Positions 1 to 64,000 of a DNA stretch of 64,000 bases are shown one piece after another. The translations under genes were made by a program, and so were the position numbers. Source of the stretch: an uncultured Candidatus Melainabacteria bacterium (GTDB lineage Bacteria; Cyanobacteriota; Vampirovibrionia; Gastranaerophilales; Gastranaerophilaceae); assembly GCA_950096985.1 (NCBI GenBank), contig CATNBA010000007.1, positions 1 through 64,000 of the forward strand. The letters are read 5' to 3'. The stretch's first letter is position 1. Every line of letters begins with the position of its first letter. The notes under the pieces are model-generated. The model saw only the letters and a program-made list of their open reading frames with translations. It searched no databases and was not told the origin of the DNA.

Positions 1-132
1 AGAACACTGAATCTACATTCAAAACATTCGGGTAGCGCCAGAGAGCAAGACTGGAATGTAACACTTACTTAAAAACTTTTTGAAGCTTTAAGCTTCATTA
101 TATATTTTTGTTTCCTTTCCCTTTTTTACCTT

Positions 133-158
133 AACGACTTGATGTCGTTTTTTTTTTG
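133..158 (+). terminator. Rho-independent terminator or attenuator upstream of leuC-like gene
   Basis: AACGAC-TTGAT-GTCGTT stem-loop followed by a run of T. Confidence 0.55.
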
Positions 159-187
159 CTGTAAATTAATAAAAAAGGAGAATGGTT

Positions 188-1429
188 ATGGGACAAACTT
201 TAGCTGAAAAAATTATTTCAGAACATGCAGGAAAAAATGTTAAAGCTGGTGAATTAGTCATTGCGAATGTTGATGTTACGGCAGTTCAAGATGGTACAGG
301 ACCTTTAACCGTTCAGGAATTTAAAAAATTAGGCAAAGAAAAATTAAATAATCCGGAAAGAACAATTCTTTTTATTGACCATGCGTCACCAAGTCCTAGA
401 AAAGAGTTATCAAATACACATACTGTTTTAAGAAATTTTTCAAAGGAATATGGTGCAATATTGTCTGATATTGGTGCCGGAGTTTGTCATCAGAGATTAG
501 TTGAAACTTATGTAAATCCTTGTGAAATACTAGTCGGAGCTGATTCTCATACTTGTACATCAGGAGCATTAAGTGCTTTTGCAACAGGTATGGGGTCAAC
601 TGATATTGCTGTTGCAATGGCATTGGGCAAAACCTGGTTAAAAGTACCTGCGACATATAAAATTGAAGTTACAGGCAAATTCAAAGAAGGAATATGCTCT
701 AAAGATTTAATGTTGCATTTAATCGGCATGATAGGTGCAGATGGAGCAACTTACAAAGCTTTAGAATTTTGCGGAGACACAATTGAAAACATGGAAATGT
801 CTGAAAGATTTACTTTAGCCAATATGGCGGTAGAGGCGGGAGCTAAAGCTGGTTTATTTATTGCGGATGAAAAAACAAAAGAATTTTTAAAATCGCGCGG
901 ACGCGAAGATAAATTTAGGACTTTAAACCCTGATAGTGATGCCGTTTACGAAAGAGTGATCAAGATTAATGCTGAAGATGTAAAGCATACTGTTTCTTGT
1001 CCACATACAGTTGATAATACAAAAACAGTTGACGAATTAAATAATGTAAAAGTCAATCAGGTATTTGTAGGAACATGTACTAACGGCAGAATTGAGGATT
1101 TACGAGTTGTTGCAAAAATTTTAGAAGGTAAAAAAGTTCATTCAGATGTAAGAATGTTAATTTGTCCGGCATCTAAAGATGTTTATTTACAGGCACTTGA
1201 AGAAGGGTTAATAACAACTTTTGTTGAAGCAAATGCTGCAATATTGCCTCCGGGCTGCGGTCCTTGTGTAGGTGTTCATGCTGGAACTCTTGCGGATGGT
1301 GAAGTTTGTCTGGCTACTCAAAACAGAAATTTTCAAGGAAGAATGGGCAATGTTGAAGGTTTTATATACCTTGCATCTCCGTATGTTGCCGCATACACTG
1401 CATTAAACGGTTACATAAGCGCAAAATAA
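188..1429 (+). CDS. leuC: 3-isopropylmalate dehydratase / homoaconitase family large subunit
   Basis: ORF track 182..1429; motifs VGADSHTCTSGALSAFATGMGSTD, VGTCTNGRIEDL, PPGCGPCVG; AGGAG SD spaced 7 nt from ATG at 188 (the ATG at 182 is too close to the SD). Confidence 0.9.
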   Translation: MGQTLAEKIISEHAGKNVKAGELVIANVDVTAVQDGTGPLTVQEFKKLGKEKLNNPERTILFIDHASPSPRKELSNTHTVLRNFSKEYGAILSDIGAGVCHQRLVETYVNPCEILVGADSHTCTSGALSAFATGMGSTDIAVAMALGKTWLKVPATYKIEVTGKFKEGICSKDLMLHLIGMIGADGATYKALEFCGDTIENMEMSERFTLANMAVEAGAKAGLFIADEKTKEFLKSRGREDKFRTLNPDSDAVYERVIKINAEDVKHTVSCPHTVDNTKTVDELNNVKVNQVFVGTCTNGRIEDLRVVAKILEGKKVHSDVRMLICPASKDVYLQALEEGLITTFVEANAAILPPGCGPCVGVHAGTLADGEVCLATQNRNFQGRMGNVEGFIYLASPYVAAYTALNGYISAK

Positions 1430-1523
1430 AGCTTTAAAATAAAAAATATAATCAATTGACTATGTAACAAAGTATGAGTATTTCTAATTAAACTTTACTT
1501 ACTATAGATGTAAGGAGAAGTTT

Positions 1524-2117
1524 ATGACAGATGCTAAACTGCTATATAAAAAAATGTCATTAGAAGAACTTGTAGTGCTTTCTCAACAAAATGATTATAA
1601 GGCACTGGAAGAACTTATAAAGCGTGAACAAAAAAATGTTTATGCATCATTTGCATATTTAAGCCAGAATAGTGAAAACATTTCAGATTTAACACAAGAG
1701 GCATTACTTCGAATTGCTAAAAATATCCAGCATTTAAAAAACCCAAAATTATATAAAAGCTGGCAAAATCAAATAGTTACTAATCTATTTTATGATGAAC
1801 TGAGAAAAACGCAAAGAAAAGTTGATACAGTTTCATTAGATGAAGAAAAAGAAGATATGCCGCCGATTAGATTACAATTATTAGATAAAAAATGCAAACC
1901 GCATGAAAAATGCATTTCAACTGAATTAGAAAAAATTATTAAAAATGCAGTTCTTGCATTACCTGAGCAGTTCAGAATTGCAATAGTTTTAAGAGAATTT
2001 CAAGGCCTGAGTTATGAAGAAATAGCTGAAGCTACAAATTCCAGTATAGGTACTGTCAAATCTAGAATTGCACGAGCTAGAGGAAAGCTGCAAGAAGATT
2101 TAAAAGCTTACATTTAA
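1524..2117 (+). CDS. ECF-type RNA polymerase sigma factor (sigma-70 family)
   Basis: DLTQEALLRIAKNI region 2 and LPEQFRIAIVLREFQGLSYEEIAEATNSSIGTVKSRIARARGKL region 4. Confidence 0.92.
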   Translation: MTDAKLLYKKMSLEELVVLSQQNDYKALEELIKREQKNVYASFAYLSQNSENISDLTQEALLRIAKNIQHLKNPKLYKSWQNQIVTNLFYDELRKTQRKVDTVSLDEEKEDMPPIRLQLLDKKCKPHEKCISTELEKIIKNAVLALPEQFRIAIVLREFQGLSYEEIAEATNSSIGTVKSRIARARGKLQEDLKAYI

Positions 2118-2128
2118 GGAGAAAAAAT

Positions 2129-2665
2129 ATGCAATATAATTTATCATGTGAACAAGTTACAGCATTGCTTACATTTTATGTTGAGGATAAACTAAGTGCT
2201 AAATTATCAAACTATGTAAAAGAACATCTAGATAAATGCCCGGAATGCCGCGAAAAATTTTATCAATTACAAAGTATACTGCAACGCTTTAATGAAATTC
2301 AAAATGAAGAAATTGAAAATCCTTATGTAACAAAGCAATATGAAGATTTTAAATCAAACCTATCTGCATATGTAGATAATGAATTAGATGATTTGGAAAA
2401 TATTAAGATAAAAAAAATAGCTATTTCAAACCCTCTGGCAAGACAAGATTTAGAAAATATTTATACATTTAAAAAACTTCTTCATTCTTCGTTTGAAAAA
2501 ACAAAAAATGAGTTAAAAACAGATTATTCAAAATCTATTGTCTGCCAATTACAGAATGAATGCTCTGATGAAAAAAAATTAGACCCGTTTATCAAAATTA
2601 CTGCAATATTTTTTGCAATGATAACTTGCATTGTAGCAGGGATAATATCTATTTTATACTTTTAA
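2129..2665 (+). CDS. Membrane-anchored zinc-finger anti-sigma factor
   Basis: Directly downstream of ECF sigma; N-terminal HLDKCPEC zf-HC2/ZAS-like motif; C-terminal TM segment. Confidence 0.8.
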   Translation: MQYNLSCEQVTALLTFYVEDKLSAKLSNYVKEHLDKCPECREKFYQLQSILQRFNEIQNEEIENPYVTKQYEDFKSNLSAYVDNELDDLENIKIKKIAISNPLARQDLENIYTFKKLLHSSFEKTKNELKTDYSKSIVCQLQNECSDEKKLDPFIKITAIFFAMITCIVAGIISILYF

Positions 2666-3265
2666 TGAAGATGAAGATGAATATTTAATTGAAGATAATT
2701 TTTGGTATTGGCTCATTGAAATGCCGCGTGGAGCTGCCAATTCATAATTATTATGCATATTCGCAAGAGCTTGTTTTTGTTTTTTTGATGCATATTGGTT
2801 ACGCAAAATAGGTGTTACGATATTACATGAAATAATTGATCCGATTGTACTTGCGACAACATCTACACCGTTTTTAAACGGCTTATAACTATCAGGCACA
2901 TTATTAAGATTTCCAATGTTAAAATCAAGTTTGCCGATTTTTTTTACATCATCTTTTGAAAGAGCATTTTTAATACCTTTTGTTGTTAACTTTCCGGTTG
3001 AAACTAATTTTGATGCAATGTTTTTAAATGAACTTGTAATAAGATAAAAAGAGGCTATATTAATTCCTGCATCAGCAATTTCCTGAGGAATAAGAAAGCT
3101 CTTTTGTTCTGGTGAAATTTTATCATTGAATACTACCGCACTAACTTGTGCCAATGATGATAAAATCCAACCTAAAACGCCAGTATGCACAAGCATTTTA
3201 CCAGGATTTTCTCCGTAATTTTTATATAATGATGATTTAAAACCGGAAAATAAATTACTCATCAC
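2654..3265 (-). CDS. Hypothetical membrane protein
   Basis: Complete ORF, hydrophobic segments; overlaps 3262..3834 start by 4 nt (operon). Confidence 0.7.
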   Translation of the reverse strand: MMSNLFSGFKSSLYKNYGENPGKMLVHTGVLGWILSSLAQVSAVVFNDKISPEQKSFLIPQEIADAGINIASFYLITSSFKNIASKLVSTGKLTTKGIKNALSKDDVKKIGKLDFNIGNLNNVPDSYKPFKNGVDVVASTIGSIISCNIVTPILRNQYASKKQKQALANMHNNYELAAPRGISMSQYQKLSSIKYSSSSSLKV

Positions 3266-3834
3266 TTATTCTCCTGTTTTTTTATCAAAGTATTTGTCAA
3301 AAATTTCGTCAACGGTGCATCTATTAAGAAATTTGTAAACATCATAACCACTAGTGCGACAATTGTACCCATAGCGTTACGATACTGCATAAAGGCATCT
3401 GTATTGGTTTTTGTGATATTTTTTGGTGTAAACAATGATTTCCATTTAGGTACATTAGCTCCTCGAGGCTGCGACATGGCTTTAATGCCTTTAATACAGG
3501 CTTTACGAATTATAAAACCTGTTGCTGTACCTGCAACAATTTTTGCTATAGTTCTTGCAACAGAAACTTTTCGTGTTTTTTCATCAACTTTTTTATTATT
3601 GGCATCAATAAATGGCTGGGTCATTAAAGCTGATGCTCCTAAAATAAGGCGTTGTTCAGCAGATGAAATTTTTTCACCTGCTTTATTAATCCAATTTATA
3701 TTCCCTGATAATTCCAGATTAGGAACAGCACTAAGTGCACGCTGTTTTACTGAATTGCAAGCGCTTTTTATTCCACCCTGAAACTGCGGGGAAGATGTTT
3801 TTATTTTCATGTTAGACGCCATATTTCTACCCAA
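3262..3834 (-). CDS. Hypothetical membrane protein with N-terminal MKIKTSSPQFQGG motif
   Basis: Complete ORF; start probably at MASNMKIK; hydrophobic helices. Confidence 0.7.
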   Translation of the reverse strand: MGRNMASNMKIKTSSPQFQGGIKSACNSVKQRALSAVPNLELSGNINWINKAGEKISSAEQRLILGASALMTQPFIDANNKKVDEKTRKVSVARTIAKIVAGTATGFIIRKACIKGIKAMSQPRGANVPKWKSLFTPKNITKTNTDAFMQYRNAMGTIVALVVMMFTNFLIDAPLTKFLTNTLIKKQENK

Positions 3835-3900
3835 GTCAATAAAGACAATGAAGGTTAATAATTGCCCTTAACATGTAATATATTACAAAAATTTTACAAA

Positions 3901-5136
3901 TTAAAGAATAGCACCTTTGGGTACAACCGTAACTCCGTTTGGAGAAACATGGAAACCTCGTTTTTCGTCTTCTTCTTTATTAAAACCTATTCTTGAATTA
4001 GGCGGTACTACGACATTTTTATCGATAATAGCACGCTTAATTTTCGAATATCTGCCAATTTCAACATTTTCCATCAAAATACTTTCAGAAATTTGAGAGA
4101 AACTGTTTACTTTAACCTTAGGCGAAAGAATACAACGAGACAACCCTGCACCTGAAACAATGCAACCCTCAGACACCATAGAATTTGTTGCCATACCTAC
4201 ACGTTCACCCTCTTCCCAGATGAATTTTGCGGGCGGATAGTTGTAATTGAAAGTTCTTAAAGGCCACTCTTGAGAATATAAATTCAGTTCAGGGTCATAA
4301 TCCAATAAATCCATATTAGCTTGCCAGTATGCATCAATACTTCCAACATCCATCCAATAGCCACGTTCCTGCGGTGACATACCTGGGAAAGAGTTTTCAT
4401 TAAAATTATAAATATATATTTTTTTACCTTCATTTAAAAGCATTGGTATAACATTCTTACCAAAATCATGGCTTGATTTTTCAATAGCTTCATCACGAGT
4501 CAGAGCATCCAGAAGAATACCTTTGTTAAAAATATAATTACCCATTGATGCAAGACACATATTCGGGTTGCCGGGAATAGATTTTGGTTTAAATTGAGGT
4601 TTTTCTACAAAGGCTGTTAATTTCCAGTCATCATCAACTTCAATTATACCGAATTCATGCGCATCTTCAATTGGAATGGGTATTGCAGAAATAGATAAAT
4701 CAGCCCCCTTTGCTTTGTGATAATCAAGCATTTGCGACACATCCATTTTATAAATATGGTCACCGCCAAAAATACATACATAATCTGGATCTTCATCAGT
4801 AATATGAAAAACATTTTGATAAATAGCATCAGCTGTTCCTCTATACCAATCAGAACCTGTTCTCATCTGAGCAGGACACAAATCCACATATTGATTTAAA
4901 AACGGAGACAAAGCCCATCCGCGTGTTATATGCTTATTTAGAGAGTCAGATTTGTATTGTGTCAATACTTTAATTTTAAAAAATCCTGAATTTATAAAAT
5001 TATTTAAAACAAAATCAATAATTCTATATCTGCCGCCAAAAGGAACTGCAGGTTTTGCCCTGTCTTTTGTTAATGGATATAACCTTTTACCTTCGCCGCC
5101 TGCTAAAATCATGACTAACGCATCATCAATTGACAT
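3901..5136 (-). CDS. glgC: Glucose-1-phosphate adenylyltransferase
   Basis: LAGGEGKRLYPLTKDRAKPAVPFGGRYRIIDFVLNN, FGGDHIYKMD, YWMDVGSIDAYWQAN; SD AAGGAG. Confidence 0.95.
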   Translation of the reverse strand: MSIDDALVMILAGGEGKRLYPLTKDRAKPAVPFGGRYRIIDFVLNNFINSGFFKIKVLTQYKSDSLNKHITRGWALSPFLNQYVDLCPAQMRTGSDWYRGTADAIYQNVFHITDEDPDYVCIFGGDHIYKMDVSQMLDYHKAKGADLSISAIPIPIEDAHEFGIIEVDDDWKLTAFVEKPQFKPKSIPGNPNMCLASMGNYIFNKGILLDALTRDEAIEKSSHDFGKNVIPMLLNEGKKIYIYNFNENSFPGMSPQERGYWMDVGSIDAYWQANMDLLDYDPELNLYSQEWPLRTFNYNYPPAKFIWEEGERVGMATNSMVSEGCIVSGAGLSRCILSPKVKVNSFSQISESILMENVEIGRYSKIKRAIIDKNVVVPPNSRIGFNKEEDEKRGFHVSPNGVTVVPKGAIL

Positions 5137-5223
5137 CTCTTCTCCTTTACTAATAAACCATATAATTATTATATATTAATAAAAAAAATAATGCACTAAT
5201 CCTTTATGATTATTTTTTCAAAA

Positions 5224-5249
5224 AAAAAGCTCCCTTTAGGGAGCTTTTT
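5224..5249 (-). terminator. Terminator after oadB (bidirectional stem)
   Basis: AAAAAGCTCCC-TTTA-GGGAGCTTTTT. Confidence 0.75.
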
Positions 5250-5258
5250 AACTTTTTC

Positions 5259-6434
5259 TTAATTGCATAAAGCAAGTAAAATACCTGCTGCAACACCTGA
5301 GCCGATTACACCGGCTACGTTTGGTCCCATAGCGTGCATTAATAAGTAGTTTTGAGGATTAGCCTCCAAGCCAACTTTGTTTGCAACACGGGCTGCCATA
5401 GGAACAGCAGAAACACCTGCTGCACCAATTAACGGATTAATTTTAGTTTTTGAGAACAAGTTCATTACCTTAGCAAATATAACACCCGCACCTGTTGCAA
5501 ATGAGAAGGCCAATATACCTAAGATTAAGATGAATAATGTCTGCAATGTTAAGAATTGATCTGCTGACAACTTAGAACCAACAGAAAGTCCCAAGAAAAT
5601 AGTTACAATGTTAATCAAAGCATTTTGCATTGTATCTGATAATCTGTCCACAACACCACATTCTTTACATAAGTTACCGAATGTCAAAGCTCCGATAAGA
5701 GGGCAAGCATCAGGCAGGAAAATTATACATAATCCCAATACAACAAGAGGGAATACAATTTTTTCTCTTTTAGTAACTTCTCTCAATTGAGACATTTGAA
5801 TTTCACGTTCTTCTTTAGTTGTTAATAATTTCATAATTGGCGGTTGAATTACAGGAACCAATGCCATATATGAATAAGCCGCTACCGCAATTGCGCCTAA
5901 CAATTCGGGAGCAAGTTTTGAAGTAACATAAATTGATGTAGGACCATCAGCGCCGCCGATAATACCAATTGCACCTGATTGCGGTAACGTAAATCCGAAT
6001 ACGCATAAAGCAAGCAGTAATGCTCCAAAAATACCAAATTGTGCAGCACCACCTAAAAGTGCAGTTTTAGGGTTTGCAATCAACGGACCAAAATCGGTCA
6101 TAGCACCTACACCCATAAAGATAATCAACGGGAACAAACCCTGATGAATACCTGCTTCATAAATAATTCCCAAAAATCCATGAGGACCTGCAATATCAGC
6201 AACGGGAATATTTGATAACAAACCGCCGAAAGCAATCGGAACTAACAATAGCGGTTCATATTGTTTTTTAATACCTAACCACAAAAGAAAACAGCAGATT
6301 ACAAGCATAATCGGTGAACCGAATTGATGCAGGAATTGCTCAAATCCGTTTGTGATATTAGGGTCCACAGGCTGCACAAAGTTTGCAATACCTGTAGATG
6401 CCCATAATTTCATTAAACTGTCTGTAATATTCAT
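5259..6434 (-). CDS. oadB: Sodium ion-translocating decarboxylase beta subunit (oxaloacetate decarboxylase beta)
   Basis: [49 protein letters not shown] motifs. Confidence 0.92.
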
Positions 6435-6449
6435 TTTCTTTTATACCTC

Positions 6450-8258
6450 TTAAGCAATTGTAACTAATACATCGCCTGTTTTAACTTTAGCGCCTAATTC
6501 AACTTCAACAGAGCTTACAGTACCTGATACGGGTGATTTAATTTCTGTTTCCATTTTCATAGCTTCAACAACAAGAAGTACATCGCCTTCTTCAATTTGA
6601 TCACCTGCTGAAACTTCAACTTTTAAAACTACACCAGGTAAAGCCGCTTTAACAGGAGTACCTTCACCCTGAGGAGCATGTGTTGCTTCAATACCGTTTT
6701 TAACATCAAAGTCATAAAGTTTACCATTAACAGTAGCTTTTTTACCTTCAAGAGCAACTGAATATTTTTTACCGTTAACAGTGATAGTATAACCGTCTGA
6801 TGAGTTTCCTGCAGAAACATCTTGAGCAGGTGCATCAGCTGATTTTTTGTTAACTGAAACAGTACCTTTACCCAACAAGAAGTCAATACCTTTATCAAGG
6901 TTGCCGTCTTTACAAGCAGCTGCAATGAATAAGTTTTCATCAGTTACAGGAAGACCTGCAGCTTTCAATCTTTCTTCAGCCGGTTTAAGACCTTTTTCAG
7001 GGTCTCTGTCATTCAGATCAACAACTTTTTCTGTAGTTGGCGCTAAGCCTGTTTTTTCTTCTGCCCATTTAACAAGTTCAGGATCAGGTTCACAAGGAGT
7101 TTTTCCAAAGTAGCCCAAAATCATTTTTGCATAACCGGGGTTTGCTTGATCCCACGGTTTTTCTGTAATTGCATTTAAGAATGATTGTTGAGCATAGAAT
7201 TGAGAAACAGGAGTTACAGATGTTGCAAAACCGCCTCTTTCAACAACTTCTTTCATATTAGCAATAACTTTAGGGAATTTATCCAACATACCCATATCTT
7301 TCAACTGGTTAACAGTGGTTGCTGTAGCACCACCTGGTAACGGAGCTTGAATAAGAATTGGGTTTACAGCTAAAGAAATCGGAGAAAGCGGATAATCTTT
7401 CATACATTCTTTAAAGATTTCTTCTGTTTCCATAATTTTACCGATATCCAAGCCTAAATCGTAATCTGTACCTTTAAGAGCATGCCACATAGAAATAATA
7501 TCCGGCTGACCTGTACCGCCAGAAACAGGTTTCATAGCAAGGTCAATTCCGTCAGCACCGCCCTCAAGAGCTGCCAAATAAGCTGCTAATCCTGTACCAG
7601 CAGTTTCATGAGAGTGGAATCTGATATGAGCATCAGGTCCTAAAATTTCTCTTGTACGTCTGATAGTTTCATAAACTTTTCTCGGATTTGAAGTACCTGA
7701 TGCATCTTTAAATGCTAAGCTGTCAAACGGGATGCCAGCATCTAAAATATTTCTCAATACTCTTTCATAGAAATCAGCGTCATGAGCGCCCTCACAGCCG
7801 TATGGAAGTTCCATCATAGTGATTGTAACTTCGTGCTGAAGCCCGTGTTTTTTTATTGAATTAGCTGAATCAATCAAGTTATTAACATCATTTAAAGCGT
7901 CAAAGTTTCTGATAACATTAACACCATGTTTTGCAAACATTTTTGCGTGTAAATCAATAACGTCGCGAGGTTGTGAATTCAGACCTACAACATTTACACC
8001 GCGAGCTAATGATTGTAATTTTACATCAGGACCGACTGCTGCTCTGATTTTATCCATAGTTTCGAACGCATTTTCGTTACAGAAGAAAATCGGAGCTTGA
8101 AATCTTGCACCGCCTGCTGTTTCAAAATGGTTTAAACCTGCATTAACTGCTGCCTGCAAAGCAGGAATAAAGTCATCTACAAGAACTTTAGCTCCGTAGA
8201 TTGATTGGAAACCGTCACGGAATGACGTATCCATTACCTTAATAAGTTTTTTACTCAT
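6450..8258 (-). CDS. oadA: Oxaloacetate decarboxylase alpha subunit (carboxyltransferase + biotinyl domain)
   Basis: MDTSFRDGFQSIYGAKV, SLAFKDASGTSNP, FHSHETAGTGLAAYLAALEGGADGIDLA, biotin motif VVEAMKMETE. Confidence 0.93.
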   Translation of the reverse strand: MSKKLIKVMDTSFRDGFQSIYGAKVLVDDFIPALQAAVNAGLNHFETAGGARFQAPIFFCNENAFETMDKIRAAVGPDVKLQSLARGVNVVGLNSQPRDVIDLHAKMFAKHGVNVIRNFDALNDVNNLIDSANSIKKHGLQHEVTITMMELPYGCEGAHDADFYERVLRNILDAGIPFDSLAFKDASGTSNPRKVYETIRRTREILGPDAHIRFHSHETAGTGLAAYLAALEGGADGIDLAMKPVSGGTGQPDIISMWHALKGTDYDLGLDIGKIMETEEIFKECMKDYPLSPISLAVNPILIQAPLPGGATATTVNQLKDMGMLDKFPKVIANMKEVVERGGFATSVTPVSQFYAQQSFLNAITEKPWDQANPGYAKMILGYFGKTPCEPDPELVKWAEEKTGLAPTTEKVVDLNDRDPEKGLKPAEERLKAAGLPVTDENLFIAAACKDGNLDKGIDFLLGKGTVSVNKKSADAPAQDVSAGNSSDGYTITVNGKKYSVALEGKKATVNGKLYDFDVKNGIEATHAPQGEGTPVKAALPGVVLKVEVSAGDQIEEGDVLLVVEAMKMETEIKSPVSGTVSSVEVELGAKVKTGDVLVTIA

Positions 8259-8290
8259 TTTTTTACCCTTTCTTATAATTTTTTTGTTAA

Positions 8291-8521
8291 TTATTTACGT
8301 GCCAAAATAGCGGCGATAGCAACTGCAATAGCCGCATCATCATTTGATGCTTTTGTTGATTTTTTCTCAACAATTTCAACTTTTTCGGGGAAAATTTTAT
8401 TCAAATAACCCACAACTGCGGACATGCCAAACATTCCCGCAATAAGAATACATAAAAAGCTTAAAACAAAGCCCATACCAAGCCCCATAAGTGTTAGACC
8501 TGAAATTAATGTTTCATTCAT
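8291..8521 (-). CDS. oadG: Oxaloacetate decarboxylase gamma chain-like small membrane protein
   Basis: Single N-terminal TM (LTLMGLGMGFVLSFLCILIAGMFGMS), position between birA and oadA. Confidence 0.75.
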   Translation of the reverse strand: MNETLISGLTLMGLGMGFVLSFLCILIAGMFGMSAVVGYLNKIFPEKVEIVEKKSTKASNDDAAIAVAIAAILARK

Positions 8522-9261
8522 AATATATCTCCCATTGTTACTGTAATTTCTTTTTCATTTTGTAATAACACGAGTTCTCCGGAGTGATTTACATTTTTGG
8601 CATACCCGGAAATAGTATTATTAAAACCTTTTACTGAGATTTCTTTTTCTAAAAAACAAGCTCGTTTTATATAATCATTTTCAATCATTGGAAATCCCTG
8701 CATTAAAAATTTATCATAATTTGAAAAGAATTTTTCTGCTAAACTGTTTAAGAAATTTTTTTTATCTATAAACTCTTTTATTTCAAGATTAAGAGCAGTG
8801 ACCTCTTTATCTGTTACTATCGATAAATCTTCTTGTCTTGCATTCAAATTAATCCCTGCACCTAAAATAAGCCCCTTAAAATTATGTCCCTGCATAACGG
8901 TTTCGGATAATATTCCTGCAATTTTTTTACCGTTTACAAGGACATCATTAGGCCATTTAATTTTTGGTTCAAGCCCGTATTCTTCCAACATTTCACATAA
9001 AATAACCGAAAAATACTGCGTTAAATTTGCATATACAGCTTTAAAAGTATCAGAAGGTTTTAAAACAAGGGACATGAAAATATTTCCTTCGCCAAAATCA
9101 ATCCATGCTCTTTCGAATCTTCCCCGCCCGTCGGTCTGTTTATTTGCATAAATAACAGTTCTGTCTGCAATTACAGCCAGATTAGACTTTGCGTAAAAAT
9201 TGGTAGAATTAACCTCCTCCAACTCTGTAATATTTATTTTCTCCCTCTGAATTAAACTCAT
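8518..9261 (-). CDS. birA: Biotin--[acetyl-CoA-carboxylase] ligase
   Basis: EEVNSTNFYAKSN, ANKQTDGRGRFERAW, IKWPNDVLVNGKKIAGIL, GAGINLN; 4-nt overlap with oadG. Confidence 0.92.
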   Translation of the reverse strand: MSLIQREKINITELEEVNSTNFYAKSNLAVIADRTVIYANKQTDGRGRFERAWIDFGEGNIFMSLVLKPSDTFKAVYANLTQYFSVILCEMLEEYGLEPKIKWPNDVLVNGKKIAGILSETVMQGHNFKGLILGAGINLNARQEDLSIVTDKEVTALNLEIKEFIDKKNFLNSLAEKFFSNYDKFLMQGFPMIENDYIKRACFLEKEISVKGFNNTISGYAKNVNHSGELVLLQNEKEITVTMGDIL

Positions 9262-9342
9262 ATATAACAATTGTAAAACAAACAAAAAAAATTTGCGATT
9301 TTTTTTTTAGTGCGTTAAAATAAGTTCACAGGGAGAGAAAAT

Positions 9343-10035
9343 ATGGAACATTGGATTTACAACACTAATATTTTAGGTCATGCTGTTTCATTAAACTTAG
9401 ATACAATATTTACTATGTGGTTTGCAATGATTGTTGTAATTATTTTTGCATTGCTTACAACAAGAAACCTCTCACTTGTACCGGGAAAACTTCAGGCTAT
9501 CTCAGAAAGCATTATGAAATTCTTCTACGGAACACTGGACACAATGATTGAAACCGAAAACAAAAAACATGTTCCTCTTGTTGCATCACTGTTTTTGTTC
9601 ATCGTTACAGCAAATTTAATGGGGCAGCTGCCTTTAAGGATTATTCACTTAAAACAGGGCGGAGAACTTGCATCACCAACAAACGATATTAATTTAACAG
9701 CAGCAATGGCTGTAATTGTATTAATATATTATGTAGCAATGGGAATTAAAGCAAAGGGCAAAAAATTCCTCATACATGACTTTAGTTTTACAGGAATTGT
9801 AATGGCACTGGTTGAGATTTTGGAAATGTTTACAAGACCGCTAAGCCTTGCAATCCGACTTTTCGCAAATATTTTTGCGGGCGAAATTTTGGTTTCGATA
9901 GCCTTGGGAGCAATGGCATACTTCTTGCCATTACCGATTATGCTATTTGAAATTCTGGTAGCATTTATTCAGGCTACGGTATTTATGATGCTGACAATCG
10001 CTTATATCGGTTCGGCAGTAAAAGAAGAACACTAA
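9343..10035 (+). CDS. atpB: F1Fo ATP synthase subunit a
   Basis: RPLSLAIRLFANIFAGEILVSIALGAMAYF; gene order. Confidence 0.93.
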   Translation: MEHWIYNTNILGHAVSLNLDTIFTMWFAMIVVIIFALLTTRNLSLVPGKLQAISESIMKFFYGTLDTMIETENKKHVPLVASLFLFIVTANLMGQLPLRIIHLKQGGELASPTNDINLTAAMAVIVLIYYVAMGIKAKGKKFLIHDFSFTGIVMALVEILEMFTRPLSLAIRLFANIFAGEILVSIALGAMAYFLPLPIMLFEILVAFIQATVFMMLTIAYIGSAVKEEH

Positions 10036-10065
10036 TTAACAAATTTACATAAAAAGGAGAAAATT

Positions 10066-10296
10066 ATGGAAACAATTTCACAAATGGCACACTTGGGCGC
10101 AGGTATTGCAATCGGTTTTGGTGCAGTTGGCGCAGGATTAGGTATCGGATTTGCTACAAAAGGTTTGATGGATGCTGTTTCAAGACAACCTGAAGTTGCA
10201 GGTAAAGCATTCGGATTTTTCCTTCTTGGTGCTGCATTATCAGAAGCTTGTGCACTTTACGCATTTGTTATCGCATTTATGCTCTTGGGCAAGTAG
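10066..10296 (+). CDS. atpE: F1Fo ATP synthase subunit c
   Basis: GAVGAGLGIGFATKGLMDAVSRQPEVAGKAFGFFLLGAALSEACALYAFVIAFMLL. Confidence 0.95.
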   Translation: METISQMAHLGAGIAIGFGAVGAGLGIGFATKGLMDAVSRQPEVAGKAFGFFLLGAALSEACALYAFVIAFMLLGK

Positions 10297-10320
10297 TGCT
10301 ACACACGTAGCCACCTGAGT
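10297..10320 (+). other. Intercistronic RNA hairpin between atpE and the b' gene
   Basis: GTGCTAC-ACAC-GTAGCCAC imperfect inverted repeat immediately after the atpE stop; no T-run. Confidence 0.4.
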
Positions 10321-10354
10321 TTTGTAATTATTTACAAGGTTATGGAAGGAAAAT

Positions 10355-10762
10355 ATGGAGTTCAATGCTACTTTTCTTATTTCGGCAATAAGCTTTATTT
10401 TATTCACAATTATTATGAATAAAATATTTTATAAACCGCTTGAAAGCGTCATGAATGAACGTGAAAAATTCATAAATGACAATCTTGTTGATGCAAAATT
10501 ATCAATTGTCAAGGCTGATGAAATAACAAAAGACAGAGATGAAAAACTCAGCAAATCACTTGTTGATGCAAAAATGCTTGTTGCTAAAAAAATTAATCAG
10601 GCAAACGAAAATTCCAGAAACTTTACGGAGCAGGCTAAACAAAAATCAAAAGAGGATATAAAATCTGCAAAAGAAACCTTAACAAAAGAGGCAGAAAAAA
10701 ATGAGCTTGAATTAAATATCGACGAACTTGCAGATGTAATATATTCTAAAGTATTGGAGTAA
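10355..10762 (+). CDS. F1Fo ATP synthase subunit b' (first b-type subunit)
   Basis: N-terminal TM (FLISAISFILFTIIMNKIFYKPL), coiled coil, position after atpE. Confidence 0.85.
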   Translation: MEFNATFLISAISFILFTIIMNKIFYKPLESVMNEREKFINDNLVDAKLSIVKADEITKDRDEKLSKSLVDAKMLVAKKINQANENSRNFTEQAKQKSKEDIKSAKETLTKEAEKNELELNIDELADVIYSKVLE

Positions 10763-10764
10763 TC

Positions 10765-11247
10765 ATGAACTTTTGGAACGCAGTTGTACAATCAAATACT
10801 TTTAACTTTGCAGTTTTACTGCTCATTTTTGCCGTGCTGTATAAAAAATTAAATATTTCAAATACAGTTGAAAGATTAAAACAAGACATTATCAAGAAAA
10901 TTGAAGATGCACAACTTGAAAGGGAGATGGCAAAAGAAAAACTCCATAAAGCTAAAAAATCAGTAGAGCATTTAGACGCAGATATAAAAGAACGCCTTAA
11001 TGATGCAAATTCCCGTGCAGAGAGTCTTTCAGAGCAAATTATTAAAAATGCACAAGAACAGGTTAAACTCATTGAAAAAAATGTTCAAAATGTAATAGTA
11101 GGTGAAGAAAAAACTCTATCATCGCAAATGAGTGATAAGGCATTAAAAAAAGCTATTGAATTGGCAAGACAAAAAATTATAAAAACACTTGAAGAAAACC
11201 CGAAACTTCATGACAAATTTATTGAAGAAAGCATAGGTGAAATATAA
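10765..11247 (+). CDS. atpF: F1Fo ATP synthase subunit b
   Basis: N-terminal TM plus long coiled coil, position before delta. Confidence 0.87.
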   Translation: MNFWNAVVQSNTFNFAVLLLIFAVLYKKLNISNTVERLKQDIIKKIEDAQLEREMAKEKLHKAKKSVEHLDADIKERLNDANSRAESLSEQIIKNAQEQVKLIEKNVQNVIVGEEKTLSSQMSDKALKKAIELARQKIIKTLEENPKLHDKFIEESIGEI

Positions 11248-11756
11248 TGAACATCTCAACAACTGCTACAACTTATGCAAAATCACTTTTAGAAACAGAT
11301 AATACAGCATTATCGGATTTAAAGACAGTTTCAGAGGTTATAAATACGTCAAATGATTTTGTTTTAACAATGGAAAATCCGACAATTTCGCAGGATACAA
11401 AATTTGAAATTATTGATGAAATTTTCAAAAAAGAAGTGAGCGAAAAAGTTCTTAATTTTATTAAAATTCTTGTTGAAAAAAACAGATTTAATGAATTTGA
11501 CCAAATTTTTCAGGCGTATTCGGATGAAGTTGATAAAATTAATAATTTAAAAAGAGCTGAAGTTATATCTGCAACAGAACTTTCTGAAACTCAAAAACAA
11601 ACAATTATTGAAAAACTACAAAAAAGACTGCAAAAAGATGTGAAAATCACTTGGACAATTAATAAAGATATTATAGGCGGACTTGTCATAAAAATTGATG
11701 ATGATGTTATTGACACAAGCCTTAAAAATAAGTTATATAAACTAAGTAAAATATAG
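11247..11756 (+). CDS. atpH: F1Fo ATP synthase subunit delta
   Basis: TTYAKSLLE, VLNFIKILVEKNRFNEFDQI, DIIGGLVIKIDDDVIDTSLKNKL. Confidence 0.9.
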   Translation: MNISTTATTYAKSLLETDNTALSDLKTVSEVINTSNDFVLTMENPTISQDTKFEIIDEIFKKEVSEKVLNFIKILVEKNRFNEFDQIFQAYSDEVDKINNLKRAEVISATELSETQKQTIIEKLQKRLQKDVKITWTINKDIIGGLVIKIDDDVIDTSLKNKLYKLSKI

Positions 11757-11762
11757 AGGTAA

Positions 11763-13280
<1,518 letters not shown>

Positions 13281-13287
13281 GTAAAAA

Positions 13288-14220
13288 ATGGCAAATTTAA
13301 AAGACATTAAAAACAGAATACAGAGCGTACAGAGTACACAAAAAATTACACGTGCAATGAAAATGGTAGCCGCGGCAAAAGTTAAAAAAGCCGAAAATAC
13401 CGTTAAAATGTCTCGTCCGTTTACTCGAGAACTTGTTTCAATGTTCAGAAAGCTTTTGAATTCTGTAGGAACATACAGTTCTCAAACCTTAAAGATAAAA
13501 TCTGCGATTGATAACTATCCTGAACTCTTACAAGTCAGAGAGGTAAAATCAGTAGGTCTTCTTGTAATCACTTCAAACAAAGGACTTGCTGGGGCATATA
13601 ATGCAAATGTTGTGAGAAAAACTCTTGAAACAATCAAAAACTACGAAACACAAGGAATAAAAACTATTCTTTTTGTAGTCGGTCAAAAAGGTGTTTCAAC
13701 TTTAAAACGCAAATGCAAAGGAATGAATTGTGATATCGTAAAAACTTATTTAAGTGTTGCTAATGACCCTACCGGTGAAGGGGCAAAAATTATTATTGAA
13801 GATATAGCGGAATACTATGTTTCTCACCAAATCGATAAAATCGAAGTTATTACAACCCGCTTTAAAAATATGATGAGCTATTTTGTTGAAAGCTGGGAAA
13901 TTCTTCCGTTAAAGGGGTTAAATGATGATTATGAAAGACTTCATGACAATATTCTTGAACCGCTTATGGAATTTACCCCTGACATGCATCATATTTTACA
14001 AAAAGTTGTTCCTATGTATATGACAAATATTCTTTTTCAATCGTTATTAGAGGCACAGGCAAGTGAACTTGCAAGCCGTATGACAGCAATGTCTGCGGCA
14101 TCAAACAATGCTGAAAAAATGCTTAAAGAATTATCGGTACAATACAACAAAACACGTCAATTTGCTATCACACAGGAAATTATTGAAGTTGTGTCAGGTG
14201 CAAATGCACAAATGAACTAA
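13288..14220 (+). CDS. atpG: F1Fo ATP synthase subunit gamma
   Basis: NRIQSVQSTQKITRAMKMVAAAKVKKAE N-term; NKTRQFAITQEIIEVVSGANA C-term. Confidence 0.95.
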   Translation: MANLKDIKNRIQSVQSTQKITRAMKMVAAAKVKKAENTVKMSRPFTRELVSMFRKLLNSVGTYSSQTLKIKSAIDNYPELLQVREVKSVGLLVITSNKGLAGAYNANVVRKTLETIKNYETQGIKTILFVVGQKGVSTLKRKCKGMNCDIVKTYLSVANDPTGEGAKIIIEDIAEYYVSHQIDKIEVITTRFKNMMSYFVESWEILPLKGLNDDYERLHDNILEPLMEFTPDMHHILQKVVPMYMTNILFQSLLEAQASELASRMTAMSAASNNAEKMLKELSVQYNKTRQFAITQEIIEVVSGANAQMN

Positions 14221-14234
14221 TAAGCTGCTTTCCC

Positions 14235-15812
14235 TTACATGTTTTTGCTTAAATATGCAAGGTTATCTGCATTAAGCATAGTATCGAATGATGTCTTTGG
14301 CTGTTGAATTTCTTTTTCTGCAAGTTTTGCTTTTCGTTTAGCTTCAGATTTATTTGTCATATAAATATTTAATTTTGGCACACCTACACCAAGAACAAGA
14401 CCTGAATATAAGTATCCTGCAAGCTGAGCAATATTTAAAGCTCTTAATTTGCCTTTTGTAGATTTATCTGCCAGTTTAATAAGTTCTTTAAACGGAAGTT
14501 CTTTACCATTTTTAACAGTTTCAATACCTTTTTTCTTTAATTCAGAATATAAAACTTCGTCACGAGTTTTTAAAGATGAATTTGTAAGCCATTTAAAGAA
14601 GTTTTTAGAGCTTTCTTTACCAACATTTATCAAGGACTTGTCAAATGCTCTTGCAACACCTTTAGTAACAAGTGCACCTAAAACAAGCAAATTCATAAAC
14701 CCAAGGGTATCTTTAACCATTGATTCTCTAAATTCATCTTTGTCACGCGCAGAAAGTATTCTAGAAGCAATTGTAAGCCCGTAAACAAATTTCAGTTGCG
14801 AAACAGTAGGTGTCATCCCTTTAAATTGCAATTTAGTCAAAAGCTTTTTAGGATTTGGAGTAATAGTAGATAATGCTGCTAATGAAAAAGCTGAAGCACC
14901 TGCCAGTTTAAGCATTTTAAAACCTGCTGACTTATCCTTTTCACGTCCTGCAACACCGACGAAACCGTCACTGCCGGTTTTCTTTTTAGTTAAATACATA
15001 TTAACAGGCTGAGTTAGCATACCAATCGTAGTCGCAACCCCAAGTCCTATTACAGAACGGCTCAAATTCATGTGTTTCATAGATTTTAAGAAATCAGCAG
15101 AGGAAACACCTTTTGCCTCTTTGGCAATAACCGCTTTTGTAATATTATAAATATTTTCAATACCACTTGTAAGTGTAAATGTATTTCTGCTTCCTTTAAA
15201 TCTGAATTCACTTTGCGAACCGGTAGCATTAGTAATAATTGCTTTTGAATAACTCATCAATTCTTTATTAATAAGTTCAGGTGTCTGCTTACTTATCATT
15301 GCAGAATTAAATTTGCCGACAAGTTTATTAACATCTTGTTCGGGAATTTCTCGCCATTGACCGTCAACTTGTGTTTCAAGCTGTGAAAACATATTTCTTA
15401 AATGCTGCTGATAGTCAGGGCCTTTATGAGTGTCAAATGATTTTGTAATCTTTTCAAATGTTGCATTATCTGCAAATATTTTATGAGCTTTAATTCCAAA
15501 ACGGTTATTAAGAGCTGAAGCCAAGAAAGCTCCCGCAATTGAACCATATACACCAACCATAGAATGGTTAAATGTACCCATAGATTCGCGGCGTGCAGTT
15601 TCAGTACCCGCCTCTGGGCCTCGGTTTATGAAATCTACTGTAGTTCTTGGAATTACCATTGAACATAAATCTACGGCATTTGCTCCCCAAGCTTGATTGG
15701 TATCAAGAAATCTCAAAAAAGCACTTCCCATTTCAAAAGCACCTGTGAAATTTTGATTAATATTGTTTTTATTATTTTGATTATATTGGGGTATATTCGG
15801 CTGTATTTTCAT
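14235..15812 (-). CDS. Hypothetical multi-helix protein, paralog of downstream-numbered neighbour
   Basis: 525 aa; N-term MKIQPNIPQ...NQNFTG; shares DLCSMVIPRT, RRES, QFKGMTPT...ASR, DKDEFRES with 15827..17422. Confidence 0.8.
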   Translation of the reverse strand: MKIQPNIPQYNQNNKNNINQNFTGAFEMGSAFLRFLDTNQAWGANAVDLCSMVIPRTTVDFINRGPEAGTETARRESMGTFNHSMVGVYGSIAGAFLASALNNRFGIKAHKIFADNATFEKITKSFDTHKGPDYQQHLRNMFSQLETQVDGQWREIPEQDVNKLVGKFNSAMISKQTPELINKELMSYSKAIITNATGSQSEFRFKGSRNTFTLTSGIENIYNITKAVIAKEAKGVSSADFLKSMKHMNLSRSVIGLGVATTIGMLTQPVNMYLTKKKTGSDGFVGVAGREKDKSAGFKMLKLAGASAFSLAALSTITPNPKKLLTKLQFKGMTPTVSQLKFVYGLTIASRILSARDKDEFRESMVKDTLGFMNLLVLGALVTKGVARAFDKSLINVGKESSKNFFKWLTNSSLKTRDEVLYSELKKKGIETVKNGKELPFKELIKLADKSTKGKLRALNIAQLAGYLYSGLVLGVGVPKLNIYMTNKSEAKRKAKLAEKEIQQPKTSFDTMLNADNLAYLSKNM

Positions 15813-15826
15813 TAATAATTATCTCC

Positions 15827-17422
15827 TTACGAATGGGTAAATGCGCTAAATGCTGTTTTATCTTTCAGTATAGATTTCGAAAAATCTTGAGTGGAAACGT
15901 CCGTCGACTGAGTATTTGCATTCATTTTCGCAAGTTCTTCCGCATGTTTTTTGTTTGTTTTTGCTCTTGTGTAGAGAGGTATGAATACCCCCAAAGCAAG
16001 TAGAGAGAATACAATGTTGCCAATTTGGCAAATAGTTCTCAATTTTTTATCTTTAGCTGTAACGAGTTCATCTGATGATTTAATAGAAGTATGTTTTGCC
16101 CAGTGCCAGAATTTTTCTAAAATATTGGCATTTTCTTTAGGTTTTTGCAAAGTATTAATCAAATGAACATCTTTATTTTTTTTCTCTAAAAATGTAGCTA
16201 TGCCTTTTGCAACGTAATCACCAAGGAAATAGAAACTTGCAAAAGTTGCAATATCACGAACTGTAGCCTCACGTAATTCGTTTTTATCTTCAGCAGCTCC
16301 CATCCGGCTTGCAAAGGTTGCTGTTGAAATAATTCTTGCCTGATCCATTGTTGGGAACAATCCTTTGAATTGAAACATTTTCAAAGATGGCTTATCCATG
16401 AACATTGATAATCCGGCAACACCTACCATAGAACCGACAGAAATAAATTTCTGTGCAAGAAGTTCCCTTTTTTCTTTAGGTGTAAGCTCTTTATGTTCAG
16501 TTTCTTTACCGAAATCTTTATAAATAGGAGCACCTTTTTGTCCTGATGTTTTACGAGTAATCCATCGGTTTATAGGCTGCATTGATATAGCCAAAGGAAT
16601 AATAATGCCAAGCCCGCCAACACTTTTCCAGTTAACAAGTTTTTTAGCTTTTTTAAAGTACTGAGCAAGTTGATTTTGGTCTGTAATATTTTCTTTTATA
16701 ACACCTCTAAGCATTTTTACAGTATCATCACATACCGATTCCAAGTTGTTAGCAAAGAAACCTTTGTCATTTTTAAATTTAATATTTTCAGCAATATGAG
16801 TTTCGTTTATCAATGTCTCATAAGCACTTTTAACAGCTTTTCTATCAAATTTTTCTGAAACTACAGCTTCAGTCAAAGTTTGAACAGCCTTTTCAAATCT
16901 TGGATTATTTTTGAAAATTTCTGCAAAATCTTTAGTTTCAGAACCATCAACACCCGAAATGCTGTTTAGCATATTTCTGAATGTATTAGATACTCTTTCT
17001 TTAGGAGTTGCTCCATTAGCACTACCATAGAAATGGTGAATTTTATCGATAGAATCCCCGTTCGCCCAAGTGTTAACAAGACTTGACTTATTAAATGAAC
17101 CCATCACAGGACGTTGTAAAAACTTAGCAAGACCCATTACAATAAAACTCGGTATTAAACAGTTTACAATCAATCCTGAAGATTCGCGTCTAAAAGCCTC
17201 AAAACCGGCATGTCCGTTTGATTCTTTTGTTTCAATAATAGTACGCGGAACAATTGCTGTAGACAAATCCAACGCAGATACATTTACCATTGGATATTTT
17301 TCACACAATTGAACAGCAGAAATTATACCTTCGCCCAAACCTGTAAAATTCGGATTTTGAGGATAGTTATCCCTCTGCGGGGTATATTGCTTTTTATTTA
17401 CTACACTGATTTTATCAATCAT
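15827..17422 (-). CDS. Hypothetical multi-helix protein, paralog of 14235..15812
   Basis: LDLSTAIVPRT, RRES, QFKGLFPT...ASR, DKNELREA; N-term MIDKISV...NPNFTG; start assigned at the second Met. Confidence 0.8.
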   Translation of the reverse strand: MIDKISVVNKKQYTPQRDNYPQNPNFTGLGEGIISAVQLCEKYPMVNVSALDLSTAIVPRTIIETKESNGHAGFEAFRRESSGLIVNCLIPSFIVMGLAKFLQRPVMGSFNKSSLVNTWANGDSIDKIHHFYGSANGATPKERVSNTFRNMLNSISGVDGSETKDFAEIFKNNPRFEKAVQTLTEAVVSEKFDRKAVKSAYETLINETHIAENIKFKNDKGFFANNLESVCDDTVKMLRGVIKENITDQNQLAQYFKKAKKLVNWKSVGGLGIIIPLAISMQPINRWITRKTSGQKGAPIYKDFGKETEHKELTPKEKRELLAQKFISVGSMVGVAGLSMFMDKPSLKMFQFKGLFPTMDQARIISTATFASRMGAAEDKNELREATVRDIATFASFYFLGDYVAKGIATFLEKKNKDVHLINTLQKPKENANILEKFWHWAKHTSIKSSDELVTAKDKKLRTICQIGNIVFSLLALGVFIPLYTRAKTNKKHAEELAKMNANTQSTDVSTQDFSKSILKDKTAFSAFTHS

Positions 17423-17689
17423 AATTCTTTTGTCTGGTTTTCCACACACTATTATAACAATGACACAATCATATTAAAAGTCGGACAAAAAAAAAATTGC
17501 CCCCTTGAGGTAAAATGTTAAAGAGATATTAAGATGAATTTTTGAATTTTTTTCTAAAAAAACATAATTTTTAAAGCAAAAATTTAGATTTTTAATTGAA
17601 AATTACAAAAAATAAAAGAAAAACCGCTCAAAAACCTAAAAAAATTTATCAAAAATAAATGTAAATAATTGTAACAAGTACGTTTAAAA

Positions 17690-19066
17690 TTAAAGTTCTC
17701 GCACAAAAATTACTGCCTGTTCGCGGGTCGTAACATCTCCTGACAGTTGTGCGTCATGCAGAGCATTCATGATTTCACCAAGCTTCGGGGACGGTTTTAT
17801 GTTCAAAATTTCCATAACATCATTACCTGTCAAGAGTATCGGAAGCGGTTTAAGATTTTCTCTGGCTTCAAGATAAAACTTTAACAACATATTTAAAGAA
17901 TTTATATTACACTCAACAATTTGCTCAGTAATCTCAGGTCCGCGCGCAGATAATCTGTCAGCCATTGCAAGAATTATATTATCAATACAATTTGTGTCCA
18001 TTTTACGAACAAAACGCATCATTATTTTTTCGGTAATTTGGGGAGCACACATTACCTGCGATGGATAAATATGGTTTTTAATCATTATTGAGAGATATTC
18101 AATCTGTTTATTAGAAAAGTGCATAGATTTAAGCAGTTTTCCTGAAAGTTTTGCCCCAACATCATCATGTTTAATAAATCTATGCCTGCCGCCTTCTTCA
18201 ATTGTCCAGGTCGAAAATTTGCCGATATCATGCAAAAATCCCGCAAACTTCAAATGCGCTAACCTTGAAAATCCGCCAAAATCAACTTTGTCTAAGTGCT
18301 CTTTAACATCATCTGAAGCATCATCATAAAGCATCTGTATTTGCTTGACCGTTTCAATTGAATGATGAAGTAAATCCAGATGGTGGTGAGAATTTGGAGG
18401 AACTTGTTTTAATTCTTTTACAAAAGAAAAAAGTTCTTCCAAAATCCAGGTTTTATTCATATTTTCCAAAGCTGTATGAGCATATTTCCCGCTAAAAAGT
18501 CTGAGAATTTCATAATTAATACGTTCAACTGCAGGTTTCTTAATTAAATCAGAATATTTGCATATTGAGTTAACCGTATCTGGCGCAATATCAAATCCGT
18601 ATAAAGCCTGAAATCGATAAACCCTTAACAATCTCAAAGGATCATCTACAAAGTTTTGGTCATTAACACAATGTATGCACTTATTTTTTAAATCTGTCAA
18701 ACCTCCGGAAATATCAATAATTTCGCCTGTTTTAATATTCATGGCAATTGCATTAATCGTCAAATCTCTTCGCATTAAATCTTTTTCTATAGTTCCACCT
18801 ACAGGATTTGTAACATCAATATAATTAACCTTGTCGCGCATTACAAGCCTGTATATTTTATTTTCCTCATCCAGAGGAATAAATGTTGCATCAAAAAACT
18901 TTTGAAGCTTTAAGGAAAAATCTTTGGCATCCTCATCCATAACAATAATATCTCTGTCATGACTTTCAATTCCCATAAAATAATCGCGTACAGTTCCTCC
19001 GACAAGATAAATTTGATTGTCAAAATTTTCTTTTATTTTAACTAAAATATCATCTGTTATATTCAT
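17690..19066 (-). CDS. cca: CCA tRNA nucleotidyltransferase / poly(A) polymerase family with HD domain
   Basis: YLVGGTVRDYFMGIESHDRDIIV, RRDLTINAIAMN, DDPLRLLRVYRFQA, HDIGKFSTW. Confidence 0.92.
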   Translation of the reverse strand: MNITDDILVKIKENFDNQIYLVGGTVRDYFMGIESHDRDIIVMDEDAKDFSLKLQKFFDATFIPLDEENKIYRLVMRDKVNYIDVTNPVGGTIEKDLMRRDLTINAIAMNIKTGEIIDISGGLTDLKNKCIHCVNDQNFVDDPLRLLRVYRFQALYGFDIAPDTVNSICKYSDLIKKPAVERINYEILRLFSGKYAHTALENMNKTWILEELFSFVKELKQVPPNSHHHLDLLHHSIETVKQIQMLYDDASDDVKEHLDKVDFGGFSRLAHLKFAGFLHDIGKFSTWTIEEGGRHRFIKHDDVGAKLSGKLLKSMHFSNKQIEYLSIMIKNHIYPSQVMCAPQITEKIMMRFVRKMDTNCIDNIILAMADRLSARGPEITEQIVECNINSLNMLLKFYLEARENLKPLPILLTGNDVMEILNIKPSPKLGEIMNALHDAQLSGDVTTREQAVIFVREL

Positions 19067-19778
19067 AAATAATATTCCCTAACGCAACAATCACCGCTGT
19101 TTCTGCCTTTAATATCAAATCACCCAGAGTAAGCATAGTCACATTATTTTCTCGCATAAGTTGAAATTCACGTTCTGAGAATCCACCCTCAGGACCAATA
19201 ATTACAAGAATTTTATCACCTTTTTGTATCGGATTTTTTATACAGTAATCATGCAAAGTAACATCAGTACATCTTTCGCAAAATGCAATAACTTTATAGC
19301 CAAGCCCGAGTACTGACTTTAAATCTGTCAGTTCAAAACATCGTGGAACATACGCCCTTTCACACTGTTTAGAAGCTTCAAACATGCACCTTTGCCATTT
19401 GGGAATTTTTTTCTCAATAACACTTCTGCTAAGAGCACAATTATCAGTATAAACAGGGTATAATCCGTCTGCGCCGAGTTCTGTTGCTTTTTCGACGATG
19501 ATGTTTTGTGCATCGCTCCTGAGCGGACTTTGCGCAAGATATAATCCAAAATCAAGCCTTCTGCAAGACTTATAAGAATTTTCAACATTAACCGTTATTT
19601 CCTTATTCGTAATTTCCTCAACAACAGTTTCGTATTGAATTTGATTTTCGTCAATTAAAAGAAGTTTTTCCCCAATTTTGATGCGCAAAGCTTTTGCGAT
19701 ATGGTTAAAGTTTTCTCTATCACTGATTAAAATTTTATTTTCATTAATATCTTTTGAATTTATAAAAAAGTGCGGCAT
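19050..19778 (-). CDS. rsmE: 16S rRNA (uracil1498-N3)-methyltransferase
   Basis: HIAKALRIKIGEKLLLID, QCERAYVPRC, IGPEGGFSEREF, LGDLILKAETAVIVAL. Confidence 0.9.
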   Translation of the reverse strand: MPHFFINSKDINENKILISDRENFNHIAKALRIKIGEKLLLIDENQIQYETVVEEITNKEITVNVENSYKSCRRLDFGLYLAQSPLRSDAQNIIVEKATELGADGLYPVYTDNCALSRSVIEKKIPKWQRCMFEASKQCERAYVPRCFELTDLKSVLGLGYKVIAFCERCTDVTLHDYCIKNPIQKGDKILVIIGPEGGFSEREFQLMRENNVTMLTLGDLILKAETAVIVALGNIIYEYNR

Positions 19779-19866
19779 AAACAAATATTACTATAAATAA
19801 ATTTACAATGATAGCAAAAAATTAAATTTTGAAGTATTATAATAAAAGCAGCAAAGGGGATTTATA

Positions 19867-20937
19867 GTGGAAAACTCTAAGAACAACAAAGATATGACAA
19901 TAGGCATCCCTAGAGGAATGTCATTTTATCATAATTATCCGTTTTATTATGGATTTTTTACAGACCTGGGAATTAAAATAGTACTATCAGATGTTACTAC
20001 AAAGCAGACTATGTCTAGCGGTTCTTCGCTTGTAGTAACTGAAACCTGTCTTCCTATAAAAATTTATATCGGACATGTACTTAATCTTATAGACAAAGGG
20101 ATTGATAAAATTTTTGTACCATCAATTCAATCTATAGCACCTAAAATTTACAACTGTTCTAAAATTCGAGGACTTCCCGATTTGGTTAGAAATGTTGTCA
20201 AAAAAGATTTTACAATGATTGAAGCAACACTTGATAAATCCGAAAAAAATCAGGGGCTATACGAATTCTTGGCAGAAATTGCAGGTCAATTCGGAATTAC
20301 TGATATGGACAAGATCAAAAAAGCTTCAAAAGCCGGTTGGAGAACATATAATAATTTCTACATAATGTCAAAATCCGGAATGAGTTACAAAAAAGCCATG
20401 AATTATGCACTTCAGGGAAAAGTTTTTATTGAAAACCAGAATAAAGAATTTCCGATTTCGATAGCTCTTGTATCGCATGGATATAATATTTTCGATGAAA
20501 GAGCATCTATGAAAATTTTCGATAAACTTGAAGAGATGGATGTTCGTGTATACTCCTCACTACAACTTTCCAATGAACAAATGGATGACGGTATTGCAAC
20601 TTTAGGTCAAGATATGTACTGGGCAAACGAACGTGAAATGACAGGTTGCGCGGGACATTTTATGAAAGATGCAAAAATCGATGGTATAATTACTCTTACA
20701 GCATTTGGCTGCGGTCCTGATTCGTTGATGATTGAAAGAATTACAAGAAAAGCTAAAAGATTTAATAAACCGCTTTTAAACCTTACAATTGATGAGCAGA
20801 CTGGTGAAGCCGGATTTATTACACGTCTTGAAGCCTTTGTTGATATGCTTTTCCGCAAAAAACGTGCAAACATTATCAGCAACATGGATATGGAAAGCAA
20901 CTATATTCCAAACACCAATTATATTGAAACAAAATAA
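19867..20937 (+). CDS. Acyl-CoA dehydratase activase-related protein (DUF2229-like), standalone
   Basis: GIPRGMSFYHNYPFYYGFF, VTETCLPIKIYIGH, LTAFGCGPDS, NLTIDEQTGEAGFITRLEAFVDML. Confidence 0.75.
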   Translation: MENSKNNKDMTIGIPRGMSFYHNYPFYYGFFTDLGIKIVLSDVTTKQTMSSGSSLVVTETCLPIKIYIGHVLNLIDKGIDKIFVPSIQSIAPKIYNCSKIRGLPDLVRNVVKKDFTMIEATLDKSEKNQGLYEFLAEIAGQFGITDMDKIKKASKAGWRTYNNFYIMSKSGMSYKKAMNYALQGKVFIENQNKEFPISIALVSHGYNIFDERASMKIFDKLEEMDVRVYSSLQLSNEQMDDGIATLGQDMYWANEREMTGCAGHFMKDAKIDGIITLTAFGCGPDSLMIERITRKAKRFNKPLLNLTIDEQTGEAGFITRLEAFVDMLFRKKRANIISNMDMESNYIPNTNYIETK

Positions 20938-20977
20938 GACAAATATTTTAAAGTTCATGCAATGTTATTGAATATGA

Positions 20978-21766
20978 CTACGTGCGTAGCACCTCGTGTT
21001 GGAATGCCCATGCAGAATGATTGTGAATACTTTCAAATGCCTCACAATCCACTTCAAACTCTTTTATAATAGGATGATTTCTAAGGCTTACAACAACATC
21101 GCGTAAGATATCTTCGACAAACTTGGGGTTATCCCAAGCGCGTTCCGTAACAAACTTTTCATCTTCACGCTTTAAAAGAGTATATAAAGGACAAGACGCA
21201 CAATTTTCAACTAATTCAATTAAATCCTCAAGCCAGATTTGTTCACTTTCATCATATGAAACTTTTACATCAATTATTGCGCGTTGATTATGAGCTCCGT
21301 TTTCGGAAATTTCTTTAGAACAAGGGCAAAGTGTAGTTACAGGTACTGCAACCCCAAGAATAAATTTATATTTATCTTCAATAATTCTACCCTCAAAAGA
21401 ACATTCATAACTCATAGGTGCAGAAATTCCCGTAACCGGGGACTTTTTATCCAAAAAATAAGTAAATTTAAATTCCAACTCACCACTCTGTGCATCAAGA
21501 TTTGTTATTATTTTTTCTATACATCCTTTTATATCAACACCAAGAAGATTTTTATGCTGCCACTCTGTCAAAACCTCAACAAATCTTGACATATGTGTAC
21601 CTTTATAGTGTTTTGGCAGGGAAACACAAACTCTTGCATCAGCTGATACAACTTGATTTGAGCTGTTCTTTCTTTGAACAATAAGCGGTAATTTAAGATT
21701 TTTAATTCCAACTTTTTGAATATCTACATCTCTATTATCTTTTAAATTTTGAATATCTCTTAACAT
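20978..21766 (-). CDS. folE2: GTP cyclohydrolase FolE2 (type IB)
   Basis: VCVSLPKHYKGTHMSRFVEVL, PVTTLCPCSKEISENGAHNQRA, NHPIIKEFEVDCEAFESIHNHSAWA. Confidence 0.93.
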   Translation of the reverse strand: MLRDIQNLKDNRDVDIQKVGIKNLKLPLIVQRKNSSNQVVSADARVCVSLPKHYKGTHMSRFVEVLTEWQHKNLLGVDIKGCIEKIITNLDAQSGELEFKFTYFLDKKSPVTGISAPMSYECSFEGRIIEDKYKFILGVAVPVTTLCPCSKEISENGAHNQRAIIDVKVSYDESEQIWLEDLIELVENCASCPLYTLLKREDEKFVTERAWDNPKFVEDILRDVVVSLRNHPIIKEFEVDCEAFESIHNHSAWAFQHEVLRT

Positions 21767-21855
21767 TTTTTAATATTTCTCTTAAAATTAGCAAATTTTT
21801 TTAATTGTAATACTTTATATAAATATAAAGCTCTCTCTTCTTATTTAAACGGATA

Positions 21856-21886
21856 GGCCTTGAAAAGATATCAAGGTCTTTTTTTT
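21856..21886 (+). terminator. Orphan plus-strand terminator
   Basis: GGCCTTGA-AAAGATA-TCAAGGTC followed by T8; both flanking CDS are on the minus strand. Confidence 0.55.
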
Positions 21887-22343
21887 ATTTCTTATCCAGT
21901 AATGATCTGATTCGTGAATATCTGTCCAATTCAACTCTAAATTTACCCAAATCCTGATAAATAGAATTTGCCAATAACACTCTGTTATCATATTTAGGGT
22001 CTAAAATATAAACAGTTGGAAAGCCGCCTATACCTATATTTTCTGCAAGTTTTCTATTTTCCTTACTTCTTTCAACATTAATCATTACAAAATTGTATTT
22101 ATTACCATATATTTTGCTTAATAGGCTAAACTTTGGCATAAATTTTAAACAATATCCGCACCAGTCAACATAGAACACGGCAAGCATAGGTTTTTCAGAT
22201 TTCAATGCTTCATCATAAGATATACCTATATGATAATCAGACGGATGTTTCGGCGCATTCATATTTGTAACAGCAATACCTGCAACAGATGCACATATTA
22301 AAGTAATTAAAATTCCTAATGTTATAAATAATTTCTTCTTCAT
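21885..22343 (-). CDS. Membrane-anchored thioredoxin-fold protein
   Basis: N-terminal TM; DWCGYCLKFMPKF CxxC; GIGGFPTVYILD. Confidence 0.85.
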   Translation of the reverse strand: MKKKLFITLGILITLICASVAGIAVTNMNAPKHPSDYHIGISYDEALKSEKPMLAVFYVDWCGYCLKFMPKFSLLSKIYGNKYNFVMINVERSKENRKLAENIGIGGFPTVYILDPKYDNRVLLANSIYQDLGKFRVELDRYSRIRSLLDKK

Positions 22344-22421
22344 AATTCACTCTCCAATATCATTATACTACAAAATATTTATTATAGAATTTCATAAAAC
22401 TTTACATATGACTTGAATTTT

Positions 22422-22439
22422 TATATACTATAGTATATA
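22422..22439. promoter_or_regulatory. Perfect 18-bp palindrome upstream of sigma factor gene
   Basis: TATATACTA|TAGTATATA, about 60 nt upstream of ATG 22500, near plausible promoter elements. Confidence 0.4.
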
Positions 22440-22499
22440 CTAAGTATATATCGTTTTATTTTTGTATGTCTTTGTTTACCAAGAAGGAGTTTAAGAGGT

Positions 22500-23396
22500 A
22501 TGAACAGTATTGTTAGAATGAAAAAAACTAACCCCGCAAAAAATGAAGTTATCGACGCATCAAATGACACAGTGCTTGCAAGTTACATTAGAGAAATCTC
22601 TGACTACAGACCATTAAGCATGGCTGAGGAGAAAGAACTTGCCAAAAGAGCTAAAGACGGTGATGAAAGCGCAAAACAAGAATTAATCAAAGCAAACTTG
22701 AAACTAGTAGTTACAATTGCAAAAAAAGCAATCCACATGTCAAATCTACCTATAATTGACTTAATTCAAGAAGGAAATGTAGGTTTGATGGTCGCAGTTG
22801 ATAAATTTAACTACAAATTAGGATACAAGTTTGCCACATATGCAAGCTGGTGGGTAAAACAGGCTATGTTTAAAGCAATTTCAGAACAATCACACTGTAT
22901 GAAAATTCCTGTTTATATTCAAGAAACACTATCAAAATTCTCCAAAATTAAACGCGAAATGGAGCGCGAAAATAATGGTCAGGTTAATACAGAAGAAGTT
23001 GCAAAAAAAATGAATATTGCACCGGATAAAATTGACACATTTTTGAATGCATATTCAAAAACAATTTCTATTGAAAGCGGTCTTGAAAACAATGACGGAC
23101 GAGATATAAATGTCGCAGATATAATTGAAGATAAAAAAGCTTCAGCAACAGAGGAAGTTGAATTTGAAAACCTGCGTTCAGACATTCTGAATGTAATTTC
23201 AACTCTTAAAGAACGTGAACAAGAAGTTGTAAAAATGCGTTATGGTTTAGAAGACAATGTAAAAATGACACTTGAAGAAATTGGCAACATATATGGTGTA
23301 ACAAAAGAATGTATTCGCCAGACAGAATTAAGAGCCTTGAAAAAAATGAGATTCTCCGTGTTAGGTCAGGAAGTGTTAGCAGGCTACGTAGGGTAA
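22500..23396 (+). CDS. RpoD/SigA-family RNA polymerase sigma factor
   Basis: DTVLASYIREISDYRPLSMAEEKELAKRAKDGD, GNVGLMVAVDKFNYKLGYKFATYASWWVKQAM, TLKEREQEVVKMRYGL...EEIGNIYGVTKECIRQTELRALKKMR. Confidence 0.93.
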   Translation: MNSIVRMKKTNPAKNEVIDASNDTVLASYIREISDYRPLSMAEEKELAKRAKDGDESAKQELIKANLKLVVTIAKKAIHMSNLPIIDLIQEGNVGLMVAVDKFNYKLGYKFATYASWWVKQAMFKAISEQSHCMKIPVYIQETLSKFSKIKREMERENNGQVNTEEVAKKMNIAPDKIDTFLNAYSKTISIESGLENNDGRDINVADIIEDKKASATEEVEFENLRSDILNVISTLKEREQEVVKMRYGLEDNVKMTLEEIGNIYGVTKECIRQTELRALKKMRFSVLGQEVLAGYVG

Positions 23397-23423
23397 GTAT
23401 ATCGTGAAGTAAAAGCATTAAAA

Positions 23424-23447
23424 AAGGAACGTTTTCACGTTCCTTTT
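23424..23447 (+). terminator. Bidirectional terminator between sigma factor and rpsU
   Basis: AAGGAACG-TTTTCA-CGTTCCTTTT. Confidence 0.75.
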
Positions 23448-23457
23448 CTTTTATATA

Positions 23458-23631
23458 TTAAACTTTTCTCTTACGAGCAACTTCTGATTTGCGTTTTCTT
23501 TTTACGCTTGGTTTTTCGTATCTTTCACGTTTTTTAACTTCTGAAAGAATACCGGCTTTTTGAATTTTTTTCTTGAAACGTCTTAATGCGCTTTCAATTG
23601 ATTCGTTTTCGCCAACTTTAACTTCTGCCAT
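23458..23631 (-). CDS. rpsU: 30S ribosomal protein S21
   Basis: [45 protein letters not shown]. Confidence 0.95.
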
Positions 23632-23762
23632 TTTATTTTTCACCACCTTTATGGTCTTGTAATTACTTTGTAATAATAATTATAAATCGAAAGAAAATAA
23701 ATTTCAAGTCTTGACAAATTTTTGAAGATAATGAATAATTAGTAAATAGAGGAGTTAAAATT

Positions 23763-24511
23763 ATGTTTAAATTAAAAGCTGGAAACTGCCCCCCCCCCAA
23801 ACGTCTCGTATAACGTGTCATAATGGATTTTGGAACAGTTTTAACAGTGCATTTACCTTAGCTGAAGTTTTGATTACTTTGGGGATTATAGGTGTTGTTG
23901 CTGCAATGACAATGCCTACATTAATATCTAATTATCAAAAAAAACTAACTGTTACCAGATTAAAAGAAGCTTACAGCCGTCTTTCTCAAGCAATTGAACA
24001 TTCTCAGCTTGATAATTCTTCAACACAGTTCTGGACAAATGCATCTAATCAAGAAGTTGTTGAAGGTGCAGACCCAATAACACCATTTGTTGAAACTTAT
24101 ATTACACCATATTTAAAAAATGTCATCGTTCATGGGAGAAAATCACCCGCACAAATTGGGATTAAAGAATATTATAGATTTTTAAATGGTACTTTTCACA
24201 GTGGTATATGGTATACAAATCCATACATCGTTGAAATGAGCAATGGGCAAACTTTATTTTTCCTGTATAACACTTTTGAAGGCACGTATCGCGAAGTCTT
24301 AATATATATTGATATAAACGGTGCAAGAAATAAGCCCAATAAAGCAGGAAGAGATTTATTTTTGTTTTCACTAAATTTTAACAAAGGTTTTATCAGCCCT
24401 TGGGGAAAAGCTGATGCCGAAAATTGTAAAAATAAAAATAATGATGGACAAAGTTGTGCCGCAAAAATTATTAATGACGGCTGGCAAATTAAAGAAGATT
24501 ATCCTTGGTAA
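23763..24511 (+). CDS. Type IV pilin/pseudopilin-like protein, frame interrupted at C10 tract
   Basis: GAGGAG SD before ATG 23763; FTLAEVLITLGIIGVVAAMTMPTLI prepilin helix encoded in a different frame (ORF track starts at a TTG within the helix, 23870). Confidence 0.78.
23789..23798 (+). repeat. Homopolymeric C10 tract
   Basis: Ten consecutive C in an AT-rich genome, inside the 5' coding region of the prepilin-like gene. Confidence 0.95.
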
Positions 24512-24513
24512 CA

Positions 24514-27486
24514 TTAAGCTGTAAGTGTAAAAATTTGGTAAATTTCTTCGTCTGAAAGTTCTGTAATAATCTTTTCGCCTTCGTAAACCGCAAGATCTGC
24601 AAGTTCTTTTTTAGCTTTCAACATTTCGTCGATTTTTTCCTCAAATGTTCCGAGCGTAATCATTCTGTGAACCATTACATTTTTATCCTGACCGATACGA
24701 TATGTTCTGTCGGTTGCCTGATCTTCAACGGCAGGATTCCACCATAAGTCGTAGTGGATAACATTAGTTGCACTGGTTAAGTTTAAACCTGTGCCGCCAG
24801 CCTTTAATGACAATATCATTACCTTTGCATCATCTTCATTCTGGAATTTATGAATTAATTCTTCACGTTGAGGAACTGTCAAAGAACCGTGGAAAAATAG
24901 CGGTAATGTATTACATTCATTTTCAATAACTCTGCATAAAATATCGCCCATTTCTTTATACTGTGTAAAGATAAGCGTTTTTTCATTGTTTTCCAATATG
25001 CTTTCCACTGTGGAAATACATTTATCAAGCTTGCCTGACATCTCTCTTGTCATCTCGCCGCCTTTTAAGAACTGATATGGATGATTACAAATTTGTTTTA
25101 ATGCTGTGATAAGTTTGAAAATGTTACCACGCCTGTTAATTCCCGTAAATCCTGAAATCTTATCCATCATTTCGTTAAGAGTTTTTTCATATAATACAGC
25201 CTGCGGCTTAGCAAGGTAACAGTAATCATTGATAACCATTTTTTCAGGCAGGTCTGTAATAACATGTTTGTCGGTTTTCAAACGTCTTAATACAAATGGA
25301 GAAACAGACATTTTTAACTTAGCGGCACGTGAGTTTTCCTTAAAGCGCTCAATTGGAATAGCATAACTTTTTTGAAATTCTCTTAAACTACCAAGATATC
25401 CGTGATTAATAAAATCAAATATAGACCATAACTCAGTCAATCTGTTTTCAACAGGTGTACCTGTCATTGCTATTTTAACATCAGATTTAAGCATTTTGAT
25501 AGCAAGAGTTTGGGCAGTATCAGGATTTTTGATATTTTGTGCCTCATCAACAATAATCATTCCCCAGGTATTTTTCTTCAATTCTTCAATATCTATACGC
25601 ATAATCGCATATGTTGTCAAAATAACATCATGTTTTAAATCGAGTTGGCGTTCTGCACCATGGTAAATAACTGCATCCAAAGCCGGCGCAAACATTTGAA
25701 GTTCTTTCATCCAGTTACCCATCAATGTTGTAGGGCAGATTACAAGAACAGGCTTGTCAAGCTTGCCTTCTTCTTTCATCTTTAAAATAAGACTTATCAC
25801 CTGAATAGTTTTACCAAGCCCCATATCATCCGCCATACAAGCGCCAAAGCCTTTTGTAATATTTGTCCATAACCATTTTAAACCTGTCATCTGATATGGT
25901 CTTAATTCACCTTTCAAGCCTTCTGGAGGTGTAACTTCAACAGGTTTATTAAAATCTTGTATAACTTTTGCAAATGCAGCATCATAATCAAAATCATACT
26001 GATCAATCTGACCTGACATAGCTGCATGAATAAGTTCCATTCTTGACATAGATTTAAAGTTGGCATTAGCAAGCTGTTCAAAAATCTTTTTAGTATCTTC
26101 TTTATCAACAAGTACGTATTTGTTTTTGTATTTGATTAATCCGTTTTGACCTTCAATAAGTTTGTTAAATTCTTCAATAGACAGTTTTTCATTACCAATA
26201 GCAACTTCGTAAGAGAAATCCAAAATATCATCAAGTGAAATTTTAGTAGATGAATTATTATTGAAGATATCTGCGAGTTCACCTGAGCGTGATGTTTTAA
26301 CCTTTGCATTTATAGAAGCGCGAGGTACAACAATATTTGTTAATTCTTTTGGCAAAATAACTTCAATTTGCGCTTTTTGAAGGTAATATGCAGTTTGAGT
26401 AATAATTTTATAAACCTGATTTAAGTCCAAATCAAGAGCGAGTTTATTCTCATCCTCAAATAAGTCCTCAAGCTCAGGCATATATCTGATTGCGTAATTA
26501 AGTTGTTTTTCAACAATTCTTGCAATATCAGACGAGTTTGCGCCAAAAACTTCTTCATCTGTATAAAGTCTGTCAATTAAAACATCTTCATCTGTTTTAC
26601 GATTTTTAATATGAACCTTAAGCCTGAAAATTTCTTCATTTTCAAGTTTTGTAATTTTAAAGAACGGTATTACATCGTATTTGCCTAAGTATAGCTCGTC
26701 AAACCATTGAGCAAGATTTTCTGCAACGTCATTACTTTTCATTACAGCACGTTGTTCTAAATCTTTTATCATATAAGTTCCGGACTTAACATCTTTAAAC
26801 TTATATGCTTTAATTCCCAAAAATTTATAAATAACATAATTTAAATAGTTATAAATAAAATCATTTACAAAATTTTTCGGCTTTTCACCTTTTATAAACA
26901 AATCGTCAGGAATATTTTCTTCAAAAGTATTTATAATCCTTGCAAGCTGATTTGAATTAATAATAGGCTCATACACTACTCTGAACATAGAGCCGTGTTT
27001 TTTGATTGTGGGAATAAAATACAATTTTTCAATCAATTTCATCACAAAATATGTTAATTTATTTAAATAAACAAATGTTGGTGTCATTGCTTCCAAATCA
27101 ACGATATTTCCAAACCCGCCAAAATAATCCATTACCAAATCAAGGCTCATGGCATATCCTACTTCATCACCCATAACTTCTGATTTAAAACGGAATAATG
27201 AGCCTTTTGATTTAAGGTAATACTGAAAATTATTTGTCGGAGTGACAAAAAAAGAAAGTTTATCATTATTATTAACGAGATAAAAATTAGTATTTCTTGC
27301 AGGCGGATTAGGGCTTAAAAACACACCCTCAAATTCATCTTCCACAGTTTGATAAATCAAACTTAAAGTATATCTGAAATCTTTATTCTTGAACCCTTCT
27401 GGATTTTCTGAAAGGTTAAAGAATAATTCGTCTACGTTATTTTTTTTGAATGAAAAATCAATATCTAAATTTTTTATCTCTGTCAT
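24514..27486 (-). CDS. SNF2/RapA-like superfamily II helicase
   Basis: CMADDMGLGKTIQVISLI, IIVDEAQNIKN, MTGTPVENRLTELWSIFDF, LSLKAGGTGLNLTSATNVIHYDLWWNPAVEDQATDRTYRIGQ. Confidence 0.93.
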   Translation of the reverse strand: MTEIKNLDIDFSFKKNNVDELFFNLSENPEGFKNKDFRYTLSLIYQTVEDEFEGVFLSPNPPARNTNFYLVNNNDKLSFFVTPTNNFQYYLKSKGSLFRFKSEVMGDEVGYAMSLDLVMDYFGGFGNIVDLEAMTPTFVYLNKLTYFVMKLIEKLYFIPTIKKHGSMFRVVYEPIINSNQLARIINTFEENIPDDLFIKGEKPKNFVNDFIYNYLNYVIYKFLGIKAYKFKDVKSGTYMIKDLEQRAVMKSNDVAENLAQWFDELYLGKYDVIPFFKITKLENEEIFRLKVHIKNRKTDEDVLIDRLYTDEEVFGANSSDIARIVEKQLNYAIRYMPELEDLFEDENKLALDLDLNQVYKIITQTAYYLQKAQIEVILPKELTNIVVPRASINAKVKTSRSGELADIFNNNSSTKISLDDILDFSYEVAIGNEKLSIEEFNKLIEGQNGLIKYKNKYVLVDKEDTKKIFEQLANANFKSMSRMELIHAAMSGQIDQYDFDYDAAFAKVIQDFNKPVEVTPPEGLKGELRPYQMTGLKWLWTNITKGFGACMADDMGLGKTIQVISLILKMKEEGKLDKPVLVICPTTLMGNWMKELQMFAPALDAVIYHGAERQLDLKHDVILTTYAIMRIDIEELKKNTWGMIIVDEAQNIKNPDTAQTLAIKMLKSDVKIAMTGTPVENRLTELWSIFDFINHGYLGSLREFQKSYAIPIERFKENSRAAKLKMSVSPFVLRRLKTDKHVITDLPEKMVINDYCYLAKPQAVLYEKTLNEMMDKISGFTGINRRGNIFKLITALKQICNHPYQFLKGGEMTREMSGKLDKCISTVESILENNEKTLIFTQYKEMGDILCRVIENECNTLPLFFHGSLTVPQREELIHKFQNEDDAKVMILSLKAGGTGLNLTSATNVIHYDLWWNPAVEDQATDRTYRIGQDKNVMVHRMITLGTFEEKIDEMLKAKKELADLAVYEGEKIITELSDEEIYQIFTLTA

Positions 27487-27489
27487 TTT

Positions 27490-29019
27490 TTACTTTCTAA
27501 TTAAAGAGCCGCAGCTCATTTCTTCGGGTAACTCTATATTCATTAAGTCTAAAACTGTAGGCGCAACATTACATAATGCTCCTTCGGATTTCAACTCAAC
27601 ACCTTGAGGTGCATTAATCATTACAAACGGAACTTCATTTGTAGTATGCGCAGTTTGGGGTTTGCCGGTTTCAGCGTTTACCATAACTTCAGAATTGCCG
27701 TGATCTGCCGTTAAAAGCATAACGATATTGTGCGCCTTGCAGGCATCAGCAATTTTACCGACACACTCGTCTACTACATGACAAGCTTTTGTTGCAGCCT
27801 CAACAACACCTGTATGTCCTACCATATCAGGGTTTGCAAAATTAACAAGGATAAATCCGTATTCAGGATTATCAATAGCTTTTAATACATTATCGCAAAC
27901 TTCATAAGCACTCATTTCAGGCTGCAAATCATAAGTTGCAACTTTTGGAGATGCAACAAGAACTCTTGTTTCATCAGCTTGCGGTTCTTCCACACCGCCG
28001 TTAAAGAAAAATGTTACGTGCGCATATTTTTCTGTTTCAGCAGTTCTGAACTGTTTTATACCATGTGCTTGTAAAACGTCACCTAAAATATTTTCCATTT
28101 TTTCTTTTCCGTATGCTACAGGCAAATCAAATGTTTCATCATAAGGTGTCATACAAACATAGTATACGTTTTTCAAAACTTTTTTACGTTCAAAGCCGTC
28201 AAAATCTGTAAAATTAATTGCTCTTGTAATTTCTCTTGCTCTATCCGGTCTGTAGTTAAAGAAAATTACCGCATCATTATCGTGAATTCTTGATTCTTCA
28301 CCGCCAATAACAGTCGGAAGCACAAATTCATCATTATCGCCGCGTTCGTAAGATGCTTTAACCCCTTCACAAGCAGAAGATGCTTTTTCACCTTCACCGA
28401 ATAAAAGCGCATTATAACCTTTTTCAACACGTTCCCAACGGTTATCTCTATCCATAATATAATATCTTCCGATAACGGATGCAACAGGAGGAAGATTATA
28501 TTTTTTTAATTCTTCTTCAACCTTTTCTAGGAATGTGCAAGCTGATTGCGGAGGTGTATCCCTTCCGTCTAAAAATGCGTGTACATAAAAGTTTTTAACA
28601 CCTTGTTCACCTGCTAACTTAATCAAAGCTAAAACATGGTCTAAAGATGAATGCACACCACCTGTAGATACAAGACCGTAAATATGCAAAGCTGAATTAT
28701 TCTTTTTAACATGCTCAATAGCATTAAGAAACTTTTCGTTCTGATAAAAAGAGCCGTCTTTAATAGCATTGTTTATTCTTGATAAATCCTGATAAACAAT
28801 ACGACCTGCACCCAAATTAAGGTGTCCGACTTCACTGTTGCCCATTTGACCAGCCGGAAGCCCGACATATTCGCCATCAGCGTGTAATTTTATAAATTTT
28901 TCTTCTTTTTCAAGTTTGTCAACATGAACGGGTTTAGCAAGTTTTGTTGCATCATTTTCGGGGTGATTTGTACTGATTCCCCAACCGTCCATAATACATA
29001 ATAATACTCTTTGTGTCAT
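27490..29019 (-). CDS. gpmI: 2,3-bisphosphoglycerate-independent phosphoglycerate mutase
   Basis: CIMDGWGIS, GQMGNSEVGHLNLGAGRIVYQDLSRI, FLDGRDTPPQSA, NFANPDMVGHTG, TADHGNSEVM. Confidence 0.95.
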   Translation of the reverse strand: MTQRVLLCIMDGWGISTNHPENDATKLAKPVHVDKLEKEEKFIKLHADGEYVGLPAGQMGNSEVGHLNLGAGRIVYQDLSRINNAIKDGSFYQNEKFLNAIEHVKKNNSALHIYGLVSTGGVHSSLDHVLALIKLAGEQGVKNFYVHAFLDGRDTPPQSACTFLEKVEEELKKYNLPPVASVIGRYYIMDRDNRWERVEKGYNALLFGEGEKASSACEGVKASYERGDNDEFVLPTVIGGEESRIHDNDAVIFFNYRPDRAREITRAINFTDFDGFERKKVLKNVYYVCMTPYDETFDLPVAYGKEKMENILGDVLQAHGIKQFRTAETEKYAHVTFFFNGGVEEPQADETRVLVASPKVATYDLQPEMSAYEVCDNVLKAIDNPEYGFILVNFANPDMVGHTGVVEAATKACHVVDECVGKIADACKAHNIVMLLTADHGNSEVMVNAETGKPQTAHTTNEVPFVMINAPQGVELKSEGALCNVAPTVLDLMNIELPEEMSCGSLIRK

Positions 29020-29088
29020 ATATTATATCCCTCTTTTATCTTATACAATAGTTTTAAGTTTAACAGGAACATAATTGAAATTCAAGAG

Positions 29089-29505
29089 CTAAAAAACTAT
29101 CTGAACGTAAACAGTTCTTGTTCTTGCCTTATTATCAAAATCAATCAAAACAATTTGCTGCCACTGTCCTAATTGAAGTGCACCATCTATCAATGGCACT
29201 GTTGTATTATTACCGATTACAGATGCTCGAACATGTGAATACCCGTTACCATCGTGCCAAGTTGCATCATGATGATAAGAACCGTTTGCAGGCGCAAATT
29301 TTTCCAGTGCCTCAGGTAAATCAACAAGTAAACCCGGCTCAAATTCAATATTTGTAATTGATACTGTACTGCCCGCAACATACACATGTACAACAGCATT
29401 TTGCAAAGAATGAGAATACACAGCATGTTTAACTTTTTGCGTAATATCTATAATATCAGTAAAACCATGTGTATTTACATTAAATTTTTCATTAATTACT
29501 GTCAT
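29089..29505 (-). CDS. yjbQ: YjbQ family (UPF0047) protein
   Basis: HVYVAGSTVSITNIE, YHHDATWHDGNGYSHVRASVIGNNTTVPLIDGALQLGQWQQIVLIDFD. Confidence 0.9.
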   Translation of the reverse strand: MTVINEKFNVNTHGFTDIIDITQKVKHAVYSHSLQNAVVHVYVAGSTVSITNIEFEPGLLVDLPEALEKFAPANGSYHHDATWHDGNGYSHVRASVIGNNTTVPLIDGALQLGQWQQIVLIDFDNKARTRTVYVQIVF

Positions 29506-30806
29506 AAACTAAACCTTACTACTCCGCGTTTCACAAGTTTTCTGCCTTTTGAATAAGTAGAATACGGAAATTCCATATTAGCCAGTGCTCGGTAATCCTC
29601 GCCTTCTTCAAGTTTAAACACGTTAAAATCAGCATCTTTACCGATTTCAATTGAGCCAATAGAGTTTTCAAGACGCAAAATCTTTGCAGGATAAATTGTT
29701 AAATATTTTATAAGTTCCACAATGTCAAGTAAACCGTCTTTATTTAAACTATTTGCAAGTTTAAGAAGACTAAAACTTCTGTCAGTTGAAAAACTTTGCG
29801 TAGATAATCCGAAATTTCCTTCAAAATTTTCTAATACTGTTTTAAAATCAATTACAGAATTACAAATTTCTTCACTATATAACGGCTGATAAATATATTT
29901 AGCTCCCGTTTCAGCAAGTCTTGGCAGTTCTGCCACATCATAATTTGCATTTGCAACAAGTACTTTTTTGGTCAAAACTTTTAAATTATCCAGATATTCA
30001 ACAGGAGTAATATCGGAAGTATATGGTGAAATTTTGCGCATGCCCATAAATTTATGGAGTAAATCAATATCTGAAAAACCGTGTTCAAGCCATTCCATCT
30101 CGTCCAAAGATTCTGCAAATCTTGTCATCATAAGCATGTTATGCTTACGGCAATATTTAGAGAATAATGCCCAGAGCTTTTTATGAACACCGGAAATAGA
30201 ATTTAGCATAATCCCGATATGTGTATTTTCACCCTTATGCCAGATAAAATCTTCAACCTTACCTCGTAATTCTTTGAATGTCTTTTTACTGCTGTCTTTA
30301 CTGTCAGCAAAAACTTCAAAAAACAAATAATTTTTTATCGGTAATTTATTTATAATTTCAAAATACTTAAATTCCTTTGATACTTGTGCAATACAAGTAG
30401 TCCCCGCAATAATAGATTGAACCGCACCATGCTTAAACGAATTAATTTTATGGGCTCTGTCAAGCGTAAAATAATTTGTTAAAATACCTGCCCATTTACG
30501 AGAATAATTGTCCTGTGCAACACCCGCAAATGTATATTTAAGGCTGAACATTTTGAATAATCTTTTAATTTTTGATTTAAAATCCTGGGGTCTTGCATCA
30601 AGAATATCAGTATATTGATACTGTGTCAGTAAATCAATAAATCCCGGTGTAATAACCGCATTACCAAGTTCTTTAACATATTTTTCTTCAAAATTAACTT
30701 GAGAATTTGGAATAATATCAATGATTTTTCCCTCATCAACCACAATTGCCATATCCTCTAACACTTCATTTGAAGTTAAAATCCATTTTGCCTTATAACA
30801 TTTCAT
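29502..30806 (-). CDS. Amidohydrolase-fold protein with apparently degenerate metal site
   Basis: VITPGFIDLLTQYQYTD in place of PGFIN-HxH; RFAESLDEMEWL; GLSTQSFSTD; YPAKILRLENSIGSIEIGKDADFNVF; 4-nt overlap with yjbQ. Confidence 0.75.
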   Translation of the reverse strand: MKCYKAKWILTSNEVLEDMAIVVDEGKIIDIIPNSQVNFEEKYVKELGNAVITPGFIDLLTQYQYTDILDARPQDFKSKIKRLFKMFSLKYTFAGVAQDNYSRKWAGILTNYFTLDRAHKINSFKHGAVQSIIAGTTCIAQVSKEFKYFEIINKLPIKNYLFFEVFADSKDSSKKTFKELRGKVEDFIWHKGENTHIGIMLNSISGVHKKLWALFSKYCRKHNMLMMTRFAESLDEMEWLEHGFSDIDLLHKFMGMRKISPYTSDITPVEYLDNLKVLTKKVLVANANYDVAELPRLAETGAKYIYQPLYSEEICNSVIDFKTVLENFEGNFGLSTQSFSTDRSFSLLKLANSLNKDGLLDIVELIKYLTIYPAKILRLENSIGSIEIGKDADFNVFKLEEGEDYRALANMEFPYSTYSKGRKLVKRGVVRFSL

Positions 30807-30898
30807 ATATTTTATTATATATTATAAGATTTGAAAAGACAAGTCCGTTTAAAAAGTTTATACAAAACTCCCTGATGCGGGTAGAATGCCTACAATCC

Positions 30899-32182
30899 TT
30901 AGCCGTACATTTCATCAGAATAAAACGCAAACTCAAGATGTCCGATTATGATTGTATCACCGTCTTTTATGCCCATTTTAGAAAGTTGATCAAAAATACC
31001 CATAGCTTTCATAATATTTTGGAAACGAATTACCTGTTCAGAGTTGCGTTCATCCGTTACGCCTGCAATACGCTCAACTTTACCGCCTTGTATTATAAAT
31101 ACATCTTTTGCTGCTTTATAAATTTCAAATGAGCTGTCGTCATTGTTATATGCGCCCAAATCTTCTTCAACAACAATTTCTGTTTCTGATTTTGGAATTT
31201 CATCAACCATGTCACCCATAAAATCAAGAAGTTTATCAATGTTTTCACCAGTAACAGCAGAAATTTCAAACACGTCATCAGAAACTACCTTAAACTGGTT
31301 CAATAATTCCTCACGGCGTTCTTCATCAATAGCATCAATTTTATTTAACGCAATAATTTGATATAACCCTGCAAGATGTGCAGAATGTTTTTCAAGTTCA
31401 AGATTAATTTTTTTGTAATTTTCAAACGGATTTTCCTCTGTACAGTCAATCAAATGTACAAGGAAACGACATCTTTCAACGTGACGCAAAAAGTCGTGTC
31501 CCAAGCCGACACCTTCGGATGCCCCCTCAATTAACCCGGGGATATCAGCAACAACATAACCGTCACCGGAACGTTTTTTTACTACACCTAAATTCGGTAT
31601 TAAAGTTGTAAACGGATAATCTGCAATTTTAGGTTTTGCAGAACTGATACGACTAATCAGAGTTGATTTTCCGGCGTTTGGCATTCCTAAAAGTCCGACA
31701 TCGGCAATAAGTTTCAATTCTAAAAACAATTCACGTTCAATAGGCGGCTCTCCAGGTTCGCAAAACTGCGGAGCTCTTTTTTGTGAAGTTGCAAATCTGG
31801 CATTACCTCGTCCGCCGCGACCACCTTTGGCAACCATTACTACCTGTTCATGTTCTTTCAAATCTGCAATAATATTACCCGTTTTAATATCTTTTACAAC
31901 AGTTCCGAGTGGAACTTTTATATACAAATCTTTTGCACAACGACCATGCATATTTTTTATGCCGCCGTTTTCGCCGCCTTCAGCTTTAAATACTGATTTG
32001 TGCTTAAAATCCATAAGAGTTGACATATTTTCATCTGCGATTAAATAAACATCACCGCCTCTACCGCCATCACCGCCTGCGGGTCCGCCTTTATCTACGT
32101 ATTTTTCTCTGCGCCACGCAACCATTCCGTTGCCTCCACGCCCTGAAACTACTCTTATTTTAGATTTATCTATAAATTTCAT
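30899..32182 (-). CDS. obg: GTPase Obg/CgtA
   Basis: GGNGMVAWRREKYVDKGGPAGGDGGRGGDV, GMPNAGKSTLIS, DIPGLIEGASEGVGLGHDFLRH. Confidence 0.96.
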   Translation of the reverse strand: MKFIDKSKIRVVSGRGGNGMVAWRREKYVDKGGPAGGDGGRGGDVYLIADENMSTLMDFKHKSVFKAEGGENGGIKNMHGRCAKDLYIKVPLGTVVKDIKTGNIIADLKEHEQVVMVAKGGRGGRGNARFATSQKRAPQFCEPGEPPIERELFLELKLIADVGLLGMPNAGKSTLISRISSAKPKIADYPFTTLIPNLGVVKKRSGDGYVVADIPGLIEGASEGVGLGHDFLRHVERCRFLVHLIDCTEENPFENYKKINLELEKHSAHLAGLYQIIALNKIDAIDEERREELLNQFKVVSDDVFEISAVTGENIDKLLDFMGDMVDEIPKSETEIVVEEDLGAYNNDDSSFEIYKAAKDVFIIQGGKVERIAGVTDERNSEQVIRFQNIMKAMGIFDQLSKMGIKDGDTIIIGHLEFAFYSDEMYG

Positions 32183-32212
32183 TTTTATTCCTTTTTTATG
32201 TATAATAATAGC

Positions 32213-33259
32213 ATGAAAAATACTAAATATAAATTATTCTCAAAAGAACAACTGGAAATCGGACCTGAAAGCGGTTACGACAATTATATTATGGCTATTG
32301 AATCGAGTTGCGATGAAACAGCCTGCGCAATTGTGAAAAACGGACGTGAAGTTATAGCAAACGTTGTGGCTTCACAAATTAAAACACACGCTCAATTCGG
32401 CGGTGTAATTCCGGAGATTGCAGCGCGAGAACACCTTGATGCAATAAATGTAGTAATTGATGAAGCGTTCAAACAAGCCGGGAATTTAAAACCTGAAGAT
32501 ATTACAGCATTTGCAGCAACCGTTGGTCCCGGGCTTGTCGGCTGTCTTTTGGTCGGTTTAAATGCGGCGAAAACACTTGCTCTCACTCACGACAAACCTT
32601 TTATAGGAGTTAACCACTTAAATGCGCATCTTTGCGGGAATTATATTGATACAGATTTAAAACCTCCATATATGGCACTTCTGGTAAGCGGAGGTCATAC
32701 ACAAATTATTGATGTTAAATCATATTCAGAACAAGAAATTTTAGGTGAAACAATCGATGATGCTGTCGGCGAAGCTTATGATAAAGTTGCAAGACTTATA
32801 GGACTTCCATATCCAGGAGGTCCAAGACTTGATAAACTCGCACAGGAAGGTAATCCGAAAGCTTTTAAACTACCGGAAGGGAAAGTCGACGGATATAATT
32901 TTAGTTTCAGTGGTCTCAAAACTGCAGTTTTACGTCTTGTAAAATCTTTTGACGGACAAGAATTGCCTGTAAATGATATTTGCGCAAGTTTTCAGGAAAC
33001 CGTGTCAGCTACATTATTGAAAAAACTTAAAAAAGCACTGGAAGAAAAAGGATACAATCAAGTTGTGATTGCAGGCGGTGTTGCGGCAAATTCAGAAATA
33101 CGCAAAAAAATATTTGCACTTGAAGATGAAGGTTATAAAGTTTTTGCGCCGCCAATGAAATATTGTACTGATAATGCTGCAATGGTTGCCTCTTGCGCAT
33201 ATTTCAACACAAACACCTTTGATGATGTAAACACAGAAGTTTTTTCTCGTGTAAAATAA
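32213..33259 (+). CDS. tsaD: tRNA N6-adenosine threonylcarbamoyltransferase
   Basis: AIESSCDETACAIV, EIAAREHLDA, HLNAHLCGNY, LLVSGGHTQI, GYNFSFSGLKTAV, VVIAGGVAANSEIR; start moved to ATG 32213. Confidence 0.95.
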   Translation: MKNTKYKLFSKEQLEIGPESGYDNYIMAIESSCDETACAIVKNGREVIANVVASQIKTHAQFGGVIPEIAAREHLDAINVVIDEAFKQAGNLKPEDITAFAATVGPGLVGCLLVGLNAAKTLALTHDKPFIGVNHLNAHLCGNYIDTDLKPPYMALLVSGGHTQIIDVKSYSEQEILGETIDDAVGEAYDKVARLIGLPYPGGPRLDKLAQEGNPKAFKLPEGKVDGYNFSFSGLKTAVLRLVKSFDGQELPVNDICASFQETVSATLLKKLKKALEEKGYNQVVIAGGVAANSEIRKKIFALEDEGYKVFAPPMKYCTDNAAMVASCAYFNTNTFDDVNTEVFSRVK

Positions 33260-33357
33260 TTGTGTACAATTGTAAATTTTACACTTAAAAATAGCAAGAA
33301 TGTTTTTTCAGACATTTTATGTAGTCATAAAATCTTGGGAACTATACTATGAAACCT

Positions 33358-34326
33358 TTATGCGGGACTGCAAGTTCCGCATTTTTTATATGAAATAATA
33401 AAATCAGTAATTTTCTTTTCTAATTCTACACCGTGGTGGTAATTTGTTTCTTTTATGAAATAACATGGACTTGTCACATTGATTTCAATTATTTTTTCAT
33501 CAATTACATCTAAGCCAACCATAGGTAAACCGAGTTTATTAAGTTCTCTTGCAACAGGCAGAAACTTTTCTTTTTCACTTGTCGAAAGTTCAGCTTTTAC
33601 GATATTACTGTCACAATGTTCATTAAATTTGAAATCATCATTTGAAGGCAATTTTTGAATACATACATCAAGAACATCATCACCGAGAAACATGACACGT
33701 TTATCTCCAAATTTTGCTTTTGGAATATATTTTTGCACCATAATAAGCTGTGATTGATTTTTTGTCATAGTATTTATTATAACAGAGGTATTTTTATCAC
33801 CTTTTGACAAAGTCATAACACCTGCACCAAAGCATCCATTCAAAGGTTTTAGAACAATTTCTCCACATTCGTTTAAAAACTCAATAATATCAGACTTTGA
33901 AGAAGTTACTATATTTTCAGGCATTAAATGTAAAAATTTTACCGTATGCAATTTTTCATTAAAATCTCTGATAGCTTTAGGGTCATTAATTATAAGAGTT
34001 TTATTTCTGTCAACAAAATCAAATACATATGTTGCATTAATATAATCCAAATCCACAGGGGGATCCGGTCTGAACATTACAAGATTAAAATCATTTATAC
34101 GAAAACTCTTTAGCTCTTTATTATAAAATATATTTCCTCCGCGCTCAAACACATCAAAACAACCGGCAAAAGCATTTCCATTTTTTAAACTTAAATTATC
34201 AATAGTGGTAATCCAAAGTTTAGCACCTCTATAAATTAATTCTCTAATTAACCAAAAATTAGTAACAAGATTATTAAATTCAAAATACTTTAGTTCAACT
34301 CTGTCAATAACAAATAAAATGTTCAT
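33358..34326 (-). CDS. gshB: Glutathione synthase-like ATP-grasp protein
   Basis: VMFRPDPPVDLDYINATYVFDF, ENIVTS, EIVLKPLNGCFGAGVM, VGLDVIDEKIIEINVTSP. Confidence 0.88.
   Translation of the reverse strand: MNILFVIDRVELKYFEFNNLVTNFWLIRELIYRGAKLWITTIDNLSLKNGNAFAGCFDVFERGGNIFYNKELKSFRINDFNLVMFRPDPPVDLDYINATYVFDFVDRNKTLIINDPKAIRDFNEKLHTVKFLHLMPENIVTSSKSDIIEFLNECGEIVLKPLNGCFGAGVMTLSKGDKNTSVIINTMTKNQSQLIMVQKYIPKAKFGDKRVMFLGDDVLDVCIQKLPSNDDFKFNEHCDSNIVKAELSTSEKEKFLPVARELNKLGLPMVGLDVIDEKIIEINVTSPCYFIKETNYHHGVELEKKITDFIISYKKCGTCSPA
33360..33387 (+). terminator. Terminator for tsaD embedded in the 3' coding end of gshB
   Basis: ATGCGGGACT-GCA-AGTTCCGCAT followed by T6. Confidence 0.65.
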
Positions 34327-34510
34327 AAATATCCCCTTCTACACATCACAATACAACCTAAATAATTTTGTGCAATAAGTAAGGCGAATAAAGTTTAAGT
34401 TAATATTTCTTAATGTTTATTCAAAAAAAAGCAATAAAATTTTTGTTCAAATGTTATTATTGATATAATAAGTGTGTAATTATAACAATTTAAGTGAAAG
34501 GTAGAATTTT

Positions 34511-35422
34511 ATGTCAGTAAACGCAATTAATGCAGCAGAAGCTCAACAACCGCCTAAAAAGAGCAATGCGGGAGCTGCTGTCGGAACAGGTGTAGGTCTT
34601 GGCGCTGTGGGTGCAGCAGCAGGTTATTTTATAGGTAATAAAAGACCGGATTTAGAAACAGTATTTACACAAGCTCCCGATACTTTCTCATATCAGGCTG
34701 TTAAAGATGCTAACACAGATGGTGCAAAAGTTTTAGAAGATGCAGTAAAAGAATATAAAGCTGCCGGTGATGAAGCAGCAGTCACTACAGCTGCAAAAAA
34801 CAAAGGCGCAAATATTCTTGCACAGCAACCAGAAAACATTGCAGAATTAAATACTGCGGTACAAACTGCTGAAACTAATTTAGCAAACAAAACGGTAAAA
34901 ATTGAAAATACAGATTACAAATTAGCAGATATAGACGCAGACTTAAAAGCAAAAGCAAAAACATATAAAGATGCTAAAAATGAAGTAAAAACAGCAGGTG
35001 AAGCAGCTACAGATGCTCAAAAACAAGCTGTTACAACAGCAAAAGAAGAATTAGACAAAGCAGTTGCAAAACGTAACACCTTTGTCGAAGGTGCAAAAAC
35101 AGAAGTTGATGCATTAACAACAGCAAGAAAAAATCGTTTTACTGCTCAACTAGAAAAATTTAATACTCAAGCTGCAGTTGAAGGCTCTACTGAAAAAGGT
35201 TTAGTAACAGCACTTGATACTGCAAAAACAGAATTAACAAATGCTAGAAACACTAAGAAAACAGAAATTCTTGGCAGAGATGCAGTAAAAGAAGCATTTG
35301 AAAAAATTAAATCAGCTATTCCAAAAGAAGGCGGTAAAAAGATGGCAATGTACGTCGGTATCGGAGCCGCAGTTGCTGGTTTACTTGCCGGTGCTATGTC
35401 CGGTAGTAAAAAAGATGCGTAA
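34511..35422 (+). CDS. Hypothetical Ala-rich coiled-coil protein flanked by N- and C-terminal glycine-rich hydrophobic segments
   Basis: GAAVGTGVGLGAVGAAAGYFIG N-term; MYVGIGAAVAGLLAGAMSG C-term; heptad-like Ala/Lys/Glu middle. Confidence 0.8.
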   Translation: MSVNAINAAEAQQPPKKSNAGAAVGTGVGLGAVGAAAGYFIGNKRPDLETVFTQAPDTFSYQAVKDANTDGAKVLEDAVKEYKAAGDEAAVTTAAKNKGANILAQQPENIAELNTAVQTAETNLANKTVKIENTDYKLADIDADLKAKAKTYKDAKNEVKTAGEAATDAQKQAVTTAKEELDKAVAKRNTFVEGAKTEVDALTTARKNRFTAQLEKFNTQAAVEGSTEKGLVTALDTAKTELTNARNTKKTEILGRDAVKEAFEKIKSAIPKEGGKKMAMYVGIGAAVAGLLAGAMSGSKKDA

Positions 35423-35450
35423 TACTACATAAAATCACTTATATATAAAA

Positions 35451-35478
35451 AAGAGCGGTTATCACAACCGCTCTTTTA
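35451..35478 (+). terminator. Bidirectional terminator
   Basis: AAGAGCGGTT-ATCAC-AACCGCTCTT TT. Confidence 0.8.
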
Positions 35479-35486
35479 ATTTTATT

Positions 35487-36155
35487 TTATTGTTGTGGAT
35501 CTTTGTTCGGATCCATAACAACACAACTTGCATTGTTCAATTGAAGCAACTGCCCAAATTTTTCCAAATCTGCCTGAATTTCAGGAAAAGTTCCAAAATG
35601 CATAGGAATAATTGTTTGCGCTCCGAGCCAATCTGCTGCGACAGCGGCATGTTCAACATCCATAGTATAATGTCCGCCAATAGGAAGCATTGCAATATTC
35701 GGTCTGTACAATTCTTTTATTGTTTTCATTTCACCTGTTAAGGCAGTATCACCTGCATGGTAAAGTCTAACATTTTCAACATCAAAAACTATGCCTGCAG
35801 CAACACCTGCATATCTTCCATCCGGCAAAGAACTTGGATGAAACGCCGGCACAAATACCACTCTGCCCCAATCATAGTTAATCCAACCGCCAAGGCCCAC
35901 TGATTTAACTTTGCAACCCTGTTCCCTGCAATAATTTGCAAGTTCAAAAACCGCAGTAATTGTTGCATCTTTTTCTTTTGCAATTTCAATTGCCTGTCCC
36001 AAGTGGTCACCATGGGCATGAGTTACAAAAATATCCGTAATATTAGCATCACGCCAGTTATAATTAGGATTAACCTGAACATAAGGGTCAATTAACAATG
36101 AATTATTTTCCAGTTTAACCTCAAATGCACTATGTCCGATATACCTTAAATCCAT
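35487..36155 (-). CDS. UPF0173-type metallo-beta-lactamase-fold hydrolase
   Basis: YIGHSAFEV, ITDIFVTHAHGDHLGQAIEIAK, YHAGDTALTGEM, LPIGGHYTMDVEHAAVAA, IPMHFGTFP. Confidence 0.9.
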   Translation of the reverse strand: MDLRYIGHSAFEVKLENNSLLIDPYVQVNPNYNWRDANITDIFVTHAHGDHLGQAIEIAKEKDATITAVFELANYCREQGCKVKSVGLGGWINYDWGRVVFVPAFHPSSLPDGRYAGVAAGIVFDVENVRLYHAGDTALTGEMKTIKELYRPNIAMLPIGGHYTMDVEHAAVAADWLGAQTIIPMHFGTFPEIQADLEKFGQLLQLNNASCVVMDPNKDPQQ

Positions 36156-36212
36156 ATTTTTCTCTCCTTTATTTCTCTTTTAATATAACAAATTTTATTG
36201 TAGAATGCAAAT

Positions 36213-37217
36213 ATGCAATATAATGATTTGATGAAAAAATGTATTACACTGGCTAGACAAGGAGAAGGATTTGTTTCTCCCAATCCGCTTGTCGGATGTG
36301 TTGTTTTGGATAGAAACGGAAATGAAATTTCTACAGGCTACCATTCAAAATACGGAGAAAACCATGCAGAACGTGATGCACTGCTAAAACTTACAAACGG
36401 AGAAGAAAAAGGCGGAACATTAATAGTAAATCTTGAACCTTGTTCTCACTACGGTAAGACCCCGCCTTGTACAGATATAATAATAGAACGCGGGATAAAA
36501 CGTGTTGTTATAGGAATGCGCGACTGTAACCCCAAAGTAAATGGAGTTCAAAAGCTCAAAGATGCAGGGATTGAGGTTATAGAAGGAGTTCTTGACAAAG
36601 AATGCAAGCAACTTAACGAGATTTTTATCAAAAATATTACAAAGAATTTACCATTTATTGCAATAAAAACCGCAGCAACTCTTGATGGTAAAATAGCTAC
36701 ATCAAGCGGATCTTCCAAATGGATTACATCAGAAAAAGCCCGTGCTGAAGTCAAAAAAATAAGAAACCGCTATGATGCGATAATGACAACATCTTCAACA
36801 ATTCTTGCTGACAATCCATCTATGGAGCATCGCAAAAAAATAATTCTTGACAGAGAATTAATAACTGACAGAACCACGAAAATTTACCAATCAGGAGAAA
36901 TTCATATATTTAGCAAAAACAATACACCTGTTATAGATAATAAACTTGATTTAACATTTATATTTAATAAAGCCTATGAAGAAGGTATAAAAAGTATACT
37001 TATAGAAAGCGGCGGGCACTTAAACGGTTCAGCTTTGAAATATGCTGATAAAATCTACCATTTTATTGCACCAAAAATTACAGGCGACAACAACTCCCGT
37101 TCCTGCTTTGATTTTAGACATATTGACAATATCAACGACAGCTTAAAATTTAGATTTGATAGTATTCAAACCTTTGACCCTGATATTTTAACGACATATT
37201 ATCCCGTTAAACAATAA
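36213..37217 (+). CDS. ribD: Riboflavin biosynthesis bifunctional deaminase/reductase
   Basis: ALARQGEGFVSPNPLVGCVV-like N-term (LARQGEGFVSPNPLVGCVV), HAERDAL, NLEPCSHYGKTPPCTD, KTAATLDGKIATSSGSSKWIT. Confidence 0.92.
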   Translation: MQYNDLMKKCITLARQGEGFVSPNPLVGCVVLDRNGNEISTGYHSKYGENHAERDALLKLTNGEEKGGTLIVNLEPCSHYGKTPPCTDIIIERGIKRVVIGMRDCNPKVNGVQKLKDAGIEVIEGVLDKECKQLNEIFIKNITKNLPFIAIKTAATLDGKIATSSGSSKWITSEKARAEVKKIRNRYDAIMTTSSTILADNPSMEHRKKIILDRELITDRTTKIYQSGEIHIFSKNNTPVIDNKLDLTFIFNKAYEEGIKSILIESGGHLNGSALKYADKIYHFIAPKITGDNNSRSCFDFRHIDNINDSLKFRFDSIQTFDPDILTTYYPVKQ

Positions 37218-37512
37218 TGTCAATTCTATTTGCATCAAAAGTATTACCTAGCTGAGCCTTCATATTATCGTTGTTCATACCACGATTAAAGCTATTCAAA
37301 ATCGCCATTGATGCGTTATCATTACAATTTTGTATTTTAAACTGGTTAAGCGATAAGGCGATTAAATCTTGTTTCTGTTCTTTTAACATTCCATAAATCA
37401 CATCCAATTTATCATCTTCAGTGAATGTGTAAAAACTATTTGGATACTTTTTACATATATCAAAAGATTTATTATTCCCAAATATTTGATTGTTAATTTT
37501 TTGAATTTTCAT
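37207..37512 (-). CDS. Small hypothetical protein with N-terminal MKIQKINNQIFG motif
   Basis: Complete 101-aa ORF; SD AAGGAG upstream; 11-nt convergent overlap with ribD. Confidence 0.65.
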   Translation of the reverse strand: MKIQKINNQIFGNNKSFDICKKYPNSFYTFTEDDKLDVIYGMLKEQKQDLIALSLNQFKIQNCNDNASMAILNSFNRGMNNDNMKAQLGNTFDANRIDIIV

Positions 37513-37522
37513 TTTTTTCTCC

Positions 37523-39292
37523 TTAATCTATCAATTTCCCATCAAACAAGTCGATTACCATCTTTACATTATCTGAATAAATAGCAGTTTCGACCTTTTT
37601 AACTTCTTGTTTTTCTTCTTTAACTTCTTTTATAATCTCTTGAATTTCTTCCGATTCATTTTCAGAAATTTGTTTTTGTTGTTGTTCTTGTGCCGGTTTT
37701 ACAGGTACCACCGTTACTTGCCTGACAGTATCATCACCTGCTTGCGGCAATCTTATAACAACATTTGAACTTGATTGACCGAAAAGATTATCTACAGCTT
37801 GTATAATAGATTGTTTTTTAGCACCGCTTTGAACTTGATTTAGAAAAATCTCATTTTTCATAGTCAAGATAGTTTCATCAGCAGAAATTTTTACAGGAGC
37901 TCCCCATTGTTTTAATAGTGCACGTGTAGGAGCACTTTGTACATTCTCCAATAATTGTCCCCATAAAGCCAGAACATCAGCCCCCTCAACAGGTTTTGAT
38001 TTTGGCATTGGTAAGAACTCTTCCTGTTGAGGCTGTTCGACTTTCTGCTGTTCTGCCTGAACCGGCTTTGACGCAGGTTTTATTATTTCAGGTTTTGTAA
38101 CAGGCGCAGGTGCAGTTTTGTAAGCAGCTACCTTAATCGTTTCAACTCCCGAACCTTCAAGACGGGCAATTCTATTTTGCAGTTCAACAAGTTTCGTATT
38201 TTCTGTCAAATTCGCAAAGTCAATTATTGCGACTTCTAACCATAAACGAGGATTGTTAGTCAATTTCAATTCTTTAATATATTCTGAGCATTTCTCAATC
38301 AAAAATACAATTTGATGTGTTTCCAGATGTTCAGCTTGCTTAGATAATGCATTTATTTGAATATCATTAGCTTGAGTAATTTCAAGTGCAATATCTTTTG
38401 TACAATTTTTTGCTATTAAAAGATTTTTCAAATAATCCATAAAGTTAGTCAAAATCTGAACAGGTTCATTACCGGAATTATAAATATTTTCCAAATCCCG
38501 TAAAGCTTCCTGCGGCTTTGAGCTAACAATTTTATCTGCAAGATTATTCAAAGTATCAAATGATAGTCTGCCAAGAAGATTATTGATATCATCAGTTGAA
38601 ATTTCGCCGTCTAATACACTCAATTGATCCAAAAGTGCAATACTGTCACGCATTCCGCCTGCTGAGTTTTTGGCAATTGTAGAAAGTGCATCATCTGTTA
38701 TATTAATCTTTTCACAATCAGAAATATATCTTAAATGTTTTATAATATCGTCTGTTGTAATCCTTTTAAAATCAAATCTTTGGCAGCGACTCTTGATTGT
38801 ATCAAGAACTTTATGAACTTCTGTTGTTGCAAGAATAAAGATTACATTTTTCGGTGGTTCTTCAAGCGTTTTTAAAAGCGCGTTGAAAGCAGTAGTAGAC
38901 AGCATATGAACCTCGTCTATAATATAGATTTTGTATCTGCTGTTAACCGGAGCATACATAACCTTTTCCAGAATATTTTGAGCATCTTCAACTTTTCTGT
39001 TGCTTGCCGCATCTATCTCGATAACATCCATAGGAGTTGAATTTGTAATATCAACACAATTTTCACAAGTTCCGCAAGGACTTATAGTCGGTCCTTCCTT
39101 ACAATTTAAAGATTTAGCAAAAATCCTTGCGGTAGATGTTTTACCGGTACCGCGCGGACCTGTAAACAAATATGCGTGCGAAATTTTATCTAATTCAATT
39201 GCATTTTTTAATGCTTTTTTAATATGTTCCTGTCCTACTACTTCTTCAAGTTTTTGAGGGCGATATTTTCTGTACAAAGGTATATAATTCAT
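37523..39292 (-). CDS. dnaX: DNA polymerase III subunit gamma/tau
   Basis: YRKYRPQKLEEVVGQEHI, HAYLFTGPRGTGKTSTARIFAKSLNC, CGTCENC, IDEVHMLSTTAFNALLKTLEEPP. Confidence 0.96.
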   Translation of the reverse strand: MNYIPLYRKYRPQKLEEVVGQEHIKKALKNAIELDKISHAYLFTGPRGTGKTSTARIFAKSLNCKEGPTISPCGTCENCVDITNSTPMDVIEIDAASNRKVEDAQNILEKVMYAPVNSRYKIYIIDEVHMLSTTAFNALLKTLEEPPKNVIFILATTEVHKVLDTIKSRCQRFDFKRITTDDIIKHLRYISDCEKINITDDALSTIAKNSAGGMRDSIALLDQLSVLDGEISTDDINNLLGRLSFDTLNNLADKIVSSKPQEALRDLENIYNSGNEPVQILTNFMDYLKNLLIAKNCTKDIALEITQANDIQINALSKQAEHLETHQIVFLIEKCSEYIKELKLTNNPRLWLEVAIIDFANLTENTKLVELQNRIARLEGSGVETIKVAAYKTAPAPVTKPEIIKPASKPVQAEQQKVEQPQQEEFLPMPKSKPVEGADVLALWGQLLENVQSAPTRALLKQWGAPVKISADETILTMKNEIFLNQVQSGAKKQSIIQAVDNLFGQSSSNVVIRLPQAGDDTVRQVTVVPVKPAQEQQQKQISENESEEIQEIIKEVKEEKQEVKKVETAIYSDNVKMVIDLFDGKLID

Positions 39293-39389
39293 AAAAATAT
39301 TATAACAGAAAAATTAATTTTATATTAATTATGTATTCTCTAAGTTTTTTTTGCGTTAAAATGTAATAAATAATAAGGAGAAGAAATTC

Positions 39390-40214
39390 ATGTGGGATTA
39401 TTCAGATAAAGTTATAGACCATTACAGAAACCCCAGAAATGTGGGTAAAATTGATAATGCAGATGCAGTCGGGCTAGCAGGTTCACTAGCCTGCGGCGAC
39501 CAGTTAAAAATATATTTAAAGATTGAAAATAATATTGTAACAGATGCTAAATTTCAAACTTTCGGATGCGGATCTGCCGTTGCAAGTTCAAGTATTTTAA
39601 CAGAAATGATTATCGGCAAAACCGTTGATGAGGTTAAAAAAATTACCAATCAAGACATAGCAGACCAACTTGACGGTCTGCCGCCTGAAAAAATGCACTG
39701 TTCAGTTATGGGCTACGAAGCTCTTGAGGATGCTCTCAAAAACTGGGATAATTATCAGGATTTGGATGAAATAAGAAATGAAGCACCCGAAAAAATTGTT
39801 TGTACCTGTTTTGGCATAACAGAAAACCAAATTTGGGATGCTATAAAATCAAACGGATACAAAACTGTTGAAGAAATTACAGAACATACTCAAGCTGGCG
39901 GAGCTTGTGGCAGATGCAAGTCTTTAATTAAGGATATTATTGATACATATTATAAGAAAGAAACAGAAGAAAGCTCACTTTCTCCTGCACAAAAAATCTT
40001 AAAAATTAACAATATTATTGAAAATCAAATTTCGCTTGAATTAAAAAAAGACGGTGGAGATATTACACTTGTTGATATTCAAGATAACAAAGTTATGGTG
40101 AAACTTCGCGGAAAATGTTCCGGATGTAAAAATTCACATCTTACATTAAAAGCTTTTGTTGAAAGAACTTTGAAAGATGCAGTAGATCCTAACATTGAAG
40201 TTATAGAGGTATAA
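39390..40214 (+). CDS. nifU: Fe-S cluster assembly scaffold NifU (three-domain form)
   Basis: VIDHYRNPRNVG, FQTFGCGSAVASSS, central CTCFGIT...GGACGRCK BFD-like domain, C-terminal LRGKCSGCKNS. Confidence 0.93.
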   Translation: MWDYSDKVIDHYRNPRNVGKIDNADAVGLAGSLACGDQLKIYLKIENNIVTDAKFQTFGCGSAVASSSILTEMIIGKTVDEVKKITNQDIADQLDGLPPEKMHCSVMGYEALEDALKNWDNYQDLDEIRNEAPEKIVCTCFGITENQIWDAIKSNGYKTVEEITEHTQAGGACGRCKSLIKDIIDTYYKKETEESSLSPAQKILKINNIIENQISLELKKDGGDITLVDIQDNKVMVKLRGKCSGCKNSHLTLKAFVERTLKDAVDPNIEVIEV

Positions 40215-40215
40215 A

Positions 40216-41409
40216 ATGAGCTTAATTTACTTAGATAATAATGCAACAACAAAAGTTGACCCGAAGGTACTTGATGCTATGATGCCATATTTTCAAGAAG
40301 AATATGCAAATCCGTCAAGTATTTATGACTTTGCAAAAGTTTCAAACAGAGCCGTGAAAGAAGCGCGCGGTGTTATGAAAGATTTCTTTAATGCCGAAAA
40401 CGAAAAAGAAATCATTTATACATCCTGTGGTTCTGAAAGTGCAAATATGGCTGTACGCGGCGTTTTAAACATGAATAAAAATAAACGTCACGTTATAACA
40501 ACAAAAGTAGAACATCCTTGTGTATTAAACCTTTATCAGGCACTTGAAAAAGAAGGTTATAAAGTTGACTATATCGGCGTAAATTCTAACGGTGAACTTG
40601 ATTTGGAAGAACTTTATGAAAAAATCAACAGTGATACTGCAATTGTTTCAATAATGTATGCAAACAACGAAACCGGTGTAATTTTTCCTATTGAAAAAAT
40701 TTCGGAAATTATAAAATCTAAAAATAAAGAAACAAAATTCTTTGTTGATGCCGTTCAAGTTTCAGGAAAAATTCCTATTGATGTTCAATCACTCGGCGTT
40801 GATTTGATGGGGATTTCAGGACATAAATTCCACGCACCTAAAGGTATCGGAGCACTTTACATAAATTCAAAAACCATCATTAAACCGTTAATTATCGGTG
40901 GTCACCAGGAGCGCGGCAAACGAGCAGGAACAGAAAATGTACCTTACATAGTCGGAATGGCAAAAGCAGCAGAACTTGCAGTTGATCATTTAAAATATGA
41001 GGCAACCGAAGTTAAAAGATTACGCGACAAACTTGAAACAAATCTGCTTAAAAATGTTTTTAATGCAAGGCTTAATACAGGTATTGTAAACAGAGTTCCA
41101 AACACAACCAATATTGGGTTCGAATATATTGAAGGCGAATTAATTCTGCTTCATTTGAGTGATTTAGGTATTTGTGCAAGTTCAGGCAGCGCATGCACAT
41201 CAGGTTCACTGGAACCGTCACACGTTTTGCGGGCAATGAACGTACCGTTTACGTCAATTCACGGCAGTATTCGTTTTTCACTTAGCAAATATACAACAGA
41301 AAAAGAAATTGATTACGTTTGCGAAAAAATGCCCGGTATAATTGAAAAATTAACCAATCTTTCACCATTTCAGGATGAATTAGAGGCTTTAAGAAGATTA
41401 AAGCACTAA
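40216..41409 (+). CDS. nifS: Cysteine desulfurase NifS
   Basis: YLDNNATTKVDPKV, MYANNETGVIFPIEKI, GISGHKFHAPKGIGALY, ASSGSACTSGSLEPSHVLRAM. Confidence 0.95.
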   Translation: MSLIYLDNNATTKVDPKVLDAMMPYFQEEYANPSSIYDFAKVSNRAVKEARGVMKDFFNAENEKEIIYTSCGSESANMAVRGVLNMNKNKRHVITTKVEHPCVLNLYQALEKEGYKVDYIGVNSNGELDLEELYEKINSDTAIVSIMYANNETGVIFPIEKISEIIKSKNKETKFFVDAVQVSGKIPIDVQSLGVDLMGISGHKFHAPKGIGALYINSKTIIKPLIIGGHQERGKRAGTENVPYIVGMAKAAELAVDHLKYEATEVKRLRDKLETNLLKNVFNARLNTGIVNRVPNTTNIGFEYIEGELILLHLSDLGICASSGSACTSGSLEPSHVLRAMNVPFTSIHGSIRFSLSKYTTEKEIDYVCEKMPGIIEKLTNLSPFQDELEALRRLKH

Positions 41410-41425
41410 TACTTTTTTCTTATAT

Positions 41426-41468
41426 AATAAATCCTCGTAGTGCTAAAGTATTACGAGGATTTATTTAT
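41426..41468 (+). terminator. Terminator after nifS
   Basis: AATAAATCCTCGTA ... TACGAGGATTTATT, 14-bp stem. Confidence 0.75.
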
Positions 41469-41535
41469 TTTTGATTTTTATTAAATAACATGCGTGTAGA
41501 ATGTTTTAACATCTAAAAAATTATATTCTTTTAGT

Positions 41536-42459
41536 ATGAAAAAATTTATTTTTATACTAGGAATAATATTAAGCATTAATTGCGCATTGGCAGCATCGCC
41601 AATACTTGATAATATTGAAAATTCATTGTATGGCTTTACATACACTACATCAAGTGATAGTGAAAGACTTGCACGTATCGAACAAAGCGTTTACGGACAT
41701 GAAAAAAACGGTTCTGTAACAGAACGTTTAAATGCATTAAAAAGCGACATGGCAGCTGACTTAATCGGTCAGGAAATAGCTCCGAAAGAAGATACGTTTG
41801 CAGAAGAACAAGATAGTTATAAAGAAGAAAAACTTGCTCAGGAAAAACTGCCTCCTGCAGGTGCTAATGTTGACTATCCGTCAATTAATGAACTTGAAAA
41901 ACAGATATTTAAAAAAGAATTTAAAGATAAAGATTTAAACAGCAGACTTGCCAGCCTTGAAAAACAATCGTTAGGTCAAACATTTGATAATGATCCGTTT
42001 GCAACAAGAGTAGATCGTTTGCAGGCAAAAATAAAACCTAAATCATTTATGGATAACAATATTGCACAATCTTCAAACGATTATTTTGATGATGATGTAA
42101 TTCCACTTGAAAAAAACTATAAACTTGATGAATACAGAGCTTCTGACTTTGATTATGAAAGCTACAATGCCAAAAATACTCCGCCTTCAAAAGTTAATCT
42201 TGCATCTGTTGAGAAATCAATATTCAAACGAACATTTAGTAATGAAAGCAATGAAAACAGACTTTCACGTCTTGAATCAACGATGTTTGGCACAACATTT
42301 GCCTCTGATACGGAGCAGGCTAGAATAAATCGCGTATCAAGTGCTTATAAAGCTCAAAAAACCGCAAGCAAATATGATTCAAATAAATTCTCGCAAAATA
42401 TGGCAACAGCAATGCAAATAGGAACAATGATACTTATGATACTTGCCTGTGTACTATAA
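41536..42459 (+). CDS. Hypothetical exported protein with tandem 'E..(I/L)(F/Y)G...RL..LE' repeats
   Basis: Signal-like N-term MKKFIFILGIILSINCALAA; three repeat blocks; C-terminal hydrophobic segment. Confidence 0.8.
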   Translation: MKKFIFILGIILSINCALAASPILDNIENSLYGFTYTTSSDSERLARIEQSVYGHEKNGSVTERLNALKSDMAADLIGQEIAPKEDTFAEEQDSYKEEKLAQEKLPPAGANVDYPSINELEKQIFKKEFKDKDLNSRLASLEKQSLGQTFDNDPFATRVDRLQAKIKPKSFMDNNIAQSSNDYFDDDVIPLEKNYKLDEYRASDFDYESYNAKNTPPSKVNLASVEKSIFKRTFSNESNENRLSRLESTMFGTTFASDTEQARINRVSSAYKAQKTASKYDSNKFSQNMATAMQIGTMILMILACVL

Positions 42460-42462
42460 TCG

Positions 42463-44748
42463 TCAATCAATATCTACAGGTTCACGCTGAATTTTTTCAA
42501 TTGCCTCACGTGCTGTGAATACTAATGCCTCTGGCACATTTGCAATAGTAGTAAATTGACGTAAAACATCAACAACACGTTTAAATGAGCGAACGATATC
42601 ACCTTCACCCATATCAACCTGTTCTACAATTGTTTCCCAATCTGCCCCTTCTACCCAGAGCTCAATTAATGAACTAAAGTAAGGATTAATATACATAGGT
42701 GCATCAACCGAATATCGATTTTGTATTTTTTCAACTTTACGTCTGACATTCCTGATAAGATTCAAAGTTTTTCTAACGGGTTCTGAAATCGGAAGATACG
42801 GAATATCAATTCTCAAGTCTTCAGTAGTAATAGCACAAACAACCGCAGCTAATTGTGCAGGTGTAAGATTTTCAAGAACATTTGAAAATATAATTTCTGC
42901 AATAAATAATTCATTTTCAGAACGAACTTGTGCAGTTGTAACACCCTGCTCAGTCGGATAATCATCTTTCAAATAACCCATATCAATCAGTACACTTCTG
43001 TGGGCAAGAAATTTATTCCAAAAAATATCGCGCTGCTTTTCGATTTCTTTTTCAAGCTTTCTGTAACGCTGCGAAAAACGTTCCAAAACTTCAATATTTT
43101 TAGAATGTTTTTTATAAAGTTTACAATTATCACATGGAAAATTATGCATCTTTTCAAGCATAGCCTTTGTTTGCGCGCCGAATTCTCTAACCTCCGCCGA
43201 TAACGGACGATTTTTAGAACGTTCCTGCTTGCATACTTTTTTATATGTTTGGCGGTTTTGAACATATATATGACGAAGTTTATCATACTCGTACATCTCT
43301 TTATCAGTTAAACGTGCAGGACAGACAAATTCACGTGATTTAATTTCACCTTCAATTTGTTTTTGAGCATTAATTAAAGGCTGCATTCTTGACCCTGAAG
43401 AAAAATATCCAAAACTTTTTAAAATGAGTTCTTTAGCTTCATCAAGACTAAACCGCTGCAAAAGGTTTAATACCATTGAATAAGATGGGGAAAAACGGCT
43501 TTCAAGCGGATTTGCATCACTCAGAACAAGTTCTGCAACTTCTTCAGGTGTCTGGAATTGAGTTCCGACAACCGTAACATAACCGATTTCATCCATTCCG
43601 CGTCGTCCCGCGCGACCCGACATCTGCAAAAACTCACTTGCAGTAAGCATTCTGTGACCGCAGTCTGTTCTTTTACTTGTTGAACTTATTACAGTAGACC
43701 GTGCAGGCATATTAATACCCGCGGCAAGTGTTTCTGTTGCAAATACGACTTTAATTAATCCTTTCTGAAATAATTTTTCAACAAGGCTTTTCCAAGCCGG
43801 CAACAGCCCAGCATGATGAGATGCTACACCGCAAAGGAGATGTTCAATGTGCTTGTTGTTATACAGATGTGGATTTTCTGCAATGTACTCATCAATAAAC
43901 TGTTGTATCTGTGCTCTTTCACCGCGGGTAACCAAATCCAAAGATGCACAATTTTCCATCTGCTCATCACATTTCTTACGTGAAAATGTGAAATAAATAG
44001 CAGGCAGCATATCATTTTGCTCTAAATTACGAATAATTTCTTTTACATATGATTTTTTATTTTGCAATTTTTTACCGAATACGCGTTTTTCAGGTCTTAT
44101 TTTCTTATTAAGCTGTCCGCTTGGAGTTAAAAGCGGTAAAAGCTTTGTCGGCTGCGAGCTGTCAAAATAAAAAAATCGCAAAGGAACAGGTCTGAAATCA
44201 GTATCAACAAGTTCAGTCTTAGAATGCACTGTATTAATCCAATCCGTCAATTCATCAGCATTTGCAACGGTTGCAGAAAGTGCAATAATCTGCACATTAG
44301 TCGGACAATAAATAATACTTTCTTCCCAAACTGTACCGCGTTGTTCATCATTCATGTAGTGAACTTCATCGAGAACAACATATTTAACGTCTTTCATGTT
44401 ATCTGTTACAGAGCCGAAATTAGTACCGTAAAGCATATTTCTAAATACTTCTGTTGTCATTACAACAATCTGCCCATTACGGTTTAAAGACGTGTCACCA
44501 GTTAAAAGTCCGACTTTATCGTAACCGTATTTTTCACCAAAATCATAATATTTCTGGTTTGAAAGAGCTTTCAAAGGTGTTGTATAAAATATTCTTTTAC
44601 CTTCTTTAAGTGCTCTGTGAACGGCATGCTGTGCGATAACAGTCTTACCCGCACCAGTCGGAGCACACACAACAACACTTTTTCCTTCATTTATAAAATT
44701 ACAAGCATCTTTTTGAAATTCATCCAGCTCAAAAGGGAATTCGTACAT
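42463..44748 (-). CDS. Ski2/Mtr4-like DEAD/DEAH superfamily II RNA helicase
   Basis: VCAPTGAGKTVIAQ, LDEVHYMNDEQRGTVWEE, FATETLAAGINMPARSTV, QMSGRAGRRGMDEIG; start at MYEFPFELDEFQ with SD. Confidence 0.92.
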   Translation of the reverse strand: MYEFPFELDEFQKDACNFINEGKSVVVCAPTGAGKTVIAQHAVHRALKEGKRIFYTTPLKALSNQKYYDFGEKYGYDKVGLLTGDTSLNRNGQIVVMTTEVFRNMLYGTNFGSVTDNMKDVKYVVLDEVHYMNDEQRGTVWEESIIYCPTNVQIIALSATVANADELTDWINTVHSKTELVDTDFRPVPLRFFYFDSSQPTKLLPLLTPSGQLNKKIRPEKRVFGKKLQNKKSYVKEIIRNLEQNDMLPAIYFTFSRKKCDEQMENCASLDLVTRGERAQIQQFIDEYIAENPHLYNNKHIEHLLCGVASHHAGLLPAWKSLVEKLFQKGLIKVVFATETLAAGINMPARSTVISSTSKRTDCGHRMLTASEFLQMSGRAGRRGMDEIGYVTVVGTQFQTPEEVAELVLSDANPLESRFSPSYSMVLNLLQRFSLDEAKELILKSFGYFSSGSRMQPLINAQKQIEGEIKSREFVCPARLTDKEMYEYDKLRHIYVQNRQTYKKVCKQERSKNRPLSAEVREFGAQTKAMLEKMHNFPCDNCKLYKKHSKNIEVLERFSQRYRKLEKEIEKQRDIFWNKFLAHRSVLIDMGYLKDDYPTEQGVTTAQVRSENELFIAEIIFSNVLENLTPAQLAAVVCAITTEDLRIDIPYLPISEPVRKTLNLIRNVRRKVEKIQNRYSVDAPMYINPYFSSLIELWVEGADWETIVEQVDMGEGDIVRSFKRVVDVLRQFTTIANVPEALVFTAREAIEKIQREPVDID

Positions 44749-44838
44749 TAATTTCTCCTCATATATATACATTATGCCCGAAATATTAATATTAGTAAAC
44801 ATGTTAAGCAAAAGTATATGCTATTTTTGTAAATAGCA

Positions 44839-44864
44839 AAAAAGCTCCCTTTCGGGAGCTTTTT
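44839..44864 (-). terminator. Terminator after serS
   Basis: AAAAAGCTCCC-TTTC-GGGAGCTTTTT. Confidence 0.75.
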
Positions 44865-44869
44865 ATAAA

Positions 44870-46135
44870 CTATATTTTGTCAAATCCGGTATATTTTCTG
44901 AGAACTTCAGGAATAATAATTGAACCGTCTTCTTGCTGATAATTTTCGACAATAGCAGCAAAAGTTCTTCCGACAGCCAATCCTGAGCCGTTAATTGTAT
45001 GAACAAATTCTGTTTTACCTGTTTCTTTATTACGGTATCTGATATTTGCACGTCTTGCCTGATAATCACCGAAGTTTGAACAGCTTGAAATTTCTTTGTA
45101 AGCATTATATGAAGGCATCCAAACTTCCAAATCCCAGCATTTATTTGCAGAGAAGCCAATATCACCTGTAGATAAAGCCTCACGGCGGTATGGAAGTTCA
45201 AGTAATTGAAGCATTTTTTCAGCATCTTCCGTTAATTTTTCATGTTCATCTTTACTTGTTTGAGGTGTACAAAGTTTTACAAGCTCAACTTTATTAAATT
45301 GATGAACTCTAATAAGCCCTCTGGTATCACGACCTGCAGAACCTGATTCTCGTCTAAAACATGGAGTATAAGCTGTCATATATTTTGGCAAATCGTCTTC
45401 TGAAAGAATTTCGCCTGAATAAATATTTGTAACAGGAACTTCTGCTGTCGGAATTAAGTACAAATCTTCATCAACACATTTATACATATCTTCTTTAAAT
45501 TTTGGAAGTTGTCCTGTACCTGTCATTGTATTTGCATTTGCCATAAATGGCGGCAAAATTTCTTCATACCCTTGTTCCTGTGTATGGTAATCCAAGAAGA
45601 AATTTATAATAGCTCGTTCAAGTCTTGCACCTTTACCGCGATATAATGTAAATCTACTTTGAGAAATTTTCACACCACGTTCAAAGTCAACAAGATTTTT
45701 TTCTTCACATAAATCCCAGTGAGCTTTAAATTCAAAGTCAAATTTACGCGGCTCGCCCCATTTGTAAACTTCCACATTATCATCCTCAGAAAGTCCAATA
45801 GGAGTTGTTTCGTCAGGAATATTCGGTGTATGTAAAAGGATATCTCTTTGTTTATTATCTAATTCAGTCTGTTTGTCTTCCAAAGCCTTGATATCATCGC
45901 CGAGTTTACGGACTTCTTCTTGAATTACATCAGTATTTTCACCGTTTTTTTTCATCATACCGATTTTTTGCGAATCATTTTTTCTTTTAGCACGCAGCTC
46001 ATCAGCTTGTGCCTGAATTTTTCTTCTTTCTGCATCTATTTCAAGAACTTCATTTATTGAAAGTTCAGGATTTCTTCTTTGTAAAAGTTCGTTAACCTTA
46101 TCAGGATTTTCTCTAATTAGTTTAATATCAAGCAT
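44870..46135 (-). CDS. serS: Seryl-tRNA synthetase
   Basis: [15 protein letters not shown]-term, [54 protein letters not shown]. Confidence 0.97.
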
Positions 46136-46255
46136 CTTTTATCCTCCATGCAACGCAATTATAATTTAAATAAAAGCTATAATCAAGAAAAATTTATCAG
46201 TGTTAAGATTGTAAAGATTTGTAGCTTTATTTGACAAAGGGTGTATAATGAAATT

Positions 46256-46588
46256 ATGGGGTATGTTTTTAGAAAATTAGCACAGAAATTAGTTCAAGAA
46301 CGTGAAAGACAGACATCTGTCGCAACAAATCCGCTTGCAGTTGATTTTGACGACAGAAAAAAACTTTTCTTAAACAAAATGACACACTCTGCACTTGATA
46401 TGTACGAACGTAAATGTGATGTAAATAATTTTTCAAAGCTTGTTCTTTCAGATCCTGAAAACACATCTCACGATAGAATTATGAACGAATTATTTGCAAG
46501 CGGAGTAAAAGACCCGTTTGAGACAAAAAATTTAACTAAACTTTCCGAAAACAAAAGTTTTTTACATGATTTAGGTATATTGGATTAG
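46256..46588 (+). CDS. Hypothetical protein (~110 aa)
   Basis: ORF with ATG 46256 directly downstream of TATAAT. Confidence 0.6.
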   Translation: MGYVFRKLAQKLVQERERQTSVATNPLAVDFDDRKKLFLNKMTHSALDMYERKCDVNNFSKLVLSDPENTSHDRIMNELFASGVKDPFETKNLTKLSENKSFLHDLGILD

Positions 46589-47577
46589 AGATTTTTAATT
46601 ATAGCATCAGCAAATTGTGTAGTTGATGCCATTCCGCCCAAATCACATGTACATATACCGCTTTTTAAAGTTTTAAATAAAGCTGCTTCAATTCTTTCTG
46701 CATAAATATTTTCACCAATATAACGAAGCATTTCAATTGCAGATAACAAAAGAGCTGTGGGATTTGCTTTATTTTGCCCTTTAATATCAGGAGCAGAACC
46801 GTGTACCGGTTCAAAAACCGCACAATCCAAACCTATATTTGCACCCTGAGCGACACCCAGCCCGCCTATAAGACCAGCACACAAATCTGAAACAATATCA
46901 CCATAAAGGTTTGGTAACACTAAAACATCAAACTGTCTCGGATTTTGAACTAATTGCATACATAAATTATCAACAAGAATTTCACGAGTATTTATTTGCG
47001 TATAATTTTGCGCAACTTTTCTAAAACATTCCAAAAATAAACCGTCTGAAAGTTTCATTATATTGGCTTTTGTAACACAGCAAACCTCTTTACGATTATT
47101 TTTAAGCGCATACTCAAACGCAAATTGAGCTATACGCTCAGATGCATTACGTGTAATTATTTTGATACTTTCTGCTGTATTTTCATCAACCTGCCTTTCG
47201 ATACCGGCATATAAATCTTCTGTATTTTCTCGAACAACAACAATATCAACATTATCAAATTTTGTTTTTATATTGGGTAAATTTTTACAAGGACGCAAAT
47301 TGGCATATAAATCCAAATCTTTTCGCAATTGTACATTTACAGAACGAAAACCTTTTCCTATTGGGGTTGTAACAGGTGCTTTCAACGCAATTTTATTTTT
47401 TTTAATTGAATTCAAAACACGTTCCGGCAATGGCACACCTTCTGCCTCTATAACATCAGCCCCTGCGGTTTGAAGATCCCAATCTATTTTTAACCCTGCA
47501 GCTTCAATAATTTTCACAACTGCATCAGAAATTTCAGGTCCTATACCATCTCCGTTAATTAACGTTATTGTTCGCAT
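46585..47577 (-). CDS. NAD-dependent isocitrate/isopropylmalate dehydrogenase family
   Basis: [79 protein letters not shown]; resembles IDH more than LeuB. Confidence 0.88.
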
Positions 47578-47752
47578 TATTCCTCACTATATCAATATAA
47601 ATCCGTCCGTTATCACAGTACATAAACTGATTATACTACTTTCACCAATATTTGTAAATATTAATAAAACTTAACAATAGGTATTACAAAAGCAATTTCC
47701 AATAAAACAAAAACTTTATATATGTAAGGTAGGTTAAAAATAGGTTAGAATT

Positions 47753-48598
47753 ATGGTTAGTATCAGTAAAATTGCTAATGCTACAGGCAGATTATTATTT
47801 GACCCTGTATTTACAGAAAAAGCAACACAAACACTTAAACTTTCAAGAAAAGCACAAGGCTGGAACAATATTCATAAACAAGTCTGTGATAGCTTTATAA
47901 AAGCAGAAAAAGAGGCTGTCAGACAAAATCCCAACTTGTGGAAAGGTATGAAAAAATCCTTAACAACACTCCCCCAAGGTATGAAAGATGCCTGGAAAGG
48001 TGCAAAAGGATTCGGAAAACTTAAAGCTGTAGGCGGACAATTTATGAAGCGAATGCCTCTTATCGGCGGTATTATGATGGTGGCTTTTGAACTTCCGAAT
48101 ATCTTCTCAGCTTTTAAAGATAAAGGTTTGGTTGGTGGTTTAACAGAAATAGTTAAATCAGGCAGCAGGTTAGTCGGCAGTATGGCAGGTTTTGCAGTAG
48201 GTCAGGCATTAATTCCTATACCATTTGTTGGCGGTTTAATAGGTGCAATAGCAGGCGATTGGCTTGTAAGTAAAATTACAGGTAAGAGTCACAGCGAGAA
48301 AAAAGCCGAAAAAGAAGAAACACTTGCACAGGCAGATACATCAGAACAGCAAGCACAATTATTACAACAAGAATTAGCGCAGCAGCAAATGATGGCAAAT
48401 AATCCATATACAAACAATACACTTGGAACAAATCCATATGGACAGGGAAATTTTAATATTTCGCAGGCAACAATGACACCTCAGCAAGCAATGGCTATGC
48501 AACAGATGCTTTATAGCGGCGGCTTAAATCAAAGTCCGATTAATCAAGATTTTATGGCAATGGCATCAGGGCTAAACAGGATGAATTATATGTGTTAA
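47753..48598 (+). CDS. Hypothetical glycine-zipper membrane protein
   Basis: GFAVGQALIPIPFVGGLIGAIAGDWLVSKITGKS module; Gln-rich C-terminus. Confidence 0.75.
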   Translation: MVSISKIANATGRLLFDPVFTEKATQTLKLSRKAQGWNNIHKQVCDSFIKAEKEAVRQNPNLWKGMKKSLTTLPQGMKDAWKGAKGFGKLKAVGGQFMKRMPLIGGIMMVAFELPNIFSAFKDKGLVGGLTEIVKSGSRLVGSMAGFAVGQALIPIPFVGGLIGAIAGDWLVSKITGKSHSEKKAEKEETLAQADTSEQQAQLLQQELAQQQMMANNPYTNNTLGTNPYGQGNFNISQATMTPQQAMAMQQMLYSGGLNQSPINQDFMAMASGLNRMNYMC

Positions 48599-48642
48599 AT
48601 AAAAGTACTTTGTTAACAATTCTTAACAAAGTACTTTTATTT
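48597..48642 (+). terminator. Terminator with 20-bp perfect stem
   Basis: AAATAAAAGTACTTTGTTAA-CAATTC-TTAACAAAGTACTTTTATTT. Confidence 0.7.
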
Positions 48643-48713
48643 AGCAATTATTACATATAGATATCGTTTATATATATACACGGGGAAAATATTATAATTT
48701 AAGGGAAATAAAT

Positions 48714-50054
48714 ATGACAAACGGTTATACATATTTTGATGCTTTGAATACATCACGAGCAATATACGGTTTAGGACCTTTAGGAGCCGGAGTTGGCGGT
48801 GGATTAACTGACGATTTTGGCACATACGTTGGCGGCGGTACTGCAATGTGTGTGGGTTTACCATTAGCATTCAAAGGTGTCAAAAAAGCAGTTTGGGATG
48901 CTCCAAAATGGGCATATCAAAATTTTGGCAACTATGGTGGAGCTTTTAACACATCTTTAAGCAACTGGAAAGAAACTAATTTTGGTTCAGCTGTAAAAGA
49001 GCAAAGACAATTTTTTACAAAAGGAGTAAAAGGCAGTGGCTTTTTAGGTGGCTTCAGAAACGCATATAACATAACAACATTACAAGAACTTGAAAAAGCG
49101 ATTCCGACTAATGTTAGTACCGGCTTTAATAAAGGTAAATATTACGAGCTGAGAAAAGCTGGCAAAGTTGAAGAAGCAGAAACTTATCTGAAAAAATTCC
49201 AAGAGGCTAAAAAAGCTAAATTGGAAAAAGTTAAAGTATACAAAGATGCTAAAAACAAAGTTAAAGCTATTCAAGAAGGCATAAAAAACGGAAACCTTAA
49301 AGGTAAGGCGCTACAAAATGCAGTAGCTGAACTGGATAAAGCTGTCGCTGAGGCTGATAAAACAGCATTAAGCATTAAAGCAAAACCAACATCAAAACTA
49401 GCTAAATTCAAAGCTGCATTTAGCAAATATTCAGGAGCAAAAAGCGTAAACAGCGTGTTGACTAAAGGTGCAGCAAGTGAAACAGCTGCAATTAGGGGTG
49501 CTAGCAAAGCTGCTAAGAACTTTGTAAAAGGCGGCGGAGCTTTAAGCGCAGGTATAGAATTTGCAATTGAAACACCTGAAATTATTGAAACATGGAGAAC
49601 ATTAGGCACAGGCGCAGGTTTAAAACAAGCAGGCAAAGCCGCAACAGTAGCTGTAGCATCAGGTGTAGGCTATGCCGCCGGAGCCTGGGCAGGTGGTAAG
49701 TTAGGAGCGGCAATAGGAACTTGTATTGGCGGACCAATAGGCACAGTAGTTGGCGGAGCAATAGGTGTTGCTTGCGGTTTATTGGGAAGCTGGTTGTTCA
49801 ATAAAGGTGCAAAAGCAGTTGTAGGCAAATCAGAACTTCAAAAGGCAAATGAACAGGAAGCACAAAAGACTGCAATTGAAGCTTATAATGATCCTGAAAA
49901 AATGAAAGAATTGGTTGCAGCATATGAACAAATGCTTAATGAAAGAGATGAAATGGTTCAAGAAGGAATTGTTGAGACTCCAGAACAGGCAGATATTACA
50001 GAGCAAAAATATATCCAAGAAGACGTATTACTCAGAAATTTATGTGTTGCATAA
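48714..50054 (+). CDS. Hypothetical coiled-coil + glycine-zipper membrane protein
   Basis: GVGYAAGAWAGGKLGAAIGTCIGGPIGTVVGGAIGVACGLLGSWLFNKGAKAVVGKSE module related to 47753..48598; SD AAGGGA. Confidence 0.78.
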   Translation: MTNGYTYFDALNTSRAIYGLGPLGAGVGGGLTDDFGTYVGGGTAMCVGLPLAFKGVKKAVWDAPKWAYQNFGNYGGAFNTSLSNWKETNFGSAVKEQRQFFTKGVKGSGFLGGFRNAYNITTLQELEKAIPTNVSTGFNKGKYYELRKAGKVEEAETYLKKFQEAKKAKLEKVKVYKDAKNKVKAIQEGIKNGNLKGKALQNAVAELDKAVAEADKTALSIKAKPTSKLAKFKAAFSKYSGAKSVNSVLTKGAASETAAIRGASKAAKNFVKGGGALSAGIEFAIETPEIIETWRTLGTGAGLKQAGKAATVAVASGVGYAAGAWAGGKLGAAIGTCIGGPIGTVVGGAIGVACGLLGSWLFNKGAKAVVGKSELQKANEQEAQKTAIEAYNDPEKMKELVAAYEQMLNERDEMVQEGIVETPEQADITEQKYIQEDVLLRNLCVA

Positions 50055-50057
50055 TAA

Positions 50058-50081
50058 AAAACCTCCTTTAAAGGAGGTTTT
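50058..50081. terminator. Bidirectional terminator between convergent genes
   Basis: AAAACCTCCTTT-AAAGGAGGTTTT palindrome. Confidence 0.7.
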
Positions 50082-50253
50082 AAATTGCAGGAAGATTAAA
50101 TTCCCTCTCTGATTTGAATGTCGTACATTCAAGAACATTTTTCAGAAAACGTTCAATTGTACTTTCCATTGAGGAAATTTCCTCTCTTAGAGCTTTATAG
50201 CTCTCCTCTTTTACATCTTTCAATGCATTTTCAAAGATTTCGTCATGATACAT
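50080..50253 (-). CDS. Small 57-aa charged helical protein (not in the supplied ORF track)
   Basis: Translates as MYHDEIFENALKDVKEESYKALREEISSMESTIERFLKNVLECTTFKSEREFNLPAI*; AAAGGAG SD upstream on minus strand; shares bidirectional terminator. Confidence 0.6.
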   Translation of the reverse strand: MYHDEIFENALKDVKEESYKALREEISSMESTIERFLKNVLECTTFKSEREFNLPAI

Positions 50254-50417
50254 CAGATATACTCCTTTTTTTACTATTTCAAACTACCTCATATATTCCC
50301 ATATCGGTAAATTTTGAAAATTTCTTTAATAAAAATCACAATATTGTTACAAAATTTATTATTAATGCAAAATTTAATTATTTTAATGTAGAATGTTTAA
50401 ATACAGGGGAATATAGA

Positions 50418-51254
50418 ATGGTGACAGATTTTTTAACAAGTTATGATTATTATTCAAGCAGACGCGACATGGAAGTAATTTCAACAATAGTTGATGCCCT
50501 GAAAAAAATCTTGGAAGAAGATAAATTACAGCCACAGCCGTTGTTTTTAAAAACTTCGGAAAATCTTATACTTAATATTGCAAGAAAAGTTGTTCAAGAA
50601 AAAAAGAAAATTTTCTTAATAGGTATTACAGGCGAAAGTGCATCCGGAAAAACTGTATTTGTTGATAACACTATCAAAGCTTGTGTTAAAGATAAAAAAG
50701 AAGGTATTTACACTGTAATCAGATGCGATGATTACTATAAAGATACATCTAAAGAACTTCAAGAAGCAGGAAGTTATGAAGAATTATTCAAAACAGGTTT
50801 CAGTTTTGACACTCCTGATGTTATTGATTTAGACTTAATGAAATATCATCTTATTGAATTAAAAAAAGGCAACGCAATTACATCACCTCGATATGACTTT
50901 GTTACTTGCGTTTCAAACCCAAACGGTGAAATTAAAAAACCGTCAAAAGTTATTTTGACAGAAGGTTTATATGTATTAAACGAAGGCATAAGAGAAGTAA
51001 TGGATGTCAAAGTTTATGTATACACTCCGCTTGATGTTATAAAAGACAGATGGTATAAACGTGCTGCTCTCAGAGGTAAAACTGGAACTGCCGCTGATTT
51101 ACAATTTGCAGACGTAAACAGAACTGCACAGCAATATATTCGACCTGCCTATCAAATCTCTGATGCAGTAATTAACGGTATGGTTTCTCAAGAATATATT
51201 CAGGAAATTACAGATAAAATATTTAAAACATTAAGAGATATTATACAGCAATAA
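50418..51254 (+). CDS. Uridine kinase-like P-loop NTPase
   Basis: GITGESASGKTVFVDNTI, RCDDYYKDTSKE, FDTPDVIDLDLM, LTEGLYVLNEGIREVMDVKVYV; GGGGAA SD before ATG 50418. Confidence 0.8.
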   Translation: MVTDFLTSYDYYSSRRDMEVISTIVDALKKILEEDKLQPQPLFLKTSENLILNIARKVVQEKKKIFLIGITGESASGKTVFVDNTIKACVKDKKEGIYTVIRCDDYYKDTSKELQEAGSYEELFKTGFSFDTPDVIDLDLMKYHLIELKKGNAITSPRYDFVTCVSNPNGEIKKPSKVILTEGLYVLNEGIREVMDVKVYVYTPLDVIKDRWYKRAALRGKTGTAADLQFADVNRTAQQYIRPAYQISDAVINGMVSQEYIQEITDKIFKTLRDIIQQ

Positions 51255-51279
51255 AAAGAGCCCTAAAGGGCTCTTTTTT
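51253..51279. terminator. Bidirectional terminator
   Basis: AAAAAGAGCCC-TAAA-GGGCTCTTTTTT. Confidence 0.8.
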
Positions 51280-51631
51280 AATGTCCACAAGAGGTACATT
51301 TAGGTGTTACCGGCTGAACATATATCCACTCAGGCTGGTCATTAAATGCTTTTTGACAAGTCGGACAAGGTTTAATTTTAACTCTTGTACATTCATCACA
51401 TTTTTTCACTTTAGCTCTGTTACAGTTTTTAAAACCGTTAAACGGATTTAAACTAAAACTAGAGTAATTATTGCCTATACCCAAATACTGTAATGGGTTT
51501 AGGTAATAATAGAAAGGTGTTTTAGCTGTTGTTTGTTGTGCCATATCAGCGCAACCGCATGCTGCAAAAGAGTTTTGTCCTGCAAATACTACTGCACCAA
51601 CAAGTGCCATTGAGATAAATAATTTTTTCAT
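51278..51631 (-). CDS. Small exported Cys-rich protein
   Basis: Signal peptide MKKLFISMALVGAVVFAGQNSFAA; CGCADM, KKCDECTRVKIKPCPTCQ, CTSCGH. Confidence 0.75.
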   Translation of the reverse strand: MKKLFISMALVGAVVFAGQNSFAACGCADMAQQTTAKTPFYYYLNPLQYLGIGNNYSSFSLNPFNGFKNCNRAKVKKCDECTRVKIKPCPTCQKAFNDQPEWIYVQPVTPKCTSCGH

Positions 51632-51742
51632 AAGAAATACTCCCATTTAATTTACATATCCATATTAAAAATTTTTTTAAAACTTTACGACATCTAATCG
51701 GGTAAGTAATATTATCTTTTAAGGGAAGTCCGAAAGTATAAA

Positions 51743-51775
51743 AAAAACGGACTGAAAATTATTCAGTCCGTTTTT
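51743..51775 (-). terminator. Terminator after SLH protein
   Basis: AAAAACGGACTGAA-AATTA-TTCAGTCCGTTTTT. Confidence 0.8.
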
Positions 51776-51792
51776 ATAATATTTAATACACT

Positions 51793-53067
51793 CTATTTTG
51801 CAATAGTTGCATCATCTAATAAGATAACATAGATATCTTCTCCTGCTTTTGCATGGTATTTAAGCCCGGGAGTTACAAGTCCTGTTATTAAACCTACAGC
51901 AGCACCTACAGGAGCACCAATAGCGATACCTGTACCAATTTTCTGAGGATCAGGAATAAACGCAACGCCTGTACCGATACCGCCGCCAATAACTGCACCA
52001 GATGCAGTGTAAGCTAATAATTTACCAGCAGTCATCCAAGGACCTTCTTTTAATGAATAGTCTTTAGAGAAAGGTTTAGCATTGAATGCCATTTGTCTTC
52101 CGTCCGGTAAAATAATTTTTGTTAATTGAGGATAAACTCTTGCATTTTTGTTAAACCATATTTCTGATTTAATATCACAGATAGTTGCAACAAATTTAGT
52201 ACCAGCAGGAATTACAAGAGAACCTTCTTCTGTACAAATATCTTCTTGAGCAAAGAAAGTAACAATGTCACCAGGTTGGTGTTCTTCTGATTTAAATTTA
52301 TCTTCAAAAGATACAACTAACACATTGCCTTCTGCAACAATACTTTGAATATTGTTAACTGTAACTTCGTTGTTAGGAGCATTTCTTTTAACATTTAAGT
52401 GTTCAACTCTTGTAACCCCAATATATTGAGCTTTTACAAGATCTAATTTTTCTTTTAATCTTGCTAAAAGAACAGCAGCCTCTGCTCTTGAAAGGTTATC
52501 ATTAGGTCTTAATTCCCTTGAATCAGGATAGTTAACATAAATGCCGTAGTTGATAGTTTTAGCATAAACACCTAGTGCCCAAGCCGGGATTTCATCAGCA
52601 TCTTTAAATTGATCTAAAACAGCCTTGTCAGCATCCATATCTTTTGTAATATGGCTGACTACAGATTGAGCTTCAGCTCTCAAAACAGTTCTGTTAGGTT
52701 GGAAAGTACCGTTTGGGTACCCGTATACTAAACCTAATTGTTGAGAACGTAAAATATTGTCATAATTAGGGTTAGCTTTAGAAACATCCGAGAATTTATT
52801 AGTAATGCTTACATTCAAATTATCGTTTGATAAAACTTTTAGTAATGCATTTACAAATTCTACTCTTGTCATGTTACCTTCGGGATTGAAACGGTTTGAT
52901 GACAATGTCATAATGTTGTCTGTAACAACGCTGTTAATTTCTTTAGATGCCCAGTAATTAGCACTAACATCAGAAATAGAAACAGCAAGTACAGGAACAG
53001 CATTTAGAGCTAACAAGCAAAGTGCCATAACTCCTGAAATAAATTTTTTCATTTTCAAATTCCTCAT
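51793..53067 (-). CDS. S-layer homology (SLH) domain exported protein
   Basis: Signal-like N-term; SISDVSANYWASKEINSVV...RFNPEGNMTRVEFVNALLKVL and further SLH units; start assigned near MRNLKMKKFISG. Confidence 0.88.
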   Translation of the reverse strand: MRNLKMKKFISGVMALCLLALNAVPVLAVSISDVSANYWASKEINSVVTDNIMTLSSNRFNPEGNMTRVEFVNALLKVLSNDNLNVSITNKFSDVSKANPNYDNILRSQQLGLVYGYPNGTFQPNRTVLRAEAQSVVSHITKDMDADKAVLDQFKDADEIPAWALGVYAKTINYGIYVNYPDSRELRPNDNLSRAEAAVLLARLKEKLDLVKAQYIGVTRVEHLNVKRNAPNNEVTVNNIQSIVAEGNVLVVSFEDKFKSEEHQPGDIVTFFAQEDICTEEGSLVIPAGTKFVATICDIKSEIWFNKNARVYPQLTKIILPDGRQMAFNAKPFSKDYSLKEGPWMTAGKLLAYTASGAVIGGGIGTGVAFIPDPQKIGTGIAIGAPVGAAVGLITGLVTPGLKYHAKAGEDIYVILLDDATIAK

Positions 53068-53168
53068 ATTTACTAGTAAACCTTTTTCATGTATTATTAT
53101 AAAGTACATAAAAATTTTTGTAAATATATTATAATAAATGTTAAGATTTACCCGAAAGGACTCCACAC

Positions 53169-54614
53169 ATGGAAAATTACACAATGACTAAAATAGTTGC
53201 AACACTAGGACCTGCAACAGCATCAAAAGATAAAATAAGAGAACTTTTTAAAGCCGGCGTAACAATGTTCAGGCTTAATTCTTCCCATGAAGATGTTGAA
53301 GTTCATAAAAGAAATTTGAATTGGATAAGAGAAATTGAACAGGAAGAAAATACTCTTATTCCTGTATTACTTGATTTGCAAGGACCTAAAATCAGGATAG
53401 GTAATTTACCTCACACAATCGAAATTCATAAAGGTCAAATATTAAAATTTCGCAGCCAATCCGAAATTACTGGGGATATTTTACCTGTAGATTATAAAGG
53501 AATGGCAGATGACGTTGCAACAGGCGAAATGATAATGATTGATGACGGAAAAATTCAGCTTGAAGTTCAAAAAGTTGAAGATGCAATTATTTATGCAAAA
53601 GTTCTTACCGATGGTATTTTAAAACAGAGAAAAGGTATTAATATACCCGGTTCACAAGGCAGCCTTGATGTATTAACAGAACGTGACAAAATGTTTGTTG
53701 AATTTGCAGTTGCTCATGATATTGACTACTTAGGACTTTCATTTGTAAGAAATGCTGATGACGTTCTAAAATTAAGACAACTTTTAGCAAGTTACAATGA
53801 CAGAACTACAAAAATCATCTCAAAAATAGAAAAACCGCAGGCTGTAGAAAATATAGATGAAATCATTAATGTTTCTGATGGTATTATGGTTGCCAGAGGT
53901 GATTTAGGTATAGAAATTTCTACAGAAAAAGTACCTATTGTTCAAAAAACTATTATCAGAAAAGCAAATTCAAACAGAAAAGTTGTAATAGTTGCAACTC
54001 AAATGCTTGAAAGCATGATTGAAAATCCAATTCCGACACGCGCAGAAACCTCTGATGTTGCAAATGCAATTTTGGATGGAACAGATGCAATTATGCTTTC
54101 GGGAGAAACTGCTGCCGGAGCATATCCTAAAGAAGCAGTTGCTATGATGAAAAAAATTGCCGATACGGTTGAAGAATCACCATTTATGAGAAAAAACAAA
54201 TTTCCTCGTAAAATGATTGATGAAGAAAGAGATTCTCAAGCTATGGCGATAGGTATGTCAATTGCAGATATGGCAAGAAAAATGAAAGTAAAAGCAGTTA
54301 TTGCATTAACAGCAAGCGGATATACTCCTGCTATGCTTTCACAGGCTAAATTAAGTGTACCAATATTTGCGTGCTGCCCATGTAAAAACATTTGCCGAAG
54401 CATAAAATTATATAGAGGAGTTTATCCAATACCGCTAGATTTTGATAATACAATTGATAAAAAATCTTTAGCGATAATGGATAAATTTTTAACAGATAAA
54501 CTTGGACTTACAAATGGTGATTATGTAGTTATTACCGGCTCAGTACCTGAACTTTTAGTGGGCGGTACTAACTTCATTAAAGTACACCAGATAATTAATG
54601 ACCAAAGAATTTAA
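53169..54614 (+). CDS. pyk: Pyruvate kinase
   Basis: TKIVATLGPATASKDKI, FRLNSSHEDVEVH, DLQGPKIRIG, GIMVARGDLGIEI, TQMLESMIENPIPTRAETSDVANAILDGTDAIMLSGETAAG. Confidence 0.97.
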   Translation: MENYTMTKIVATLGPATASKDKIRELFKAGVTMFRLNSSHEDVEVHKRNLNWIREIEQEENTLIPVLLDLQGPKIRIGNLPHTIEIHKGQILKFRSQSEITGDILPVDYKGMADDVATGEMIMIDDGKIQLEVQKVEDAIIYAKVLTDGILKQRKGINIPGSQGSLDVLTERDKMFVEFAVAHDIDYLGLSFVRNADDVLKLRQLLASYNDRTTKIISKIEKPQAVENIDEIINVSDGIMVARGDLGIEISTEKVPIVQKTIIRKANSNRKVVIVATQMLESMIENPIPTRAETSDVANAILDGTDAIMLSGETAAGAYPKEAVAMMKKIADTVEESPFMRKNKFPRKMIDEERDSQAMAIGMSIADMARKMKVKAVIALTASGYTPAMLSQAKLSVPIFACCPCKNICRSIKLYRGVYPIPLDFDNTIDKKSLAIMDKFLTDKLGLTNGDYVVITGSVPELLVGGTNFIKVHQIINDQRI

Positions 54615-56067
54615 TAGGCATAACTGTTTTTAATCTACAGTCATGATTTTGGAGTGCACATTGAGCATTAATGCCAACTGCCGGAGCTGTATTACAGTAT
54701 GGAGTTGATGCTTTAATAAGTCCCATTGCGCAAGCACTTTCTTTGAATGCCTTGCTTTTAGTAATCCAAGATACATGACGTCCGTTTCCATCTGCAAATT
54801 CGTCAAGTACACTAGTCTGTAAATGAAGTTTGCTGTCACCGCCTGACAGTTCCGGATTATTCAAATCATAAGCAGGCACTAATGTTCCTGACAAAGTTAC
54901 ATAAAACGGATATACATCTTCCCAAAGCCTGCTGTTGCCGCTAGCTCCGTCAATATCAATATAAAACGTATAACCATACTCATCTATATCAACTTCATTG
55001 TCATCAGCATCAATATATGTATTGCCTTTTGAATTACCGGCTAAAACCGGAATTTTTGCAGGGTTTTGGTGTACATTATACAAACGCATTCCGTTACGTA
55101 AAATAAAATCAGGTTCTTTATCAAAAAATTCTCTTTCATTCGTATCTATAATACTACCGTTACATTCAGCTCCTTCAGCCAGCTGAGAAGTATTTGCATA
55201 GCTTACGAATAATTTGCAAAAGCCCTCTCCATTTCTGGAAATTGTTTGAGCAACAGGAATGCAGGCACATTGTTCCTCGCTCCACTGTTGATGTTGATTT
55301 TCACAAGTTCTTGAAAAATTCGGGATATCTTGTAGTACATATCCTGTAGCTGCACTGCATTGTTTCCCGCAAGGAATAACAGAAGGACAGCTTGCATCAT
55401 CAGAACCCGAATCCAATTTTGGGATACACTTACATTCTTCAGGACTCCATACATAATTTAAATTACAAATCTGTTCAACACACTGAGTATCTGAATCATT
55501 AGGGCGGACACACATACAATTCTCAGCATCCCAAATAAAACCAACCATACAAATTTTTTCCAAACATGACTGCGGAGGATAAGGAGTGTCATCATAAACA
55601 CATTTACATGTTACCGGATCCCATCTGGTACCGGAAGCACAATCATATGTATGGTCACATGGCATAGGCATAGGCGTGTCAAGTTGCGAATCGCCCCCTC
55701 CCGGAGTCTGCGGTGCCACACAAGTTGACCCGACACATCGCCAACCGCTAGGACAGGAGCCGCATGCTGCTAATGCATATGGCACAAATGGTTTATACGA
55801 AATAAAAAAGTATTTAATTTTAGATATTAAATTATTATTATCGACAGCTTGAACAACACCGTAATCTTCTTCATCTGCATCAAAATCTTTTAACATTTCC
55901 GAAGTAACAGACTTTAATGTTGTATAAGCAGTATAGTAAGTATATGAAGTAATATTATCAAGCTTAGATTTTGTTATTTTAATACTAATACTTACCACAA
56001 CAGCAATAATTAGCATTACTATAACTACTTCTGCAAGTGTATAAGCAAATTTTAATTTATTTTTCAT
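54595..56067 (-). CDS. Prepilin-like N-terminus fused to Cys-rich tandem repeats
   Basis: KFAYTLAEVVIVMLIIAVVVSISIKITKSKL; repeated C-x4-C-x5-W-x4-C-x-C. Confidence 0.8.
   Translation of the reverse strand: MKNKLKFAYTLAEVVIVMLIIAVVVSISIKITKSKLDNITSYTYYTAYTTLKSVTSEMLKDFDADEEDYGVVQAVDNNNLISKIKYFFISYKPFVPYALAACGSCPSGWRCVGSTCVAPQTPGGGDSQLDTPMPMPCDHTYDCASGTRWDPVTCKCVYDDTPYPPQSCLEKICMVGFIWDAENCMCVRPNDSDTQCVEQICNLNYVWSPEECKCIPKLDSGSDDASCPSVIPCGKQCSAATGYVLQDIPNFSRTCENQHQQWSEEQCACIPVAQTISRNGEGFCKLFVSYANTSQLAEGAECNGSIIDTNEREFFDKEPDFILRNGMRLYNVHQNPAKIPVLAGNSKGNTYIDADDNEVDIDEYGYTFYIDIDGASGNSRLWEDVYPFYVTLSGTLVPAYDLNNPELSGGDSKLHLQTSVLDEFADGNGRHVSWITKSKAFKESACAMGLIKASTPYCNTAPAVGINAQCALQNHDCRLKTVMPIKFFGH
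55243..55767 (-). repeat. Protein-level cysteine repeat region
   Basis: CDHTYDCASGTRWDPVTCKCV / CLEKICMVGFIWDAENCMCV / CVEQICNLNYVWSPEECKCI / CENQHQQWSEEQCACI. Confidence 0.85.
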
Positions 56068-56088
56068 AATCCCAAACTCCTATATCTA

Positions 56089-59046
56089 TTATTTTAACAG
56101 ATTTTTCAGATTTTTCAACCCTTGCTTTGCATCTTGCATCTGTTGACGTGCAGCTTGAGCTTCCTCTCTCTGCTGCTGAAGTTTATTTTGAAACTCCTGT
56201 GTTTTTTGCTTATAAGCATCTTGAACAGCCTGTTTAGTTGTTTCTACCTGCTCTTTTACACTAACACTTTCAATCGCAGATGTATCGCACTTTGAAAGCC
56301 ATTTAAATGATTTTACTGAGCTTTTACTTTCAACACCGCCGTTAAACAAAACTTTAAAATCTTTATAATTTTTACTGCCGGAAGACAATTCCGGAATAGC
56401 CGAAACTTTTTCATTTTTAGGATCTGTTGTTAACGCATTAATCAACTTACCTGTCAAATTTCCGAATTTAGGGATAAATGACGTTAATTTATCTACTGAC
56501 AAATCACCGAGAGGTCCAAGCAGTTTAACAACTTCCGCAGATAACCTTCCTAAAACCACGACATTTGCAGTACCGTTTAACAGATTATATTTGCCTGTAA
56601 TATAATAAGCCATTGAAGGGCCTGTTGTTTTTACGGGATTTAAATTTGCCCATCCGTTATTGAATGTTAAATCCCCTGAAACTGATTTAAATTCAGCGGT
56701 ATTTTTTATAGCAGGCAAAGCTGAAATAGAACTTACTGCTGCTTTCAAAACAGAATTTGATGAAATATTATCTGCAAATAAGAAATTTTCAAAACGACCG
56801 ATGTTTCCAAAAGCACCGTCAATAATTTCAAAAGACACTTTGCCTTTCAAATTTTTCATCATTTCAACATCAGTTGCGCCGTGTAAAGTTACATCCGCGT
56901 TAAAACCAAGCCTGCCCGATAAAGCATTTTTAATTCCTGCAGCACCCGCAACAGCTTTTTCTGCATCCATGCCTGAACCTTTAAACTTAACGCCCGTGTA
57001 CCCATTCACAATATTATATGAAATATCACCGTTAACCTTTCCTGCAAACGCATCGCCTGTAAGGTTTCTTAAATAAAATACGTTATCCGTTAAATCAAAA
57101 TCAGCTCCTAAATTTTCAGCAACAATACCTCCGGATACAAATTTTTTCAAACTGCCTTTGCCTTTTACGATTGGTCCGTTTAAATTGATATCCATATTTT
57201 CCATAGAAATAAGCATATCAGGAATTTTAAGCGTTGGAACAGCTGCCGTGCCTTTCAATATAGGATTCAAAGCACTGCCGCCTATATGTATATTAAAATT
57301 TGTGTTTATATTTGATTTAGGCAAACCCGGAATTTCCATAGAAACTGTTTCTAATGATGACAAATTCATATCAAGTTTTTGAGATTTATAAACATCGATT
57401 ATAGCCCCTTTTAAGCAAATTTTACCTAATCCGTCCGCAATAAAATCAAGTTTTAAAGTATCTGTTAAATAATCTGAAATTTTGCCGTTAATAGTAAGTT
57501 TAATGGTGTCATACAGCATTTTAGCATTTTTAATATCAATTTCTTTTTCGTTTAAGACAATTTGTGCTGTCGGGAAAGAAACATTTGCCGCAGGATTTAA
57601 AACTTTTGCATTAGAAATATTAATAATATTTTTTACAAGATTTACACCTGCAATATTCAAAGTTGTATTTGATGGTATATCTTTGTAATTTACGCCAGAT
57701 AAATTAACATTGAATACAGGAGCGTTATTTGAAAAATCTATATCAGCATTAATACCTGTTATTGCAAAATTGTACAATTTGTAAGCAAGAGAAGCGGAAG
57801 GTACTTTTAAATATCCTGAGGATTGTGTTTTTTTAAGATTTGATTTAAGAGTAAAATCCGCATCAATTCCGCCTGTTGCGTTTAATGTTTCCAAATCTTT
57901 ATACCCGAATGTTTTTGCAATACTGTCAAGCATATCAATAATGCTTTTAAATTTTGCCTTTGATTTACAGTTCAAATCAACACTCGGATGTTTTCCCGTT
58001 TTAAAATTTCCTATAAGCTCTGTTATTTCTTTTTCAGATGTAAATAACTTTGTATATAGATTAATAGTGTTACCTTTCAACTTTAAATCAACGTTACTCG
58101 GCGGAAGTTTTTTGCCGTCGACCGCAATACCAAGATTAGAAACATTTATGCTTCCGTCAAAATTCATATCCTCAAATGTACCGGATGTGACAATGCTTCC
58201 TTTCACATCGGCTGTTAACTGATTATCATGAATTGATTTAAAAATCGGTATAATATCAAAAGGCTGCGGCTGTGGTTTTGGTTGGTCTTCCTGAGGTTGT
58301 GCAAAAACAAGTTCGTTTAAGTCCATATCAGGCATGACTTTATTTAAAACTTTAATATCATAGCTGAACTGCTCTTTATCCTGAAGCATAAATTTACCAT
58401 CTGCAGATATCTTTATTTTTTTATTAAGTATAAAATCAGTAATTTGTGCTTGTTCACCGTATATAGAATAAGTTTTATCAGTAGGTAAATCAATAAACGA
58501 TATATTGTAATTATTAACTGCAATATTTGGCAGATGATTTGAAAGTCTAATACCTAAAGGCAATTCTGTCATTGGTTCAGCAGGCTGAGCTGAATGTTCT
58601 GACTCAGGAATAAAATCTTCAATCAGAAACTTGCCGCCTTTTTTTATCTTTAAATTAAGATTAACATTTTCAGCCCCAATGACGTCAAGTTCAATTTTTC
58701 TTACAAACAAAGGCAGAAGTGAAAGTTTTCCGCCTGCATTATCAGCTGTTAAAAATGTTTCTCCAGTAGGCAATGCAGCTTCAATATGTCCGACACCTGC
58801 TCCTATAGTAAGTTTAGGAGTTGTAAGAACTCTTATATTTTCAAGTTTAACCTTAAACCCGGAAGTTTCTTCAACTAATTTTGATATTTCATCACTGTAT
58901 GAATTAACTATTCCGTTGACAAAAAACGGAACAATCAAAAATAATATATATAACGCAATAAAAAATATTCCTAATCCTATACCAAACTTTTTCAACATTT
59001 TTTTAAACCCACTATAACGATTTTGTAATAAATTTAGTGCAAACAT
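56089..59046 (-). CDS. AsmA-like / translocation-associated large envelope protein
   Basis: N-terminal TM; repeated beta-rich pattern; C-terminal region with SLSALPAIKNTAEFKSVSGDLTFNNGWANL and YYITGKYNLLNGTANVVVLGRLS typical of AsmA C-term. Confidence 0.75.
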   Translation of the reverse strand: MFALNLLQNRYSGFKKMLKKFGIGLGIFFIALYILFLIVPFFVNGIVNSYSDEISKLVEETSGFKVKLENIRVLTTPKLTIGAGVGHIEAALPTGETFLTADNAGGKLSLLPLFVRKIELDVIGAENVNLNLKIKKGGKFLIEDFIPESEHSAQPAEPMTELPLGIRLSNHLPNIAVNNYNISFIDLPTDKTYSIYGEQAQITDFILNKKIKISADGKFMLQDKEQFSYDIKVLNKVMPDMDLNELVFAQPQEDQPKPQPQPFDIIPIFKSIHDNQLTADVKGSIVTSGTFEDMNFDGSINVSNLGIAVDGKKLPPSNVDLKLKGNTINLYTKLFTSEKEITELIGNFKTGKHPSVDLNCKSKAKFKSIIDMLDSIAKTFGYKDLETLNATGGIDADFTLKSNLKKTQSSGYLKVPSASLAYKLYNFAITGINADIDFSNNAPVFNVNLSGVNYKDIPSNTTLNIAGVNLVKNIINISNAKVLNPAANVSFPTAQIVLNEKEIDIKNAKMLYDTIKLTINGKISDYLTDTLKLDFIADGLGKICLKGAIIDVYKSQKLDMNLSSLETVSMEIPGLPKSNINTNFNIHIGGSALNPILKGTAAVPTLKIPDMLISMENMDINLNGPIVKGKGSLKKFVSGGIVAENLGADFDLTDNVFYLRNLTGDAFAGKVNGDISYNIVNGYTGVKFKGSGMDAEKAVAGAAGIKNALSGRLGFNADVTLHGATDVEMMKNLKGKVSFEIIDGAFGNIGRFENFLFADNISSNSVLKAAVSSISALPAIKNTAEFKSVSGDLTFNNGWANLNPVKTTGPSMAYYITGKYNLLNGTANVVVLGRLSAEVVKLLGPLGDLSVDKLTSFIPKFGNLTGKLINALTTDPKNEKVSAIPELSSGSKNYKDFKVLFNGGVESKSSVKSFKWLSKCDTSAIESVSVKEQVETTKQAVQDAYKQKTQEFQNKLQQQREEAQAARQQMQDAKQGLKNLKNLLK

Positions 59047-59049
59047 AAG

Positions 59050-59910
59050 TTACTTATTCTTCCTTTCAGGATAACAATTCCATTTTATATTTTCATTTTT
59101 TCTAAACCACGTAAGCTGACGCTTAGCATAATTTCTTGTGTTTTGTTTAAGTTTATCAACAGCCTCATCCATAGTTATCAGACCGTCAAGTGCCATAATA
59201 ATCTCGCGGTAACCTATTGTATCTACAATATTTGCAATACGTCCGTATTGTGCCAGTAAATTTCTGGTTTCGTCGATAAGTCCTTGCTCTATCATCAAAT
59301 CAACGCGCTTATTAATTCTGTTATAAAGTTCTTCACGGGGAAAATTCAAACCAATCCATTCAATATTATATTCAATTTCGTTAATGCCGCGCGACATATG
59401 AATAGGTTTGCCGGTAGTTTTTAAAATTTCAATATATCTTATTGCTTTTTTCTTATCATTTTTTTCAACAAACGCATTTTTATCAAGTTCATAAAGCATA
59501 TGTTCCAATTCTTCATAAGAAAGTTCAGACAACCTATGACGAAGCTCCCAATCGGGCTCAATTTCCGGTAAACTATAATTATTCAGCAAAACATTGAAAT
59601 ATAATCCCGTTCCGCCCGCAATTATAGGAGTTTTACCTCGCGACAAAATATCATTAATACATTTTTTTGCTTCTCTTGTATACAAGCCCGCAGAATAATT
59701 AATATCAGGATCTACAATATCAATCATATGATGAGGAATTCCCTGCCGTTCTTCAAGTGTTGGTTTTGCAGTTCCAATATCAAACCCTTTATAAACAAGT
59801 CTGGAATCCGCCGAAACTATTTCTCCGTCGATTTGTTTTGCAAGCTCCACTGAATACGCGGTCTTACCGCTTGCTGTCGCTCCAACTATTGCAATAACTT
59901 TATTGTTCAT
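59050..59910 (-). CDS. miaA: tRNA dimethylallyltransferase
   Basis: VAIVGATASGKTAYSVELAKQIDGEIVSADSRLVYKGFDIGTAKP; start at MNNKVIAIVG. Confidence 0.95.
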   Translation of the reverse strand: MNNKVIAIVGATASGKTAYSVELAKQIDGEIVSADSRLVYKGFDIGTAKPTLEERQGIPHHMIDIVDPDINYSAGLYTREAKKCINDILSRGKTPIIAGGTGLYFNVLLNNYSLPEIEPDWELRHRLSELSYEELEHMLYELDKNAFVEKNDKKKAIRYIEILKTTGKPIHMSRGINEIEYNIEWIGLNFPREELYNRINKRVDLMIEQGLIDETRNLLAQYGRIANIVDTIGYREIIMALDGLITMDEAVDKLKQNTRNYAKRQLTWFRKNENIKWNCYPERKNK

Positions 59911-60754
59911 AACCTTCCGCATACTTTTTGTCATAATACAAGAATATCAATACAGCCATATATACTATAAAATAATACATAATAATGCTTACAAGTATGT
60001 AAAATATCGGATTTATTACAGCAAATGTATAAATAAATAAAAGCACAAACCCCATAAACCACAGCGATAAAAATATACCGAGTGTATTAAAAAAATCTTT
60101 AAACAATTTACCAATTGAGTTCAATAAAGCTAAAAAAGGATTATGAGTGTTATACATAATTTCAGGCACCCACAACATTAAAAGATACATGATAATTGAA
60201 GTTGCAACCATAAACAGTAAACTCCATTTACCAAAAAACACAATTTGAGCAGGAGTTAACTGTTCAATGAAAGCCGCCATTCCTGTATTTGATGCAATAG
60301 CAGGATCGGATGCTAATTGCAATAATTGCTGCGTTGAAATTTCATCAAGACTGCCGATTATATTTATACCAAGCAAATAAACTATAGGGGTCGATAAAAT
60401 TTGTATAAGAAATAATATTATATATACCCCGACAAAAGACATAAAGTATTTACCAATTCCTTCAGGAATTGTTTTAAATAGTGCCAAAGAAGCATTAGCC
60501 CTATCTGCATCTAGTACAAAAATTTTCTTTGATAATCCCACAGCGCCCTTAACCATATAAAACCAAGCAGCGCAAAATACTCCACTCATAAATAATATAG
60601 TTATTGATGCAAGTATGATTTTATGATTTGAGTCCATATGAGCTCTTGAAAAAAAAGTATATAAATCTAACATTTTAATACCAAATATCAATGGTATGGC
60701 AAGAATAATATTAGAATTTGTTACCTTACAAGCTTGTTTAAACAGTTCTCGCAT
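59900..60754 (-). CDS. Hypothetical multi-pass membrane protein
   Basis: Several TM segments; overlaps miaA start. Confidence 0.75.
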   Translation of the reverse strand: MRELFKQACKVTNSNIILAIPLIFGIKMLDLYTFFSRAHMDSNHKIILASITILFMSGVFCAAWFYMVKGAVGLSKKIFVLDADRANASLALFKTIPEGIGKYFMSFVGVYIILFLIQILSTPIVYLLGINIIGSLDEISTQQLLQLASDPAIASNTGMAAFIEQLTPAQIVFFGKWSLLFMVATSIIMYLLMLWVPEIMYNTHNPFLALLNSIGKLFKDFFNTLGIFLSLWFMGFVLLFIYTFAVINPIFYILVSIIMYYFIVYMAVLIFLYYDKKYAEGYEQ

Positions 60755-60789
60755 AATGTATAATACCCTCAAATCTTAAAATAAATATA

Positions 60790-61920
60790 TTAACCGACTG
60801 TCTCTTTTTCTTTAGCCAATTTTCGTTTTCTTCTGCGCATCAAGTCAACAAAAGCCTCAAGCCTTGTTAAATATCCGGCTTTACCTGTTTGCTCATCCAT
60901 AATTAACGGTAAAATAGGAATATCACAGTTTTCTCTCATAGCAGGGAAAATATTTTGTGACATAATTTCAGGCATACAAGTGAATGGACTTATATGAATA
61001 ATACCATCTATACCGCGCTCATCAGCATATGCAACGTCAGAAACACATTCCAGACTGTCACCACCAATATCACGCATAAGATAAGGCTTTGCCATTCTAA
61101 AAGCACGCTGCAAATGCGTTTCACCTTTTCTAAACGCCTCCGGAATAATAGCATCTTTGATAAATCCGCTTATAGTAAGGCTTCTTCTTGTTTGAACACC
61201 CATTTTACCAAGTTCACGTGTAATATCCTGATTTGAAAATTTGTCACAAACAAGATAAATTTCACCGGTCAAATCAACATGCAAAACTTCCCTTTTTGGG
61301 TCAATCTGAACTTTTTTCATTTCAGCCATCGCGTCTTTTTTAGCTTTTTTAAGCTGTCTTGTATTATCAGCATCTTTAATATATTGCAAAGCTTTAAGAA
61401 AATGTTTTTCAGCTTCGCCGAAATTAATCTCCCTGGCTCTGTAATAAGAAAGAGTATTTTCCAAATCATCAAGAACAAACATTTTTCTGATAGCAATATT
61501 TATAGCTCTCGCAAACAAAACAGGGTCATTTTTACCGCTAATTTTTTTTAAAAAATCATACATACCCTTAATACCGTCATAAAGAGTTAATTCAATATAT
61601 TTGGCATCATAGCCTAAATCTATCAAAGCACTGTGAATACAATTTCCATATTCGCCCAAACGACAGCAGCCGGGAGAAGTAATCATAGCAACATAATCCG
61701 TACCACCTTCAATTGCCTCAATAAAATTACCTAAAATTAATTTATATGGCAAACATATAGCCTCAGGGGAATGCTTCGTGCCTAATGATAATGTTTTTTT
61801 ACTTGTATAAGGCGGAATAAACGGTTCAACGCCGATTTTTTTCAACGCTGCCGCCCATGCTATACTTACTGTTCCCATATGGGGAAATGCAACCTTAATT
61901 TTTGTATTTTTTCTACTCAT
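60790..61920 (-). CDS. CoA-enzyme/acyl-CoA dehydratase activase-related protein, standalone
   Basis: KVAFPHMGTVSIAWAAALKKIGVEPFIPP, EAICLPYKLILGNFIEAIE, SPGCCRLGEYG, MDEQTGKAGYLTRLEAFVDLMRRRK (same ending as 19867..20937). Confidence 0.75.
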   Translation of the reverse strand: MSRKNTKIKVAFPHMGTVSIAWAAALKKIGVEPFIPPYTSKKTLSLGTKHSPEAICLPYKLILGNFIEAIEGGTDYVAMITSPGCCRLGEYGNCIHSALIDLGYDAKYIELTLYDGIKGMYDFLKKISGKNDPVLFARAINIAIRKMFVLDDLENTLSYYRAREINFGEAEKHFLKALQYIKDADNTRQLKKAKKDAMAEMKKVQIDPKREVLHVDLTGEIYLVCDKFSNQDITRELGKMGVQTRRSLTISGFIKDAIIPEAFRKGETHLQRAFRMAKPYLMRDIGGDSLECVSDVAYADERGIDGIIHISPFTCMPEIMSQNIFPAMRENCDIPILPLIMDEQTGKAGYLTRLEAFVDLMRRRKRKLAKEKETVG

Positions 61921-61928
61921 TTTTTTAC

Positions 61929-63353
61929 CTATTGTACAAATTTTAAATCCGGTTTTCTTGCCGCTAAAGTTTCATCCAAACGTTTCACAGGTGTGGTATG
62001 CGGCGCTGATATAAGTTTTTCGGGATTGATTTTTGCATCTTCTGATATTTTCAACATTACATTAACAAAATCATCCAAAACCTGTTTTGTTTCACTTTCA
62101 GTAGGCTCAATCATAATTGCCTCATGAACAATAAGCGGAAAATAAACTGTTGGCGGATGGGTGTTTTCATCCATTAATGATTTTGCAATATTCAAAGTTG
62201 ACACCCCGTTTTCATGTTTTTGTTTTTCTCCCGAAAGAACAAATTCATGCATGCAAGGCTCATCATATGGCAATAAATATGCGCCTTTCAACTTTTCTTT
62301 TAAATAATTTGCGTTTAAAACGGCATTTTCACTTGCTTCTTGTAAGTTTTTACCCATCATCAAAATATAAGCATAAGCTCTTACAAGTACGCCGAAATTA
62401 CCGAAAAACCCCTTAACGCTGCCAATTGAGTGTTTGAAATTGTAATTTCTAAAATATTTTTCACCGTCAAATTCAACAATAGGAACTGGCAAAAATTGTT
62501 TTAAACTTTCTACAACACCGACAGGTCCGGCCCCCGGGCCGCCGCCGCCATGAGGGGTTGAAAATGTTTTATGTAAGTTTAAATGAACAACATCAAAGCC
62601 CATAAGTGCAGGATTAGAATAGCCCATTACAGCATTGAAATTTGCACCGTCATAGTACAATAATGACCCGTTATCATGCATTAATTTAGAAATTTCAAGA
62701 ACATTCTCTTCATAAATACCAAGCGTATTCGGATTTGTCATCATAATGGCAGCAACATCACTGTCTAAAAGGTTTTTTAAAGCTTCAACATCAACCTGTC
62801 CTTTTTCATTTGATTTTACGGGAACAATATCAAATCCGCAAAGACGTGCACTCGCAGGGTTTGTACCGTGAGCTGAATCAGGAATGATAACTTTTTTTCG
62901 GTTTTCACCTTTAACTTCAAAATATTTTTTAATAACCATCATGCCCGTAAGTTCACCATGTGCACCGGCTGCAGGTTGTAAAGTAACTGCATCCATACCA
63001 GTCACAACTTTTAATGCATTTTGCAGTTTATACATTAATTCCAAAGCACCCTGACAGTCTTCATCCGCGCTACAAGGATGTAAATTTGTAAAACCCTCAA
63101 GAGACGCTAAAAGCTCATTGACTTTCGGATTGTATTTCATTGTACAAGATCCTAACGGATAAAAACCTTTTTCAATACAAAAATTCAAATCTGAAAGTTC
63201 TTTGTAGTGACGCATTGCTTCCAATTCGCTAACCTCAGGTAAACCAACAGAAGTTTTTCTCAATTCTGTACCTTCAAGAAAACTCAAATCCTCTATTTCA
63301 TCCGTCAAACTAATCCCTGATACACCATTGCTTTTTTCAAAAATAGTTTTCAC
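61929..63353 (-). CDS. gcvPB: Glycine dehydrogenase (decarboxylating) subunit 2
   Basis: GFYPLGSCTMKYNPKVNE, QPAAGAHGELTGMMVIK, DSAHGTNPASA, NLHKTFSTPHGGGGPGAGPVG; GTG start. Confidence 0.94.
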   Translation of the reverse strand: MKTIFEKSNGVSGISLTDEIEDLSFLEGTELRKTSVGLPEVSELEAMRHYKELSDLNFCIEKGFYPLGSCTMKYNPKVNELLASLEGFTNLHPCSADEDCQGALELMYKLQNALKVVTGMDAVTLQPAAGAHGELTGMMVIKKYFEVKGENRKKVIIPDSAHGTNPASARLCGFDIVPVKSNEKGQVDVEALKNLLDSDVAAIMMTNPNTLGIYEENVLEISKLMHDNGSLLYYDGANFNAVMGYSNPALMGFDVVHLNLHKTFSTPHGGGGPGAGPVGVVESLKQFLPVPIVEFDGEKYFRNYNFKHSIGSVKGFFGNFGVLVRAYAYILMMGKNLQEASENAVLNANYLKEKLKGAYLLPYDEPCMHEFVLSGEKQKHENGVSTLNIAKSLMDENTHPPTVYFPLIVHEAIMIEPTESETKQVLDDFVNVMLKISEDAKINPEKLISAPHTTPVKRLDETLAARKPDLKFVQ

Positions 63354-63967
63354 TAAATAATCCCCTGTCTTTTTAAATCCCTTTTAATTTTATCTAACCC
63401 TGATTGGATAATTCTTGATATTCTTGATTGTGAAATATTATATTCTTCTGCAATCTCTCTCAATTTTTTCTCTTTAAAGAATTTTTGTTCTATCAATTCT
63501 TTTTCTCTTGGCGGAAGCTTTTTCATAGATTCAATAATTTCAGCTTTAAGTTCTGATAATTCAATGCTTTCCTCAGGAGTTTTATCATCTGCCTTAATTT
63601 GCGTAGGCACTTCTGCATCCTGCATTTCATCAATAGAAAGAATTGTTTTATAAACTTCTTCTCTTAAATTGCCATCTTCTTCAACCTGCTGCTTTTTATT
63701 TTTCAAAGAATACCATTTATATCGTCTTCTAACTTCATTTCGGACTGCCCATTTAATAGCAGTTGATAAATAAGTGTTATTAAAAGTATTTTTTGGATTG
63801 TTCTTAAATAAAATATACAACGTATGATTTCCGATATTTATAAGTTCCGGTAAATCAATCAAGTGTGAACTTGAAAACTTTTGGTATTCCACTTTTGCAA
63901 TCGTTTCAACTAAATCTTTATAATCCCTTAGATTAATTTTTTGTTTTGTATTTTGTTCTGCCGCCAT
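63353..63967 (-). CDS. Sigma-70 family RNA polymerase sigma factor
   Basis: TYLSTAIKWAVRNEVRRRYKW, MKKLPPREKELIEQKFFKEKKLREIAEEYNISQSRISRIIQSGLDKIK. Confidence 0.88.
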   Translation of the reverse strand: MAAEQNTKQKINLRDYKDLVETIAKVEYQKFSSSHLIDLPELINIGNHTLYILFKNNPKNTFNNTYLSTAIKWAVRNEVRRRYKWYSLKNKKQQVEEDGNLREEVYKTILSIDEMQDAEVPTQIKADDKTPEESIELSELKAEIIESMKKLPPREKELIEQKFFKEKKLREIAEEYNISQSRISRIIQSGLDKIKRDLKRQGII

Positions 63968-64000
63968 GACTATAACATTATTCCTATAAAAACATTTCCC

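Follow-up and report, generated by a model that had tools for sequence, protein, structure and literature searches.

Early substrates of flagellar export in Salmonella carry a hydrophobic N-terminal signal and a motif at residues 36-40 (PMC8983047). In FlgD these correspond to residues 2-5 and to the gate recognition motif at residues 36-40, with about 19-24 residues required between the two (eLife 2022, PMC8983047). The N-terminus of Escherichia coli K-12 FliE, MSAIQGI...TISFAGQL, comes closest to the tag described here in layout and in its Phi-S-F-x-G-x-Phi core (ISFAGQL); unlike the tag carriers, FliE is a single structural rod and export protein with a folded part that bears no relation to the bodies behind the tag. 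One N-terminal element standing before many toxic or enzymatic bodies is also known from type VI secretion, where effector marker domains of the MIX/FIX type have this arrangement. These markers are longer domains, whereas the tag is a short disordered motif.

The tag is found in Gastranaerophilales, non-photosynthetic cyanobacterial relatives living in the gut, and has the consensus M-x-[IV]... linker ...Phi-[SN]-F-[TKSQNR]-G-x-Phi. It resembles the FlgD-type signal in its hydrophobic part at the extreme N-terminus, its flexible polar spacer and its short F-based motif, in the lack of a chaperone, and in the presence of an FlhA/FliPQR gate. It differs in that position +2 from the F is nearly fixed as G, position +4 is hydrophobic in under half of the tags, the spacer in many cases falls short of 19-24 residues, and the putative cargo includes enzymes, not rod or hook parts. 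A search of the literature on the tag motif or on type III secretion in Gastranaerophilales found nothing relevant.

The window, that is, the whole stretch of 64,000 nucleotides that was analysed (34% GC), lies on contig 7 of a 1.65 Mb Candidatus Gastranaerophilales genome; its tag-bearing ORFs are listed in Table 1 together with the candidate export genes of the same genome. The tag was surveyed in 2.06 Mb of stretches from four genomes representing three families of the order, with genes predicted by a simple caller and 52% of the window's genome covered, as stretches. Carrier bodies were clustered by BLAST after removal of the first 50 residues.

Table 1. Tag-bearing ORFs of the window and candidate export genes of its genome.
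Feature	Position	Strand	Remarks
Flagged 101-aa ORF	37207..37512	(-)	F-G-x subtype of the tag family; orthologs L172-L182
Tag of the flagged ORF, MKIQKINNQIFGNN	37471..37512	(-)	Residues 1-14
525-aa helical protein	14235..15812	(-)	Family A1, subfamily 1; no Pfam/NCBIfam family
Tag MKIQ...NQNFTG	15741..15812	(-)	Residues 1-24; disordered; F22 invariant
531-aa paralog	15827..17422	(-)	Family A1, subfamily 2; ATG start (mechanical ORF call begins at GTG, 17449)
Tag MIDKISVV...NPNFTG	17339..17422	(-)	Residues 1-28
186-aa ORF with MASNMKIKTSSPQFQGG	3262..3822	(-)	Weak member; start uncertain
202-aa neighbour ORF MSNLFSGF...	2654..3262	(-)	F-S-G without linker; doubtful member
Operon FliE-FliF-FliG-like-FliH-FlhA	L021:6632-12505		Window's genome
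FliO, FliP, FliQ, FliR, FliM/N-like protein	L012:8646-12159		Window's genome

A preliminary description of the window had proposed a recurrent N-terminal signature ending in F-x-G on four ORFs. All four quoted N-termini are present in the sequence, and F-x-G itself is found in the ORFs at 14235, 15827 and 3262; the flagged ORF reads F-G-N instead. Orthologs of the latter were recovered solely from its own genus, in 14 of 58 genomes with its own counted. Most begin MKIQNINSVNFGK, the others similarly, and nearly all start M-K-[IV]-[QN]-x-I-N-x-x-x-F-[GA]; the flagged ORF therefore belongs to an F-G-x subtype, of which there is a second small family (MKVNNINKTSFGN). With 28% identity, the proteins at 14235 and 15827 form a paralogous pair, so the four cited examples amount to three families, and the different bodies ascribed to them do not extend to this pair. 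The ORF at 3262 is a weak example: no ribosome-binding site is detectable, and the tag is missing in its relatives (L199, L207).

The family of the paralogous pair, termed A1, shows how the tag behaves over evolutionary distance. A genome scan recovered 80 loci with 154 members, of which 78 and 72 in the two subfamilies are unique, and the records with the same gene pair come from Candidatus Gastranaerophilales and other gut MAGs. F.G is retained in 142 of the 150 unique members (72/78 and 70/72), and those departing from it have mainly F-G-x. The F lies anywhere from residue 16 to 42 in the 78-member set and from residue 20 to 53 in the 72-member set, behind a polar linker that is wholly changeable between members; the middle residue is never a large hydrophobic one, and a further F is rare within the leader. 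In a 36-row alignment (A2), M1, I/V3 and F22 are found in all 36 rows and G24 in 34, while the columns between them vary freely. Among A1 homologs from a different order, some (L123-L126) have F-Q-G or F-S-G behind entirely different linkers and others F-G-x or F-x-A.

In the AlphaFold model of the 14235 protein (mean pLDDT 80.5), residues 1-23 fall below a pLDDT of 50 and helix begins at residue 24. The tag thus sits in a disordered leader, outside any globular domain, and a role in secretion or binding, as the preliminary description had suggested, is compatible with this placement. When the A1 body was searched against solved structures and folds, no match reached significance (best E 0.066 and 0.081). 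The same protein contains a second, internal QFKG..PT motif at residues 329-336, in a loop between helices, which is invariant across the first A1-family alignment.

Enrichment across the genome depends on how the motif is drawn. Simple regular-expression counts do not reveal it: in a naive count F.G is as frequent within the first 45 residues as in later segments, and a loose count of polar leaders in the window's genome gives 39 versus 35.4. When polar leaders are compared with shuffled ones, F.G ranks second of about 1,600 gapped dipeptides (37 vs 20.9, z = 4.0), and head and tail are associated (OR 4.8, p = 6e-8; with a stricter head, OR 6.2, p = 4.5e-6). A family-level test with a faulty early stop had placed F.G 81st of 305; the corrected test, which draws one random member per family, places it second of 367 (nominal p = 9e-4, with 11.5 against 4.1). 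For the tail in its refined form, Phi-[SNTQKA]-F-[TKSQNRE]-G, 24 occurrences in N-termini compare with 8.9 expected (2.7-fold, p = 2e-4), these p-values being optimistic because the refined motif came from the same genomes. In the outgroup orders of the class the refined tail is flat (2 vs 1.7). The earlier claim of a lineage-specific signature is supported.

The excess is confined to N-termini and is also particular to the residues involved. Swapping the F for Y, W, L, I or V leaves no clear excess, and among 16 residues placed at the G position G itself has the largest excess, S and L a weaker one and 13 of the 15 others nothing clear. In the full set of 95 N-terminal F.G cases, taken without hand selection, only positions -2 (0.37 vs 0.22) and +4 (0.44 vs 0.28) have an increased share of hydrophobic residues. 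We regard the tag motif as genuine and very likely to act in docking or as a signal, and its conservation among orthologs is a stronger argument than the enrichment p-values.

Curated carriers number 48, or 2.4% of called genes in the sampled stretches, corresponding to about 2% of proteins. Among them are GH13-like proteins, which bear the tag in three genomes behind unlike linkers, a GlgA-like glycosyltransferase with a hydrophobic C-terminal helix, an M16-type protein resembling YfmF and YfmH fused into one chain (L068:12343-15138), an AAA ATPase, a CheR-type methyltransferase, an HNH protein and an HExxH protein. Many others have no assigned family or are helical proteins, and a UshA-like phosphatase has a tag-like head only. 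With a disordered leader and unrelated bodies, the motif is not part of one homologous globular domain, and across these carriers the different bodies of the preliminary description are indeed found. Residue 3 is hydrophobic (V/L/I/M/F/W) in 60% of 35 mixed tags. The leaders are polar and lack the positive start and hydrophobic core of a Sec or Tat signal peptide, as had been noted for Sec; none of 49 carriers has a TM-like start, a count with some circularity, since the set had been selected for polar leaders. TM segments are not enriched among carriers (20% vs 31%). A number of carriers nevertheless contain TM-like segments or look cytosolic, which counts against export.

Several candidates were set aside. 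A glycogen-body tag, prompted by the glycosyltransferase and GH13 carriers, does not fit the other carriers; a glucose-6-phosphate isomerase (L018) that looked tagged has an untagged relative in another genome (G017); F-x-G in a Walker-A type DnaX (HAYLFTGPRG) and in a 5'-nucleotidase (NDFHG) is due to chance; and a search of the DNA for the combined head and tail pattern matched mainly out of frame. Two type IV pilin-like proteins (L040:5552-6235, L036:18963-19742) have F-G-G-G in the leader before a GFTLAE cleavage site, possibly by coincidence. A tagged 651-aa protein (L253:13513-15468) combines cysteine-rich CPCC/CAGC-type sites with a C-terminal HNH nuclease domain and is a possible effector against other bacteria.

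A type III export gate is encoded in the same genome as the tag. FlhA-type FHIPEP is present in 60 of 60 genomes of the order, while Flagellin_N is found in none of 38 genomes of the window's family (f1) and in 21 of 22 from the other families (f2-f7), so that in f1 core export genes occur without flagellin. Full-length FlhA is mostly present in two copies in f2-f7 and in one in f1. With FlhA, FliF, FliE, FliH, FliOPQR and a FliM/N-like protein in the window's genome, the candidate machine resembles a flagellum-derived, non-flagellar apparatus. It is unlike a flagellum in the lack of flagellin in f1 and in its FlhA, which falls below the NCBIfam cut-offs for flagellar and SctV-type FlhA alike; this f1-type, or second, FlhA is 75-77% identical across f1, f6 and f7 and 36-38% identical to flagellar FlhA. 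The FliE-to-FlhA operon is syntenic in L270 and likewise in L269 save for FliE, which was not recovered in that stretch. FlhB was not found within the sampled half of the window's genome, and, as a point against export, the FliE of the candidate system has no conserved F-x-G (SFSDTM in L270).

Further genes of this kind lie elsewhere in the sample. A FliI-type ATPase is found in relatives (L230), and in five stretches (L228, L230, L231, L234, L238) its gene is found upstream of the tagged A1 pair, two genes away; this linkage, limited to five related genomes, could be due to chance. A soluble 492-aa protein (L268:1156-2634) corresponds to the FlhA cytosolic domain without the membrane part, and partial FHIPEP matches of about 500 residues indicate such FlhA-C-like proteins in nearly all of the genomes of the order that were tested. 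Proteins starting MGMAASQAR[YF]LGLTARK... (L021:17902-19155, near the export operon, and L065:9803) may possibly be axial or filament-like substrates.

Three features that the preliminary description missed, namely the hydrophobic positions -2 and +4, the type III apparatus in the same genome and a low cysteine content, point to export. Pooled tagged proteins contain 0.48% cysteine against 1.32% in TM-free proteins, and none of 5000 length-matched resamplings is as low. After family reduction the per-protein mean is 0.67% against 1.32% in length-matched TM-free proteins (0/5000), uncurated sets defined by regular expression give 0.60 and 0.66%, and tagged proteins also fall below untagged proteins with polar leaders (p = 0.003). 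E. coli FlgB to FlgG have zero cysteine. The low content could also stem from other biases of lineage-specific proteins. The agreement with early substrates is partial: at least 24 residues precede the F in 15 of 35 tags and at least 19 in 23 of 35, some tags have 7 or fewer, and over half lack the spacing of at least 19-24 residues between signals. The Phi of the gate recognition motif F-x-x-x-Phi is present at +4 in 44% of N-terminal F.G cases against a background of 28%.

Type III export is the best-supported mechanism, held tentatively, and we infer, with the same reserve, both that the tag is read as a bipartite type III export signal and that its carriers leave the cytosol. Roughly 2% of proteins would be marked by the tag for a non-flagellar type III apparatus of flagellar descent, encoded in all Gastranaerophilales genomes tested. 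Docking of the F-x-G segment on the cytosolic side of the gate, with FlhB-C, FlhA-C or the free FlhA-C-like protein as partner, would be followed by entry of the head into the gate, as with flagellar rod and hook subunits. Somewhat more doubtful is the wider proposition that an undescribed non-flagellar type III system, retained in flagellin-less lineages, exports about 2% of the Gastranaerophilales proteome by a short tag with an F-x-G core, its cargo comprising nucleases, peptidases, glucan enzymes and paired helical proteins.

The main rival, which we consider somewhat unlikely, is intracellular sorting or anchoring, in which Phi-x-F-x-G is recognised by a scaffold, either cytosolic or in the membrane, that brings the tagged enzymes and the helical proteins together at one place, for instance a glucan-related body or a membrane domain. 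A docking motif naturally tolerates variable linker length, and F-x-G recurs internally or C-terminally in some tagged proteins (LSFTGKK; VAFTGG). The carriers that would suit such a scaffold, among them the GH13-like protein, the glycosyltransferase that ends in a hydrophobic helix and the long-helix products of conserved core genes, stand beside HNH, HExxH, CheR and nucleotidase bodies that make no pathway. Cytosolic enzymes would moreover not be expected to be cysteine-poor, and no scaffold was found.

A marker for another export route, whether a new system or a contractile injection system, would be akin to the marker domains of polymorphic effectors and would account for one N-terminal element ahead of diverse enzyme bodies; it is improbable, given conserved single-copy A1 genes that are unlike effectors and, for a type IV (VirB) machine, a VirB4 ATPase found in none of 60 genomes. 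Equally improbable, and largely refuted, is a by-product in which AT-rich start codons (Lys, Ile, Asn, Gln) account for the head, and chance or local homology for F-x-G: the naive counts, the paralogy of the window's clearest examples and the poor conservation of gene 3262 would agree with it, and against it stand the F and G kept in 142 of 150 members despite non-alignable linkers and an enrichment that is confined to F, strongest for G, accompanied by raised -2 and +4 positions, and missing in outgroups.

To our knowledge, a readable consensus is usually missing from type III signals. If the export reading is correct, a fixed short motif would allow the exported set of an uncultured gut lineage to be listed from sequence alone. 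Partial flagellar gene sets, previously interpreted as motility or incomplete flagella (PMC5877343), would likewise gain a purpose. Even if another machine is involved, a short linear motif that is conserved on many unrelated proteins in one bacterial order would represent an unexplained sorting or binding system.
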